Virus record (IMG/VR): IMGVR_UViG_3300012920_000059
Span: 1 to 50,732 of that record
Strand: one strand, 5' to 3'
DNA: 50,732 nucleotides
DNA from: a virus
Of this stretch, positions 1 through 50,732 are shown one piece after another (position 1 is the first letter of the stretch; every line of letters begins with the position of its first letter). Below the pieces are notes generated by a model that worked only from the letters and a program-made list of their open reading frames with translations, was not told the origin of the DNA and made no database searches. A program made the translations under genes and the position numbers.

Positions 1-40
1 GAAACTCTTTAAATGATTTCATATCCTCGGTTATTCCCAT
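1..40 (-). CDS. 5' end of a gene cut by the window edge, MKSFKEF leader
   Basis: Only the first codons are in the window. Two in-frame ATGs are available, at 40 and 22; the second gives the leader MKSFKEF. This resembles the N-termini of the next genes upstream (MKSLKQY, MKSFKDR, MRFKTF) and the T4 capsid-targeting leader of the MKTYQEF type. It begins immediately after the stop codon of the ligase-like gene, so it is probably in the same operon. A GAGG lies just before the ATG at 22 but is too close to be ideal, so the start is undecided. No function can be given from this fragment. Confidence 0.55.
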   Translation of the reverse strand, partial: MGITEDMKSFKEF

Positions 41-1276
41 TTAGCCTGGATTATCCCAGCCTTTAATTATATCTGGCGAAAAGTTGTTGTAGGAGAATTC
101 TAATCTATCAACAAGCTTTACCGCTCCACCTTCCGTACGATCTATGGCAACAAAACCTTCTGCGTTGGTTACCTTAAATCCGGATTTTGTTTTTACAAAC
201 GTCCCAATATTACTGAGACTGTTAAGTTTATTTATAATAATTAATTTACTGTCTACAATAAAATTCTGTAATTCAAAGACATTTTGTAGATTTTTTTTAT
301 TTTCTTTACTGAAAAATGACATAACTGCCGATTTTTTTGCCTCTACGCCAGCTTTTCCTTTAGGTGATTTCATTTTATCTGCTTGTTTAGCGTATCTGTT
401 ATTCACCCAATCTATTAATTCGTCAACGTGTTTACCCGTGTCGGTTATTCTTTTTCTTTCTCTAACTTTTGTATTGTTAAATATATTGATAACCATATTT
501 AATTCTTTATTACTTTCTATCTCTTTTAATACTCCAGATTTTATTTTTTGGAATATCTTTCCTGCATTTGATAATGCTACTGTAACTTCTTTTGTTGTTT
601 TAGAATCTAATACTGCACCGGATGTTCCAGGTAAAGTTGCGTCCTGCATCCAAACAGATTTAGATTTTTTTAATTTACTAGCTATCTCACCACCGAAGGA
701 AGCTTTCATTGTTTGAAATGTTGCTCCTGAGTAAGATGTGTGCCATACAATACCAACTTTAGCGGAAGCTATTTGTTTAGCTAAAGGTGTTCCAACTGGA
801 ATTGCATAAGCGATTGTATTGGGATGGAACACTAAATGTTTTTTCCCATCGATCTTTTCTATCTTAAGATCTTTCCTTTCAAACATAAAGTCACCTTGGA
901 TAACACCTTGTATTCCAAGATCCTTTAGTTCATCAAATGCGAGCTTAAGTTTTTTATTCAGATCTCCACTGGTATCATTATCAATGTCATCATGATTTTT
1001 ATATACCTTAGCTCCAGTTTTTGCAAAGATGCCTTTCTTTGCAACGAAGAATTGACCATCGCTTGGATCAATTCCCGCGAATACGGCGGGAGCACCGTCC
1101 CATTTAACAGTGACGTCAACTGCAGTGGGTGTATTCCCAGCAAGCATATCCCTTAGTGATCGAAGGGCAAGTATTGCCTGTCTGGCTCCCTTAACTCCAC
1201 CATCCAGAACTAAATCCTCAATGTGTGTCATGTGAGTATTCTTAGATTCCGGAATGTATTGTTTAAGTGATTTCAT
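41..1276 (-). CDS. ligase-like covalent nucleotidyltransferase
   Basis: A 411-residue protein with the motif order of the DNA/RNA ligase and capping-enzyme superfamily. Motif I is KWDG at residues 58-61, with Lys58 the likely AMP-accepting nucleophile. A motif III-like IQGDFMF lies at 126-132. EGFV (373-376) fits motif IV and KLV (387-389) fits motif V near the C-terminus. No OB-fold domain follows, since the protein ends about 20 residues after motif V, so substrate and chemistry are uncertain. The N-terminus MKSLKQYIPES has a possible prohead-protease site, IPE then S, after residue 10. Its start overlaps the cupin-like gene. The fold assignment is by motif reading only; a catalytically dead or non-ligase nucleotidyltransferase remains possible. 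Confidence 0.6.
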   Translation of the reverse strand: MKSLKQYIPESKNTHMTHIEDLVLDGGVKGARQAILALRSLRDMLAGNTPTAVDVTVKWDGAPAVFAGIDPSDGQFFVAKKGIFAKTGAKVYKNHDDIDNDTSGDLNKKLKLAFDELKDLGIQGVIQGDFMFERKDLKIEKIDGKKHLVFHPNTIAYAIPVGTPLAKQIASAKVGIVWHTSYSGATFQTMKASFGGEIASKLKKSKSVWMQDATLPGTSGAVLDSKTTKEVTVALSNAGKIFQKIKSGVLKEIESNKELNMVINIFNNTKVRERKRITDTGKHVDELIDWVNNRYAKQADKMKSPKGKAGVEAKKSAVMSFFSKENKKNLQNVFELQNFIVDSKLIIINKLNSLSNIGTFVKTKSGFKVTNAEGFVAIDRTEGGAVKLVDRLEFSYNNFSPDIIKGWDNPG

Positions 1277-1535
1277 TTATTTGTACCTTTAAGGTATTAT
1301 ATCCTTTTATTAGTCTATGGTAAACCCCTTTTGGAATAAATACCTTTTTAACATCGTTTAATAACATAGGTAAACAATCTTCTATTTGTAATTGCCAACC
1401 TTCTCCTTCTAGTATTTCTACTTCACGATCTGAATTATCTCTATGCCAAACATATTCACTATCAGGTGCCAGAACATCAAATGTTCTGATACCGTCTTGT
1501 TCGGTATAAGGTTTACCAGAAATAATTTCCGCCAC
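1263..1535 (-). CDS. small cupin-like protein
   Basis: A 90-residue protein with the pattern of a single cupin barrel: a histidine near residue 31 (VWHRDNSDRE), a glycine-rich turn (LEGEGW), and IPKGVYHRLIKG toward the C-terminus, matching the second cupin motif with Pro, Gly and His. It overlaps both neighbours (stop inside the ligase-like gene, start inside the gene at 1513-1890), so the three are translationally linked. Small cupins in marine T4-like phages have no established function that I know. Metal binding is possible from the histidines but not demonstrated. Confidence 0.5.
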   Translation of the reverse strand: MAEIISGKPYTEQDGIRTFDVLAPDSEYVWHRDNSDREVEILEGEGWQLQIEDCLPMLLNDVKKVFIPKGVYHRLIKGYNTLKVQINEIT

Positions 1536-1890
1536 CTTTTAATCCTAACTGTTTAGCATATCTAGGCAAATTACATGCCCAATATCCAGGAGCTAATTTA
1601 TCTTTCTTATTCGGACAATCATGTCTATCCGAAAAAGCTTTAGCTCTTTCTTTGTCATTAATTTTTACGTCTCCACCTTCTACATCTTTTGCGTTTCCAA
1701 AATTAACTTTCTTAACGTTTCCTGATGAAGGGTCTTTTACATATACTACGAATTTTTTTGGACCTGAACTTCTTCTTGGTTTATTTAGTTCAACATTATC
1801 GCCTTGGTATTCTGCCTCGACCATAGGTTGTTCCAAAGGAACCATTTTACCTTCATATAATCCAAAATGTCTATCTTTAAATGATTTCAT
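1513..1890 (-). CDS. conserved hypothetical protein with possible capsid-targeting leader
   Basis: A 125-residue basic protein. It starts MKSFKDRHFGLYEG, in which L-Y-E followed by G fits the (L/I)xE cleavage rule of T4 prohead protease gp21 at residue 13. The middle (about 45-75) is a lysine-rich segment KFVVYVKDPSSGNVKKVNFG, likely a small beta-sheet. The C-terminal part has cysteines near residues 92 and 106 and aromatic residues (DRHDCPNKKDK, PGYWACNLPRYAK), a pattern I associate with conserved proteins of marine T4-like phages, but no function is known to me. The ATG overlaps the stop of the upstream 472-residue gene by 4 nt (ATGA). Confidence 0.6.
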   Translation of the reverse strand: MKSFKDRHFGLYEGKMVPLEQPMVEAEYQGDNVELNKPRRSSGPKKFVVYVKDPSSGNVKKVNFGNAKDVEGGDVKINDKERAKAFSDRHDCPNKKDKLAPGYWACNLPRYAKQLGLKGGGNYFW

Positions 1891-3305
1891 TTTCCTACCT
1901 TTATGTAAGTTGAAGAATCAGTCATATTTGAACCTGCATAGTTAACAAAGTTTGTCATAATGTTATCTGCCTTTTGTCCTATATTCTTTTGTAAGAAATA
2001 CGCAACATATAAAGCAGCAAGTTTAGCAGAGATCCATGTCCAATCTTTTTTCTTTATTTCTTCTTCAAAGTCTTTAAATTTTGCACCCTTATAGAATTCA
2101 CTATATAAATCAAACATTAATTTAGTAGATCTCTTATCACCTCTTGCTATTTTCTTAGCTTTTGGTTTAATACCCTTCGCGTGTGCGGGAGGAGCTTTAC
2201 CAACAGTTCTTTTTATAAAGTCTAGCATAATACCCCAAGATAATCCACCACCTCTGGCTTTCTTACCTTTTATTTCAGCTTTGTTTGAATCACCTGGAGA
2301 GTTATCCTTAAATGTCATAGCTCCAGTATCATAAACAAGTGTCATACCTTTTGATGACCAAAAGGTTCCACCTTTGGATTCTAGTTCAATTGCTTTTAAT
2401 TTATGTCTTGGGGTTTCTGGTGGTACTTTGTTATTATATTCTTTATTTGGTGGAGGATCGTTTTTCTCTGGACCCTTTAATGATATAGCAACTAATCTTC
2501 TTTCATTAAACAATTTCATAATAGAAGCGTTTAGTGCGCCAACAGAACTAACATCTAGTTCTTTTTTTACATCCATACCTTTTTCTACGGCCCAAACATC
2601 ACCTGGGTTCCACTTATCATCTTTTAATGGTTTAAATCCATTATTCTTATAAGCCATATTCTTTAATTGATATATTAAAGTCATGTACGGACCCGCGCGG
2701 TCGAAGACTTGACCTTTATGGATATATCCTTCTTTTGCTAACCATTTAGATATAACATACGAAGACATAATCCAGTTATCTGGTGCTTCTAATATTTGAT
2801 CTGTATTAATGTCAATGTGTTTGGAACCATTATCTTTATATGCTTGTGCTATACGTGCTTCGTCAAAATGATCTAAATCATTACTCCAACCATCATCGAC
2901 CATTGCACGCATCATACATGCGTTATGAGATTCGTTCCTTGCGGTATCTTTTGAACCAGAACCAGCGCCACCGGTTCCACCACCCATTACTTTAGATTTA
3001 GCAAGATCGTTTGATTTAATTTCCTTTCCATCTTTATCTGTAAGAGGAAATCCAGATCTGCCGTAATGGTCTGAATTTTTTTTAAAGTTTTGACAATGTG
3101 CTATGGCGTCATCAATGTATTCATCACCAACTTTAAACGTTCCACCTTTTGCAAGTTCCAAAGGAACTTTGTCTTGAATAAGACGCATAAGAATATCGAT
3201 TCTAGCTTCACCCGTTTTGGAATTATTCTTTTCCAATTGTTGTTTGGTTAGCTTGACTGCTTCTTGTATAGTGAAAGTTTTAAAACGCATAAACATGTTT
3301 CCCAT
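1887..3305 (-). CDS. large hypothetical protein, possible internal head protein
   Basis: A 472-residue protein of unknown function. Three in-frame ATGs lie at the start. The one at 3290 gives MRFKTFTIQEA, which resembles a T4 capsid-targeting leader with I-Q-E then A as a gp21-type site, and has GGGA about 9 nt upstream; the longer form from 3305 is also possible. The protein is lysine-rich, with a Gly/Ser-rich linker (about 108-118), a proline-rich stretch near 285-300 and a basic region around 370-400. Its C-terminus is mostly helical by eye. A weak late promoter, CATAAATA, lies just upstream. I do not recognise the family. Confidence 0.65.
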   Translation of the reverse strand: MGNMFMRFKTFTIQEAVKLTKQQLEKNNSKTGEARIDILMRLIQDKVPLELAKGGTFKVGDEYIDDAIAHCQNFKKNSDHYGRSGFPLTDKDGKEIKSNDLAKSKVMGGGTGGAGSGSKDTARNESHNACMMRAMVDDGWSNDLDHFDEARIAQAYKDNGSKHIDINTDQILEAPDNWIMSSYVISKWLAKEGYIHKGQVFDRAGPYMTLIYQLKNMAYKNNGFKPLKDDKWNPGDVWAVEKGMDVKKELDVSSVGALNASIMKLFNERRLVAISLKGPEKNDPPPNKEYNNKVPPETPRHKLKAIELESKGGTFWSSKGMTLVYDTGAMTFKDNSPGDSNKAEIKGKKARGGGLSWGIMLDFIKRTVGKAPPAHAKGIKPKAKKIARGDKRSTKLMFDLYSEFYKGAKFKDFEEEIKKKDWTWISAKLAALYVAYFLQKNIGQKADNIMTNFVNYAGSNMTDSSTYIKVGK

Positions 3306-3324
3306 TTAAATAAAATTACATGTC

Positions 3325-3332
3325 TATTTATG
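3325..3332 (-). promoter_or_regulatory. weak late promoter variant CATAAATA
   Basis: On the minus strand this reads CATAAATA, one base from the T4 late consensus TATAAATA. It lies about 20 nt upstream of the gene starting at 3305, in the only non-coding gap of this stretch. The first-base mismatch keeps confidence low. Confidence 0.35.
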
Positions 3333-3336
3333 CAAT

Positions 3337-3540
3337 TTATTTTTCTGTTTCTTCGTAACCGTCAAAAAAAGGATTAGGTTTTATATTACCTTTGTTATCA
3401 AATGCAATAACTTTTATTCTATGTAGTTGTTCCACCGCGCGTTCTGCGCCAACTCTTAGACCTTTAATCCATATCTCTCTTCCTATTAGAACTGAGAATA
3501 TGAGTAATATAAAAACTTGATATATGTTAAGCTCTATCAT
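3337..3540 (-). CDS. small membrane-anchored protein
   Basis: A 67-residue protein with one N-terminal hydrophobic helix (about residues 5-22, IYQVFILLIFSVLIG) followed by a charged domain of about 45 residues. An N-in, single-span inner-membrane topology is the simplest reading. Its start overlaps the 3' end of the 58-codon gene at 3527-3703 by 14 nt. No family recognised. It is the last gene before the weak late promoter at 3325. Confidence 0.6.
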   Translation of the reverse strand: MIELNIYQVFILLIFSVLIGREIWIKGLRVGAERAVEQLHRIKVIAFDNKGNIKPNPFFDGYEETEK

Positions 3541-3703
3541 AAATTTTATAAGTTAGCTCCCAAACTTTTTTATTATATTGAGTGGTGAAGGAGACTTCCT
3601 TCTTAGAATGGTTTCTAAGTAAGGAGTCTGAGATTTCACGCATTCTATGTATGCACTCATATTCAGTTTCAAACGGACCTTCCGTTCCTTCATACTTGTG
3701 CAT
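3527..3703 (-). CDS. 58-residue hypothetical protein
   Basis: A short reading frame filling the gap between the phosphatase gene and the membrane-anchored gene. It starts MHKYEGTEGPFETEYECIH and ends KIYDRA before TAA. An AAGGAG lies about 10 nt before the ATG, inside the last codons of the upstream gene, and the end overlaps the next ATG by 14 nt. The composition (charged, helical, no membrane segment) is that of a soluble protein. Snug overlaps on both sides and the good ribosome-binding site are the evidence that it is real; no function is visible. Confidence 0.65.
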   Translation of the reverse strand: MHKYEGTEGPFETEYECIHRMREISDSLLRNHSKKEVSFTTQYNKKVWELTYKIYDRA

Positions 3704-3705
3704 AA

Positions 3706-4158
3706 TCAGAAGTCTCCTTCGTCAACTTGTAAAACTCTTAAGCCTTGTCCTCTCCACATATCAACTACACGTTGTCTATCATCAAGAACAAACCTAACGT
3801 TAAACTTATCTTTAATATGATTCTGATAGATTTCAAATTTAACAACACTGTCTTCTCTAAAATCTCTATCAGTCCTCATAATTAATTGGTCATAGTTTAT
3901 ATGATGTGCTCTTAACCACTCTTCAGTAAGTTCTCTGCATACATCATTACCCATTCTTCCAGTAACAACTAAAATGGTATAACCTTGATCTTCATACAAT
4001 TGTACCAATTCAATAATTTCTGGAATAGGTAAATCGTTATGGACTTGGCTATAATCGTGATGTTCACGGATTTGGTTACCATCTGCATCGTAATGTGAAG
4101 CAATAGTTCCATCAATGTCAACTATGATTGCATCTCTTAAAGTATCTTTATCTGTCAT
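3706..4158 (-). CDS. polynucleotide 3'-phosphatase (HAD domain of T4 Pnk type)
   Basis: A 150-residue HAD-superfamily phosphatase matching the C-terminal phosphatase domain of T4 polynucleotide kinase. The catalytic loop is VDIDGT (Asp14 and Asp16), followed by VTGR (motif II region), a lysine in the MRTDRDFREDSVVK segment (motif III), and VLDDR (motif IV). The ending MWRGQGLRVLQVDEGDF also matches that family. The N-terminal P-loop kinase domain of T4 Pnk is absent, so it should remove 3' phosphates but not phosphorylate 5' ends. It shares a 4-nt ATGA overlap with the membrane gene upstream. With the ligase-like gene at 41-1276 it could form an end-healing and sealing pair (inference). Confidence 0.8.
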   Translation of the reverse strand: MTDKDTLRDAIIVDIDGTIASHYDADGNQIREHHDYSQVHNDLPIPEIIELVQLYEDQGYTILVVTGRMGNDVCRELTEEWLRAHHINYDQLIMRTDRDFREDSVVKFEIYQNHIKDKFNVRFVLDDRQRVVDMWRGQGLRVLQVDEGDF

Positions 4159-4448
4159 CTTATAAATGTCTCCGCTAAATTCTTAATTAAAAATAATAAA
4201 CCTGCACCATTTAGCATTATAAGTGCTCGGTCTTTCCATACGATACTAACCCATAACCATAAACTAATTCCGATTAAGGATAAGCATAAATCGTAGAATG
4301 CCAATTCTGGGATTCCACGAATTGAGATAGCCATTAAAACAAATAATGAGGCTATCCATTTAACTACCCAATCTGCAGTGTACTTTGGCGTTGCAGATTT
4401 AAAAATTCTTTTTGAATTCTCTAATTCTTTTTTATCAAACTTTGTCAT
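4155..4448 (-). CDS. polytopic membrane protein
   Basis: A 97-residue protein with a charged N-terminus (first 25 residues) and about three hydrophobic helices, near 28-44, 50-70 and 75-92. It is likely an inner-membrane protein. Its ATG overlaps the preceding stop (TAATG) and its stop overlaps the phosphatase start (ATGA), so it is translationally coupled on both sides. No homologous family is recognised; holin or membrane-remodelling roles cannot be distinguished from sequence. Confidence 0.65.
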   Translation of the reverse strand: MTKFDKKELENSKRIFKSATPKYTADWVVKWIASLFVLMAISIRGIPELAFYDLCLSLIGISLWLWVSIVWKDRALIMLNGAGLLFLIKNLAETFIR

Positions 4449-4624
4449 TAATATCCCATTGTCATGTGTGAATATGCATCAGGACATTTATCAATCTCCT
4501 TTCCGCACATACATAGTTCTTCTTCTTCGATATCTACAGCACCAACCATATCTCTGATTTGTGCTTCAGTATATCTTTGTTCTCCGTCTCTTACGGATTG
4601 TTCTGCTAATAACTTATAATACAT
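4448..4624 (-). CDS. 58-residue protein with a cysteine cluster
   Basis: A short gene with GGAG 4 nt before its ATG at 4624 and a TAATG junction with the next gene. The protein starts MYYKLLAEQSVRDGEQRYTE, has an acidic middle (IEEEEL), then C-M-C-G-K-E-I-D-K-C with cysteines at 38, 40 and 47. Three cysteines and His53 could bind zinc or an Fe-S centre, but this is only a pattern. It fills an otherwise empty 180-nt gap with good signals at both ends. Confidence 0.7.
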   Translation of the reverse strand: MYYKLLAEQSVRDGEQRYTEAQIRDMVGAVDIEEEELCMCGKEIDKCPDAYSHMTMGY

Positions 4625-4632
4625 ATTTCTCC

Positions 4633-4977
4633 TTATCTAATGTAATCTGGACCGTATTGTCTCATTCCAGTAATTGTATAACCTTCTAGGATGTTTCCTC
4701 TTGCGTGGTTTAAAGCAGGAGCTTTCCAGCTTTTTGCCATAAGGACATCACCTAATTCAAAGTCTTCATGTTTAAGATTAATGAATCCCCATACAGAATC
4801 ACCAGAACCTGTAGTTCTAATAACCTTAATAAATTTTTGACCTTTTTTCCAATCACATGACATATCACCAGCTAATCCTGGGTGTCTCATATCATGGGCG
4901 TTAACTATATCTTTACATAGTTTATCTAAAGCATCTACTAACAGAGTTGCTTGTTCTGTTGCTTGTTCTTTTGTCAT
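4633..4977 (-). CDS. hypothetical protein, first gene after a strong promoter
   Basis: A 114-residue soluble protein with no recognised family. The N-terminal third is helical (KEQATEQATLLVDALDKLC) and the rest looks like a small mixed alpha/beta domain ending GMRQYGPDYIR. It is the first gene transcribed from the promoter at 5012-5041, with AAGGAG before its ATG. Early placement suggests a role early in infection, but no function is supported by motifs. Confidence 0.65.
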   Translation of the reverse strand: MTKEQATEQATLLVDALDKLCKDIVNAHDMRHPGLAGDMSCDWKKGQKFIKVIRTTGSGDSVWGFINLKHEDFELGDVLMAKSWKAPALNHARGNILEGYTITGMRQYGPDYIR

Positions 4978-5011
4978 AAAATATCTCCTTACTTTTTTAT
5001 TTTATAGGACC

Positions 5012-5041
5012 ATTATACCATAAAAAAGGGGGCTTTGTAAA
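5012..5041 (-). promoter_or_regulatory. sigma70-like promoter (GGGGG-TTTACA / TATAAT)
   Basis: On the minus strand the -35 is TTTACA preceded by GGGGG, the spacer is 18 bp, and the extended -10 reads TGGTATAATGG. It drives the gene at 4633-4977. It belongs to a 12-member family in this window. The -35 is embedded in a terminator-like hairpin (5022-5050). Confidence 0.85.
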
Positions 5042-5050
5042 CCCCCTTTT
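5022..5050 (-). terminator. rho-independent terminator overlapping a promoter
   Basis: On the minus strand AAAAGGGGG pairs with CCCCCTTTT around a short loop (TTTACAAAG), followed by a run of six T. It lies just downstream of the outer-membrane barrel gene stop (5079), so it should end that transcript. The loop supplies the -35 of the next promoter. The stem also ends in TTTT on the plus strand, so it may work in both directions. Confidence 0.75.
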
Positions 5051-5066
5051 CGTGACTTTTTCGTGA
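5048..5066 (-). repeat. tandem TCACGAAA repeat, copy 1
   Basis: On the minus strand this reads TCACGAAAAAGTCACGAAA, two tandem TCACGAAA units, directly upstream of the GGGGG/-35 of the promoter at 5012. The same 19-mer with one mismatch occurs at 26985-27003 in the opposite orientation, also upstream of a promoter of the same class. It could be an operator or activator site. Confidence 0.6.
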
Positions 5067-5078
5067 CGATTAATTCAC

Positions 5079-5675
5079 TTAAAATCGATAATGTAATCCA
5101 ACAGAAGCGTGGTCCATAAACTCACCATGTCTAGATTCTTCTAGAACCATAAGTGATAAGACCATCTGTCCTACATCTTTAGATACGGTAAATCCTAATA
5201 CGTCTTCACCGTTGTCAAACCTTCCGTAATTTAGTTCAAGGTCAACAATGGATATTAATGGTAAAGTATATCCAACTTCTAAATAAGTTGAATCTGTTTC
5301 ATCAACGTTTATAAAATAGTCTATATCTAGACCTTTATATGAACCGCCGATAACAGCTTCCTCAAATCTATCACCGAGCATTTCCATATCATAAGATACG
5401 ATACCTCCTCGGACTGACATGCTATCAGTTAAATCTACTGAATAACCTGCATGCATCACAGAATTAAGTTCATCACCATTGAAAGCTTCCAATCCTACAA
5501 ACCAACCTTTATGTCCGTAATCCAGACTTAGGCTAGTTGCTAGACCGTTGCTCATATTCACTCCTCTCCAGAATTTGTCAGAGTCAACTCCAACAGATCC
5601 ACCGACACCAGCTGATGCCATAGGAGAGATTAATATTGCGGCAAATAAAGCTGCCGTTGCAAATAGCTTATTCAT
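5079..5675 (-). CDS. secreted outer-membrane beta-barrel protein
   Basis: A 198-residue protein from ATG 5675, chosen because the longer frame starts inside the upstream gene and GAGGG precedes this ATG. Residues 1-22 form a signal peptide (MNKLFATAALFAAILISPMASA) with AxA cleavage. The mature part alternates hydrophobic and polar residues in beta-hairpins and ends LHYRF, the C-terminal phenylalanine typical of BAM-inserted barrels. The opening GVGGSVGVDSDKFWRGVNMS resembles the proteobacterial porin-like family TIGR02001 (SDYxFRG motif). The product should reside in the host outer membrane. Superinfection exclusion, receptor masking or nutrient uptake are possible roles. It is followed by the terminator at 5022. 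Confidence 0.75.
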   Translation of the reverse strand: MNKLFATAALFAAILISPMASAGVGGSVGVDSDKFWRGVNMSNGLATSLSLDYGHKGWFVGLEAFNGDELNSVMHAGYSVDLTDSMSVRGGIVSYDMEMLGDRFEEAVIGGSYKGLDIDYFINVDETDSTYLEVGYTLPLISIVDLELNYGRFDNGEDVLGFTVSKDVGQMVLSLMVLEESRHGEFMDHASVGLHYRF

Positions 5676-5677
5676 AA

Positions 5678-5854
5678 TTAGCCCTCTGCCCTTATGAGTG
5701 TGTAAACACCCCATACCACAGCGACCCAAGCTAGAAGCTTAGCTAAACCGCCAAATAATAGAACTGAACCACCAGCTGCGATAAGCAGTAGGCCGTCATA
5801 AGAAGTTCTTTCACTGACACGCGCCATTATCCAATCTTTTGCTTTTACTAACAT
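5678..5854 (-). CDS. small membrane protein next to the barrel gene
   Basis: A 58-residue protein from ATG 5854, which has GAGG 7 nt upstream; a longer frame would run into gp41. The first 20 residues are amphipathic and basic (MLVKAKDWIMARVSERTSYD). One or two hydrophobic helices follow (GLLLIAAGGSVLLFGGLAKLLAWVAVVWGVYTLI). It sits 2 nt upstream of the barrel gene start and is probably co-translated with it. No family is recognised. Confidence 0.65.
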   Translation of the reverse strand: MLVKAKDWIMARVSERTSYDGLLLIAAGGSVLLFGGLAKLLAWVAVVWGVYTLIRAEG

Positions 5855-5864
5855 ATATTTTCCT

Positions 5865-7262
5865 CTATATTTTAAATTCAGCGTAAGGGTCTTCGGATTC
5901 ACCCTCACCAAATTTATTTATTGCTTTGTCAGGTACCAAGTCAGACATAATGTCTGTTTGGGCTGACTCTTCTACATCATAAAGTTTCATTCTACTACGA
6001 TCTACCCCAATTACAAAACGCTTATATTTGGTTGGATCGTTGTAGCGATTCTTCAATTGTTTAACTAACATCTGACCGAGTTCCTCAAGTTCTTCTGTGC
6101 TAATTAAAGCGAACATAAGGTCGGCGGTCGCTGGTAAGCCAAACGATTCCGAAGTATCTTCCAATCCTACATCAGTGTTAGAATAACCAGATCTAGTCGT
6201 TTGCGTTGCACTCACGATTGGAAGATTAAATTCGACCGCTAAACCACGTAGCTCTTCAGCTATTGATTTAACGTACGAATAAGTATTTATACTTCCGCCG
6301 AGCCCACGGACGCGACTAGAAGCACAAATATTTAAATAATCGATATAAATTATATCAGGTTTAAAGTTCTTTTTAAGTTTCAGTTCATTTAGTAATGCCC
6401 TGAAATGTCCTGTATGCGCTGCGCCTGTTGGGTATTCTTTTACTATGAGTTTCCCAATCGAACCTTGCGCAATGTTTTGTATCTTAGAATCAAATACGTT
6501 TTTAGGTAATGTTTCTAATTGTTGTATAGGCAAGTCCATAAGGTTAGCATCTATTCTTTCTGCGATTCTTTCTTCCGCCATTTCCATGGTAATGTATAGG
6601 ACGTTGTTTCCTAAAGAAAGATTAGAAGCTGCGCAATGGCACATGAAAAGCGATTTACCTACACCGGTACCTGCCATGGCTATATTCAAGGTTTTATTCG
6701 GTAAACCGCCTTTCGTTATTTTGTTAAAGTAATCTAAATCAAATGGTAACCTTGACTCTTCAGTATTATAAAAATCAAATCTCTTATCTGAGTTGTCTAT
6801 ATAATCATGCCCAATGTTAGGGTCAAAAGAAACGCCAAGAGCGTTACTAAGTATATCCGGAATAGCACCGTCACTTCTTTCTTTATCCTTACCATCTATT
6901 ATTTGTATAGATTCCATAATGGCGTTATAGACTGCACGTTCTTTACACCAGCTTTCAGACTCTTTTATAAGATAGTCTGTATCTATATCAGACTTAGTTT
7001 TAACTTCTTGTATAAGATTATTGGCTTGGGTTAGCACATCTTCTGGTGCACCGACCTTAGACAATTCCATTTCTAAAACTTTACCTGAAGGTATCTTATT
7101 ATGTGTAACTACAAAGTCCACAATAAGATCAAACACAACTTTATGTGTGCCTTCAAAATAATCTTTCTTTAAAAACGGTATTACTCTTCTACAGTAATCT
7201 TCGTTATTAATCAGATGATTTAGTATGTGTGTTTGTATTTGATTCGTCGTTTCCAATTCCAA
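5865..7262 (-). CDS. 41: replicative DNA helicase gp41 (DnaB-type)
   Basis: 465 residues, close to T4 gp41 (475). The N-terminal helical domain matches the T4 protein in layout, and the RecA-like core has Walker A AGTGVGKS near residue 200, Walker B-like IIYIDYLN near 310, and SATQTTRSG, the motif H3 region. It unwinds DNA 5' to 3' ahead of gp43 and recruits the primase (family knowledge). Its start overlaps the upstream 118-residue gene by 56 nt. Placement next to uvsX is typical of T4-like phages. Confidence 0.95.
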   Translation of the reverse strand: MELETTNQIQTHILNHLINNEDYCRRVIPFLKKDYFEGTHKVVFDLIVDFVVTHNKIPSGKVLEMELSKVGAPEDVLTQANNLIQEVKTKSDIDTDYLIKESESWCKERAVYNAIMESIQIIDGKDKERSDGAIPDILSNALGVSFDPNIGHDYIDNSDKRFDFYNTEESRLPFDLDYFNKITKGGLPNKTLNIAMAGTGVGKSLFMCHCAASNLSLGNNVLYITMEMAEERIAERIDANLMDLPIQQLETLPKNVFDSKIQNIAQGSIGKLIVKEYPTGAAHTGHFRALLNELKLKKNFKPDIIYIDYLNICASSRVRGLGGSINTYSYVKSIAEELRGLAVEFNLPIVSATQTTRSGYSNTDVGLEDTSESFGLPATADLMFALISTEELEELGQMLVKQLKNRYNDPTKYKRFVIGVDRSRMKLYDVEESAQTDIMSDLVPDKAINKFGEGESEDPYAEFKI

Positions 7263-7563
7263 TTACCGCTACATTATTTTCTTCTGCATAATCTAAAGAA
7301 TCCTCAATTATATGTTGAAGGATTCCACCTATATAGTTTCGAAAGTTGATATCATTTATAAGATCATCATCTTCGTATCCAGCTGAATCCTGGATATTGT
7401 AAGTGAAAGAAAGAGTTGCTATATCTAGTTCTTGTGATTCTTTTATTTGAACCTTTCCATATATGTATACAACATTTTTCCACTTACCTGTAAGAAGCTT
7501 AACCCCATAGAATTCTACATCATTCGATTCAACGAGTTGATAGTCTGTTGATTTAACTTCCAT
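7207..7563 (-). CDS. conserved phage protein between uvsX and gp41
   Basis: A 118-residue acidic protein of unknown function. The N-terminal half is a likely beta-sheet (YGVKLLTGKWKNVVYIYGKVQIKE) and the middle forms a helix (IGGILQHIIEDSLDYAEEN). The C-terminal tail (NDESNTNTHTKSSD) is likely disordered. It overlaps UvsX upstream (11 nt) and gp41 downstream (56 nt). A gene of similar size often occupies this position in marine T4-like phages; its role there is not known to me. Confidence 0.7.
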   Translation of the reverse strand: MEVKSTDYQLVESNDVEFYGVKLLTGKWKNVVYIYGKVQIKESQELDIATLSFTYNIQDSAGYEDDDLINDINFRNYIGGILQHIIEDSLDYAEENNVAVIGIGNDESNTNTHTKSSD

Positions 7564-8614
7564 CTTCAGTCTCTATATCTAGTTCCACATCTAATAAGGG
7601 AACTGATCCAATTTGGTAATGACCTTTGATGAATTGCTTAAAGTCTGTTCCTTCAAAAATCGGTTGCCAGAATTCTTCATTAAGCGTGTCTTTTTCTCTG
7701 ACTTTAGGATCGATAAGTTCTCCAGTAGTCTTATCAACTTTACAATACCAACCGACGTTAGGCTTAGTAACATAACCGCCAGCAAGAGCAACATCCAGAA
7801 GACCACTAAACTTTTCGATGCCACCATCCCAAGAAACTGAGATAGGGACTTTAGACTTTTCTTTAACAAATCTTGATTTTTCGACATTGATAACAAAATT
7901 ATATCCTTTTATTTCTGTTCCTTGTTTCTGTTGTTGTCTTCCAATAATCCAAATATTATCGGCAGAGTAATATATTCCAGTACCACCTGAAACAATAGCT
8001 TTAGGGAACAAACCCATCTCCTGATAGGTATGGTTAACAGCTAAAAGGGGAATATCTTTCATTTTCAAATATGGAGTTACCATTCTGAATAATCCTTTTA
8101 GCGCCTTTGCACGTGACATATCAGCGACCGATTTTTCACTTAGCGCATCTTCTAATTCTTTCTTAGATGCTAAGTTACCAATCGAATCTATAATAATCAC
8201 GACTTTATCTCCTTTCTCTAGATTATCTAATTGACTAACTAAATCGAACTTAAGTTGTTCTACGTCAGTTATAGGAGTATGCAAAACTCTTGATGTGTCA
8301 ATACCAAATGCTTCAAAGTATGATTGTGGTGAACCAAACTCTGAATCATAAAACATTAAGACAGCATCTTCGTTCGCTTTTAGATAATCAGATGCCATTA
8401 ATAAGGCAAAAGAAGTTTTAAAGTGTTTACTTGGACCAGCTAAAACTGTTAGTCCAGAGTATAATCCACCTTCCATATCTCCTGACAAAGCTACGTTTAT
8501 CATAGGAACGGATGTAGGTGTTGCACTTTTATCTGTAAAGAATTCTGATTTGTTCAAAGTGTTAGACATTTTAATTTTAGAATTCTTATGTAATTTAGAC
8601 ATTAAACTAGCCAT
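7553..8614 (-). CDS. uvsX: UvsX RecA-like recombinase
   Basis: 353 residues (T4 UvsX 391). Walker A is the UvsX-type GPSKHFKT at residues 60-67, lacking the usual second glycine, followed by MFYDSEFGSP and Walker B VVIIIDSIGNL. The SGGTGIYYSADNIWIIGR segment matches the L2/allosteric region. It catalyses strand exchange for recombination-dependent replication with UvsY, which is encoded at 33224-33667. The ATG overlaps the stop of the S21 gene (TAATG), so recombinase synthesis is coupled to S21. Confidence 0.95.
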   Translation of the reverse strand: MASLMSKLHKNSKIKMSNTLNKSEFFTDKSATPTSVPMINVALSGDMEGGLYSGLTVLAGPSKHFKTSFALLMASDYLKANEDAVLMFYDSEFGSPQSYFEAFGIDTSRVLHTPITDVEQLKFDLVSQLDNLEKGDKVVIIIDSIGNLASKKELEDALSEKSVADMSRAKALKGLFRMVTPYLKMKDIPLLAVNHTYQEMGLFPKAIVSGGTGIYYSADNIWIIGRQQQKQGTEIKGYNFVINVEKSRFVKEKSKVPISVSWDGGIEKFSGLLDVALAGGYVTKPNVGWYCKVDKTTGELIDPKVREKDTLNEEFWQPIFEGTDFKQFIKGHYQIGSVPLLDVELDIETEDGS

Positions 8615-8865
8615 TAGTACCTCCTTTCTGGTCTGAGTTGCATTGAAGCCTCTTTCTTTCTCCAGCGGGCTATACCTTCTGCTTTCTTTCTTTTTCTTTT
8701 TTGGTTTGGCTTTTCGTAATACTCTCTACGTCTTACTTCTTGCACAATACCAGCTTTCTCACATTGCTTTTTAAACTTACGTAATGCAACATCAAAAGGC
8801 ATCGCTTTAGGTGGACGCTTATCCCTTGGATGGCGTTTCCTTGGTCTTAGATCTACACTAGGCAA
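8614..8865 (-). CDS. rpsU: ribosomal protein bS21 homologue
   Basis: 83 residues, very basic. The central [18 protein letters not shown] and the following [20 protein letters not shown] match bacterial S21, with a 20-residue basic N-terminal extension ([19 protein letters not shown]) and a short C-terminal tail. S21 binds the 30S platform near the anti-Shine-Dalgarno region, so a phage copy could bias host ribosomes to phage mRNA. Phage S21 genes are known, including in marine T4-like phages. It overlaps the peroxiredoxin stop by 8 nt and shares TAATG with uvsX. Confidence 0.9.
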
Positions 8866-9370
8866 CGAACTCCTCCCCTGGGTTCCAACTGCATCCAGTT
8901 AGCCCTCCAGCTTTAAGAGCTTGTAATGTTCTTAGGATCTCATCAGCGTTTCTTCCTGTGTCCAAAGCATTTACACTTACATGTTTTATAATATTGTCAG
9001 GGTCTAGAATGAATGTAGCTCTTAGAGCAACTTGTTCATCTATATCTACAATACCTAATTCAGAAGCTAATAGTAGTCCACAGTCTGCACCAAGTGGATG
9101 ATTAATATCTCTTATTAATCCATTAACCTCTTTCCAAGCGGCTTTACAAAATTCATTGTCTCCAGATATACCTAGAACATCACATTCTTTTTCTACAACA
9201 TCCATTGCAGCTATTTCTGTAGGACAAATAAAAGTAAAGTCTTTTGGATAAAAGTATACGACAGACCATTCTCCTAAGAGATCTTCTTCCGTCATACTTG
9301 TCATTTCATTTCCATGAGGTTTAACTATATTCATAGCAAAGCTAGGAAATACATCATTTATTCCATACAT
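8858..9370 (-). CDS. peroxiredoxin (AhpC/TSA family)
   Basis: 170 residues with the family motif [12 protein letters not shown]; Cys49 is the peroxidatic cysteine. Near the C-terminus [12 protein letters not shown] contains Cys160, a candidate resolving cysteine as in AhpC-like 2-Cys enzymes. The segment [20 protein letters not shown] is also typical. It should reduce hydrogen peroxide or organic peroxides using a thiol donor. It is the first gene downstream of the promoter at 9403-9431 and is followed by S21 and uvsX, so it is likely an early auxiliary gene. Confidence 0.9.
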
Positions 9371-9402
9371 TTATTTTCTCCATAATTGTTTTTGCAAGGT
9401 CT

Positions 9403-9431
9403 ATTATACCATAAAACTTAATAAAAGTAAA
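9403..9431 (-). promoter_or_regulatory. sigma70-like promoter for the peroxiredoxin-S21-uvsX operon
   Basis: Minus strand: GGGGG then TTTACT (-35), 17 bp spacer, TGGTATAATAG (-10). It abuts the end of the dCMP deaminase gene (9436) and lies about 33 nt upstream of the peroxiredoxin ATG. Confidence 0.85.
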
Positions 9432-9435
9432 CCCC

Positions 9436-9876
9436 CTAAATGAATTCATATTCGACCCCTGCTTCTTCAAACATTGTCATTGTTAGGTCGGTGGATTCTT
9501 TCCACCTTTCTGGTAAATCAATAATGGGTACAACCACACGTGTAATTCCTACTTGGATAATAGCTTTTGCACATTCGTGACAAACTGGTAATCCATATAC
9601 GTACATAGTTGCACCATCTAACTTAGCACCATTATAAGATGCGTTGTATATACAATTCATTTCTGCATGAACTACATATTTGTATTTTGTTTCTCTATTA
9701 GTATAACGTTCATCCGATTCATCTACCTTTCTAGGAAATCCATTATAACCTTGTGCTAATACTTGTCCCTTTGATCCTATAGCCACTGCACCTATTTGTG
9801 TGCTAGGGTCTTTGGACCAAGTAGAAAAGAATTTGGCCAATTCTAAATATCTGTGGTCATACTTTTTAGAACCCAT
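9436..9876 (-). CDS. cd: dCMP deaminase
   Basis: 146 residues of the cytidine/deoxycytidylate deaminase family. Zinc ligands are His70 and catalytic Glu72 in HAEMN, and Cys99 and Cys102 in PVCHEC. The N-terminal SKDPSTQIGAVAI and GYNGFPR match dCMP deaminases and T4 Cd. It converts dCMP to dUMP for dTTP synthesis. The ATG overlaps the stop region of the asparagine synthase gene by 11 nt. With the thymidylate-synthase-fold gene two genes upstream it forms a pyrimidine nucleotide module. Confidence 0.92.
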   Translation of the reverse strand: MGSKKYDHRYLELAKFFSTWSKDPSTQIGAVAIGSKGQVLAQGYNGFPRKVDESDERYTNRETKYKYVVHAEMNCIYNASYNGAKLDGATMYVYGLPVCHECAKAIIQVGITRVVVPIIDLPERWKESTDLTMTMFEEAGVEYEFI

Positions 9877-11191
9877 ACATGTCTCTCCATATTGTATTAT
9901 TAATTTGTCTTTGTCTCATTGGTTCATATCTAATCGAATCTGTTTTAAGTGGATGCTTATCTCTTTCCAATATCTTACTTGGTACTAGATCTGCAAACAC
10001 TTCTTTTAATCTTTTCTTTTCACCTTGTCTTTCAGAATAAGCTGTATTTAATCCATGACATATAACTGATGGAGATAAGAATGGAGCACGTAGTTCCACT
10101 GTAGACCACATCATAGTTCTATCTAGTTTTGGTAAATGATAATATGGTAATTCACAAAACACATCTGAATATTGGCTATCATATTCTTTTGCTCTACGAT
10201 ATCCACCAAATAATTCATCTGCGCCATCTCCTGTTAGAACATTATGAAATCCTAATTCTTTTAATTGTTCTCCCATAGCTATTTGGGGTTTAACTGAACC
10301 AAGATCTACAGGAGTTTGGTGTATTGCGATTGCGTCCCTATCTGTAATAGAATCTAATGAAACCTCTACGACATCTTTACAAACTAGGGACGCGAAATCT
10401 TTTTCATGATTGCTAACATGTATTGGTGTTATATCTAAACCTTGTTCTTTAATTAATCCATGTATGATTGTAGAGTCTAAACCACCGCTAAGTAATATAG
10501 CTGCCTCTCTAAATCCACCTAAACGATTAGTAACTGATAGACTTAAATCATCTCTTAGATTAGTACAAGGTACTCTTGTCCAATCATAATATCTTGTTTC
10601 CTGTCCATTATACAAATAATGTCCAGGTTTTAATTGTCTAATTTCATTCCATGGTGTAGCACCGGTGTAATCATAACCCCATTTCATAACATTAGAAAGA
10701 TATAGGTAATTAGGTGTAATAGTACCAAGACCCATCAGTGCATTTGGTTCCGATGCAATAGCTTCCATATCTGTTCTATAATAAACAGGTTTAATACCTA
10801 GGAAATCTGTATAGACTATTGGTTTATCTTCTACAAAAGTAATAAAGGACCAGAACCCATCGAAGTGATGGAATAGATCATCGTCTTCCATTTCTTTATA
10901 TAGTGAATGTAACATGTGACCGTCGTGATCGAAATCTTCACCAAAGTCTTGCCAATTAAATATTTCACCAACAAACATTGATGGAGATTCCCATCTATGA
11001 TTTTGTATTGGTTGAATAGATTTGTCTTTGTCTTTACAGACCATTGGTAAAGATGTATGAGCCATATCATAACCTTTCCAATGTTTATAATTAGAATATC
11101 CAGGAAGACCGCGATAGGCCATTCCTTCCATGATTTGTTCTGTTAATTCCTTGTTAGGTGTATTATGTTTATGTATTAAAAATCCGCACAT
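9866..11191 (-). CDS. asnB: glutamine-hydrolysing asparagine synthase (AsnB-like)
   Basis: 441 residues with both AsnB domains. The N-terminal glutaminase starts MCGF, giving the nucleophile Cys2, with the MAYRGL and VGEIFNW segments. The synthetase domain has the PP-loop LLSGGLDST near residues 233-241 and LTGDGADELFGGYRR. It is shorter than bacterial AsnB (about 550 residues), having lost C-terminal sequence. Expected reaction: Asp, Gln and ATP to Asn, or amidation of another substrate. It shares a TAATG junction with the upstream nucleotide enzyme. Tyr/His codons are AT-rich, like its neighbours. Confidence 0.9.
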   Translation of the reverse strand: MCGFLIHKHNTPNKELTEQIMEGMAYRGLPGYSNYKHWKGYDMAHTSLPMVCKDKDKSIQPIQNHRWESPSMFVGEIFNWQDFGEDFDHDGHMLHSLYKEMEDDDLFHHFDGFWSFITFVEDKPIVYTDFLGIKPVYYRTDMEAIASEPNALMGLGTITPNYLYLSNVMKWGYDYTGATPWNEIRQLKPGHYLYNGQETRYYDWTRVPCTNLRDDLSLSVTNRLGGFREAAILLSGGLDSTIIHGLIKEQGLDITPIHVSNHEKDFASLVCKDVVEVSLDSITDRDAIAIHQTPVDLGSVKPQIAMGEQLKELGFHNVLTGDGADELFGGYRRAKEYDSQYSDVFCELPYYHLPKLDRTMMWSTVELRAPFLSPSVICHGLNTAYSERQGEKKRLKEVFADLVPSKILERDKHPLKTDSIRYEPMRQRQINNTIWRDMYGF

Positions 11192-11910
11192 TATCCGTTT
11201 ACAAATTGATTTAAAGAATATTTATCTACTACAAAACAATGTAGAGAGCTAGCACTAAAGTGTATAGTTCCAGGTACACAATCTAAACCAGCTTGTTCTA
11301 TTAACCATAAAGCTAAACGATTAGCAAAGTATAAGTCATTGTGTAGATGTCGCATAACATCGCAAGAGCGCATGTGATAAGCACAATGTAGTTTTCCATG
11401 TCTAATCATAAAGTGCCACCCGAACGTGCACGGAACGCGTTCGCCCGCGAGAGCGGCCGTACCATCTTCAGGAAACCAAATAGGAATATAACATTGTCTT
11501 GTTGTTGGTTCTTTCTTTAGTAATTCTACTGCGGTATTTAGATTAGCTATATTAAATCTAACACCCATTTGTTCTGTATCTTGCCACATACGTTCTGGAT
11601 ATGAATGAGAGAATGCTTCATCCATTAGATATTTGTCTGTATCTTTTAACCAGTGTACATGACTTGGTGGTGGGTTACAAGGTATACCTCCAACACGTTC
11701 TTCAAAGTGTTCGTCTGCCCAAGGTTGTGCTGCACCTAATTCTGTACTAGCTTCTTGTGGGTCGTTGTACATTTCTGCTTGCATATCTGCATGTAATATT
11801 TCTAAGAACGTGGGATGTTCTGTAGCACCTTGCCACCTTTCGGTATCTATTTCATAACCTTTTTCTAAAAGGTCTTTACGTAATTTATATAAGCCTTCTT
11901 TAAGATTCAT
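11191..11910 (-). CDS. thymidylate-synthase-fold enzyme, probable dCMP hydroxymethylase
   Basis: 239 residues of the ThyA/dCMP-hydroxymethylase family. The catalytic cysteine is Cys161 (VPCTFGWHF), and MRSCDV (180-185) is the phosphate/nucleotide-binding motif. Exactly 31 residues after Cys161 is Asp192 (HNDLYF). In thymidylate synthases this position is Asn; in T4 gp42 it is Asp179, also 31 residues after its Cys148, and it selects cytosine over uracil. The sequence therefore favours a dCMP-specific enzyme. Length matches T4 gp42 (246). It overlaps the Nmad1-like gene by 11 nt and shares TAATG with asnB. A CpG-rich codon patch lies at 11419-11460. An unusual thymidylate synthase cannot be excluded. 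Confidence 0.75.
   Translation of the reverse strand: MNLKEGLYKLRKDLLEKGYEIDTERWQGATEHPTFLEILHADMQAEMYNDPQEASTELGAAQPWADEHFEERVGGIPCNPPPSHVHWLKDTDKYLMDEAFSHSYPERMWQDTEQMGVRFNIANLNTAVELLKKEPTTRQCYIPIWFPEDGTAALAGERVPCTFGWHFMIRHGKLHCAYHMRSCDVMRHLHNDLYFANRLALWLIEQAGLDCVPGTIHFSASSLHCFVVDKYSLNQFVNG
11419..11460 (-). other. CpG-rich codon island 1
   Basis: A roughly 42-bp GC- and CpG-rich patch within the AT-rich hydroxymethylase-like gene, covering the AALAGERVPC codons. It contains CGCGAGAGCG (11446-11455), which recurs as a reverse complement at 43659-43668 in gene 16. Confidence 0.6.
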
Positions 11911-12235
11911 CTTTTATCCTGTTAAATATATCACGTTTAGGATCTTGGCCATCGATATCATAATCTAAATAAGCCGAAAAGAATGCGGCATAGTTAATTA
12001 AGTCTATAGCTGAATCGTGTAGTGATTCAAAGTTTTCTACGTAGTTATCATCGTCTTTCATAGCATCTAGAACAGAATGCATACGATTGACTTTGCCAGT
12101 CATAATATCTAAAATGGTTTGTGCACCATTTGGATAATAGTCTGCTTGTTTAATCCTAGATTTAGGATTCTGATAGTCATTGCCTTTCTTGACAATTAAG
12201 TCAGCGGCATTTTTAAGTATGTTTAAAGGTTTCAT
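11900..12235 (-). CDS. Nmad1/DUF1599-like protein
   Basis: 111 residues. The pattern KKGNDYQNP near residue 16, then TGKVNRMHSVLDAM and ESLHDSAIDLINYAAFF, matches the nucleotide-modification-associated domain 1 (DUF1599), an all-helical fold related to MazG-type proteins. Family proteins are linked by context to modified-base metabolism in phages, which would fit the adjacent hydroxymethylase-like gene (inference). It is the first gene after the promoter at 12245-12273, with GGAG before its ATG. Confidence 0.65.
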   Translation of the reverse strand: MKPLNILKNAADLIVKKGNDYQNPKSRIKQADYYPNGAQTILDIMTGKVNRMHSVLDAMKDDDNYVENFESLHDSAIDLINYAAFFSAYLDYDIDGQDPKRDIFNRIKDES

Positions 12236-12244
12236 AATATCTCC

Positions 12245-12273
12245 ATTATACCGTATTTTTCAATAAAAGTAAA
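12245..12273 (-). promoter_or_regulatory. sigma70-like promoter for the nucleotide-metabolism operon
   Basis: Minus strand: GGGG then TTTACT (-35), 17 bp spacer, CGGTATAATGG (-10). It precedes the Nmad1-like, hydroxymethylase-like, asnB and dCMP deaminase genes, and lies against the end of the gene at 12278. Confidence 0.85.
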
Positions 12274-12277
12274 CCCC

Positions 12278-12766
12278 TTAGTGGGTTGTAGTTGTTTCAA
12301 TAATGGCATCGTACACCTGTTTGTCATCATTGTGTTCCCAATAAGAGTCAAACGTATATACACCATTAAGTCTTTTAAACATAAGAACATGTGGGTATTT
12401 AGTTTTCCTTCTTTCCAGTTTTAGAATCTGATTGAACCTTGTGACAGCACTAAGGCCATTAAAGGTTTTTATTTCAGTCTCTATACCTGCCTGGGTAATG
12501 AGGTCGTGCCACTTTTTAGGATTGTTGGTATAACCGCAGTGTTCCATAAGATAGGCTTCTGCGACTAAACCGTGTGTCGCGTCTCTTTTGATTTCATCAT
12601 AGGATCTTGGTTTTCCTGTTAATGAATAGCGACTTGCTTCATTGTCGATTACGTCTGATGCGAATCGGGAAGCTTCAGACTCAACCCAATCTAAGCTTTC
12701 TTGGTTTAAGTCATCGATTGTAAAAGTTGTTTCTATATGTATTCCAAAGGTTTCAATTAAATTCAT
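12278..12766 (-). CDS. hypothetical protein, possible PD-(D/E)XK nuclease
   Basis: 162 residues. The segment THGLVAEAYLMEHCG, then KKWHDLITQAG, then ETEIKTFNG follows a PD-(D/E)XK order: a helix with Glu, a candidate Asp, then E-x-K (EIK). That pattern is compatible with a phage or restriction-type nuclease, but the motifs are short and no family is recognised. It is a single gene between two promoters (12774-12802 upstream and 12245-12273 downstream), so it is probably expressed early on its own. Confidence 0.55.
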   Translation of the reverse strand: MNLIETFGIHIETTFTIDDLNQESLDWVESEASRFASDVIDNEASRYSLTGKPRSYDEIKRDATHGLVAEAYLMEHCGYTNNPKKWHDLITQAGIETEIKTFNGLSAVTRFNQILKLERRKTKYPHVLMFKRLNGVYTFDSYWEHNDDKQVYDAIIETTTTH

Positions 12767-12773
12767 AATGTCT

Positions 12774-12802
12774 ATTATATCATAGTTTAGTCTGGTTGTA
12801 AA
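12774..12802 (-). promoter_or_regulatory. sigma70-like promoter for the gene at 12278
   Basis: Minus strand: GGGG then TTTACA (-35), 17 bp spacer, TGATATAATAG (-10, one base different from most family members). It overlaps the last codons of the SNase-like gene. Confidence 0.8.
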
Positions 12803-13212
12803 CCCCTTTGTGCTAATCTTTGTCTATTAGCGATATGTCCTTCCTGGATTTCTTCTTTAGATTGGCCATGATATGCAACCGCATGATTCATTTCGACCAT
12901 TCTTTCATTAAGGTTATATTCACCATTTTCATCTTCACAATAGAAAGTTCCTAGTATTCTTCCAAACTTTCCTTTGCTAATTGATGTAGTCATTTTGTAT
13001 TTCTCTCCTACAATCAATCTATCTTTCACATATTGTGCAGCTAACTTTCCATACCATTTTTCTGTAAGGTCTCTTGTTCTAGATTCCTCTGTATCAATAC
13101 CATAGAATCTTACTGTTTGGTTTTTATAAGACATACCAAACCCTAAATCTATATCTACTTTAGCTGTATCTCCATCAACTACTTTTGTTATTGTTGCCAT
13201 ATACTCGTACAT
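12787..13212 (-). CDS. staphylococcal nuclease-like (SNase) protein
   Basis: 141 residues of the SNase/thermonuclease OB-fold family. Diagnostic segments are KVVDGDTAKVDID, VRFYGIDTEESR (Asp plus Arg of the catalytic region), GKFGRILGTFY (second catalytic Arg), and LNERMVEMNHAVAY. The fold, with its acidic and arginine residues, suggests calcium-dependent phosphodiesterase activity. No signal peptide is present, so it acts in the cytoplasm if active, perhaps on host DNA. AAGGGG lies 5 nt before the ATG at 13212. Confidence 0.85.
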   Translation of the reverse strand: MYEYMATITKVVDGDTAKVDIDLGFGMSYKNQTVRFYGIDTEESRTRDLTEKWYGKLAAQYVKDRLIVGEKYKMTTSISKGKFGRILGTFYCEDENGEYNLNERMVEMNHAVAYHGQSKEEIQEGHIANRQRLAQRGLQPD

Positions 13213-13214
13213 GT

Positions 13215-13724
13215 TTACCCCTTAGCTCTCATCTTGTTTGCAAATTCTTCGTTATCGAAGGAGAGCAATAATTGTAATTGTTTAATAGGAAGTCTAATTT
13301 GTTTGTTCTTCTCTACAACATCTCTATCCAAAACCTCCCACATTCCAATAGTATTTGTAGAACCATATTCACATATAATACATCTTTCTGCTTTACTAAA
13401 TGCTTCTAAATCTTCTTTAGTTAATACGAAATTAGTACTAGATCTTTTTTTAGTTCTAACTTCTACTGTTCTTCCGTTTGGATCTTTTCCATCGCAAGAT
13501 TGTAGTTTATTATTTCTTACTTCGTGGTGTTCTTCTAGAGGGTTGTAATTCAATTCAATGTTTAAATATTCTTGTGCTAACCATTCACCTAAAAATTCAA
13601 GCTCTTCAGCTTTGGTTGTAGTTTTTCTAACCTTTGTGACTATAGTTGTTTCCGATTGTGGTATTACCGCATCTTTGGTTTTTGCTACTTTTGTTTTTAC
13701 TTTTGCTTTTGTTTTTCTTGGCAT
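13215..13724 (-). CDS. basic hypothetical protein
   Basis: 169 residues. The first 40 residues are Lys/Thr-rich (MPRKTKAKVKTKVAKTKDAV) and likely disordered and nucleic-acid binding. A folded domain follows with CDGKDPNGRTVEVRTKKRS and a C-terminal segment IRLPIKQLQLLLSF. The Asp...E-V-R-T-K arrangement could be a PD-(D/E)XK core but is too weak to name. It lies 2 nt upstream of the SNase gene, and a TATAAATA late promoter is directly upstream. Confidence 0.6.
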   Translation of the reverse strand: MPRKTKAKVKTKVAKTKDAVIPQSETTIVTKVRKTTTKAEELEFLGEWLAQEYLNIELNYNPLEEHHEVRNNKLQSCDGKDPNGRTVEVRTKKRSSTNFVLTKEDLEAFSKAERCIICEYGSTNTIGMWEVLDRDVVEKNKQIRLPIKQLQLLLSFDNEEFANKMRAKG

Positions 13725-13741
13725 ATTTATTTCCTCTAATT

Positions 13742-14302
13742 CTATTTATAGAAGATATGATCTTCGATTGTGATAACATACTTTAAATGATCTGCCCAAT
13801 ACGGTCGTATGTAATCTGCATGATACCATAAAGCTCCAGATGTCACATCAATTGTTGGTTCGTTTAATATCATATCTGCTATACGTATTGACTCTATCCA
13901 CGTTTTACTATCTTTTGGTTCGTCACTCTTTCCATCACAATACCAACTAAATTGGCACATACCTCTAACCGGAATAATCTCTCCGGTCCAAGATGTTTTA
14001 TATTCTTTTGCTTGATAAACCACCTCACATACTGTGTTAGGGAATTGTAAATCTTCTACGCGATTCATAGTTACATTTCCTACTGCATACCTTCCAGCAA
14101 ATGGCTGGTTTCCCGCTTCAAAGTATATGTTTTGTGCTAAACAAAATCTATCATTGTTCTCGTCATATCCATAAGCTCTTGTAGGTAATAATAATATAAA
14201 CATAAGAAATGCACCAAATAGCATTCCACCTAAAAAGGATTTAAATAATAGTTTACCTTTATATTTAACCTGATCGTCAATTACTTTTCCAAATTTACTC
14301 AT
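13742..14302 (-). CDS. membrane-anchored SleB-type cell-wall hydrolase
   Basis: 186 residues. A cytoplasmic basic N-terminus is followed by a hydrophobic helix (about 20-40), acting as a signal anchor. A Hydrolase_2/SleB domain follows: AQNIYFEAGNQ with catalytic Glu62, then VTMNRV, the CQFSWYCDG segment and WYHADYIRPYW. SleB enzymes cleave the peptidoglycan glycan strand. The signal-anchor layout resembles a SAR-type endolysin, exported by the host Sec system and kept at the membrane, but it could instead be a lysis accessory. The ATG overlaps the MazG-like gene by 8 nt. Confidence 0.82.
   Translation of the reverse strand: MSKFGKVIDDQVKYKGKLLFKSFLGGMLFGAFLMFILLLPTRAYGYDENNDRFCLAQNIYFEAGNQPFAGRYAVGNVTMNRVEDLQFPNTVCEVVYQAKEYKTSWTGEIIPVRGMCQFSWYCDGKSDEPKDSKTWIESIRIADMILNEPTIDVTSGALWYHADYIRPYWADHLKYVITIEDHIFYK
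13743..13750 (-). promoter_or_regulatory. late promoter TATAAATA
   Basis: Exact T4 late consensus on the minus strand, about 20 nt upstream of the ATG at 13724. It overlaps the stop of the SleB-like gene and encodes its last codons, which could be coincidence. Confidence 0.5.
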
Positions 14303-14543
14303 AAAGCATACTCCACTTCATTAATTTTTCTTTTTTAATTTTCATTCTATCTTCAATTTGTTTATCAGTAACAAGACCACTTATTTTTAAAACTTCTATT
14401 AGTGTTAATACATCTCCAACTTCATCTTGTAATTGTCTTTCATATTTAGTATCACCACCACTTCTTATCATCTTACTACAAGCCTGTGTTAATTCACCAC
14501 ATTCTTCCATAAGAATTACTAAAGCTTCTTCTCTTTTATTCAT
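14295..14543 (-). CDS. MazG-like nucleotide pyrophosphohydrolase
   Basis: 82 residues from ATG 14543, which overlaps the stop of the upstream peptide as ATGA; a longer frame reads through that peptide's region and has no better signal. Core motif: EECGE followed after about 25 residues by DEVGDV (the ExxE...ExxD metal-binding pattern of MazG/all-alpha NTP-PPases). It probably hydrolyses (d)NTPs to monophosphates or (p)ppGpp-related nucleotides; the substrate is not predictable. Confidence 0.75.
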   Translation of the reverse strand: MNKREEALVILMEECGELTQACSKMIRSGGDTKYERQLQDEVGDVLTLIEVLKISGLVTDKQIEDRMKIKKEKLMKWSMLYE

Positions 14544-14620
14544 ATTTGGGTTATGTACCAAACCAACCAACAAAATAGAGCAGTCCAAACCGCTCCTGCT
14601 AAAATTATTAAAATGTCCAT
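14540..14620 (-). CDS. 26-residue membrane peptide
   Basis: A very short frame that exactly bridges its neighbours: its ATG overlaps the stop of the primase-like gene (TAATG) and its TGA overlaps the ATG of the MazG-like gene (ATGA). The peptide MDILIILAGAVWTALFCWLV is one hydrophobic helix with a short polar tail. AGGA lies about 10 nt upstream. The perfect junctions suggest it is translated, either as a membrane microprotein or as a coupling leader for MazG. Confidence 0.5.
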   Translation of the reverse strand: MDILIILAGAVWTALFCWLVWYITQI

Positions 14621-15537
14621 TATATATTTTTCCTGTATACAAATTCAATTGCGCGTTCTGCTTCTTTATCAATTGGGCGTTTTAAATACCAATTACCTGT
14701 TTCAGAGTCTAGATCTCTAATTAAATATTCTATTTCTTTTGCGGTTATAGGATAACCTTGACCGATAGCGTTTCCAGCTATACCAACCATTAGTTGATAC
14801 ATTGCATAATACCAACCTTCAGTTAATCCTTTATAATCTTCTATTTTCTTTTGATTTACAAACGGACAATCTTTATATCCTGTCCAAGATATATTAGTAT
14901 TTGTTAATTGTGATTTACGATGTTCCATTAAGCCTTTCTTAATTGCATCAGGTAATCGTTCATAGAAACTTTGTTGTGGTACTACATATCTGTGCTTACT
15001 CATTAACACATCCGGATCCATAACATCTCCATCGTGGGAGAATATAAAGTTAAATGAATTTTGATATGAGGAAGGAACGTAATACATACGTGATAGATCT
15101 TTAGTTTGTGCGTCGGCTATATCACCAATCTCTTTATTTAGTGCGTACCAAAAATGCTTGATATCAGCAGAATCAACCCATTTAGTAAGAGGAAAAACAA
15201 GCCTGAACTTAGGGTTATCAGTAGTAGAACTTGCAGTGCTATAACAAATGTACTTATAAGCTTCATATTTTTTTTCTATATCTTTTATATCACCTTTAAA
15301 ATCATCAACATCTAATATACCGAAACCACCCCATGCGACAACGTTATCGTTAGCACGAGTTGTATCTGGTTTATAAACCGCAGGACTGATTAATGGTGCA
15401 TCTTGTTTTTTTAGATACTTTTTAGAATCAGCTAATCTATAGAGTACTGTTTCAAACTCTTCGAAAGAATCATAGTTCATTCTCTTTGCGGTTTTATTAT
15501 CGTATATCGAATCAAATATTGTCAGTGAGATTTCCAT
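14620..15537 (-). CDS. archaeo-eukaryotic primase (AEP/PrimPol)-like protein
   Basis: 305 residues. Features of AEP-type primases: GILDVDDFKGD (motif I, Asp-x-Asp), ICYSTASSTTDNPKFRLVFPL (first part is the SxS/H-like motif II and RLVFPL strand), and DLSRMYYVPSSYQ, typical of plasmid/phage PrimPols. No helicase domain follows, but the C-terminal 100 residues are helical (ITAKEIEYLIRDLDSE), compatible with a PriCT-like domain. The T4-type primase gp61 is not in this window, so whether this replaces or supplements it is unknown. It overlaps the upstream PRA-PH-like gene by 26 nt. Confidence 0.65.
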   Translation of the reverse strand: MEISLTIFDSIYDNKTAKRMNYDSFEEFETVLYRLADSKKYLKKQDAPLISPAVYKPDTTRANDNVVAWGGFGILDVDDFKGDIKDIEKKYEAYKYICYSTASSTTDNPKFRLVFPLTKWVDSADIKHFWYALNKEIGDIADAQTKDLSRMYYVPSSYQNSFNFIFSHDGDVMDPDVLMSKHRYVVPQQSFYERLPDAIKKGLMEHRKSQLTNTNISWTGYKDCPFVNQKKIEDYKGLTEGWYYAMYQLMVGIAGNAIGQGYPITAKEIEYLIRDLDSETGNWYLKRPIDKEAERAIEFVYRKNI

Positions 15538-15928
15538 ACAGTCCCGAATGTGAAGGTGATTCCCAACCTTCTGGTTTAACTAAATCTGGTAATCCAAGTG
15601 GGTTTGGTCTGCCAGGTTTGACACCAACCTCTTTGGCCATATTAGCTTTGTGTACTCTGTCCCAAGCTTCTTGGGCATCAACACCGAACGCCAATAGCGT
15701 TCCAATAGCGATAACACATAAATCTATGTGTCCATCTATTAACTCTTCTGGGTCTTTATCTTTGAAAGCCTGGATTGTTTCTTCGAATTCTTCTTTTAGG
15801 AATTCTATTCGAAATGCCATAAAGTCTTTTAGCTTATCCTTGTTTGCAGGATCTTCCATCCAATCTTTAATACCATACTTATCCTGCATGGATTCTATAT
15901 CTCTTACCCAGTTATTGTAGTTTCTCAT
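15512..15928 (-). CDS. phosphoribosyl-ATP pyrophosphohydrolase-like (MazG superfamily)
   Basis: 138 residues. A helical core FLKEEFEETIQAF...EELIDGHIDLCVIAIGTLLAFG, then WDRVHKANMAKEVG, matches HisE/PRA-PH-like all-alpha NTP pyrophosphatases, with acidic residues E...E and D...D. Phages do not make histidine, so it more likely hydrolyses a (d)NTP. It is a second MazG-superfamily gene in the same operon as 14295-14543. ATGA overlap with the Sm-like gene. The C-terminal PNPLGLPDLVKPEGWESPS tail is Pro-rich. Confidence 0.75.
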   Translation of the reverse strand: MRNYNNWVRDIESMQDKYGIKDWMEDPANKDKLKDFMAFRIEFLKEEFEETIQAFKDKDPEELIDGHIDLCVIAIGTLLAFGVDAQEAWDRVHKANMAKEVGVKPGRPNPLGLPDLVKPEGWESPSHSGLYGNLTDNI

Positions 15929-16212
15929 CCTGTAATGATTCCTTTTGGTGGTGTTTCTATTCCAGACCTAGCAGTTCTAAATTGATCTACTAAATCTTCT
16001 ATTGGGTCAATCGTAAACATAACATCTTGTTTTCTGACTGATACCCCGTCCGCAGCTTTTGTGTAAGGCATCCAAGGCATAAATCCTAGTTTACCTTCTC
16101 CAGCTGGTATCATAACAATAGCATCTTTTATTTGATAACTATCTTCGGTTGAATTAGTAATCTCAGCAATGATTTCTTCGCCGGACACTAATCTAAGCAA
16201 TTTAATTTTCAT
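15925..16212 (-). CDS. Sm-like small protein, paralogue of the one at 30482
   Basis: 95 residues. It starts MKIKLLRLVSGEEIIAEI, then a beta-rich segment with MIPAGEGKLGFMPWMPYT. The same pattern (LISGEEIVALI ... GGFAFIPWFPF) is in the 127-residue protein at 30482-30865, so the two are paralogues. The LxSGEExxxxI strand-turn resembles Sm/Hfq-type barrels, suggesting RNA binding, but this is inference. It is the first gene after the promoter at 16224-16252 and starts the operon that ends with the SleB gene. Confidence 0.65.
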   Translation of the reverse strand: MKIKLLRLVSGEEIIAEITNSTEDSYQIKDAIVMIPAGEGKLGFMPWMPYTKAADGVSVRKQDVMFTIDPIEDLVDQFRTARSGIETPPKGIITG

Positions 16213-16223
16213 AATTGGTCTCC

Positions 16224-16252
16224 ATTATACCATAGTTTCATGAGTTTGTAAA
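16224..16252 (-). promoter_or_regulatory. sigma70-like promoter for the Sm-like/primase operon
   Basis: Minus strand: GGGGA then TTTACA (-35), 17 bp spacer, TGGTATAATGG (-10). The -35 lies inside the last codons of the UDG-like gene. Confidence 0.85.
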
Positions 16253-16567
16253 TCCCCTAATTTCCTCTATCACCTTAGGCTCAAGTTCAGGATCGTTCCA
16301 CATACGGTTAAGTCCGCTGGGGTGTGGAACTTTTAAATGTTCTATATTATATTTAGTAAAGTGTTTTGCAACATCATTTCCCATTGCAATAACCTTACAC
16401 CCTTTTATCTTTTCTAAATGTTCCGGATCCGACATATTAGTCCAGGACCAATTTAATAAACCAGCTCTATCTGACCATTTAGTTATTCTTTTAATGGTTG
16501 GCGATTTACTAGGGGGAAAGTTACCTGGCTCAGTGCCAACGTAGATTACCTTTCTCAATGTGGTCAT
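16238..16567 (-). CDS. mini uracil-DNA-glycosylase-superfamily-like protein
   Basis: About 109 residues from ATG 16567. An alternative TTG at 16579 has a perfect GGAGG six nt upstream, inside the polymerase gene, so the start is undecided. VIYVGTEPGN corresponds to the N-terminal strand and catalytic-loop region, and CKVIAMGNDVAKHF followed by VPHPSGLNR corresponds to the central strand and the HPS leucine-loop motif of UDG families 4-6. It is half the size of normal UDGs, so it may be a degenerate or binding-only member. Directly follows gene 43. Confidence 0.5.
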   Translation of the reverse strand: MTTLRKVIYVGTEPGNFPPSKSPTIKRITKWSDRAGLLNWSWTNMSDPEHLEKIKGCKVIAMGNDVAKHFTKYNIEHLKVPHPSGLNRMWNDPELEPKVIEEIRGFTNS

Positions 16568-16571
16568 TACT

Positions 16572-19133
16572 CTATCCAAAGAAATCCTCCAATGTACTTA
16601 CTGGTTCTGGGTTCCAACCTATAGAATCCAATATTGGTTTAATAGCATCGATAAATGTTTTTTGGAATTGCATTTCATAATCTACATAGTTATGTATACC
16701 AAATTCTTGCGGTAAGTAATCTGGAAATGCAATTACATTTTCTTTGACTGGGTTTGGCATACGTAGGTAAACAAATTTTAGTTTGTCACCGTTTCTTAGT
16801 TCTGGATAATTCTTAAGAGCTAATTCTTTTCTACGCCAATTGTAAAGTAATGCACCACGAACATGGATCGGTGTACCTTTCTTGTATGTGTAGTTCTTGA
16901 CCGTATCTCCTGCTTGGTTCTTCCATGTGACTACGTCTTGGAAACCAGTTATATTGTTCGCGCCACGCGGGAACGCGACCTCGTGCGGGGGAAGACTAAA
17001 GAAATGTTCTTTGAATTGTTTGATTGCTTTCTGTACTGTTTCTTCGTCTGAAGCAATAATAACTTTAAAGATTTCTTTTAGTGCCTCTCTGCAAACTTCG
17101 GGTGTAGAACTTTTGTTGGCTTCTACGCCAGTTGTTTTAATCTTTGGAACTTTGTACCTAACACCTTCGTTGTCCACAACATTTAAGATATATCTTTTCT
17201 TAGCTAGGTATATCCCTCTGTCTGCAATAACCTCTCTGCCCATAACCATTTTGTTTTCTATCCCACCATATCTTTGGAATAGTGTTTCATAGGATTCTAC
17301 AAATACATTTTCTAGTTCTTTGCAAACATTATCCAAGAAGTCTATGGGATTAGCTGGACCGAACTTTTCTACTAATGGGCCTAACCCAATATATAAAGAA
17401 TCTGTATCGATTGCTAATACGTAGTCTTTGTCGGTCTTAAGCAGGTTATTTAAGTAACTATTAATGGCGTTTTCTCCCCATCTGATGATGAGCTGTCCGG
17501 ATAGGGTAATGGCTTCTGCAACTCTTTGGTCGAAGAATCTAAAATAACGGTTACCCAAAGCACCGTATAAACTATTAAGAAGAATCTTAATTGCCATTTG
17601 CCTATTTTCCGCGATTGATATGTCACGTTGTATACGGTACGTTTCTTGTTTGTCATTGCTATCAACCTTCTGCAATTCTTTCTGTGACTTTAACATGTCC
17701 TTCTTAACACCAACTCTTTCACCGTACATTTCTTCGATGATCTTAGGAAGTACACCTTGTTTGGTTGTATGGAAGTATTGCCCGTTTGCACAAAGACCCA
17801 TACCATCTTTGTATACGTTTTGATTACCTTCTAGCATACTATCTACATTGACATTAACCATTTCTCCGTTGGCAATAGTTTCTGGTGACATATTGTATTG
17901 CATAATCAAAGAAGGGTATAGTGAATTAAGATCGAAACTAACTACGTGGTCGTGCATACCAACCTGAGGTTCTTTTACATAACCACCTGGGTAATCACCT
18001 TTCTCTTGGTCTTTTGGAAATGGAACCACAACGTTATCTGAATACAAATCCCTGTAAATGATTGTGTCCCATATTGCAGTAGTACCAAATACGTCTTGAT
18101 AGTTAACACCACCTTTGTAAGCTATAGTTAGGGCCAAAGTAATTAGACCCATTTTATCTTCGAACCTATCTACAAGTTCTACGTCTTTTATGTTATAGTC
18201 AATAAACTTTTGGAAGTCGTTTTTGTATAGGTTGAATAAAGAACCATGTTCTTCGTAAGATAGTTTAGCTTCGTCTAGTACAACGTGAGCAATATTATTA
18301 AGGGAATATGATTCTTGTTGACCGTAGGCATAGCCAAACTTTTTGAATACTTCCATATAATCCATTTGGGTTATACCCTGGAATTCATACGTTTCATCGC
18401 GGTTCATAGATTTGTATGCGATGCGAGCTTCTCTTCGTTCGACCATGCCCCAAGGGGAAAGCTTTTTAATGTTCTCTTCGCCAAGATCTGGACCGAACAC
18501 TCTGCGTATACGATTGACCAAATAAGGTATATCGAAGAACTTAGAGTTCCATCCAGTAATAATGTCTGGGGTATTAGACGGGGTTGACCAGTGGTCTATG
18601 AAAGATACTAGCAGATCTTTTTCGGTGGGACAATTTTTATAGACCACACGATTAGTTTTCATATATGAGTTTTCTACATCGTAGTCGCCTAACCCCCAGA
18701 CGTAATATGTATTGTCAATATTGTTTTTGATTGTGATTGCCGTAACCTGTTTGAGTGCTTCGCCAGGTTCTGGGAAGCCATCGTCTGACTGGACTTCTAT
18801 ATCGATAGTGGTTACGTTGATTAGGTTTCTATCGAACTGTATATGTCCAGGAAACAAATCGTTGATAAGACAGGATTGGTATCTAGTATTACCAAAGATG
18901 TATCTGCCCGCAACGTGTTGGTTTTCCTGAATCCAATTCTTAGCATCACGCATAGATTCGAACTGGACAGGAGCAACTGGAACCCCATCGAGAGATTTCC
19001 ATTTGGTTGCTTTGTTTGTACCTACGAAAAGTGTAGGTTTGTATTTGATTTTCTTTTGTACACGTTTGCCATTTTCTACGCCACGATATAGTAACATATT
19101 GCCATAACGAGATACATTTGTGTAAAAATTCAT
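16572..19133 (-). CDS. 43: family B DNA polymerase gp43
   Basis: 853 residues (T4 gp43 898). Exonuclease motif I DIEVQ at 111-115, Exo II GWNSKFFDIPYL near 194-205. Polymerase motif A DLNSLYPSLI at 401-410, motif B KILLNSLYGALG at 516-527, motif C DTDS with Asp576 and Asp578. All catalytic acids are present, so it should be an active proofreading replicase with the clamp gp45. Promoter 19140-19168 drives it alone. A CpG-rich codon island lies at 16958-16991, inside the thumb-coding part. The gene ends with TAG, 5 nt past the ATG of the UDG-like gene's short form. Confidence 0.97.
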   Translation of the reverse strand: MNFYTNVSRYGNMLLYRGVENGKRVQKKIKYKPTLFVGTNKATKWKSLDGVPVAPVQFESMRDAKNWIQENQHVAGRYIFGNTRYQSCLINDLFPGHIQFDRNLINVTTIDIEVQSDDGFPEPGEALKQVTAITIKNNIDNTYYVWGLGDYDVENSYMKTNRVVYKNCPTEKDLLVSFIDHWSTPSNTPDIITGWNSKFFDIPYLVNRIRRVFGPDLGEENIKKLSPWGMVERREARIAYKSMNRDETYEFQGITQMDYMEVFKKFGYAYGQQESYSLNNIAHVVLDEAKLSYEEHGSLFNLYKNDFQKFIDYNIKDVELVDRFEDKMGLITLALTIAYKGGVNYQDVFGTTAIWDTIIYRDLYSDNVVVPFPKDQEKGDYPGGYVKEPQVGMHDHVVSFDLNSLYPSLIMQYNMSPETIANGEMVNVNVDSMLEGNQNVYKDGMGLCANGQYFHTTKQGVLPKIIEEMYGERVGVKKDMLKSQKELQKVDSNDKQETYRIQRDISIAENRQMAIKILLNSLYGALGNRYFRFFDQRVAEAITLSGQLIIRWGENAINSYLNNLLKTDKDYVLAIDTDSLYIGLGPLVEKFGPANPIDFLDNVCKELENVFVESYETLFQRYGGIENKMVMGREVIADRGIYLAKKRYILNVVDNEGVRYKVPKIKTTGVEANKSSTPEVCREALKEIFKVIIASDEETVQKAIKQFKEHFFSLPPHEVAFPRGANNITGFQDVVTWKNQAGDTVKNYTYKKGTPIHVRGALLYNWRRKELALKNYPELRNGDKLKFVYLRMPNPVKENVIAFPDYLPQEFGIHNYVDYEMQFQKTFIDAIKPILDSIGWNPEPVSTLEDFFG
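16958..16991 (-). other. CpG-rich codon island 2
   Basis: A GC-rich patch in gene 43 over the codons for PPHEVAFPRGAN. It contains CGCCACGCGGG (16961-16971), repeated exactly at 32593-32603 in the glycosyltransferase gene, where it is read in a different codon phase. Confidence 0.6.
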
Positions 19134-19139
19134 AGGTTC

Positions 19140-19168
19140 ATTATACCATAATATTAAAGGAAAGTAAA
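19140..19168 (-). promoter_or_regulatory. sigma70-like promoter for gene 43
   Basis: Minus strand: GGGGG then TTTACT (-35), 17 bp spacer, TGGTATAATG (-10), ending about 6 nt before the gp43 ATG at 19133. The mRNA would have an extremely short or absent leader unless initiation is slightly shifted, so part of gp43 translation may come from upstream transcripts. Confidence 0.75.
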
Positions 19169-19199
19169 CCCCCTAATTGCTTAGAGGGTTACTTTTTGT

Positions 19200-19322
19200 T
19201 TAAAGATAACTTAGTCCGGCCAAATACATTAGTGCTGGTGCACACCCGAGGGTGAAACCTATCACCAATACAAATTCGGCAGCGGATCTAATCTCTTGTT
19301 TGTGCTTTCTGATGTAGCCCAT
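19200..19322 (-). CDS. 40-residue membrane protein
   Basis: A short gene between gp43 and Hsp20, starting at ATG 19322 with AGGAG 7 nt upstream. The peptide begins MGYIRKHKQEIRSAAE, a basic amphipathic head, then a single hydrophobic helix FVLVIGFTLGCAPALMYLAG. It is likely an inner-membrane microprotein with the N-terminus in the cytoplasm. No family recognised; the strong ribosome-binding site is the main evidence. Confidence 0.6.
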   Translation of the reverse strand: MGYIRKHKQEIRSAAEFVLVIGFTLGCAPALMYLAGLSYL

Positions 19323-19379
19323 AACAATCTCCTAGTCTATAAGTGTAACTTACCTACCAGGTTTCGCTAATTGCTCTTA

Positions 19380-19835
19380 TTATAATTTATAAGACTTCTT
19401 TGTTGATGCCCTAGCAGATCCAATGTCGATCTTCCTCGGACGCCTTTCTTCTGGGAGTTCTACCCTAGCATACACTACTAATATACCATCCTCGAAGTCA
19501 GCACCATCTATTACGACAAATTCAGAGAGTCGGAAGCTCTTCTCGAATTTGCGGGATGAAATCCCTTTATACGCATATTGGCGTTCATCATCTTTTGGCA
19601 TTTCGCCTTTTACCTTCAGGATACCATCCTTGACTTCAACAGATATTGAATCTTTTTTGAATCCCGCTAAAGCCATTTCAATGAGAAATTTCTCATCGTC
19701 AATTTTGACTATGTTGTGGGGTGGATAGTTATCCGTACCGGATCGAGCAGAAGAATGAATTCTTTCTAACTCATCAAAAAGGCCTTCAAAGCCTACAAAA
19801 AGTGAACGTGGAACGTTCAAAGTATTTCTTACCAT
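19380..19835 (-). CDS. small heat-shock protein (Hsp20/alpha-crystallin)
   Basis: 151 residues. The alpha-crystallin domain spans roughly 40-135: YPPHNIVKIDDEKFLIEMALAGF, ISVEVKDGILKVKGE, YAYKGISSRKFEKSFRL (the conserved GI-x-R-x-F) and the closing ELPEERRPRKIDI. It is an ATP-independent holdase. Hsp20 genes are common in marine T4-like phages, where a role in capsid or scaffold folding has been proposed. An exact late promoter (19897-19904) and a GGAGG ribosome site precede it, so it is expressed late. Confidence 0.93.
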   Translation of the reverse strand: MVRNTLNVPRSLFVGFEGLFDELERIHSSARSGTDNYPPHNIVKIDDEKFLIEMALAGFKKDSISVEVKDGILKVKGEMPKDDERQYAYKGISSRKFEKSFRLSEFVVIDGADFEDGILVVYARVELPEERRPRKIDIGSARASTKKSYKL

Positions 19836-19867
19836 TTTCGTTTCCTCCTATTAAATAGCAAGGTTAT

Positions 19868-19890
19868 TGGTACCCGACCATCGGCGTACC
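19868..19890 (-). promoter_or_regulatory. 5'-terminal hairpin of the Hsp20 late transcript
   Basis: On the minus strand GGTACgCCGA pairs with TCGGGTACC around TGG, with one bulged G. It begins just where a transcript from the late promoter at 19897 should start, so it would cap the mRNA 5' end and could protect it from degradation. Confidence 0.6.
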
Positions 19891-19896
19891 TTATTA

Positions 19897-19904
19897 TATT
19901 TATA
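19897..19904 (-). promoter_or_regulatory. late promoter TATAAATA (Hsp20)
   Basis: Exact T4 late consensus on the minus strand, located in the gap between regA and the Hsp20 gene, about 62 nt upstream of the Hsp20 ATG. Confidence 0.8.
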
Positions 19905-19909
19905 CTGGA

Positions 19910-20335
19910 TTAGTCCTTAGTTTGACTGTTTCCAATATTATATTTTGGACATAGTTCCCACATGTGTTTGTCTTTATAAGGTATTACCTTAATCTGACGT
20001 AGTGGGGCTACATCCTTTGCGGATTCAGGTTTTAATATACTTATTAATCCCCAATCAGCTAACAGAGTAGCAATTGTATTCCTACGCTGTATATCATTTT
20101 CTAATAGATTGCTTGGTTTACCATCTAAGAGAAATAATTCTTTAAAATGTACTATAAAATATCTGCCTTGTTTATGTAAGATATGACAAGACTGAAATAG
20201 TTTATTGTCTTTTCGTGACGCTACACCTATTCGTGTTAGCGTTTCTCTGACTTTTAAAAAGTCATCTGGTTCACTCAGTGTTATCTCTAACATTGAATCT
20301 GGTGACCAATCGTTATATGTTTTTTGTTCTTCCAC
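19910..20335 (-). CDS. regA: RegA translational repressor
   Basis: 141 residues (T4 RegA 122). The stretch EITLSEPDDFLKVRETLTRIG, then FQSCHILHKQGRYFIVHFKELFLLDG, and ADWGLISIL, then the end PKYNIGN match T4 RegA closely, with a 14-residue N-terminal and short C-terminal extension. RegA binds AU-rich start regions of early mRNAs and blocks translation. The gene order gp43-regA-gp62-gp44-gp45 is the T4 order. The ATG overlaps the gp62 stop by 23 nt. Confidence 0.95.
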   Translation of the reverse strand: MEEQKTYNDWSPDSMLEITLSEPDDFLKVRETLTRIGVASRKDNKLFQSCHILHKQGRYFIVHFKELFLLDGKPSNLLENDIQRRNTIATLLADWGLISILKPESAKDVAPLRQIKVIPYKDKHMWELCPKYNIGNSQTKD

Positions 20336-20699
20336 CTTTATAAATCCTTTTTTTCAATTCTTCAATCTGCTTATTGTCCAATAATGATAAAACGGATTTA
20401 GCTTTTTCATCGCTATATCCATAATATTCTTTTATAACATCTAGATCCTTATAATCTAATGGCTTTAACCACTTAGAGAATCTATTTTTCTTTCTAATAG
20501 TATTTATAAAAAAATCGAATTGAAGACGCGCATCTACGTGATGATTTACGTTCATTAGATTAGCGTATAGTACTGTATCCTGAAAATTGGATAAAGATCT
20601 ATTTACCATAAAGGCATTATACTCTTTCTCTGCAATGTCATCCACCATGATATCTTTCTTGGTGTTATTAATTGCTTTTACATATTCAAATGGATTCAT
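20313..20699 (-). CDS. 62: clamp loader small subunit gp62
   Basis: 128 residues, shorter than T4 gp62 (187), as in other marine T4-like phages. Recognised from position between regA and gp44 and from NPFEYVKAINNTKKDIM at the N-terminus and FDFFINTIRKKNRFSKW in the middle. It partners gp44 in a 4:1 loader that opens the gp45 clamp. Its start overlaps a 49-residue coiled-coil gene by 14 nt. Confidence 0.85.
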   Translation of the reverse strand: MNPFEYVKAINNTKKDIMVDDIAEKEYNAFMVNRSLSNFQDTVLYANLMNVNHHVDARLQFDFFINTIRKKNRFSKWLKPLDYKDLDVIKEYYGYSDEKAKSVLSLLDNKQIEELKKRIYKGGRTKNI

Positions 20700-20835
20700 T
20701 TTTATAATAACTTAATTCGGCTTGCTGTTTATTGATTATATCGTTTAGTTCAGCAATCCTTTTATGAGCTTCAACTAATTGTCCTTGAAGCTCTTTCACA
20801 TTGTGTTCGTATATTGTTTTGTCGTCTGGTTTCAT
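20686..20835 (-). CDS. 49-residue coiled-coil protein between gp44 and gp62
   Basis: A short frame whose ATG overlaps the gp44 stop (ATGA, 20832-20835) and whose TGA lies 14 nt inside gp62. The peptide MKPDDKTIYEHNVKELQGQL continues through a heptad-like region (VEAHKRIAELNDIINKQQAEL), i.e. one long coiled-coil helix. The coupling at both ends argues that it is expressed with the clamp loader. It may dimerise or bind a loader subunit; T4 has no equivalent that I know. Confidence 0.7.
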   Translation of the reverse strand: MKPDDKTIYEHNVKELQGQLVEAHKRIAELNDIINKQQAELSYYKNESI

Positions 20836-21767
20836 TTATACTTTACCTGTGTCATTAGTTCTGTTAAACATGCTACTAAATTTAGTTCATGATCTGCGGC
20901 GAAAGCATTCTTATATTGATAATCCGCCAAGATGAGAACAACCTGTGGTATACTAGATGGCTCTACATATTCACCCATAGAGTCATATATCTTTCTAAAT
21001 ATGGCAGCTGGTTCGCTATCCATATTGTCTGTAACCCATTGTCTCATAAGCCTAAAGTTTTTAGACTTAAGATGTTTCATTAGATCTAATAATGATATAT
21101 CAGATATTTGAACAAGTATACCAGTATCTATATTACCTGAAGTTCCATACCTTTGTAATTCGTTTAACACCCTACGCCAATCTGGCATGTGTTTCATAAT
21201 TAGTTCGGCAAGAACTGGTTCTTCATAAGAGATACCTTCACTATCTAAGATGGTTTTACATCTAACCATGAATTGTTCGCATAGAGTTGGCATATCCTTT
21301 TTAGGAATGTTAAACTCTACGACCGCACATCTGGAATGTAAAGGTTCTATAATTCTATTTCTAAAATTACAGGTTAGAATAAATCTGCAGTTAGCACTAA
21401 ACTCTTCTATAAATGCTCTAAGAGCAGGTTGGGTGGATTGGGGGTTTAGATAATCAGCCTCATCTAATATCACCACCTTGTACCCACCCGAAAGAGATAT
21501 GCTTGAAGCAAATTGTTTTATCTTTGTTCTTAGTGTATCAATTCCGGATTCTTCTGAACCGTTGATTAGTAGGTAATCTAAACCTAATTCGTTGCATAAA
21601 GCTTTTGCAATTGTTGTCTTACCTGTGCCGGGTGTTCCGGTAAGAAGCATATTGTGTAGTTCACCTCCGTTAACAATATCTTCGAAAGTTGATTTAATAT
21701 TTTTAGGTAATATACAATTGTTTATTGTTGTTGGTCTGTACTTTTCGACCCATAGAAATTCTTGCAT
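20832..21767 (-). CDS. 44: clamp loader ATPase gp44
   Basis: 311 residues (T4 gp44 319). AAA+ loader features: Walker A TGTPGTGKTT near residue 43, Walker B VVILDEADYL near 97, sensor 1 FILTCNFRNRI, and an SRC motif (HSRC) with the arginine finger. With gp62 it loads gp45 at primer ends. A hairpin lies upstream (21788-21808). Confidence 0.96.
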   Translation of the reverse strand: MQEFLWVEKYRPTTINNCILPKNIKSTFEDIVNGGELHNMLLTGTPGTGKTTIAKALCNELGLDYLLINGSEESGIDTLRTKIKQFASSISLSGGYKVVILDEADYLNPQSTQPALRAFIEEFSANCRFILTCNFRNRIIEPLHSRCAVVEFNIPKKDMPTLCEQFMVRCKTILDSEGISYEEPVLAELIMKHMPDWRRVLNELQRYGTSGNIDTGILVQISDISLLDLMKHLKSKNFRLMRQWVTDNMDSEPAAIFRKIYDSMGEYVEPSSIPQVVLILADYQYKNAFAADHELNLVACLTELMTQVKYK

Positions 21768-21787
21768 TCACGTGCTCCATAATAATG

Positions 21788-21808
21788 AGAGGGGAATTTC
21801 ACCCCTCT
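21788..21808 (-). other. intergenic hairpin upstream of gp44
   Basis: AGAGGGG pairs with CCCCTCT around seven bases, in the 45-nt gap between the 84-residue gene and gp44. No T-run follows on the minus strand, so it is not a standard terminator. It may be a processing or stability element. Confidence 0.5.
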
Positions 21809-21812
21809 AGTT

Positions 21813-22067
21813 TTAGCTGTCGTCTGAACTAGCTTCTTCAACTTCAGGTACCGCACCTTCTGGTACTTCTTGACCTGCTTGTTTAGCGTTTTCGTTTAAG
21901 AAAGTAACAATTCTGTTTCTTAAACCGCCGACTGTTTCCAATTCTTGTCCTTCAAAACCACCACGTCTTGAACAGATGTCGATAATCTGTACACACGTTG
22001 CAATGTCTTGTAGGGAAAGATTGACTCCAGCTTGCTCGTCAGTAGCTGCTTTTACTTCTTCTGTCAT
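21813..22067 (-). CDS. conserved 84-residue phage protein
   Basis: A small acidic protein. The central part LSLQDIATCVQIIDICSRRGGFEGQELETVGGLRNRIVTFL is helical; the ends are low-complexity and acidic (VPEVEEASSDDS). I recognise this type from the gp45-gp44 region of marine T4-like phages, but no function is known to me. AAGGAG precedes its ATG. A late promoter and leader hairpin lie upstream (22167, 22099), so it may be transcribed late as well as with gp45. Confidence 0.8.
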   Translation of the reverse strand: MTEEVKAATDEQAGVNLSLQDIATCVQIIDICSRRGGFEGQELETVGGLRNRIVTFLNENAKQAGQEVPEGAVPEVEEASSDDS

Positions 22068-22098
22068 AGTTTTCTCCTTGCAAGTAGACTATAATTAA

Positions 22099-22122
22099 GA
22101 GACCTGGACCATCCAGCATCTC
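22099..22122 (-). promoter_or_regulatory. leader hairpin before the 84-residue gene
   Basis: GAGA/TCTC and CTGGA/TCCAG form an interrupted stem around TGG in the 102-nt gap between gp45 and the next gene. It lies about 32 nt before the ATG and could affect mRNA stability or processing. Confidence 0.5.
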
Positions 22123-22166
22123 CACCTATATCCCCATTATATAAATGAGAATTTTCTAGCATATAG

Positions 22167-22174
22167 TATTTATA
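22167..22174 (-). promoter_or_regulatory. late promoter TATAAATA
   Basis: Exact late consensus on the minus strand, overlapping the gp45 stop codon region, 100 nt upstream of the 84-residue gene. Confidence 0.65.
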
Positions 22175-22844
22175 CGCCAAAACTCGATCCTTTCTCTAAA
22201 GCGATAAAATAATTTATCGGATAATCGGAGTTTGTCCAATGTGATATTAGCTTTGAACTAATACTCACGTAGTAATCACCACCCATAAGTTTTAGATTTG
22301 GTATGTTAAATATAAAGCTAAATGTTTCTTTACATTCATTATCTTCATCTAATACCAAACTAAATGAGTTAGATGTACTGTCTTGTGTATCGTAAACCTC
22401 TGCGGTTATTCTTCCGTTATCACCTTTGATAACTAGTTCTGCATGACCAAGAACCGCAGCAGCTTTTTTGATTTGATCTATTTGTGCTAAAGGAATATTA
22501 ACACCAACTTCACAATCTGGCATGTTGATATCTTTTTGTGGTGTAGTTAATATCTCTTTTTCTGAATAAAAGTATTTAACATTTAATCCACCATTTGTGA
22601 CTTTAACAAAGTTCTCATCAAAGTCTAATTGTGGGTTATCCACTAATGTCAGGACTGATAAGAATTCGTTTAGATCATATATCCCAAACTCTAATGGAAA
22701 GTCCTCTGTGATATCTGCTTGGGCCATAATATTTTTGGCTTCAGATATTGTTTTTAGTTTTTGTCCAGGACTAATAACTATATTAGGATTAATCCCTGCG
22801 AAGTTCTTTAAAACCTCGATTGTTTCATTACTCACTTGCATCAT
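22170..22844 (-). CDS. 45: sliding clamp gp45
   Basis: 224 residues from ATG 22844; a second ATG follows directly at 22841. GGAG lies 4-7 nt upstream, whereas the longer frame lacks a ribosome site. T4 gp45 has 228 residues. The pattern of two-domain clamps is visible, with EFGIYDLNEFLSVLTLV near residue 50 and a C-terminal MGGDYYVSISSK...FIALEKGSSF. It is the processivity factor for gp43 and the activator of late transcription with gp55. Confidence 0.93.
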   Translation of the reverse strand: MMQVSNETIEVLKNFAGINPNIVISPGQKLKTISEAKNIMAQADITEDFPLEFGIYDLNEFLSVLTLVDNPQLDFDENFVKVTNGGLNVKYFYSEKEILTTPQKDINMPDCEVGVNIPLAQIDQIKKAAAVLGHAELVIKGDNGRITAEVYDTQDSTSNSFSLVLDEDNECKETFSFIFNIPNLKLMGGDYYVSISSKLISHWTNSDYPINYFIALEKGSSFGV

Positions 22845-23121
22845 TATTCTCCGTATCGTGAATGGATAGTGCAATGATTGCATAATGTAATACTTTCATA
22901 AGATCCTTTCGCGCGTCGGCGTGCGTGCCCTTGCGTCCGTATCTCTGTGCGTATTTCAATATATTTCCTATTGCAAAACCCGTACCATGACCGCAGTCAA
23001 CAATAAATTCAGTAGACTGAAAATTGTTTTTGCTGTAATGCGAACCATAGGTTTTATTAATATAATCGGCGAGCTCTTTTACGAGCTCACCTTCGTTAAA
23101 TTTATAATTAATCTGACTCAT
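22828..23121 (-). CDS. DUF3310 protein
   Basis: 97 residues from ATG 23121, which has AAGGAG 6 nt upstream. The end GFAIGNILKYAQRYGRKGTHADARKDLMKVLHYAII matches DUF3310 (SaV-type phage proteins annotated as nucleotide-kinase-like; true function unknown). The gene overlaps CobS (14 nt) and gp45 (17 nt). The central codons around GRKGTHADARKD form a CpG-rich island. Confidence 0.85.
   Translation of the reverse strand: MSQINYKFNEGELVKELADYINKTYGSHYSKNNFQSTEFIVDCGHGTGFAIGNILKYAQRYGRKGTHADARKDLMKVLHYAIIALSIHDTENNDASE
22909..22940 (-). other. CpG-rich codon island 3
   Basis: A 32-bp GC- and CpG-rich patch in the DUF3310 gene over the codons RYGRKGTHADAR. Flanking codons are AT-rich. Confidence 0.6.
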
Positions 23122-24262
23122 CAAACTCCTTAGGACCAAAGTCCTCATCATCCATTGTTGGTACCTCTACACCTGCATCTACTTTAGTATAGAGATCTAG
23201 GAAAGCCTCGATTGTATCATCATCGAATCTGTTGATACATAGGTTAATAGCTTTCATTCTATCCTTAAAGATAGAGTAAGTTTGAACTATATGGCAAAGC
23301 CTTCTAGTTGAAATAACTTCATCTACACCATCATCATAGAATGTTTTACGTATGATATCAGCCCAATCAATAAGCTTATCTGTAAACTCAGGATCTGAAG
23401 CACCGAACTTATCAAAGTGCTTATTAAGAATTTTCTTCTCAATAGCTGGAGAAGCAAACTTTTGATCAACTGAGATAGTAAACCTTTCTAAGAAAGCTTC
23501 ATCGATTATAGAAGCTGCGGTAAATCTTCCATCTTCTGAACCTTTACCTTTAGTGTTAGCGGTTGCGATTACATTGAAACCTTTTGCAGGCTTAACCACT
23601 TCGCCGGTCTTTTTGACCAGTACTGGTTTACCTTCTAAGATACCTTGTAAACACATAATCTTGTTTGTAGCCCTATCGATTTCGTCCAAGAGAAGAATAG
23701 CTCCGTTCTCCATAGCTTTTAGTACAGGACCTTTGGCAAATACTGTTTCACCATCTACTAATCTAAATCCACCTAACAAATCATCTTCGTCGGTTTCAGG
23801 ATTAATCTGGACCCTGATAAATTCTCTATTGAGCTTAGCGGCTGCTTGCTCGACCATAAAGGTTTTACCATTACCAGAAAGACCAGATATATAAACTGGG
23901 TAAAACATTTCTGATTTAATAACTTTTAGAATGTCTGAAAAAGAACCCCAAGGTACGAATGTTGGATCGACCTCTGCAAATGTTCTTTCTTTGTTAACCA
24001 CTGATTGTGGGGCCATACCAACTCTTGCAGAAGGTAAGTCTACGACGTTAGCCTTTCTAATTGGTTCGACCAAATGTGCAAGATTGTACCAACCAATCCT
24101 AGATCTAAATTCGCCATCACACAAAGGTGTGTAATCTGACTTTTTATAGCCAAGATTTTTAGCAGTGGTTTCTATCATCTGAGTTTTGAACTCAGTGTTG
24201 TCTGGATATTGTTTTACAAGTTCTTCCAGGATAACTTGTGTGGATCTTTTCAAATCATTCAT
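23108..24262 (-). CDS. cobS: MoxR/CobS-type AAA+ ATPase
   Basis: 384 residues. Walker A GLSGNGKT at 127-134, Walker B LLLDEID at 190-196, then GFNVIATANTKGKGSEDGRFTAA with sensor 1 Asn and ERFTISVD. The family includes CobS, which with CobT inserts cobalt into the corrin ring, and MoxR chaperones that work with VWA proteins. The phage partner upstream carries a VWA domain, so a MoxR-VWA complex is likely; cobaltochelatase activity would also need CobN, not seen here. Own promoter at 24295. Confidence 0.88.
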   Translation of the reverse strand: MNDLKRSTQVILEELVKQYPDNTEFKTQMIETTAKNLGYKKSDYTPLCDGEFRSRIGWYNLAHLVEPIRKANVVDLPSARVGMAPQSVVNKERTFAEVDPTFVPWGSFSDILKVIKSEMFYPVYISGLSGNGKTFMVEQAAAKLNREFIRVQINPETDEDDLLGGFRLVDGETVFAKGPVLKAMENGAILLLDEIDRATNKIMCLQGILEGKPVLVKKTGEVVKPAKGFNVIATANTKGKGSEDGRFTAASIIDEAFLERFTISVDQKFASPAIEKKILNKHFDKFGASDPEFTDKLIDWADIIRKTFYDDGVDEVISTRRLCHIVQTYSIFKDRMKAINLCINRFDDDTIEAFLDLYTKVDAGVEVPTMDDEDFGPKEFDESD

Positions 24263-24294
24263 AATATACTCCTTATTAATTTATTATAGGGTCC

Positions 24295-24323
24295 ATTATA
24301 CCGTATAACAGACCATTTGTAAA
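24295..24323 (-). promoter_or_regulatory. sigma70-like promoter for cobS-like, DUF3310 and gp45
   Basis: Minus strand: GGGGG then TTTACA (-35), 17 bp spacer, CGGTATAATGG (-10), 33 nt before the cobS-like ATG. It lies between the two MoxR/VWA genes, so each has its own promoter. Confidence 0.85.
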
Positions 24324-24346
24324 CCCCCTTTTTGAAACTTTTTTCA

Positions 24347-26545
24347 TTAAGCAACTGCTTTACCAAAGTTTGTTAAAAGGGATTTGTTATTCTTCTTAGA
24401 TGAAGCAAACTTCTTAAACGCTGTTCTTATTTTAGCGGTTGAAGCATCATCATCTATTTGGAATTCGTCGTCTTGGGCAGCTAAATGTTTTCCACCTTTT
24501 ACTAAGTAGAATTCATTGTAACCAAGCGTGTCTTTAAACGTAACACATTTAAACTTTCTGTATTCTTTACCAGCTTCTTTCATGTCATATTGTCCACAAT
24601 CTTGAAGCTTGTATTTCCATTGGTAAGAATCTCCAGCAACAAAGAAGCAAAGTGTTTGAACATTATATCTTTTTTGTATGTTCTCTAGCAACATTGTAGT
24701 AAAACCTCTTCTGCTATATGGATCGTTAAACTTAAGAAGACGACCATCAACTTCGACTGTTTGTCCTGACCAATGTGAGCTATCTGCATGTTGAATACCA
24801 GAATCATAATCTTTAAAGGGTGACATACCGTTTGAATCACCATCTGAGAGAACGACCAAATTCATTTTCTGAATAGCGTTTCTATTCTTAAACTCTTTTA
24901 CCATTCTGTGGGATAGGACCAAAGCATCGTTTAAAGGTGTAGAACCATACTCTTCGCATTTACCTGTGATAGAGTATTCATTTAAGCTTGGAATATCTGG
25001 ATCGTAATCACTGTCCCAATAGTTATTAGTGTTTCTATCTTCATTAGCGACCTTTCTTAAGTAAAGACCTTTGATAGCATCATCGTAGTCTTTTTTGTTT
25101 AGGCTTGAACTAACTAACTGTGTTAGGAATACGTCACCCATGTTTATGTCACCATCTATTAAATATTTAGTGGCATGGTTTCCAGTAGTGAACGCATAAA
25201 CCTCGAAAGGTATATTAACTGTTTTGCAGAATGTAACCAAATGAATAACTTGGTCAATAACGTGATGTAAAGTGTTTGACATAGAACCAGAATAATCTAC
25301 GAGTAACATCATACCATGGTTTTTGGCATCTGCTAATTGTGTGACCCTAGCAAATATATCTTCACTGTACTTATAAGCATGTACTTTATTTACGTCCAAA
25401 GAACCAGATTTAGCAGTTGCCGCTCTTTGCCATTGGTAAGCTGCTTTTCTCATTTCGAATTCTTTGACTGCAAAGTTAGTAGACTTCTTAACTTGGGTTA
25501 GATAACCAGGTAATTTTTTTAGATAGTATTGTATTGCCTTATCATCTTCGCCAGTAGTATCCCATCTTTCTTTAGCTTTGGCTCTTGATTCTTTTAGATC
25601 TTTAAAACTTTTAATAATTTGGTCACGAGCTTTTTTATTAGGCTCTCTCATGTAAGTAGTTTGTTGACCTCTTTCGTCTTGGTCTATTATACTCTTTTCT
25701 GCTTCACGAAAGATATTGTCTGTGATAGATTGGTCTGGATCGCCGCCAACAGATTTTTCAGAGTCGGATTCTTCTTCTGATCCGCTATCATCTGATTGAT
25801 CTGTTCCCTCTGTTCTCTCTTCTGTCTCTGTTTCCGCATTATCATCTTCGCTTGAAGACGAGTCAGTTTTTTCTGATTTTTCCTCTTCATTTGTATTCTC
25901 CAAATAATCATCGTGACCCATAGAAGGACCTTCGTCTTCTCCTTCAGGTATTTCGATGTCGCCTTCTTCTACTTCAGGCTGCGTTAATAATTCTTCTTGG
26001 TTTTCTTGGGTCCAAGCCAATATCTCTCTACATAGTTGAACAACTTCATCGAAAGTAGAATTTGTCATGGCACGTTTAAAGAATACCATTTCTTCTTTTG
26101 TGAAAGGTACTTGGACTAAGTCACCGAGTTTTGCTTTTATATTTATCTTATCGATGAGTTTAACATCGTTCCAATCAATATCGCTTAGGTCAGAAAAGAA
26201 ACCTTGTTCTAATAAATTCTTATATCCTCTTTTGAAAGGACCAACTAAACCAGGGTAATCTTTTTGTACGAATCTTTCTATACGTGCGTCTTCTATAACA
26301 TTCATATAGGATCTAGGTACACCTTCGATTTTTTCTGGACTGTCGTGCCATCCTTCGTAGGGTGTATAAAGTGCGTGACCAACTTCGTGACCGATAAAAA
26401 GATCGTAAGTATCTTTTGGCATTTCCTTCCATGCTGGAAGACCAAGTACTCTATTCTTAACATCGAACCAAGCAGTTTTGTAATTACCATGTTGTATAGA
26501 GATATTCTCTTTACTTAGTAATTTAGCGATTGTTTTATTGTGCAA
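24347..26545 (-). CDS. metallopeptidase-like VWA protein (CobT-like)
   Basis: 732 residues. Three parts: an N-terminal region with HEVGH at 53-57, a zinc-peptidase HExxH, with EDARIERF (85-92) downstream as a possible third ligand; a 90-residue acidic linker (about 185-270, rich in Glu, Asp, Ser); and a C-terminal VWA domain with MIDAS DYSGS (417-421) and VVLSDGDSNG. CobT has the same acidic linker plus VWA, but not usually the HExxH, so this may be a peptidase activated by the MoxR-type ATPase next to it. Own promoter at 26578. Confidence 0.85.
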   Translation of the reverse strand: MHNKTIAKLLSKENISIQHGNYKTAWFDVKNRVLGLPAWKEMPKDTYDLFIGHEVGHALYTPYEGWHDSPEKIEGVPRSYMNVIEDARIERFVQKDYPGLVGPFKRGYKNLLEQGFFSDLSDIDWNDVKLIDKINIKAKLGDLVQVPFTKEEMVFFKRAMTNSTFDEVVQLCREILAWTQENQEELLTQPEVEEGDIEIPEGEDEGPSMGHDDYLENTNEEEKSEKTDSSSSEDDNAETETEERTEGTDQSDDSGSEEESDSEKSVGGDPDQSITDNIFREAEKSIIDQDERGQQTTYMREPNKKARDQIIKSFKDLKESRAKAKERWDTTGEDDKAIQYYLKKLPGYLTQVKKSTNFAVKEFEMRKAAYQWQRAATAKSGSLDVNKVHAYKYSEDIFARVTQLADAKNHGMMLLVDYSGSMSNTLHHVIDQVIHLVTFCKTVNIPFEVYAFTTGNHATKYLIDGDINMGDVFLTQLVSSSLNKKDYDDAIKGLYLRKVANEDRNTNNYWDSDYDPDIPSLNEYSITGKCEEYGSTPLNDALVLSHRMVKEFKNRNAIQKMNLVVLSDGDSNGMSPFKDYDSGIQHADSSHWSGQTVEVDGRLLKFNDPYSRRGFTTMLLENIQKRYNVQTLCFFVAGDSYQWKYKLQDCGQYDMKEAGKEYRKFKCVTFKDTLGYNEFYLVKGGKHLAAQDDEFQIDDDASTAKIRTAFKKFASSKKNNKSLLTNFGKAVA

Positions 26546-26577
26546 TTTAAACTCCTTAATTTTTAAATACAGGGACC

Positions 26578-26606
26578 ATTATACCGTATTCTTAGTATAA
26601 TGTAAA
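26578..26606 (-). promoter_or_regulatory. sigma70-like promoter for the VWA/metallopeptidase gene
   Basis: Minus strand: GGGGG then TTTACA (-35), 17 bp spacer, CGGTATAATGG (-10), 33 nt before the ATG at 26545. Confidence 0.85.
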
Positions 26607-26612
26607 CCCCCT

Positions 26613-26906
26613 TTATGAACTTTTTTTCAATTCGTCTTTAATTTGTCCAGCCATTTGCCAAGCGTTAAGATCTCCTCTAGCTTGAATACCGAAATCAAAT
26701 CTCTCTATAACTAACTGATAGTATTTTGGACCATCGATAAGATCATAAAGTTTACCTTTAATCTCTTGACCAGTAATCCAGAATTTAGAATCTGATCCTT
26801 GTACAGGACTTAATTTATATCCTAATTCTTTAACTGCTTTAATAACAGCATCTTGGTTAACGTGAGCGAATCCATCTGGGGATTTTGATATTGCGGTATA
26901 ATTCAT
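26613..26906 (-). CDS. 97-residue hypothetical protein
   Basis: A small soluble protein, MNYTAISKSPDGFAHVNQDA at the N-terminus, with predicted alpha/beta content (VIKAVKELGYKLSPVQ, YYQLVIERFDFGIQARG) and a helical basic end. No family recognised. AAGGAG lies 7 nt before the ATG. It is monocistronic between promoters 26937 and 26578, so probably an early protein. Confidence 0.65.
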   Translation of the reverse strand: MNYTAISKSPDGFAHVNQDAVIKAVKELGYKLSPVQGSDSKFWITGQEIKGKLYDLIDGPKYYQLVIERFDFGIQARGDLNAWQMAGQIKDELKKSS

Positions 26907-26936
26907 AATGACTCCTTTTTTAAAATATACGAGGCT

Positions 26937-26966
26937 ATTATACCGAATTTTTGGGGCCTTGAGAAC
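26937..26966 (-). promoter_or_regulatory. divergent member of the promoter family
   Basis: Minus strand: CGGTATAATAG (-10) is conserved, but the -35 region reads GTTCTC after GGGGG, with an 18 bp spacer, so it may be weaker or need an activator. The tandem TCACGAAA repeat (26985-27003) lies just upstream. It precedes the gene at 26613-26906. Confidence 0.65.
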
Positions 26967-26984
26967 CCCCGTCCCCCCGAAAGT

Positions 26985-27003
26985 TCACGAAAACGTCACG
27001 AAA
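26985..27003 (+). repeat. tandem TCACGAAA repeat, copy 2
   Basis: Plus strand TCACGAAAACGTCACGAAA, one mismatch from copy 1 at 5048-5066 (minus strand). Located between the gp46 stop and the weak promoter at 26937. Candidate binding site for a regulator. Confidence 0.6.
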
Positions 27004-28719
27004 CTATTTGATTTTACTGAAGTTTCTATCTTTGTAGAACTCTATTTTGGACCTAAATTTGTTTTCTAGCACATCGCCTTTGTGGGATATAATAAACACA
27101 TTTGAATCTTGGTCCAATGTACTTAATATCTTGGTCAGACATTCTATACCATCTACATCTAGACTGGAGTCAAAGGTTTCATCTAGAACTAATAGATTGG
27201 TTGCTGCACTGTTTTTCATCTTGGCTATTTGTCTCCAAGTAAACAGCAGGGACAAATCAATCCTTTGTTTTTCACCTTCCGAGAAGGATGCATAGTTAAA
27301 TGTGTCCCTGTGTCTTGACCTAATTGTTTCATTAAAGTTTTCATCTAAATGGAAAGCTACAAAGAAATCTAATACTTGTAGGTATTCGTTAATTAACCTA
27401 TTCATAACAGGTAAGTATTGTTTAACTACTTTAGTTTTAATACCTGTATCTTTTAGCATTTCCCCTATAACTTCATTGTAAGTTCTTTCTTCTGTATAGG
27501 TTAGCTTATCCTCTGTTAAATCATCTTTGTCAGATCTTAATTGGGTTAACTCTTTCTTAGCAACTTTAACGTCGCCAGTTTGGCCTGATAGCGAATTAAT
27601 TTCTTTCTGGACCTTATCAATCTCTTTTTGGAGTAAAGAGATCTGATCATTGTTACTATTAATCTTATTCTGTTTAGCTCTAAGCTTATCAAGGTTTTGA
27701 TTAATCTCAGTCGTTGTCGTACTAAGTACTGAAAGCTTCCTTTGTAAATCCTCTTTTTCAGATTGCACCTCCGCTGCGCTTACTTTAACAAATGCGATCT
27801 TTTCATTCTTTAGTTCCTGACCAATTGCCTGATCGCAGGTTGGGCAACTGTCGTTGTCTTCATAAAACTTAGCTTCTTTTACTAAGGTTTTAATCTGCGT
27901 ATTTAATTGCAGATTGTGGGACTTGATATTAGCTATCTGGTCCATTTGTCTCTGATATGAATCTTCTTCTGACTTCATACTTGCAGACAAATTCTTTCCT
28001 AATGTTTTAGATTCATCAAATAGTTTTGTAATATCTGCTTTGTAAGATTTTATAGAATTTCGCTTTTGGCCTATCTGATCTTTGTTTATAGATTGGAGAT
28101 CTTTTATATATTTCTCTTGTCCCTGCATTTTACTTTTAACAAGATCTAATTGGTGACCAATATCGACTAATTGATTTCTTATTAACGCATTACGTTCTTT
28201 TAGTAATTGATTCATCTTACTAAAGATATTAATATCTAATAAGTCTTCTATAACCTCACGCCTTGACCAAGCAGGTAACTGCATAAAAGGAATAAAAGAA
28301 CTGCTTCCAAGTACCACAATTTGATGGAAGGATTTATGATTAAGTTTAAGTATGTTCTGTTCCAGAAATTTTTGATAGTCTCTTGCATTTGATGCCTGAT
28401 TAATAATTTTGTCATCTTTATATATTTCAAACTTATTAGGTTTGATTCCTCTTATTATTCTAAACGTTTTACCACCAATTTCAAACTCTACTTCTACGAC
28501 CGTGCCTTTACCGTTTACTGAATTGATCAGTTGGTCTTTCTTAATATCCCTATGAGGTTTACCAAATAGACCAAACGATAGTGCGTCTAGTAGTGTAGAT
28601 TTTCCGGACCCATTTTGTCCTACGATTAATGTTGTTGGTGATCTGTGTAAGTCGACTTGAATAGTTTCGTTTCCCGTGGATAAGAAGTTTTTCCACGAAC
28701 ATGATTTAAATGTTATCAT
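27004..28719 (-). CDS. 46: recombination nuclease subunit gp46 (Rad50-like)
   Basis: 571 residues (T4 gp46 560). Walker A GQNGSGKS at 34-41, a long coiled-coil centre interrupted by the zinc hook CPTCDQ near residue 292, and the C-terminal signature FSEGEKQRIDLSLLF plus Walker B NLLVLDETFDSS. With gp47 it resects DNA ends for recombination and late replication. ATGA overlap with gp47. Confidence 0.97.
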   Translation of the reverse strand: MITFKSCSWKNFLSTGNETIQVDLHRSPTTLIVGQNGSGKSTLLDALSFGLFGKPHRDIKKDQLINSVNGKGTVVEVEFEIGGKTFRIIRGIKPNKFEIYKDDKIINQASNARDYQKFLEQNILKLNHKSFHQIVVLGSSSFIPFMQLPAWSRREVIEDLLDINIFSKMNQLLKERNALIRNQLVDIGHQLDLVKSKMQGQEKYIKDLQSINKDQIGQKRNSIKSYKADITKLFDESKTLGKNLSASMKSEEDSYQRQMDQIANIKSHNLQLNTQIKTLVKEAKFYEDNDSCPTCDQAIGQELKNEKIAFVKVSAAEVQSEKEDLQRKLSVLSTTTTEINQNLDKLRAKQNKINSNNDQISLLQKEIDKVQKEINSLSGQTGDVKVAKKELTQLRSDKDDLTEDKLTYTEERTYNEVIGEMLKDTGIKTKVVKQYLPVMNRLINEYLQVLDFFVAFHLDENFNETIRSRHRDTFNYASFSEGEKQRIDLSLLFTWRQIAKMKNSAATNLLVLDETFDSSLDVDGIECLTKILSTLDQDSNVFIISHKGDVLENKFRSKIEFYKDRNFSKIK

Positions 28720-29777
28720 AATACCTCTAAGTTCTGAGCTTCAGTATATAGCTCTCTTAATTTCACTTTTATATGTTCTTTGTCTAGATCTGTATCTACT
28801 GCTTCAACATAGGAGTCTAACATTTCAGTAGTATCTTCCAAAGAAACTTTATCATCTTGTACGCTATCACCTAAGAACTCTTCAAAGTTTTCTGCAATCT
28901 TAAGTTCATAGGTTTCAACCGATTGTAACTTATCTATGAATTTGTCAAACATGTAAAGATCGTTTTTGTTTAGTACAATAATCTTTACAAACTTTTTTTC
29001 AAACTCACTTATATCTATATCACTATAATCCCTGGTTTCATCATCATAAACAAACTTTTTAAAAATCGTTATCGGGTTTCGAACGGCCTCTATCTCTCGT
29101 GTATCGGTGTCCAACACGTGAAAATACTTAGGATCGTCTACGTCTGCCCATGTAAATTCCATTTGGGAACCAAGATAGTGTACATTGTCTCTACTAGATT
29201 TAGTATGAAAATGCCCAGATAGAACTGTTTCGAATCTTGAGAACACATCTGCGTTCATACCGTGGGGGTTTGGCATACCCGGCATCATATCGAAACCTTT
29301 TAATTCTAAGTGTGCGCCAAGTATATCAGCTTCACAATTCATAGCCCATTTGGTATATTCTTCATAATTAGATTTGTTAATCCAAGGTATAACTGCTACA
29401 CCTAATCCATCGTAATCTAATACTGTAGGCTTCATTACAATATTAATGTTAGATGTAAAGTAACCTAATAGCTCTTTTAAACTGCAAAGTTCGTTTGTGT
29501 TCTTAAAATAAACATCGTGGTTACCAGGAATAATATCCATAGTAATCCCAGCATCCCGTAAGGGTTCGAGAAAATGTTTTCGGTTCGTGTTGAGAGCTTT
29601 GAAATTAACAAACTTACGATGTTCATAATAATCTCCTAAATGTAAGATATGTTTTATATTGTGTTCTTTCAAATAAGGAAAAAATACTTCTTCGTAAAAT
29701 CTTCCTTGATATTGTAAAAATATATCTGATGAGTTTCTGACACCACAGTGAGTGTCGTTGAGTATTGCTACTTTCAT
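28716..29777 (-). CDS. 47: recombination endonuclease gp47 (Mre11-like)
   Basis: 353 residues (T4 gp47 339). Calcineurin-like phosphoesterase motifs in order: NDTHCG (Asp8, His10), HLGDYYEHR, PGNHDVY, and LSGHFHTK. Manganese-dependent nuclease that works with gp46 at DNA ends. The ATG follows the gp55 stop by 3 nt. Confidence 0.97.
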   Translation of the reverse strand: MKVAILNDTHCGVRNSSDIFLQYQGRFYEEVFFPYLKEHNIKHILHLGDYYEHRKFVNFKALNTNRKHFLEPLRDAGITMDIIPGNHDVYFKNTNELCSLKELLGYFTSNINIVMKPTVLDYDGLGVAVIPWINKSNYEEYTKWAMNCEADILGAHLELKGFDMMPGMPNPHGMNADVFSRFETVLSGHFHTKSSRDNVHYLGSQMEFTWADVDDPKYFHVLDTDTREIEAVRNPITIFKKFVYDDETRDYSDIDISEFEKKFVKIIVLNKNDLYMFDKFIDKLQSVETYELKIAENFEEFLGDSVQDDKVSLEDTTEMLDSYVEAVDTDLDKEHIKVKLRELYTEAQNLEVL

Positions 29778-29780
29778 ATA

Positions 29781-30356
29781 TTATCCCATGAAGAGTTCTA
29801 ACTTCTTCTTTTCTTTTTCTTTTTTAGCGAATTCTTTTATAGCTGTATCTTTGGTTCGAACAGTTTGTATTCTTTGTCTAAGTGTATCTACATATTGCAT
29901 AGTTTCTGCTGCACCAGCTTCGTCCATACCTAGAGCTGTGAAATCTTCGATTCCCATTTTCTCAATAAACTTAAACTTAATATCTTGTTGTTTCTTTTCC
30001 TTTGCTATTCTACGGATAAATGCAAAATAACAAATTTGTGTAAAGTAAGAGAATGCATTTGGGTTACCTGTTCTTGTAGCTGTTTCAATCTTATAATTAC
30101 CAATAGCTCTTAAACAGTTTTCCACTGCATCCATTACCATTTCTTCCCGATAGGTATACCGAACAAAGTTTGGTCGATGACTAAGTCCTTCGGCTATCTT
30201 TATAAAGCATTGTGCAATATAGTCTGTGACCTTAGGTATTTCTTTGTCTTTCTCTTTAGCTTCATTAACGGTTTTTACATATTCAACAACGGCTAAAGAA
30301 AACTCTTTGTTGTTTATGTAGTGGGGCTTTTTCTTCGCAGGTATTTTAGCGGCCAT
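29781..30356 (-). CDS. 55: late sigma factor gp55
   Basis: 191 residues (T4 gp55 185). The region RPNFVRYTYREEMVMDAVENCLRAIGNY resembles sigma region 2, followed by SYFTQICYFAFIRRI, then a C-terminal helix ending KKKLELFMG, the hydrophobic clamp-binding tail expected to contact gp45. It directs RNA polymerase to TATAAATA promoters, of which eight exact copies occur here. Its own promoter is the early class at 30380-30408. Confidence 0.94.
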   Translation of the reverse strand: MAAKIPAKKKPHYINNKEFSLAVVEYVKTVNEAKEKDKEIPKVTDYIAQCFIKIAEGLSHRPNFVRYTYREEMVMDAVENCLRAIGNYKIETATRTGNPNAFSYFTQICYFAFIRRIAKEKKQQDIKFKFIEKMGIEDFTALGMDEAGAAETMQYVDTLRQRIQTVRTKDTAIKEFAKKEKEKKKLELFMG

Positions 30357-30379
30357 ATTTTATCTCCATAATGTTGTTC

Positions 30380-30408
30380 ATTATACCATAGTTTAACAGA
30401 AAAGTAAA
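30380..30408 (-). promoter_or_regulatory. sigma70-like promoter for gp55-gp47-gp46
   Basis: Minus strand: GGGGA then TTTACT (-35), 17 bp spacer, TGGTATAATG (-10). It is divergent from the plus-strand promoter at 30424, the two -35 regions forming an inverted repeat. Confidence 0.85.
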
Positions 30409-30423
30409 TCCCCAATTTGGGGG

Positions 30424-30452
30424 TTTACAAAATGCGTTTTTTATGATATAAT
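30424..30452 (+). promoter_or_regulatory. plus-strand sigma70-like promoter (antisense)
   Basis: GGGGG then TTTACA (-35), 17 bp spacer, TGATATAAT (-10), the only member of the promoter family on the plus strand. Start of transcription would be near 30459. It points into the 3' end of the gene at 30482-30865, where no plus-strand gene exists, so it should give a non-coding antisense transcript. Confidence 0.7.
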
Positions 30453-30481
30453 ATATTGTCGTCCTCAGGGACAGAGAGAGA

Positions 30482-30865
30482 TTAGTGAATAGTCTTAATC
30501 TCTTCAGGTTCTTTAAGTTCATCATATAGTTCTTCTTCGAGGGCGTCAAGTATCTCCTCTTCGGTTTTCATTGCAGGTGGTTTAGCTCTAGGCTTCATAT
30601 AACCCGTCGCTAACTTTATATATTCTTCTTTCATATCTGGATCAATCTCAACATGATGTACGATATTAGCTCTTTGTATTTTAAAAATCTTTTGAGAGGA
30701 GAAAGGGAACCAAGGTATAAAAGCAAACCCACCGATTAAATTATTTTTTACTAAATATGGTCTTTCTATTGTAATTGTTCCATCATCTTTTTCTTTTATC
30801 AGTGCTACTATTTCTTCACCTGATATTAACTTAAAGTGTCGAATGGATAAAAGTAATGTGTCCAT
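30482..30865 (-). CDS. Sm-like protein, paralogue of 15925
   Basis: 127 residues. LISGEEIVALIKEKDDG followed by NLIGGFAFIPWFPFSS parallels the protein at 15925-16212 (LVSGEEIIAEI ... GKLGFMPWMPY). A longer C-terminal acidic tail (EEEILDALEEELYDELKEP) is added. An Sm-like barrel binding RNA is a possible reading. The last codons contain an inverted repeat, AGAGATTA/TAATCTCT (about 30477-30506), and the whole 3' end faces the antisense promoter at 30424. Confidence 0.65.
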   Translation of the reverse strand: MDTLLLSIRHFKLISGEEIVALIKEKDDGTITIERPYLVKNNLIGGFAFIPWFPFSSQKIFKIQRANIVHHVEIDPDMKEEYIKLATGYMKPRAKPPAMKTEEEILDALEEELYDELKEPEEIKTIH

Positions 30866-30866
30866 A

Positions 30867-32360
30867 TTATATATTTATCTCGTAAATCTTGTATTTAAAC
30901 TTTTCTTTTGAATATATTTTAATTCTTTCGGCCGCGTGATTTAGGGTATAATTCTTCTTAGACTTGTAATGTAAATCATCTGCAATATCATATACTGTAG
31001 TATTTATATTATCTCCAGAAACCCTAAGCCCTCTTCCAATCGATTGTAATACACGAATCTGAGACTTAGAGGGCGAAGCGAATATTAAATTATGTAATCT
31101 CTTTATATTTATACCAGTTGAGAACGTACCTAATGATGCTACGATAATTGCATTACCTTCTTTTTCTGTAATAGCTCTTATTTGTTCTCTATCATCAACT
31201 GGGGTTTCGCCACTTACATAGAATAGTTTTCTATCTTTAAATACTTTATGTTTATCTAATTTATCTTTTAACATATCATATAATGGCTTACCGTGTTTTT
31301 CTACGTAATTAAATAATATTAATGTATTACCTTTTTGGTCTATTGCCAAGTTACTAATAAAATTATTGCGCGCTTCATATCCAACAATAAAGTCTAACTC
31401 CTGTTGGTATTTTAGTTTAGATATAACTTTACAATATTCTTCTTTATATTTTAACAGTAGTATTTGTATATCTAATTGCGCTAATTGTTCGTTATCCATA
31501 AGTGCTTTAGTTGTTGTTACTCTATGAACAGGACCAAATAAACCTTCTAAAACTAATTGGTGTGTTTGTGTTCCATCTAATGTTCCAGTTGTTCCGATTC
31601 TATATTCCGCATTAACACATTTTTCCATAATCGATGTTAATGATTTGGCTTTAAATTGGTGTGCTTCATCTCCTATAACCATACCAACATTTTCAAAAGA
31701 TTTTGCCGGCAGTTTATGTTGTGATTGCCATGTAGATATTTTACATCTTAACATTGTAGTTTTTTCTGCACCACCATATATTCTGTGACAGAATTCGTCT
31801 GTGTTAAAAGATGGGTCATTCTTAGAATATTCTTCGAAGTCAGAATACATTTGTTCAACCAAAGACGTGGTTGGTACAATAATTAATATCTTTTTAGTTG
31901 GATTTTTTAATAGGTAATAACGGACTAATAGGTATATTATTAATGACTTACCTGATGCAGTAGGTGATAATAACAGGCTCTTAGACGTACGTAGCGCGTG
32001 TTTAAGCGCATCTAACTGGTAATCCCTTGGTGATATATGGCTTGGTAACGACGTTTCTTCCAATGTTGCGTCTAATATATCTTGGTCAAACTCTTCTGTA
32101 ATTGGACCATCATTAACAATCGTATAGTCTCTTTCTTCACAGAATTGTTCTAAGTATTTGTATAATCCACAGTATAACGTTTTCTTACGCATATCAAATA
32201 AACGTATTTTACCATCCCACATACGATTTTTATATGCTGGCATAAACTTATAACCAGGTACATAGAAACAAAAATGTTCACTAAGTTCTCTCTCAGTACT
32301 CGGCTCACATTCTATATGTAAGAATGATTCGTTTACTTTTTTAACTATTAATGATTCCAT
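30867..32360 (-). CDS. uvsW: UvsW helicase
   Basis: 497 residues (T4 UvsW 503). SF2 helicase motifs: SPTASGKS (motif I), GDEAHQF (DEAH), TGTLDG (III), then ASLGTFSTGINIKRL and QSIGRGLRV (motif VI). The N-terminal region contains the substrate-binding part. It remodels stalled forks and R-loops and shuts off origin-dependent replication in T4. It overlaps the glycosyltransferase gene by 20 nt. Confidence 0.95.
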   Translation of the reverse strand: MESLIVKKVNESFLHIECEPSTERELSEHFCFYVPGYKFMPAYKNRMWDGKIRLFDMRKKTLYCGLYKYLEQFCEERDYTIVNDGPITEEFDQDILDATLEETSLPSHISPRDYQLDALKHALRTSKSLLLSPTASGKSLIIYLLVRYYLLKNPTKKILIIVPTTSLVEQMYSDFEEYSKNDPSFNTDEFCHRIYGGAEKTTMLRCKISTWQSQHKLPAKSFENVGMVIGDEAHQFKAKSLTSIMEKCVNAEYRIGTTGTLDGTQTHQLVLEGLFGPVHRVTTTKALMDNEQLAQLDIQILLLKYKEEYCKVISKLKYQQELDFIVGYEARNNFISNLAIDQKGNTLILFNYVEKHGKPLYDMLKDKLDKHKVFKDRKLFYVSGETPVDDREQIRAITEKEGNAIIVASLGTFSTGINIKRLHNLIFASPSKSQIRVLQSIGRGLRVSGDNINTTVYDIADDLHYKSKKNYTLNHAAERIKIYSKEKFKYKIYEINI

Positions 32361-33234
32361 TTATTCTTGTTTTAGTACTTTCAACATCATAACAAAGGTA
32401 TTCGTGTATATACCATAATATAAAATTATTTGCATACTCTGCATCATGCCAATCTAAATGTTTAACTAAATCAGGTAATTCTGTTAGTGTTTGTAATTTC
32501 TTTGTTGCCCAATGATATTCTGGCCATCCATAAGATATAATAGGTACTTGGTGCATTAAACATTCTATTCCTGCAGTACTATTATCTATGATCGCCACGC
32601 GGGTGCGCGGGAGCACGTCGTGAATACTAATAAATCCATCTATAACAGTTATTCCTTCTTTTCTCCATTTGGCTATTTGTTCTTTTTTACCTTTCATAGC
32701 TGGATGTAATTTAATTACTATATTATCTTTAGGTATTGCATTTACTATTTGGCAAATCTTTTTCCAATGGTCACCAAACCCAAAACCATTTACAGTTTCA
32801 TCGTGTGGTTGTTGTCCTATAATTAATACATGGTCATTTGGAATTTTTATTTTAGGTTTACGCCATTTCAATAATATAGAATCATCCCATTTATTAGATT
32901 TGGTTTCAATAAGAGCATTAATTACATTATGATCTGTTTCAGGCCAATTTCTCATTTCAACTTGTAGTGGTTTAATAAATGCTAAAGAAGAACTATTTGC
33001 ATAACCTATAGTATCTAAAGCAAAATGTCTAGATGTTGGTGCAGTAGGTTTAAATATAATATTATTAGCAGTATATACTTCATTTACATGACAATGATTA
33101 TATACGTTCCATTCTACTAATCCGTGTATAGGATTATCTACTTCAGTATGACCAAGCTCATTAAAAGCTTGTCTAATTATTTCTTCGTGTTTGGTAAAAT
33201 TGTCAAAACGATATTGGTGTATCTTATATTCCAC
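32341..33234 (-). CDS. GT-B-type glycosyltransferase-like (capsule-synthesis family)
   Basis: About 297 residues from a GTG at 33234, or 304 from a TTG at 33255; no ATG fits. The C-terminal half is diagnostic: VIKLHPAMKG, then ITVIDGFISIHDVLPRTRVAIIDNSTAGIECLMHQVPIISYGWPEYHW, the nucleotide-sugar-binding pattern of KpsC/KpsS and related enzymes. The N-terminal half is less clear. It sits between uvsY and uvsW, overlapping both. It could glycosylate virion proteins or modified DNA bases. Island 4 of CpG-rich codons lies at 32591-32621. Confidence 0.65.
   Translation of the reverse strand: MEYKIHQYRFDNFTKHEEIIRQAFNELGHTEVDNPIHGLVEWNVYNHCHVNEVYTANNIIFKPTAPTSRHFALDTIGYANSSSLAFIKPLQVEMRNWPETDHNVINALIETKSNKWDDSILLKWRKPKIKIPNDHVLIIGQQPHDETVNGFGFGDHWKKICQIVNAIPKDNIVIKLHPAMKGKKEQIAKWRKEGITVIDGFISIHDVLPRTRVAIIDNSTAGIECLMHQVPIISYGWPEYHWATKKLQTLTELPDLVKHLDWHDAEYANNFILWYIHEYLCYDVESTKTRINGIINS
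32591..32621 (-). other. CpG-rich codon island 4
   Basis: A GC-rich patch in the glycosyltransferase gene over codons HDVLPRTRVAI. CGCCACGCGGG at 32593-32603 is identical to 16961-16971 in gene 43 but read in another codon phase. Confidence 0.6.
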
Positions 33235-33667
33235 TAGTAAACTTTCTCCACTCAATCATATTTTTAATAGATTGGTGTCTCCATCTTATCGTATCCATAA
33301 TTTCTTTTAGTGTAGCTACTATCTCTTCTTGCATAGCTATTTTTAATTGGTGTTCTTGTATGATTGGATCTGCATCATACCATTTATCTAAATCACCCTT
33401 TAATACAGTTAAACCGTTTAATGGGTCATAATCCCAACCTTTTTGGTCTAACTCTTCCTGACTTAACTTACCGCCATAATGCAAAAACTTATCGCGCAAG
33501 ATTGGTTTGAAATCTAATTCTAATTTCTTTAATTTAAGTTTAGATCTAGAGTAAAGGTCTAAGTATTTGGAATGTAATTTAGCCGATTCGCGTGTTGCTT
33601 CATCTAAGGCCATTTCATCTATATGGCTATCTTTCTGCCACATTTCAAGTAAAGATTCTATATTCAT
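33224..33667 (-). CDS. uvsY: UvsY recombination mediator
   Basis: 147 residues (T4 UvsY 137). Mostly helical and charged; MNIESLLEMWQKDSHID at the N-terminus and the ending MDTIRWRHQSIKNMIEWRKF match the family. It loads UvsX onto gp32-coated single strands. Its own promoter lies at 33675-33703. The end overlaps the glycosyltransferase gene by 11-32 nt, depending on that start. Confidence 0.92.
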   Translation of the reverse strand: MNIESLLEMWQKDSHIDEMALDEATRESAKLHSKYLDLYSRSKLKLKKLELDFKPILRDKFLHYGGKLSQEELDQKGWDYDPLNGLTVLKGDLDKWYDADPIIQEHQLKIAMQEEIVATLKEIMDTIRWRHQSIKNMIEWRKFTSGI

Positions 33668-33674
33668 AATGTCT

Positions 33675-33703
33675 ATTATACCATAGTTTATGGTATTTGT
33701 AAA
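33675..33703 (-). promoter_or_regulatory. sigma70-like promoter for uvsY-uvsW
   Basis: Minus strand: GGGA then TTTACA (-35), 17 bp spacer, TGGTATAATAG (-10), 8 nt before the uvsY ATG. It separates early recombination genes from the late head/tail cluster. Confidence 0.85.
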
Positions 33704-33710
33704 TCCCTAA

Positions 33711-34172
33711 TTATTCAAATTCAAAGTATGTATACTTAAAGCTCACACTGGCTTGTACATATTCGATATCAGATTGTTGTGCATTAAATTCTATTGAGGA
33801 TAAACTTGTTGGAAAGAGTTCCTGAAACTTAATAACTTTTGATACGTTATTATGTGATGATAGTATCATAAGTCTTGCATCATACTTTTGTTTATCATCT
33901 TTCTTCTGGATTATATCATGCATCCAGTTATATATTTCTATATAGTTTTCTAGGTTCTCTGTCACATTAAATGTTATGGTTAATTGGTCAAAGGTCATAC
34001 GATCACCGGTTAGACCTAAGTTGACACCTTTATAGGGTTGCTCAATTGCTGATAGTGATATACCAGGTAAATTGGCTTGCGTACAGAAATATTCTGTATT
34101 TGCAAAGTTTGCGTCTATCTTAAAATTAAATCCTACTGGACTTAAAAAGTTTTTATTAGAAGTTAATGCCAT
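33711..34172 (-). CDS. second tail-tube-family protein (gp19-like)
   Basis: 153 residues. FCTQANLPGISLSAIEQPYKGVNLGLTGDRMTFDQLTITFNV and YIEIYNWMHDI follow the same plan as gp19 at 39534 (FLCKQATIPSGTIGGIEVGFRGRKLKMAGDRTFENLTLTVI and AFEQWMNGI), so it is a paralogue of the tail tube. By family knowledge candidates are gp54-type tube initiator or a tail-completion protein such as gp3. It has its own late promoter at 34266. Confidence 0.8.
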   Translation of the reverse strand: MALTSNKNFLSPVGFNFKIDANFANTEYFCTQANLPGISLSAIEQPYKGVNLGLTGDRMTFDQLTITFNVTENLENYIEIYNWMHDIIQKKDDKQKYDARLMILSSHNNVSKVIKFQELFPTSLSSIEFNAQQSDIEYVQASVSFKYTYFEFE

Positions 34173-34265
34173 TTAATTATCCGATTGAGATTTTCCAAAT
34201 TTTATGTATTCTACCCTTTTTCATAAACTTATGAATTGTGTTCATATATTTTTTTATCATACATC

Positions 34266-34273
34266 TATTTATA
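34266..34273 (-). promoter_or_regulatory. late promoter TATAAATA (gp19-like paralogue)
   Basis: Exact late consensus on the minus strand, 94 nt before the ATG at 34172. The 172-nt gap between gp23 and this gene holds only this promoter, the gp23 terminator and a doubtful 22-codon frame. Confidence 0.8.
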
Positions 34274-34297
34274 CAAGTTAAAATGCCGGACAAAAGA

Positions 34298-34322
34298 AAA
34301 GAGGGACCGAAGTCCCTCTTTA
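34298..34322 (-). terminator. terminator after major capsid gene
   Basis: Minus strand AAAGAGGGAC, TTCG loop, GTCCCTCTTT, then TCTTTT. The perfect GC-rich stem with a UUCG tetraloop lies 23 nt past the gp23 stop. This is the clearest stand-alone terminator in the window. Confidence 0.9.
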
Positions 34323-34344
34323 ATAAGTTGTTTCGAAAAACGGT

Positions 34345-35664
34345 TTACACCATTATGTCATCAACTCTGAAGATTCTGAAGTATGGGTTAGCTCTATCAG
34401 TACCTACTCCGTCTGCTGCGACGAATGGGTTAGCAACCATTCCATATCTTGTTTTGAATCCGATCCTTGGTTGGAAATCGTTCTCACCAACGGCTTTAAC
34501 CATAGTTAAAGGAACGTATGGGCAGTAGAACATACCAGCGTCATAAGGATTGTTACCTCTATAACCAACACATGCAAAGTCAACAGTTGAATATGGATCA
34601 ATGTAAACTTTTAGTCTGCCGTTAAGAACACCAGCAAATGTATTACCTGTGTCATCAACGTTTAGGTTAGTTGAAAGAGCTGGAGAGTAATCCATTAGAC
34701 CTGAAGCAGCTAATGCTGAAGCAACGTCTGAAGAAACGATAACATAGTTACCTTTTCCACGTCTTGTTTCTTTAGCAATAACGTTAGCTTCTCTTTCGAG
34801 TTGCATAATTAGGCCTTTGAATTTCTCTGCCATCCATCTACCGTCTGAGTCAGTGGCAACGTCAAAGATACCAGAAACTGCAGTTGAAGATTGTAAAGCA
34901 CCAATTTTAGCTTTTGTTAAAATTGTTCTAACAACTTCACGGTTGATTTCAGCTAAGATCTCAGCTGATAGGATATTAGCAAGTTCGCCTTCAGCGTCAA
35001 GACCATGAATTGCTTTAAGGTCTTGTGCTAATTCCATTGTGTATTCAGCTTTAAGTGCTCTTGATTTAGCTGTAACAGTTGATTTCTCAATTGAGAAAGC
35101 CATTTCACCAAAAGAACCATCACCAGAACCGCCTCTTCCGAGTCTTTCTGCAGCTGATGTTGCAAGACCAGAACCAAATGTAGATACAGTATCAGCTGTA
35201 TCAGCGATGGATCCGTCTGTGTCGGCATCTACTACACCTGCTAAACCAGTTGGATCAGCTTGATGTGTACCAGTACCTGAGAAGTCAGTATCCGCTTCGT
35301 CGAATAATGCCTCTGTTCCGCCTTGTGTTGAATACTTAGATTTCATTGCGAAGATAAGACCAGTTGGTCCACTCATTGGCTGAACGCCAGCAATGTCATA
35401 AGCAATCAAGTTAGGCATAGCACGTCTAACTAAAGAAATAAGAACTGGATCGAAATTATCGATGTTAGAACCAGTAGCGTTAGCTGGAGCTGCTTCTGTT
35501 AAATCGAATGATCTTTTTGCTCTTTCTTCTCTTAGGGCTACTTCTTGGTTTTCAAGAAGACGTGCAGTAACCGCTTTCTTATAATGATCGCCGATCTCAG
35601 GAGCACTTTCGTGACCTAGGACTGGTTCCCATTTTTCGATTAGATTTTTATCTGCGTTAAACAT
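34345..35664 (-). CDS. 23: major capsid protein gp23
   Basis: 439 residues (T4 gp23 521). FDLTEAAPAN contains L-T-E then A, the expected prohead-protease cleavage site, at about residue 56, followed by DNFDPVLISLVRRAMPNLIAYDIAGVQPMSGPTGLIFAMKSKY, a highly conserved gp23 segment. It ends PYFRIFRVDDIMV. Forms the hexameric shell. Codons are less AT-rich than neighbours, as expected for the most expressed gene. Terminator follows at 34298. Confidence 0.98.
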   Translation of the reverse strand: MFNADKNLIEKWEPVLGHESAPEIGDHYKKAVTARLLENQEVALREERAKRSFDLTEAAPANATGSNIDNFDPVLISLVRRAMPNLIAYDIAGVQPMSGPTGLIFAMKSKYSTQGGTEALFDEADTDFSGTGTHQADPTGLAGVVDADTDGSIADTADTVSTFGSGLATSAAERLGRGGSGDGSFGEMAFSIEKSTVTAKSRALKAEYTMELAQDLKAIHGLDAEGELANILSAEILAEINREVVRTILTKAKIGALQSSTAVSGIFDVATDSDGRWMAEKFKGLIMQLEREANVIAKETRRGKGNYVIVSSDVASALAASGLMDYSPALSTNLNVDDTGNTFAGVLNGRLKVYIDPYSTVDFACVGYRGNNPYDAGMFYCPYVPLTMVKAVGENDFQPRIGFKTRYGMVANPFVAADGVGTDRANPYFRIFRVDDIMV

Positions 35665-35688
35665 TTTTTTCCCCTATAAGGTTGCAAA

Positions 35689-36903
35689 TTATTTGTTAAA
35701 TTTAGTTATGGCATTAGTGTATGCGCTCATAGTTTCTGATATTTCTACCGGAGTAGACTCATCATTTCCTACTACTGCATCAGCTTCGTCAGTTGATTCA
35801 CTAACTTCTTGTTTGAAGTAAGAATCTTTAATAACTTTAACTTTATTTTCAAAAGTTTCGCTATCTTCAAATTCTACGTCTTCTACTAAAGATGCTAATT
35901 TCTCAGCTTCAGTTACTGCTAAGCCTGAAGATGCCTTACGAACGATATCTGCTTTCTCAAAAGATTGAGCTGATTCGTGTAAACGTATATTATCTTCTGT
36001 GGTTTTATTGAGTTGCTCTTCTAGTTCAGCTACTTGATCGGCTAAGTCGTCGATTAAGTCTGCTTTACCTTCTGGAACTTCAATATAATGCTCTTTGAAA
36101 ACGCTCTGTAAAGAATTCATAAACTCTTCAGCGATCTCAGTTCTAAGACCTGTTTGAACAGCTAATTCGTTCTCTTTCATCCATCCTTCAACTACGTAGT
36201 TCAAGTAAGAATCTACTTTCTCTACTAAGTCATTTTGAATTTCAGAAACTTCGTTTTCAAGGTTTTGCGCATATTCTGATTCCAGCCTATCGATTTCAGC
36301 ACCAACTTTAGATTGGTATGCTGCTTCAAATATTGCTGAAGCCTTATCACGGAATCCATCAGAAAGAGTTGCCTCTTCTGCTACTATAACATCTAAGTCC
36401 TCTGACCAATCAACTGATTCAACAGGTGATTTTACGATCTTTTCAGGATTCTTATCAGCCTCAGAAGGTTTCATTTTGATAGATTTATCTTTATCTTTCT
36501 TCTTCTGTGCGTCAATAGCTTTCCCTACTGAACCGTCGTCAATTGACTCTGATTGTTTTAGCATTCTGCCAAGTAATTCTTGCGCTTCGTGCTTTCTTGC
36601 TTTTTTAAGCATGTCGACTGCGGCGTTAACGATGCCAGCTTTAGTTTTCGGCATTTCAAATTTTGGAGCAGACTCTTCGACTTCTTCGTCTTCATCGTCT
36701 TCTTCTTCATCTGAATGATATGCTTCTTTTTTCTTAGCTGCTTCTGCAACGTCTTCACTTTCCTCTTCGGAAACAGTTTGTTCTTCAACAACTTCGTCTT
36801 CTACAACCTCTTCAGATTGCTCTTCAACGACTTCGTCTTGAACCACTTCTTCTTCAGAAACGCCTTCGACTATTTTTTTATATTCGTTAGTCAAATTAGA
36901 CAT
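35689..36903 (-). CDS. 22: prohead core scaffold protein gp22
   Basis: 404 residues from ATG 36903, which has GGAG 8 nt upstream; T4 gp22 is 269 residues. Extremely acidic N-terminal third (repeats of Glu/Val/Asp, e.g. EEVVEDEVVEEQ), then a helical and coiled-coil body (VAELEEQLNKTTEDNIRLHESA), ending NAITKFNK. It builds the scaffold and is degraded by gp21. The longer acidic region, relative to T4, is common in marine relatives. Confidence 0.92.
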   Translation of the reverse strand: MSNLTNEYKKIVEGVSEEEVVQDEVVEEQSEEVVEDEVVEEQTVSEEESEDVAEAAKKKEAYHSDEEEDDEDEEVEESAPKFEMPKTKAGIVNAAVDMLKKARKHEAQELLGRMLKQSESIDDGSVGKAIDAQKKKDKDKSIKMKPSEADKNPEKIVKSPVESVDWSEDLDVIVAEEATLSDGFRDKASAIFEAAYQSKVGAEIDRLESEYAQNLENEVSEIQNDLVEKVDSYLNYVVEGWMKENELAVQTGLRTEIAEEFMNSLQSVFKEHYIEVPEGKADLIDDLADQVAELEEQLNKTTEDNIRLHESAQSFEKADIVRKASSGLAVTEAEKLASLVEDVEFEDSETFENKVKVIKDSYFKQEVSESTDEADAVVGNDESTPVEISETMSAYTNAITKFNK

Positions 36904-36932
36904 ATCTTTGTCTCCCAAAGTTTTTGATTAAA

Positions 36933-37577
36933 TTATAATCTAGAGAGGAAATTTTTAAACGCCTTTATTTCCAGTTCTGGCAATGCCTTTGCTGGAGCAC
37001 GTTTTATTTCAGTCTCAATTAATTCAATTTCTTGAGGTTTCAAAATGCCGTTGTCCCAAATCCAGTCTACGCCTTCCATTATTCCATTAACGAATGCGGA
37101 AGGTGCAGAGGGATCTTGAACTATATCTACGGAGGCTAACATAAAGTCATCCCGTACATACGCGCCATCTCTCCTGTTCTCAAGAGTACCCATACCACGA
37201 CTTGATACACCAAGCTTAACTCCACCTTCAAGCAAACCTTCAACGATTTGTCCCATAGGGGTTTTAAGGATTGATGCTTTTCCTATAACATCATTTCCCT
37301 GGAATTCCAGGTTCGTGATCTTATGTGAAACTTTATCCAGGTTTACGGTTGGTCCTTCTGGATGATTTAACTCTCCAACCGCTCTTCCCTGAGAAACCTG
37401 TTCTTTAACATATTTGCTAACAGCTTTCTCTAAAATCTTTTTTTCATATATTCGGCCGTTTCTATTCTTTTGTTCGGCCTGCATAAAGACACCTTCTATA
37501 TAAAGGTCCTTTTTACCATTGTTCTTTTCTACGATAACATCTAATTTGTTATCAATGTATTCTGAAATTAACTTCAT
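36933..37577 (-). CDS. 21: prohead protease gp21
   Basis: 214 residues (T4 gp21 212). His72 in GELNHPEGP and Ser125/126 in KLGVSSRGMG are the catalytic residues of the U9/S80-type phage prohead proteases. It cleaves gp22, gp23 and core proteins after (L/I)xE, and by the same rule may cut the leader peptides of the genes at 41, 1513 and 1887. Confidence 0.95.
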   Translation of the reverse strand: MKLISEYIDNKLDVIVEKNNGKKDLYIEGVFMQAEQKNRNGRIYEKKILEKAVSKYVKEQVSQGRAVGELNHPEGPTVNLDKVSHKITNLEFQGNDVIGKASILKTPMGQIVEGLLEGGVKLGVSSRGMGTLENRRDGAYVRDDFMLASVDIVQDPSAPSAFVNGIMEGVDWIWDNGILKPQEIELIETEIKRAPAKALPELEIKAFKNFLSRL

Positions 37578-37578
37578 T

Positions 37579-37785
37579 TTATTCCTCTAATAAGTTTAGG
37601 AATTCTTCTATTGCGGATTCAGCTTCTAGTATATCTTCGAATTCGCCTAGTCTTTCCTGACCAGAAACTGCTATATAAGAATTACCTTCCTTAAATAGTT
37701 CTACGATTCCAAGCATACCATATTTCTTTACAAGAATCTTATCTTCTTGTAGAGATTTTCTAAATTCGCCAAATTGTAAAGTCAT
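37579..37785 (-). CDS. small prohead-region protein in gp68 position
   Basis: 68 residues. MTLQFGEFRKSLQEDKILVKKYG at the N-terminus, then a beta-rich middle and an acidic C-terminus (EDILEAESAIEEFLNLLEE). By synteny it lies where T4 has the prohead core gene 68, but the sequence is much shorter than T4 gp68 (141) and is not recognisable by similarity. TAATG overlap with the gp67-like gene. Confidence 0.6.
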   Translation of the reverse strand: MTLQFGEFRKSLQEDKILVKKYGMLGIVELFKEGNSYIAVSGQERLGEFEDILEAESAIEEFLNLLEE

Positions 37786-37958
37786 TATTCTTCTTCCTGT
37801 GCAATTGGTTCTTCTTCTTTACCAATTCCACTAGCTATTTTAACCTTTTCAGCGTCTAAAGCATCGTTTAGCTTAGACTTAATTAAACTATCAAAGGTTT
37901 TATTAGCCTTTACATTATCACCATTCTTAATATTATCAATCAATTCAGTTGTACTCAT
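37785..37958 (-). CDS. 67: prohead core protein gp67-like
   Basis: 57 residues (T4 gp67 80). ELIDNIKNGDNVKANKTFDS, then LDAEKVKIASGI and an acidic tail (KEEEPIAQEEE), matches the gp67 layout: an N-terminal helix with the ND/GD turn, a second helix with IKEEKIAIA-like sequence, and an acidic end. Position between gp20 and gp21 agrees with T4. TAATG overlap with the next gene; late promoter at 37977. Confidence 0.8.
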   Translation of the reverse strand: MSTTELIDNIKNGDNVKANKTFDSLIKSKLNDALDAEKVKIASGIGKEEEPIAQEEE

Positions 37959-37976
37959 AAAGTTTTCCTCTATCTT

Positions 37977-37984
37977 TATTTATA
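37977..37984 (-). promoter_or_regulatory. late promoter TATAAATA (gp67-gp23 region)
   Basis: Exact late consensus on the minus strand, just after the gp20 stop and about 20 nt before the gp67-like ATG, with AGAGGAAAA between. Confidence 0.75.
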
Positions 37985-37988
37985 AAAA

Positions 37989-39470
37989 TTAAATGTCTAG
38001 GTCGAGATCTTCTCCGTCCTCGTCCTTCTCATTTTCCATTTGTTTATCTTGTGCTTCAATTTCTTCGTCAGATTGTCTTAATATAGTCTTACGTATCCAT
38101 TCGTTAGATACATATTTACCTACATATTCATCTAATGAAGCTAACATTTCAAAACGTTCACGAATCATTTCTGACTCTTTTAACTCACTGAAGTAGTTAT
38201 CTTCAATAAAGTCAAATACTATTTGCTCTTTCCATGAATCCCAATCTTGTGGAGTAATTACCTTTTTCAATAGTAATTGTGTTCTTAAAGATTGCATGAA
38301 AAGATCGCTAAATCTTTTTCTTAATCTATCGATGAATTTCTTAAACTTAACCTCATCTCTAGATATTTCGGTGCTTCTTCCTAAACTAAACTGAGCTTCT
38401 TGTTCCAATCTATTAATTGGTACGTTTAATGCTCTATATAGTTTCTTTTGGAAATAGATAATATCATCAATCTGTCCTAGATTTTCGCCACCTGGTAATG
38501 TTGATATTTCTGTTCCTCTTCCACCTTCTCTTCGTGGTAAAAAGAAATCTTCCAACATTGACATGTGTTTCTTATCATCTTTTATTTCCCCTGTTGCTGC
38601 ATCATAAACTAATTTGTTTCGATATTGGTTCATAATATTTTTTAGATATTCTTCAGCTTTACCTTTAGGTAAGTTACCTACGTCAATATAGAATATTCTT
38701 CTTTCTGGTGCTCTACTTATTCTGTAGATAACCAAAGAATCTTCCATCATTCTTAATTGGTTAACAGGTTTAATAGCCTTGTGCATATATGACAAGACTC
38801 TTGATCTGCTTGGGTCTAACATTCCTGAAGTACAATAGATAATTGCGTCAGGGTGTATTTTTACCCCTTGGTTATGTGACTGCATTTTATTGTCTTGGAA
38901 TATAAAATATTCTTCCTGCTTAACAATAATCTTAGCGCCAGTTTTTTGATCTTCTTTCTCTTCGATCTCTTTGACCTTTCTTAATTTAGTTGGGTCAATA
39001 TACCTTAATTCTTTAATACCTTTAGTTGGATTACCTTCATCTATTATAACATGATATGGTAATCTCCCATCAACATACCACTTTCTGAATATATCATGTG
39101 CATATTGATTAAAGTTAATCATTTTTAATATAACTTGAAACTCATCACGCATCACATCTTTTATCTGATCCGATACATCTAGTTCGTCTAATATTATATT
39201 TACTGGCGCCTCTGTATGGTCACCAACAATTGATTCATTAACAATGTCTTCTACGGCTGCATCACATTCGGGCTGTGCTGCTATATCGCGATATCTCATT
39301 ATTAATTCGTTTTCGGTTTTTACCTTATCGCCATCTACATCCAAATAGACACCAAAGTGTCCACCGGATTGTATAACACCGGCACCGTCAGATTCTGTAT
39401 CTGGTACAAATGATGGGCGTTCAGGCTTCTTTGCCTTACGATTTATTTCAAATCCAAAAAATTCTGCCAT
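37989..39470 (-). CDS. 20: portal vertex protein gp20
   Basis: 493 residues (T4 gp20 524). Conserved features include CDAAVEDIVNESIV, WYVDGRLPYHVIID, LREL-like KELRYIDPTKLRKV, RISRAPERRIFYIDVGNLPK and ALNVPINRLEQEAQFSLGRSTEISRDEVKF, all typical of T4-like portals. It forms the 12-mer at the unique vertex through which gp17 packages DNA. Late promoter and a hairpin lie upstream. Confidence 0.98.
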   Translation of the reverse strand: MAEFFGFEINRKAKKPERPSFVPDTESDGAGVIQSGGHFGVYLDVDGDKVKTENELIMRYRDIAAQPECDAAVEDIVNESIVGDHTEAPVNIILDELDVSDQIKDVMRDEFQVILKMINFNQYAHDIFRKWYVDGRLPYHVIIDEGNPTKGIKELRYIDPTKLRKVKEIEEKEDQKTGAKIIVKQEEYFIFQDNKMQSHNQGVKIHPDAIIYCTSGMLDPSRSRVLSYMHKAIKPVNQLRMMEDSLVIYRISRAPERRIFYIDVGNLPKGKAEEYLKNIMNQYRNKLVYDAATGEIKDDKKHMSMLEDFFLPRREGGRGTEISTLPGGENLGQIDDIIYFQKKLYRALNVPINRLEQEAQFSLGRSTEISRDEVKFKKFIDRLRKRFSDLFMQSLRTQLLLKKVITPQDWDSWKEQIVFDFIEDNYFSELKESEMIRERFEMLASLDEYVGKYVSNEWIRKTILRQSDEEIEAQDKQMENEKDEDGEDLDLDI

Positions 39471-39492
39471 ATTATCCTCTTATTATATTATC

Positions 39493-39514
39493 AGAGGGGA
39501 AATTAATCCCCTCT
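39493..39514 (-). promoter_or_regulatory. 5'-terminal hairpin of the gp20 late transcript
   Basis: AGAGGGGA and TCCCCTCT form an 8-bp stem with a six-base loop. It starts about 8 nt below the late promoter at 39522, where transcription should begin, and no T-run follows, so a protective 5' hairpin is more likely than a terminator. Confidence 0.6.
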
Positions 39515-39521
39515 TCTAATA

Positions 39522-39529
39522 TATTTATA
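39522..39529 (-). promoter_or_regulatory. late promoter TATAAATA (gp20)
   Basis: Exact late consensus on the minus strand in the 63-nt gap between gp19 and gp20. Confidence 0.8.
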
Positions 39530-39533
39530 TCAC

Positions 39534-40061
39534 TTATGAAGTGACGTCTGATTCCCAATATTGAACTTGTAGCTCAACTGTAAACTCTTCAATAGCGTCT
39601 GCAGTATCGTAGTTAAGATCAATAGCAGCAACAGATGAAGGCCAACATCCTCTAAAGTCATACTTCATAGAAGTTGAACCATCTTTTCTTAATTGCTCTA
39701 CAACAACATCAGCTGTGTAATCATTCATGTTTACTAAGCCAGTATTGTTTTGATGCTCGTTAATACCGTTCATCCACTGTTCAAACGCACGTCTTACGTT
39801 AAACTCAGCGTCATTGATAACAGTAAGAGTTAAATTTTCAAATGTTCTGTCTCCAGCCATTTTTAATTTTCTTCCTCTGAAACCAACTTCTATTCCGCCG
39901 ATTGTACCGCTTGGAATAGTAGCTTGTTTACATAAGAATGATGTAAGTTCTACATCACTGTCCACGTATGATGGAAAGTTTACTGTAGCTTTAAACAGGG
40001 AAGGTCTAGCACCGCCACCACTAAGCTTAGATTTAAAGTCGTCTATACCTAATATTGCCAT
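39534..40061 (-). CDS. 19: tail tube protein gp19
   Basis: 175 residues (T4 gp19 163). FKATVNFPSYVD, FLCKQATIPSGTIGGIEVGFRGRKLKMAGDRTFENLTLTVINDAEF and FEQWMNGINEHQNNTG match tail tubes. It stacks as hexameric rings inside the gp18 sheath. It lies 2 nt after the gp18 stop and has its paralogue at 33711-34172. Confidence 0.95.
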   Translation of the reverse strand: MAILGIDDFKSKLSGGGARPSLFKATVNFPSYVDSDVELTSFLCKQATIPSGTIGGIEVGFRGRKLKMAGDRTFENLTLTVINDAEFNVRRAFEQWMNGINEHQNNTGLVNMNDYTADVVVEQLRKDGSTSMKYDFRGCWPSSVAAIDLNYDTADAIEEFTVELQVQYWESDVTS

Positions 40062-40063
40062 GA

Positions 40064-41767
40064 TTAACCTCCTGAGATCTCAGAGAATTCCACTCCGGAT
40101 CTTGTAGCTACAAAGTTCAAGGTAATGAAATTAATAGATCTTGCAGGCTTAATGAATATATCTGCTACAAAACTATTACTATCAATTACTTGACTTGTGT
40201 TATTTGTTGTATCACATACTACTTTAAAGTCTGTGATTCCTCTTCGTCCCTTAACATCTCTTAGGAAAGGTTCTACTAAATTTAAGAACTGAGCTCTTGT
40301 AAATTCATCGTTGAATTCAAATAGCTGAGCCTCTGCTGCAGTAGATATAGCCTTTTCTAATGTAATGAAAAGTCTTCGAACGTTAACTCGGTCGAATGCG
40401 GAAGGTCTTTTTAATGCTGTTTTATCTCCGAACAGAATTGTACCTTGTCCTGGTAAGGAAACTATTGGGTTTACTCTTGCTTTATATAGAGAATCTCTAT
40501 CTGCTTGCACAGGGTTATAAGCAAGTTTTGATACGCCTAATAGTTGACCTCTGTTAACACCTGCTGGTGAGAACCAAGAATCAGCAACGTTGTCTGTGTT
40601 TGCACATAGACCAGCTAAGTGACCAGCAGCGCCTATCCATACGAAATTGTCATTATATTTATCGTACACATATACTGCGCCTGAGTCTATAACTGCGTAA
40701 GAGCTTGAACTAATACCATTAGCCCATTCTAATACTGTTGTCACAGGAGCCGAAGCGCCTTGTGAATCTGCTATTGGAGGAGATAAAAATGCCATACAAT
40801 CTTTTCTAGCGTTTGCTATTGTGATTAGATGTTCAGCTATTACTTCCTGACCGTTAGTATCTGGATATGCAAATAATAGACCAACGTCTACTGTATTGGA
40901 ATCTTTCATTAGGTCGAAACCTGCTGTAATTTCCCCAGTACTTGGTGCGTTATCATCTGTTCCTCCAGATAAGCTATTTGCTATTGCGGTTGTTGAACCA
41001 GCAATAGTTGATAAGGCAGTTAGGTTTCCACCTGCGTCTCCCAAACTGGAAGGGTGGTCTAACCATCTTATATATTCGGAATTCGAATTAATTACATCTA
41101 CGTAATAATTTGATGTTCCGTCTGATTTTTTAGCGTCTGCAGCCTGTGATAAAAATGAATATGATTCTAGAACAGAATTAGCTGTTCCAGTCCATACGCC
41201 AGTTTCATCAAGAACTAAAACGTGAAGCTCGTCGCCAATAGTTCCTTTACCTAAACCTGCTGCATAGTCAGAAGTTTCTGGTTCTGCATCGAAAACAGAA
41301 GAGTATTTTAATCCAGTAGCATATTCAATAGTGCTAAAATTATTTACTCCCTCTGTGACGATACATACTTTCAGACCATTCCCAAGAATACCAGGGTGCT
41401 TAGCAGCCCATGTTCCTTTAGAATTACCTCCAGCAGCATATTGATTTACGTAATCACTATCGTTTTCAATTAAAAGACCTGATCCGTCTGCAGTTGCATT
41501 TTTGTTTCCAGTTTTCGCACGAACTACTTTTAAAGCATTTCCATATTTCAGGAAAGATGCAGCAGTTAGGAAATATCCACATGTGTTACTGTCTGGGCTT
41601 CCAAATACTTCAGCTAGTTGTTGTTCTGAACTAACTGTAACTACTTCATTAACAGGACCCCAATTGAAGACCCCAGCGAATCCACCAATACTGGTAGAAA
41701 CGGCAGGTACTACGGCTGTCGCGTCAATTTCTTTGACTTGAACGCCTGGTGATACTTGAAATGCCAT
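40064..41767 (-). CDS. 18: tail sheath protein gp18
   Basis: 567 residues (T4 gp18 659). N-terminal SPGVQVKEIDATAVVPAVSTSIGGFAGVFNWGPVNEVVTVSSEQQL and C-terminal AFDRVNVRRLFITLEKAI, QFLNLVEPFLRDVKGRRGITDFKVVCDTTNN are hallmark sheath sequences. Contractile sheath around gp19; the size difference is in the variable outer domains. Late promoter at 41793. Confidence 0.97.
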   Translation of the reverse strand: MAFQVSPGVQVKEIDATAVVPAVSTSIGGFAGVFNWGPVNEVVTVSSEQQLAEVFGSPDSNTCGYFLTAASFLKYGNALKVVRAKTGNKNATADGSGLLIENDSDYVNQYAAGGNSKGTWAAKHPGILGNGLKVCIVTEGVNNFSTIEYATGLKYSSVFDAEPETSDYAAGLGKGTIGDELHVLVLDETGVWTGTANSVLESYSFLSQAADAKKSDGTSNYYVDVINSNSEYIRWLDHPSSLGDAGGNLTALSTIAGSTTAIANSLSGGTDDNAPSTGEITAGFDLMKDSNTVDVGLLFAYPDTNGQEVIAEHLITIANARKDCMAFLSPPIADSQGASAPVTTVLEWANGISSSSYAVIDSGAVYVYDKYNDNFVWIGAAGHLAGLCANTDNVADSWFSPAGVNRGQLLGVSKLAYNPVQADRDSLYKARVNPIVSLPGQGTILFGDKTALKRPSAFDRVNVRRLFITLEKAISTAAEAQLFEFNDEFTRAQFLNLVEPFLRDVKGRRGITDFKVVCDTTNNTSQVIDSNSFVADIFIKPARSINFITLNFVATRSGVEFSEISGG

Positions 41768-41792
41768 CGCTTTATCCTCTCAAAAAGGTTTA

Positions 41793-41800
41793 TATTTATA
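41793..41800 (-). promoter_or_regulatory. late promoter TATAAATA (gp18)
   Basis: Exact late consensus on the minus strand about 26 nt before the gp18 ATG, with GAGAGGAT as ribosome site. A variant CATAAATA at 41835-41842 may be a second late start. Confidence 0.85.
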
Positions 41801-41843
41801 AGTTAACATAATACGGTTTTAATTCACTCGTCTTTATTTATGA

Positions 41844-43460
41844 TTACCAAAGTCCTGTGGACTTAGTGTCTTCTTCAAACCATACATTACCTTCTCCGTC
41901 TCCTACTCCTTTATTGGTATCTTGTCCATCATTTATAATACCAAATGGTAATAAATCATCTTGTATAGCTTCTAATTGTTCTTTATATAATAAGTTTTTC
42001 ATGTCTATATCTGATATAGATTGGAATATATCTGTTGTAGTAAACCAACCAAACAAGACTAAATTCATCATTAAGTCATCGTGGTTAGGTGCTATAGCCA
42101 TAAAAGTATTACCCTTTGCAACAAATGTACTCATTTCTATTATTGTTTGCGCATCTTTAATTAGTAATTTCTTTTGCTCAATTAAGTCTTTTATTGTAGA
42201 ACATCCAATACGCTTAACTCTTCTAGTCATTGTACAACCAATTGCGTTCTTCTTAACTGCTGATTCTACAAACATATTTTCATATTCTAAGTCATAGTAT
42301 AATCCATTACAAACCACAATACCTGCATCATTACTTTCTATTAAGACATAAGCTTCATTATAGGTCTTAGCGTATTTGTATACAATATCAGGTAATAACA
42401 TAGGAGAGATATTATTATCTCTAAATGTAGCTACTTGTTCAAATGGTTCTGTGCTTACATCTATAATATTAAATGTACTATAGTCTTGTCCTCTTCCCTT
42501 TGCTACATCTACACACATTATATAATCATGGTCTTCCTTTGGTTTCTTGTATATAAAAACATTCTCTTGGAATGATAAAGGTTCTAATGCCTTCTGGGCT
42601 AATAAGTGATTTGCGCTTATAAGTGTATTACCCCTTCCATGAAATGTATTACCGAACTCTTGTTCAAACTGTAATTCAGATGTATTTGCTACAGTTTCTT
42701 CTTTCCATTTTTCATCTCTTCCTGGTACGTCCCACCAATCTACTCTAAATGGTTTAAATTCATTTGTTCCAGTCGAAGCGCCTTCCCATATTTTATGATA
42801 TACATTACCAATACCATTTGCTGTAGATGTAATAATAATTTGTGTATCTTTACCGGCTGATACTACAGGATATGTAGATGTATAGAATTGTGCATCATTC
42901 TCTACAAATGCGAACTCATCTAAGAATAGTAGATTGATTGATAAACCCCTTATAGAACTTCCAGACGTGGCCGCTGCCATGATTTTAGAATTATTACTGA
43001 ACTCTATAGACCCTTTATTCAATGCTTTACATCCAGGTTGTAAAAAGAATGGTAAGTTTTCAAGCGCGAGCGTCACGCGTGCGAGCATCTCTCTCGCGAC
43101 CGCGCCTTTGTTTGCTAATATAGCAATTGTCTTTTCTGGGTGGAAACAAGCATACCATAATAGATATACGACCGAACTAATAGATTTACCACTTTGTCTA
43201 CATGCTAAAACCACACTAAATCTATTCTTATTAAAGTGTGAAAACATTTCTTCTTGATATGGATATAGATTAAATGGAACTAATCCTTCATCAAGAGATA
43301 TAATCTTTATATACTTACGAGCAAAATAACAAGGATCATCCATACATTTTTTGTATTCAACAATCTCTTCTTTTGTAAAGTCACTGACTACACCGTCTCT
43401 TTTGATTGACGGATTACCTAAATAGCCAAATTCGTTATTCTTAATTCTCTGGTTTGACAT
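41844..43460 (-). CDS. 17: terminase large subunit gp17
   Basis: 538 residues (T4 gp17 610). ATPase: Walker A CRQSGKS at 87-93, Walker B LLFLDEF at 177-183, coupling motif TSTANG. Nuclease: MCVDVAKGRGQDYS with Asp318, VLIESNDAG, and HDDLMMNLVL. Packages DNA and cuts headfuls. Ends 76 nt before gp18, overlaps gp16 by 20 nt. A long CpG-rich codon island covers residues about 117-132. Confidence 0.98.
   Translation of the reverse strand: MSNQRIKNNEFGYLGNPSIKRDGVVSDFTKEEIVEYKKCMDDPCYFARKYIKIISLDEGLVPFNLYPYQEEMFSHFNKNRFSVVLACRQSGKSISSVVYLLWYACFHPEKTIAILANKGAVAREMLARVTLALENLPFFLQPGCKALNKGSIEFSNNSKIMAAATSGSSIRGLSINLLFLDEFAFVENDAQFYTSTYPVVSAGKDTQIIITSTANGIGNVYHKIWEGASTGTNEFKPFRVDWWDVPGRDEKWKEETVANTSELQFEQEFGNTFHGRGNTLISANHLLAQKALEPLSFQENVFIYKKPKEDHDYIMCVDVAKGRGQDYSTFNIIDVSTEPFEQVATFRDNNISPMLLPDIVYKYAKTYNEAYVLIESNDAGIVVCNGLYYDLEYENMFVESAVKKNAIGCTMTRRVKRIGCSTIKDLIEQKKLLIKDAQTIIEMSTFVAKGNTFMAIAPNHDDLMMNLVLFGWFTTTDIFQSISDIDMKNLLYKEQLEAIQDDLLPFGIINDGQDTNKGVGDGEGNVWFEEDTKSTGLW
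43061..43106 (-). other. CpG-rich codon island 5
   Basis: A 46-bp patch in gene 17 over KGAVAREMLARVTLAL, with 12 of 15 third positions G or C. CGCGTGCGAG (43076-43085) recurs at 43665-43674 in gene 16. Confidence 0.65.
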
Positions 43461-43842
43461 CTATTACATCATCTTTATCTAATAACATTCTTTGTAGTTC
43501 TGTTGTGCTTCCAACAAATACATTGTTATTAGTTATTTCTTTTTTCACATCATCTTGTGTTAATTCTTTTTTACTTTTTTGTAGCTTCATAAGCTTATCT
43601 GTTATATCACCAATAGATTTTAAGTGATTAGATAATACTTCGAACGCTCGCGGGTGCTCGCTCTCGCGTGCGAGTTCTGCTAATGAGTCCATGGATTGTG
43701 TACCTACTTGTATTAGTTCTTTGTAAGTATCACGGGAAAATTCATAATCGTCTTTTATATCTTTCTTATCGATATAATCAGATCTTCTTGTACCGGGAAG
43801 ATTCTTCTCCAGGCTTTTCGATATTGCATCTTTCTTACTCAT
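43441..43842 (-). CDS. 16: terminase small subunit gp16
   Basis: 133 residues (T4 gp16 164). DYEFSRDTYKELIQVGTQSMDSLAELARESEHPRAFEVLSNHLKS matches gp16, including the SEHPRA segment. It oligomerises to recognise DNA and stimulate gp17. Its own CpG-rich island covers LARESEHPRAF. The gene lies 8 nt after gp15. Confidence 0.93.
   Translation of the reverse strand: MSKKDAISKSLEKNLPGTRRSDYIDKKDIKDDYEFSRDTYKELIQVGTQSMDSLAELARESEHPRAFEVLSNHLKSIGDITDKLMKLQKSKKELTQDDVKKEITNNNVFVGSTTELQRMLLDKDDVIDVKPEN
43641..43678 (-). other. CpG-rich codon island 6
   Basis: A 38-bp patch in gene 16 over AELARESEHPRAFEV. It shares CGCGTGCGAG with gene 17 (island 5) and CGCTCTCGCG with island 1 as a reverse complement. 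It can also fold as CTCGC/GCGAG. Confidence 0.65.
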
Positions 43843-43849
43843 AATTTAC

Positions 43850-44599
43850 CTATGTTATAGTTACGTTAACTGTATAGTTATCATCTTCATCCGCTGTTGG
43901 TGGGTCAATAGCAAAATTCATTTCTTCTAATATATTTGAGCCATTCTGATCTTCATTAAAGTCTATATTAATTGTCTTAATAACTTTAGCTTCAGATTTT
44001 CCTGAATAGAATGTCATTTTCATTTGGAAGTCTAGAGTATATATTAATACTCTTCTTGCCATATAATCACCATCATATTGGTCATCAATATTTACACCAG
44101 TTAATATAATTGGCACATCTTGTTTATAATTCGTCCAACCATCTATTGGTTTAATAGTTACAGTATATTCTGGTTGGAAATAAGGTAATATCTGTTCTAG
44201 TACTTGTAACCCATCATCTTGATTCTTGGCCATAATATTTAATTGCATACCAATATTATATGGTACATGGGTTTGTATTATTTCTTTTTTAATAGAACTA
44301 TCTGCTATTGGATTTGTTATCTTATCTCTCTTTTTAATTTTCTTTGTAGAATCTACATCTAAACTAGTTATTTCAAACGATAAACGTGGAAGCTTAATTG
44401 CCACACTTGCATCAGACATTGTATCTTGGTCTATACGTGATAAGAATTTTTGTTTAGGACCATACGCTAAAGGAACTCTGATCTGATTTAATATACCACC
44501 AGAACCATCTTTTCTAACCACAGTTATATCATTAAAGAGTGTACCAAATACGGCAACTGCTTTTCTTAGTGTTGCGTTATAAAAATGAGATCCAAACAT
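43850..44599 (-). CDS. 15: tail completion/sheath stabiliser gp15
   Basis: 249 residues (T4 gp15 272). It opens MFGSHFYNATLRKAVAVFGTLFNDI, followed by GGILNQIRVPLAYGPKQKFLSRIDQD, a conserved gp15 pattern. It caps the tail tube and sheath and links to the neck. Shares TAATG with gp14. Confidence 0.93.
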   Translation of the reverse strand: MFGSHFYNATLRKAVAVFGTLFNDITVVRKDGSGGILNQIRVPLAYGPKQKFLSRIDQDTMSDASVAIKLPRLSFEITSLDVDSTKKIKKRDKITNPIADSSIKKEIIQTHVPYNIGMQLNIMAKNQDDGLQVLEQILPYFQPEYTVTIKPIDGWTNYKQDVPIILTGVNIDDQYDGDYMARRVLIYTLDFQMKMTFYSGKSEAKVIKTINIDFNEDQNGSNILEEMNFAIDPPTADEDDNYTVNVTIT

Positions 44600-45528
44600 T
44601 AGTAATTATCCGATGGGTCACCAAACGGATTAGCCTCTGTGAAGTCTAAGAATCCATCTGCACTTACTTCAAATGCCACGTTCTCTGCTCCACCATCCGA
44701 TGGGAATACGTTTTCAGAATTATCACCTATATCATATATCTTAGTTATAAAAGCTGTAACTGCAGAAGTGCCTCCAGTTAGTCCTATAGTATTTGATACG
44801 ATGAAATCTGTTGCTGTTGTTGTTCCACTAACACCAATATTAGATACTGTAATTGTTCCTGCAGTATCTGAGGTTTTAGTGACGGTTTGTACTTCGCCTT
44901 TAACTGTTATTCCAGTTGAAACGACCTGTGAAACTTCTTCACCTACTGAGTAGTGATTACCTCCACTTGTACTATATTCAATTGTTTCCTGATAAGAAAG
45001 TCTTTGTTGTGTAATATCAATTGCTTCAACACCTGTTTCAAAGTCTTCTTCATTATATTCATATAAGCTACATTGTAACTTGTAAACTGGTAGGTTTGAT
45101 AATTGATAAAATGGTTGTTCGTGTTCGACAAACATAATTTCAAAGAACTTGTTTGTCATTGGAAGGAATATTATATCACCTTCTGTTGGTACAGGATAGT
45201 CTACTTCGTTATTCCAAACCCCAATTAGTTTGTTCCATTGTCTTTTAGAAATAATAAATGTAGCTTCATCTCTTATCTCTAAACCGAACTTAGAATATAA
45301 ATCTCCTGAACCTTCAAATCCATCTGTTCCCTCTATATAAGCTTCTATAATATAGGCATCATCAAATTTAGAATTTGAAGCTTCACCTAGTACATCGTCT
45401 CTTGTAACTATGGTTCTTGGAAGATAATAACAATCTTGACCATAGATTTTCAGAGATTCAATTACAAGATCTTCATAGAGGTTTTGCTCTGATTTGACGG
45501 CTTGAGAAAAGTAAACGTTTCTAGCCAT
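44599..45528 (-). CDS. 14: neck protein gp14
   Basis: 309 residues (T4 gp14 256). N-terminal MARNVYFSQAVKSEQNLYEDLVIESLKIYGQDCYYLPR is a strong gp14 match. The C-terminal part (about 195-285) is a Thr/Val/Ser-rich beta region (VQTVTKTSDTAGTITVSNIG) not expected from T4 and may be an inserted domain on the neck surface. It lies 3 nt downstream of gp13. Confidence 0.93.
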   Translation of the reverse strand: MARNVYFSQAVKSEQNLYEDLVIESLKIYGQDCYYLPRTIVTRDDVLGEASNSKFDDAYIIEAYIEGTDGFEGSGDLYSKFGLEIRDEATFIISKRQWNKLIGVWNNEVDYPVPTEGDIIFLPMTNKFFEIMFVEHEQPFYQLSNLPVYKLQCSLYEYNEEDFETGVEAIDITQQRLSYQETIEYSTSGGNHYSVGEEVSQVVSTGITVKGEVQTVTKTSDTAGTITVSNIGVSGTTTATDFIVSNTIGLTGGTSAVTAFITKIYDIGDNSENVFPSDGGAENVAFEVSADGFLDFTEANPFGDPSDNY

Positions 45529-45531
45529 GTC

Positions 45532-46602
45532 TTATCCTGTATAAAAATCAACCGGCTCTTCCCAATTGAGTCTGGCTTCTTCAGTAAGTTTTTCTAACTC
45601 TTGTGTAGCATCATCAAATAACTGCCGACCATTAAATGTCACGCCACCAGGCATAACCATTCCTTCGAATTTAATTAAATTAGCACCCCATTGTTGTTTA
45701 ATTAATGCAGTTGTATATCTTTTTAAATAATAGTCATTATATACATCTGTATATGTATTTGGGTCTAATATCCTATAACATTCTAATACTAGATAAGTTG
45801 AATCTATCGCTAATTTATGTTCTACTCCCATATTAGCATGATTAGCACAATAAGAATATAATGTATCTGGAGCATCTTCAGCAACTACAAATGTTATTGT
45901 ATCTCCTGACACTGAAATTCCTGTATTATATTCTGACCCACCGCCATGTGTTCCATCAGCGGTTTCAGAGAATTTTAATGGATGAGCTCCTTGAGCTGCA
46001 TTGTTAAATGTATATGTAACTCCCTTTGATATACTTAATGTTTCATTTCCATTAAACCTATATTGATTTCCTGAAGATGTTGATACCACTGTAACTGTAA
46101 TTGTTTGTGGTTCAACAGCATCTGTTTCACCCTTCCAATCCATATCAATTCTTAAAGTATTTCTGTGTCTATTGAAATCTATATGTTTGTCATCTGGGTC
46201 TATAAGCATATCTAATAATGCTAAATGGTTCATAGTCATTTTATAATCGACCATTGTACCTAAAAATCCCAAAGAATAGATATCATTTAAAAACATTTGA
46301 TATTTAACATCAAACATATTTACTTGGGTTGAGCCTGAATTGTCTCTGAGTGGCATTACTCTAACTACATTTGTAACTAAATCTGGCACTGTAATATAGC
46401 CATTAGCCTGGTCTGTAGGAGTAACTAGATGCTTAAGATATACTTTCTCTACTGCATCTTGATGATATTCTTGGTAAAATTGTAAAGCTTCATCAACTCT
46501 ATCATCTACTTGGTCATCATCCACATTTATTTCTATGACAGGTGCGCCTAGTGCTCTTTTGCAATATGATATTAATGTTGCTCTACTGTTTGGTTTTGCC
46601 AT
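45532..46602 (-). CDS. 13: neck protein gp13 with an inserted cupredoxin-like domain
   Basis: 356 residues (T4 gp13 309). The gp13 part comprises residues 1-160 (VDEALQFYQEYHQDAVEKVYLKH, MTMNHLALLDMLIDP) and 268-356 (YDYYLKRYTTALIKQQWGANL-like, WEEPVDFYTG). Between them, about 165-265, lies a beta domain with HPLKF (His207), SGDTITFVVAEDAPDTLYSY, and C-A-N-H-A-N-M (Cys252, His255, Met258), the four ligands of a type-1 copper site. The domain is likely displayed on the head-tail neck; copper binding, redox or adhesion are all possible. Late promoter at 46626. Confidence 0.88.
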   Translation of the reverse strand: MAKPNSRATLISYCKRALGAPVIEINVDDDQVDDRVDEALQFYQEYHQDAVEKVYLKHLVTPTDQANGYITVPDLVTNVVRVMPLRDNSGSTQVNMFDVKYQMFLNDIYSLGFLGTMVDYKMTMNHLALLDMLIDPDDKHIDFNRHRNTLRIDMDWKGETDAVEPQTITVTVVSTSSGNQYRFNGNETLSISKGVTYTFNNAAQGAHPLKFSETADGTHGGGSEYNTGISVSGDTITFVVAEDAPDTLYSYCANHANMGVEHKLAIDSTYLVLECYRILDPNTYTDVYNDYYLKRYTTALIKQQWGANLIKFEGMVMPGGVTFNGRQLFDDATQELEKLTEEARLNWEEPVDFYTG

Positions 46603-46625
46603 TTTTAAATTCCTTTATATCATTC

Positions 46626-46633
46626 TATTTATA
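46626..46633 (-). promoter_or_regulatory. late promoter TATAAATA (gp13-gp17 operon)
   Basis: Exact late consensus on the minus strand, 24 nt before the gp13 ATG; AAAGGAA lies between as ribosome site. Confidence 0.85.
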
Positions 46634-46637
46634 ACAA

Positions 46638-46967
46638 TTACAAACTTGATTCCCAATCATTCCACCATTTCTTATATTTTTCCTGGAATGCAATTTCATT
46701 ATCATGATTATGTGGATGTGTTTCACCGTGAGCTAAAGTTGTTCTATCGGCTTCTGGTATGTTATATGTGGCGGTTCTTGTTTCAACTAAATCATCTTCA
46801 CTCAGAACTACCCAATCTATCATCTCTTTCGTTCCTTCGGCATCAACTACTTTTTCCACCTTTTGAATTTCGTAATTATTATAATCTTTAAATGTCCAGG
46901 TAATAGAAGTAGATTCACCTGCTCCGTTTCTTTCGATTGTATATGTTGTATCTGTATAAAATTTCAT
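46638..46967 (-). CDS. hypothetical virion-associated protein
   Basis: 109 residues from ATG 46967, overlapping the stop of the upstream gene (TAATG). MKFYTDTTYTIERNGAGEST is beta-rich, the middle KVEKVVDAEGTKEMIDWVVL mixed, and the end is His-rich then aromatic (HGETHPHNHDNE, KYKKWWNDWESSL). It lies between the fibre genes and gp13, so it is likely structural. No family recognised. Confidence 0.65.
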   Translation of the reverse strand: MKFYTDTTYTIERNGAGESTSITWTFKDYNNYEIQKVEKVVDAEGTKEMIDWVVLSEDDLVETRTATYNIPEADRTTLAHGETHPHNHDNEIAFQEKYKKWWNDWESSL

Positions 46968-47671
46968 TAGAAGCAATTATTAGATTCTGCATAAGCCCTA
47001 AGCTTATGTCTATATGTTCCAAGTGTAGTATCATTATATCCTGTTTTTCTTGCTGATACATCCATTGTAACTGTACATGTTGAGGTTGTGGTTTGATAAC
47101 ATTCTGCAAGTGCAATAGCTGTCATTCTAGCACCAATTGATTGTCCATTACTTATTGTTTGCCAACTATTATCACTTGCCGCATAAGTACCAACTGCAGT
47201 TGATCCAACAATATTTCCTGAACCACCAGCTGGGGTAGATGTTTCAGACCAATTCATTTTTATAGCTGTAACCCCACCTAAATTAAATCTTCCCATTGTT
47301 ATGTAAGAAGTACTTAATGAGCTTGACCCACCGCCTACTGGATAGTAAAGACTAATAGGAGCAGTATTTGTTTCTTTTACCTCATAGTAAACATAGTTGT
47401 CTTGTCTTCTTAATCTCAAGTCTAATTGAACTTGTAAGTAAACAATTGGTGCTGTCATATCTCTAGTTGAATAAGTTGAATTATTACTAGAATTAATCAC
47501 AACATAGTTTGTTGTAGATATATCTGTTGTTGCAGATAGTCCTTTAAACTCTGCTAATCCATCAGGTGCGGATAAACCTGCTGCAGATGCCGCGGCTCTT
47601 AAAGAACCACCACCACCAAATTCGCTGGTTACAACTGATAGATAAGTTGGATTACTATTAGGTACACCCAT
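46967..47671 (-). CDS. tail-fibre-type structural protein
   Basis: 234 residues. The opening MGVPNSNPTYLSVVTSEFGG and the Ser/Thr/Gly-rich beta sequence (GGSGNIVGSTAVGTYAASDN) are typical of tail appendage or adhesion proteins of marine phages. A glycine-rich patch, SEFGGGGSLRAAASAAGLSAP, near residues 16-36 may be a flexible hinge. No enzymatic motif. Adjacent to the fibre gene. Confidence 0.7.
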   Translation of the reverse strand: MGVPNSNPTYLSVVTSEFGGGGSLRAAASAAGLSAPDGLAEFKGLSATTDISTTNYVVINSSNNSTYSTRDMTAPIVYLQVQLDLRLRRQDNYVYYEVKETNTAPISLYYPVGGGSSSLSTSYITMGRFNLGGVTAIKMNWSETSTPAGGSGNIVGSTAVGTYAASDNSWQTISNGQSIGARMTAIALAECYQTTTSTCTVTMDVSARKTGYNDTTLGTYRHKLRAYAESNNCF

Positions 47672-47672
47672 G

Positions 47673-47963
47673 TTACACGTCTTGCGGTTCTATAATTGCG
47701 CCAGCTGCTATTTTATGAGCAAATCCATTTTTCACTTCTTCGATTCTAGCCACTGTGTTAGCGTGATCGTAATTACCACCAGAATCATAACAGACATTTA
47801 CTGTTCTAGTGTGGTCAATCTTTGGGCTGTCTGATTTAAAAGTTACTTGTATATCTTTTACATCACTTACTATATTTTTCATTTGACCAGGTTTATCTGG
47901 GTCAGGCATTTGTATAGTTCTTTTACCTGTAAACGTTTCGTCTATTGTATATGTTATTGCCAT
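47673..47963 (-). CDS. small hypothetical tail-cluster protein
   Basis: 96 residues. MAITYTIDETFTGKRTIQMP starts a beta-sandwich-like sequence (DIQVTFKSDSPKIDHTRTVNVCYD) with a helical end (ARIEEVKNGFAHKIAAGAII). It ends 1 nt before the next gene and may be a fibre accessory. No family recognised. Confidence 0.65.
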   Translation of the reverse strand: MAITYTIDETFTGKRTIQMPDPDKPGQMKNIVSDVKDIQVTFKSDSPKIDHTRTVNVCYDSGGNYDHANTVARIEEVKNGFAHKIAAGAIIEPQDV

Positions 47964-47971
47964 TTTTTCTC

Positions 47972-48148
47972 CTAACTAAAACAAGCGTTATATATTGCTT
48001 TTACCTTTTCAGATTCTGAAGATACATCACTATCTTTATCAAAAATCTTTTGTGTGTTATCATCATAATCAATAATGAGTTTATCGTTATCATCATCTGT
48101 GGGATTCATAGGCCCATCATAAAATGTTGCTGTTCTCAAATTTGCCAT
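47972..48148 (-). CDS. 58-residue acidic protein after the tail fibre
   Basis: A short gene starting MANLRTATFYDGPMNPTDDD, overlapping the fibre stop (TAATG), with GGAGG about 6 nt upstream inside the fibre end. It continues acidic (NDKLIIDYDDNTQKIFDKDSD) and ends KAIYNACFS. It is the only thing in an otherwise empty 184-nt gap, and the following gene's GGAG is directly behind its stop. Confidence 0.75.
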   Translation of the reverse strand: MANLRTATFYDGPMNPTDDDNDKLIIDYDDNTQKIFDKDSDVSSESEKVKAIYNACFS

Positions 48149-50732
48149 TATTTTTCCTCCAATTTCTTTTCTAAGTCTTCAACTTTTTTATTTAAATCTT
48201 TTATTGCTTCAATAAGTAATCCTGTTAAATGTCCGTATTCAACTCCATACCTATCATTCTCTTTATCGTGTGTCACAACTTCAGGAACTATGTCTAATAA
48301 TTCTTGAGCTATAACACCCATTCTTTCTGGTGTTGTGTTTGTTGATGATGAATCATTATCATGTTCAGAATCTTTCCACTCGTATGTAACACCCCTTAAT
48401 GCTAATACTTTTTCTAGTCCATTATCTATTACTTTTATATTCTTTTTCAGTCTTTCATCTGAAGAACCTACAATGTCACCAGTTGCATATATTGCACCAG
48501 TTACATATAATGAATATGAACTTGAAGTTGTAGAAGAAGTTATACCTGTACAATTATTACCTACATGATGATAGTCATACCATCTACTATTAGCTTGTCT
48601 ATAATTACCGCCGTTACCTGCAGAATCAAACATCCAATGAACTTGACCATAAGAATCATATAGTCCACCATATCCACCTCTACTTCCATTAACTCTAGCG
48701 GATGCATAACTACTTCCTGCATTAGGATAGAAGTGGAAACCATTAGTATTACTTGAATATATACCTGCTCCAGCTACATTTTGCCAGTTTGATATTTGTG
48801 AATATCCATTTGATGCTAATCTGTGGATTGTACTTGCGCCATTTTCTGCAGAGCTATAACCTTGTAATAAACCAGCATCTAGTCCTGAACCAGATCCATC
48901 GTTATCAGCATTCCAAACCTTTGCCCATGAACCAGCACTATTCCATTTTCCTCTTACAAATAGAAGACTGTTAGTACCAGCTCCCATAACCATTTGCCAA
49001 CCATAATCGGACGTATTATTTGTATAGTGAAGTGCGTTAAATCCTACCCAGTGAGATGTTCCTGAAGGTGTATTAGCTGGTGTACTCCAACCATCAATAA
49101 ATCCAGAACCATATCTAAATACTGTATCAAAGTTGGTACTGCCCCAACCCATTGTACCAATCCAATAGTTAGTATCAGTTGTACTTTGTTCTCTTCCTTG
49201 ATAACCAGTTTTAGTAGTTTGATGCATTAAGGATCTGAAACTTGCTAAGTCTGCGTATCTAATATAACCATCACTAGAAGTATAAACCCTATCTGGTACA
49301 CCAGATCCTAAATCACCAGAAGTTGTATTAATCCAACCTGCTTGGATATAACCATTAACATCTGTTCTTACAACTTTATTTGCTTCGTTCGCCCTTCCAG
49401 CATGTAGTTCTATTCCATCAAGTAAATCTGCATCTAATCCAGAACCTGACCCATCGTTACCCGCATGCCAGATTGTACTACCATTAGCGAATAAAGAATT
49501 TACATTAAAATAGAAATTACTTAGATTAGTATAAATGTGTGCGTGTGAGCCATTTGCTGGTCCAAATTCAATATATCCTGAAGGAGTTTGGTGTCTCCAA
49601 CCCCATGAACCATTGTGCATATAATAAGTAGTCTGATCACCAAATCCAATAGCACTTTTAACTGATAAATTACCAGCAGTTGATAGTGTCATAGCAGCAT
49701 CTGTTTTACCCATTCCACTATGTCTCCAAGCAAATCCTCTATCAGCGTCATTATTAAACTGGAAAGTCATTGCATAATCTGCTAACCAACCGTAATCATA
49801 TCCTGATACCATACCTATTGCGTATGTATCACTATCTCCCCACATCTGGAATTTTCCATAATCATCAGATGCAGGTGCTGAGAAAGATGTTGCATCTAAA
49901 TTACCGCCACTGCCTAAAGTTGCCTTGGTTGCACCATTAACCATCAATGAAATTGGATGATTTGACATGGTTCCTATTTTACCTTCTCCTTGTCCATTAT
50001 GAGAATACATAGTTGTAATAATACCATCACCATTAGCTTTAACATCTAGTCTAGCATGAGCTGTTCCTGAAACATTGACTCTTCCGTGCCAACCTCCATC
50101 GTTACTTACAGAACCAACTCCATTACCAAATTCATTATAGACATTACTGAAACTATTTGAACCTGTAAATGTATTATTTGCTGAAAGCGAAACACCTGAT
50201 GATGCGTATCCTTGTGATTGAACCCAGGATTGAGTTGCGATTGATTGACCATTTATTTTTGCATCATTTGGTAATACTTCAAAGTCTACTGTACCAGTCA
50301 TTAAATGGCCTGAAACGTCAAATTTTATACTATCTGGTGATCCTTCATAATACCCAAGACCATAACCTGTATAAGTTGAATCATATTGCCATATAGGTAA
50401 GATTGAACTACTATGCGTTGTTCCATATAATCCACCTGTTACCATTCTAGCGCCACCTAGTATTTGTCCGCCGCCGCTAATAGTTAAGTTATCATCAACA
50501 GTTACTGCACCATTGAAATATGATGTTCCATTGTTATAAAAATCATAAGAGCCGTGTACTGATGAGGACTTTACAGCAAACTTACCAGATGCATGACCTG
50601 AAGCCATTCCAACATTGCCTGTACTTGTAATAGCTCCTGAACCAATAGTTCCTATGTTTGTAAGGTTTCTTGATGAATCTATTACTGTTGTTGTGCCTTG
50701 TCTTAAGTCGCCCATGAAGTCAAGAGCAGAAC
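48148..50732 (-). CDS. tail fibre with S74 chaperone domain, partial
   Basis: At least 855 residues; the frame is open through the window edge (codons for SALDF precede MGDLRQG), so the N-terminus is missing. The body is Gly/Ser/Asn-rich with repeated WHAGNDGSGSGLDADLLDG and WNADNDGSGSGLDAGLLQG units. The end is an intramolecular chaperone domain of the S74 type: GSSDERLKKNIKVID, PERMGVIAQELLDIVPEVV, YGHLTGLLIEAIKDLNKKVEDLEKKLEEK. It is cleaved at the Ser-Asp after fibre trimerisation (family knowledge). Probably the receptor-binding fibre. Confidence 0.9.
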   Translation of the reverse strand, partial: SALDFMGDLRQGTTTVIDSSRNLTNIGTIGSGAITSTGNVGMASGHASGKFAVKSSSVHGSYDFYNNGTSYFNGAVTVDDNLTISGGGQILGGARMVTGGLYGTTHSSSILPIWQYDSTYTGYGLGYYEGSPDSIKFDVSGHLMTGTVDFEVLPNDAKINGQSIATQSWVQSQGYASSGVSLSANNTFTGSNSFSNVYNEFGNGVGSVSNDGGWHGRVNVSGTAHARLDVKANGDGIITTMYSHNGQGEGKIGTMSNHPISLMVNGATKATLGSGGNLDATSFSAPASDDYGKFQMWGDSDTYAIGMVSGYDYGWLADYAMTFQFNNDADRGFAWRHSGMGKTDAAMTLSTAGNLSVKSAIGFGDQTTYYMHNGSWGWRHQTPSGYIEFGPANGSHAHIYTNLSNFYFNVNSLFANGSTIWHAGNDGSGSGLDADLLDGIELHAGRANEANKVVRTDVNGYIQAGWINTTSGDLGSGVPDRVYTSSDGYIRYADLASFRSLMHQTTKTGYQGREQSTTDTNYWIGTMGWGSTNFDTVFRYGSGFIDGWSTPANTPSGTSHWVGFNALHYTNNTSDYGWQMVMGAGTNSLLFVRGKWNSAGSWAKVWNADNDGSGSGLDAGLLQGYSSAENGASTIHRLASNGYSQISNWQNVAGAGIYSSNTNGFHFYPNAGSSYASARVNGSRGGYGGLYDSYGQVHWMFDSAGNGGNYRQANSRWYDYHHVGNNCTGITSSTTSSSYSLYVTGAIYATGDIVGSSDERLKKNIKVIDNGLEKVLALRGVTYEWKDSEHDNDSSSTNTTPERMGVIAQELLDIVPEVVTHDKENDRYGVEYGHLTGLLIEAIKDLNKKVEDLEKKLEEK

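Follow-up and report, generated by a model that had tools for sequence, protein, structure and literature searches.

The DNA analysed here, hereafter the window, is a stretch of 50,732 nucleotides spanning positions 1 to 50,732 of IMG/VR virus record IMGVR_UViG_3300012920_000059. It comes from a T4-like marine phage in which gp13, gp14, the tail sheath stabiliser and the terminase are ordered as in T4, and its terminase is closest to that of Phage C48C1 (Kyanoviridae, 69%). The features considered below all lie on the minus strand.

45532-46602 (-): gp13 (head-tail adaptor Ad2, neck protein), 356 aa, with an inserted domain; PHROG 211 at 5e-38, T4 gp13 structures, T4-like gene order
45802-46113 (-): inserted cupredoxin-like domain, gp13 residues 164-267; clean gap in uninserted homologues, pLDDT 92.4, cupredoxin matches
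45982-45984 (-): codon of H207, predicted first His ligand, in a loop between predicted strands; invariant in alignment A2, 96% of 111 clusters
45847-45849 (-): codon of C252, predicted Cys ligand, at the end of a predicted strand; invariant in alignment A2, 94% of 111 clusters
45838-45840 (-): codon of H255, predicted second His ligand; invariant in alignment A2, 95% of 111 clusters
45829-45831 (-): codon of M258, predicted axial ligand; 92% of 111 clusters, His or Gln in a few copies
44599-45528 (-): gp14 (head closure Hc2), the gene adjoining gp13; PF11649 at 2.7e-35

Elsewhere on this strand the window encodes a small protein that starts like a signal peptide, looks beta-barrel-like and has no match in Pfam or NCBIfam (5079-5729), a phage-borne peroxiredoxin of the AhpC/TSA type (8858-9370) and a small heat-shock protein (HSP20; 19380-19835).

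The assignment of gp13 draws on a profile match to PHROG 211, head-tail adaptor Ad2, that covers residues 2-347 (5e-38), on a whole-chain model whose flanks match T4 gp13 in the solved neck complexes 9mkb and 9lu7, and on the occurrence of an adaptor fold within the neck gene order gp13-gp14-gp15-terminase. The insert comprises about 104 residues (164-267) set in one gp13 hairpin, and relatives of about 250 aa align everywhere else. At the same position T4 gp13 has a short loop only, and a profile of the domain finds no match in the T4 gp7-gp16 stretches examined; the insert is absent from T4 and from most gp13 relatives. A sequence-only reading of this DNA had placed a cupredoxin-like domain at 45837-46110, between two gp13 segments and without an equivalent in T4 gp13. 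The flanking segments and the difference from T4 are borne out, and a real domain lies at that place, but its limits were misjudged: the insert occupies 45802-46113, and the earlier interval leaves M258 (45829-45831) and the last strand outside. The full-length gp13 model is weak in its core (mean pLDDT 73), and the orientation of the insert was therefore not taken from it.

A second gp13 insertion site lies near residue 60. In the IMG/VR relatives L072 (830-1792), L075 and L081 it holds an unrelated stretch rich in repeats of the GETITGGTSG kind, and in S-CAM9 (gp13, L173 3001-4122) and S-8S56 it is filled with another sequence. The longer gp13 of S-CAM9 and S-8S56 was considered as a further carrier of the domain and rejected, the extra stretch near residue 60 not being a cupredoxin.

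Modelled alone from an alignment of 45 sequences, the insert is predicted to fold as a cupredoxin-like Greek-key beta-sandwich of eight or nine strands (pLDDT 92.4, pTM 0.82), and cupredoxins head the lists returned by both structural search programs. Foldseek matches the model to CueO, plastocyanin and rusticyanin, with antibody domains in the list too. The best VIA-align match is the nitrite reductase 2dv6 (Z 8.7, rmsd 2.4 over 89), followed by rusticyanin (8.5), AcoP (8.0) and nitrosocyanin (7.9), scores that are moderate, a Z near 8 being within reach of unrelated sandwiches that share a common arrangement. When the whole chain is searched, the first match of the insert is a nitrite reductase with the amicyanin loop CTPHPFM, whose spacing is that of the insert. 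On the DSSP elements of the model, H207 falls between strands, C252 at a strand end, and H255 and M258 in the next loop. The fold proposed from the sequence is thus upheld by a high-scoring prediction and by searches led by type-1 copper proteins, and it is predicted fold, ligand topology and sequence together that point to a cupredoxin.

The motif of the insert, Y-C-A-N-H-A-N-M, is C-x2-H-x2-M with amicyanin spacing, and with H207 before it yields the type-1 order His...Cys-xn-His-xn-Met. Translation of the 356-aa ORF places H207, C252, H255 and M258 exactly where the earlier reading had numbered them. All four rank within the top seven columns for conservation across a diverse domain family, which speaks against a chance motif; the F199, G217 and S212 columns of this family are about as conserved as the ligands. 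When copies are pooled, including a set found with a Cys-His pattern that favours C and H, and then grouped at 80% identity, the resulting 111 clusters comprise 102 with HCHM, one each with HCHH and HCHQ, and seven that have lost at least two ligands together. The equatorial H, C and H are retained in 104/111 clusters, and loss of one single equatorial ligand occurs in 0/111. The bias of the pattern scans was checked in two ways. A scan with the ligand-free middle segment of the domain, which favours copies near the consensus, recovered 69 distinct copies that all keep H, C and H (67 with Met, two with His), and tblastn in annotated phages recovered 17 copies with HCHM, one with HCHQ and eight without the set. 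Conservation of the ligands among homologues, on which the earlier reading depended, is thereby confirmed. An internal disulfide for C252 was considered and rejected, the domain having a single Cys in 103/111 clusters. Ligands that are either kept or lost in groups form the pattern that a cooperative metal site would give.

At the sequence level, the Pfam profile Copper-bind (PF00127) scores 16.3 bits on whole gp13, 20.1 on the domain alone and 19.2 in the genome search, all below its curated cut-off of 21.2, and it matches 8 of the 45 members of the domain family; annotation overlooks the domain because the score falls just below the cut-off. In single-sequence comparison with the PDB, plastocyanin is matched at chance level only, so that profiles were needed. 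Compared with cellular copper proteins from bacterial genomes, the family profile scores 23.2 against at most 18.2 in 200 column shuffles, a test used in place of hhalign probabilities, which are low (14%), and all four ligand columns coincide with those of the cellular proteins in the full-length profile alignment. In plastocyanin, azurin and amicyanin the first His is usually followed by Asn or Ser, which forms a hydrogen bond with the sulphur of the Cys. In the insert Pro208 takes this place, as Pro does in 87% of clusters; laccase-type sites have His-Pro as well. The insert is also internal to gp13, a product with no signal peptide, unlike the free, exported small proteins of the plastocyanin, azurin and amicyanin type. 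A second profile, PF25489 (At5g54830-like domain), is matched over most of its length by 12/45 family members (best 2e-7), and the window copy has no match to it. By its predicted fold and ligand set the domain belongs to the cupredoxin superfamily; its Pfam score and its Pro in place of Asn or Ser put it, as far as sequence can tell, outside the Pfam plastocyanin/azurin family. The most apt description is that of a virion-borne branch of the cupredoxins.

The gp13 insert is one copy of a mobile and promiscuous virion module. In tblastn searches it turned up in 277 phage records, of which nearly all belong to phages of Synechococcus and Prochlorococcus. Syn19 and S-RIM2 carry it in gp9, S-TIM5 in a virion structural protein encoded close to the portal gene, and Pelagibacter phage HTVC028P and an uncultured autographivirus in their tail fibres. 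Among the IMG/VR relatives, gp14 bears the domain in place of gp13 in L024 (from 3751), L072 (from 1796) and L074 (from 2054), and the domain model is matched by the predicted structures of many virion proteins from cyanophages. Cellular copies occur in two Opitutia genomes (G005 and G006; L279-L289), four in one and seven in the other, most of them within proteins of about 1,700-4,100 aa. The sequence-only reading had described a domain of the virion neck; this holds for gp13, but copies in gp9, gp14 and fibres show that the module is no neck speciality. The open-access literature searched contains no account of cupredoxin or blue copper domains in phage virions.

Large cyanophage structural proteins (L177 3259-6222, L191 1379-5252, and L185 and L186 from about 1700) combine an intact copy with further ligand-less ones. 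In BFVD, short "beta-sandwich proteins" from pithovirus and marseillevirus metagenome assemblies (A0A481Z6J5, A0A481Z7Q7, A0A481YVH3) match the domain model with E values of 4e-7 to 5e-6.

Evolution of the domain is 2-5 times faster than that of the gp13 core, with dN/dS of 0.27-0.53 versus 0.06-0.13 and an identity to the relative L095 of 46% versus 79%. Because the ligands stay while the domain changes this fast, the substitution pattern indicates that the four-residue site is under selection and makes metal binding likely. Presence of the domain on the gp13 tree requires two changes of state, and in a domain tree built from few columns, with mostly weak support, the copy of L005 is not grouped with that of the window; more than one acquisition of the gp13 insert, or a loss, is therefore likely.

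The explanation we favour, and to which we give about an even chance of being right, is that gp13 residues 164-267 constitute a cupredoxin accessory domain with a selected type-1-like site, most likely metal-binding, displayed for attachment or stability rather than for electron transfer. A compact, fast-evolving sandwich set in loops of unrelated virion proteins, the module would resemble other virion decorations, and it is from this analogy that we infer an outward position and a role in attachment: grafted into a hairpin of the neck adaptor, the domain would most likely be displayed outside the neck. In the finished particle, H207, C252, H255 and M258 would form a type-1-like site, most likely occupied by copper or some other thiophilic metal. 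Since virions are assembled in the cytoplasm, the site could be loaded there with Cu(I) or Zn; alternatively, it could take up seawater copper after lysis. Its likeliest job would be to bind something on the host, on particles or in seawater, with the metal stabilising the fold or joining in the contact. Electron transfer appears less likely, no partner being visible.

The metal might instead be a structural clamp, with Cu(I) or Zn from the host cytoplasm doing nothing beyond holding a small domain together whose function is metal-independent. The exchange of the axial Met for His or Gln would be tolerable for a clamp, loss of the ligands in groups is what giving one up would look like, and a domain with a single Cys has no disulfide to stabilise it. 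However, many small virion sandwiches need no metal, and copies without the site still persist; we regard a pure clamp as possible but unlikely.

A metal-free alternative is that the cupredoxin sandwich has been reused as a sturdy adhesion or spacer domain, its four residues being kept for packing. Mobile use across many virion proteins would fit such reuse, as would the comparable conservation of F199, G217 and S212 and the loss of the ligands in some copies, often further copies within one protein. Packing leaves unexplained both why the equatorial ligands are either retained as a complete trio or lost in groups and why the axial swaps go to other metal-binding residues, and we judge it quite unlikely to account for the site. 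The sequence-only reading had held that an intact site argues against simple fold reuse. Retention of the ligands supports that argument for the family at large, but in some copies the site is gone and the domain can still be recognised, which means that fold reuse occurs too. A redox domain, that is, a working blue-copper centre at the particle serving, for instance, oxidative protection or redox chemistry at the host surface, is very improbable: a full type-1 ligand set with amicyanin spacing and a peroxiredoxin encoded in the window would suit it, but neither a redox partner nor an electron path is visible, and the module sits in unrelated virion proteins with a surface that changes fast.

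Should the selected site of the accessory domain be loaded, a widespread group of ocean viruses would carry copper-type centres, which would matter for trace-metal cycling as well as for host recognition and the stability of virions; with the site empty, the module would still be a decoration domain common among the virions of marine phages. The intact sites in many virion proteins hint that the particles of ocean phages may carry metal. A bolder proposal, which we consider doubtful, is that neck, baseplate and fibre proteins of marine phages carry blue-copper-type centres and that the bound copper is used in attachment or entry, much as the Trojan-horse idea proposes for iron.

Among known systems, the closest in predicted sandwich and in the order and placing of His, Cys, His and Met are the type-1 cupredoxins (plastocyanin, amicyanin, pseudoazurin, rusticyanin and the N-terminal domain of three-domain nitrite reductase), to which the insert family shows a profile similarity exceeding that of shuffles and with which it shares an amicyanin-like C-x2-H-x2-M loop. 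It differs from them in being part of a virion protein, in the Pro after the first His and in scoring below the Pfam cut-off, and its copper site is a predicted one. The At5g54830-like domain of PF25489 is matched by part of the family (12/45), the window copy itself having no match. With the gp13 of T4 and of Kyanoviridae the window protein has its core in common, whereas the insert is missing in T4 and most relatives. The Ig-like domains seen in phage virions, for instance in T4 Hoc, are likewise compact sandwich decorations found in different virion proteins; they belong to another fold family and carry no metal ligands. Iron bound at HxH motifs of T4 gp37 and of marine phage fibres has been proposed to serve host entry (PMC11705849), and the insert, with a metal that we infer, would be a further case of metal on marine phage virions. 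The HxH sites are His pairs for iron on trimeric fibres, whereas that of the insert would be of the cupredoxin type.
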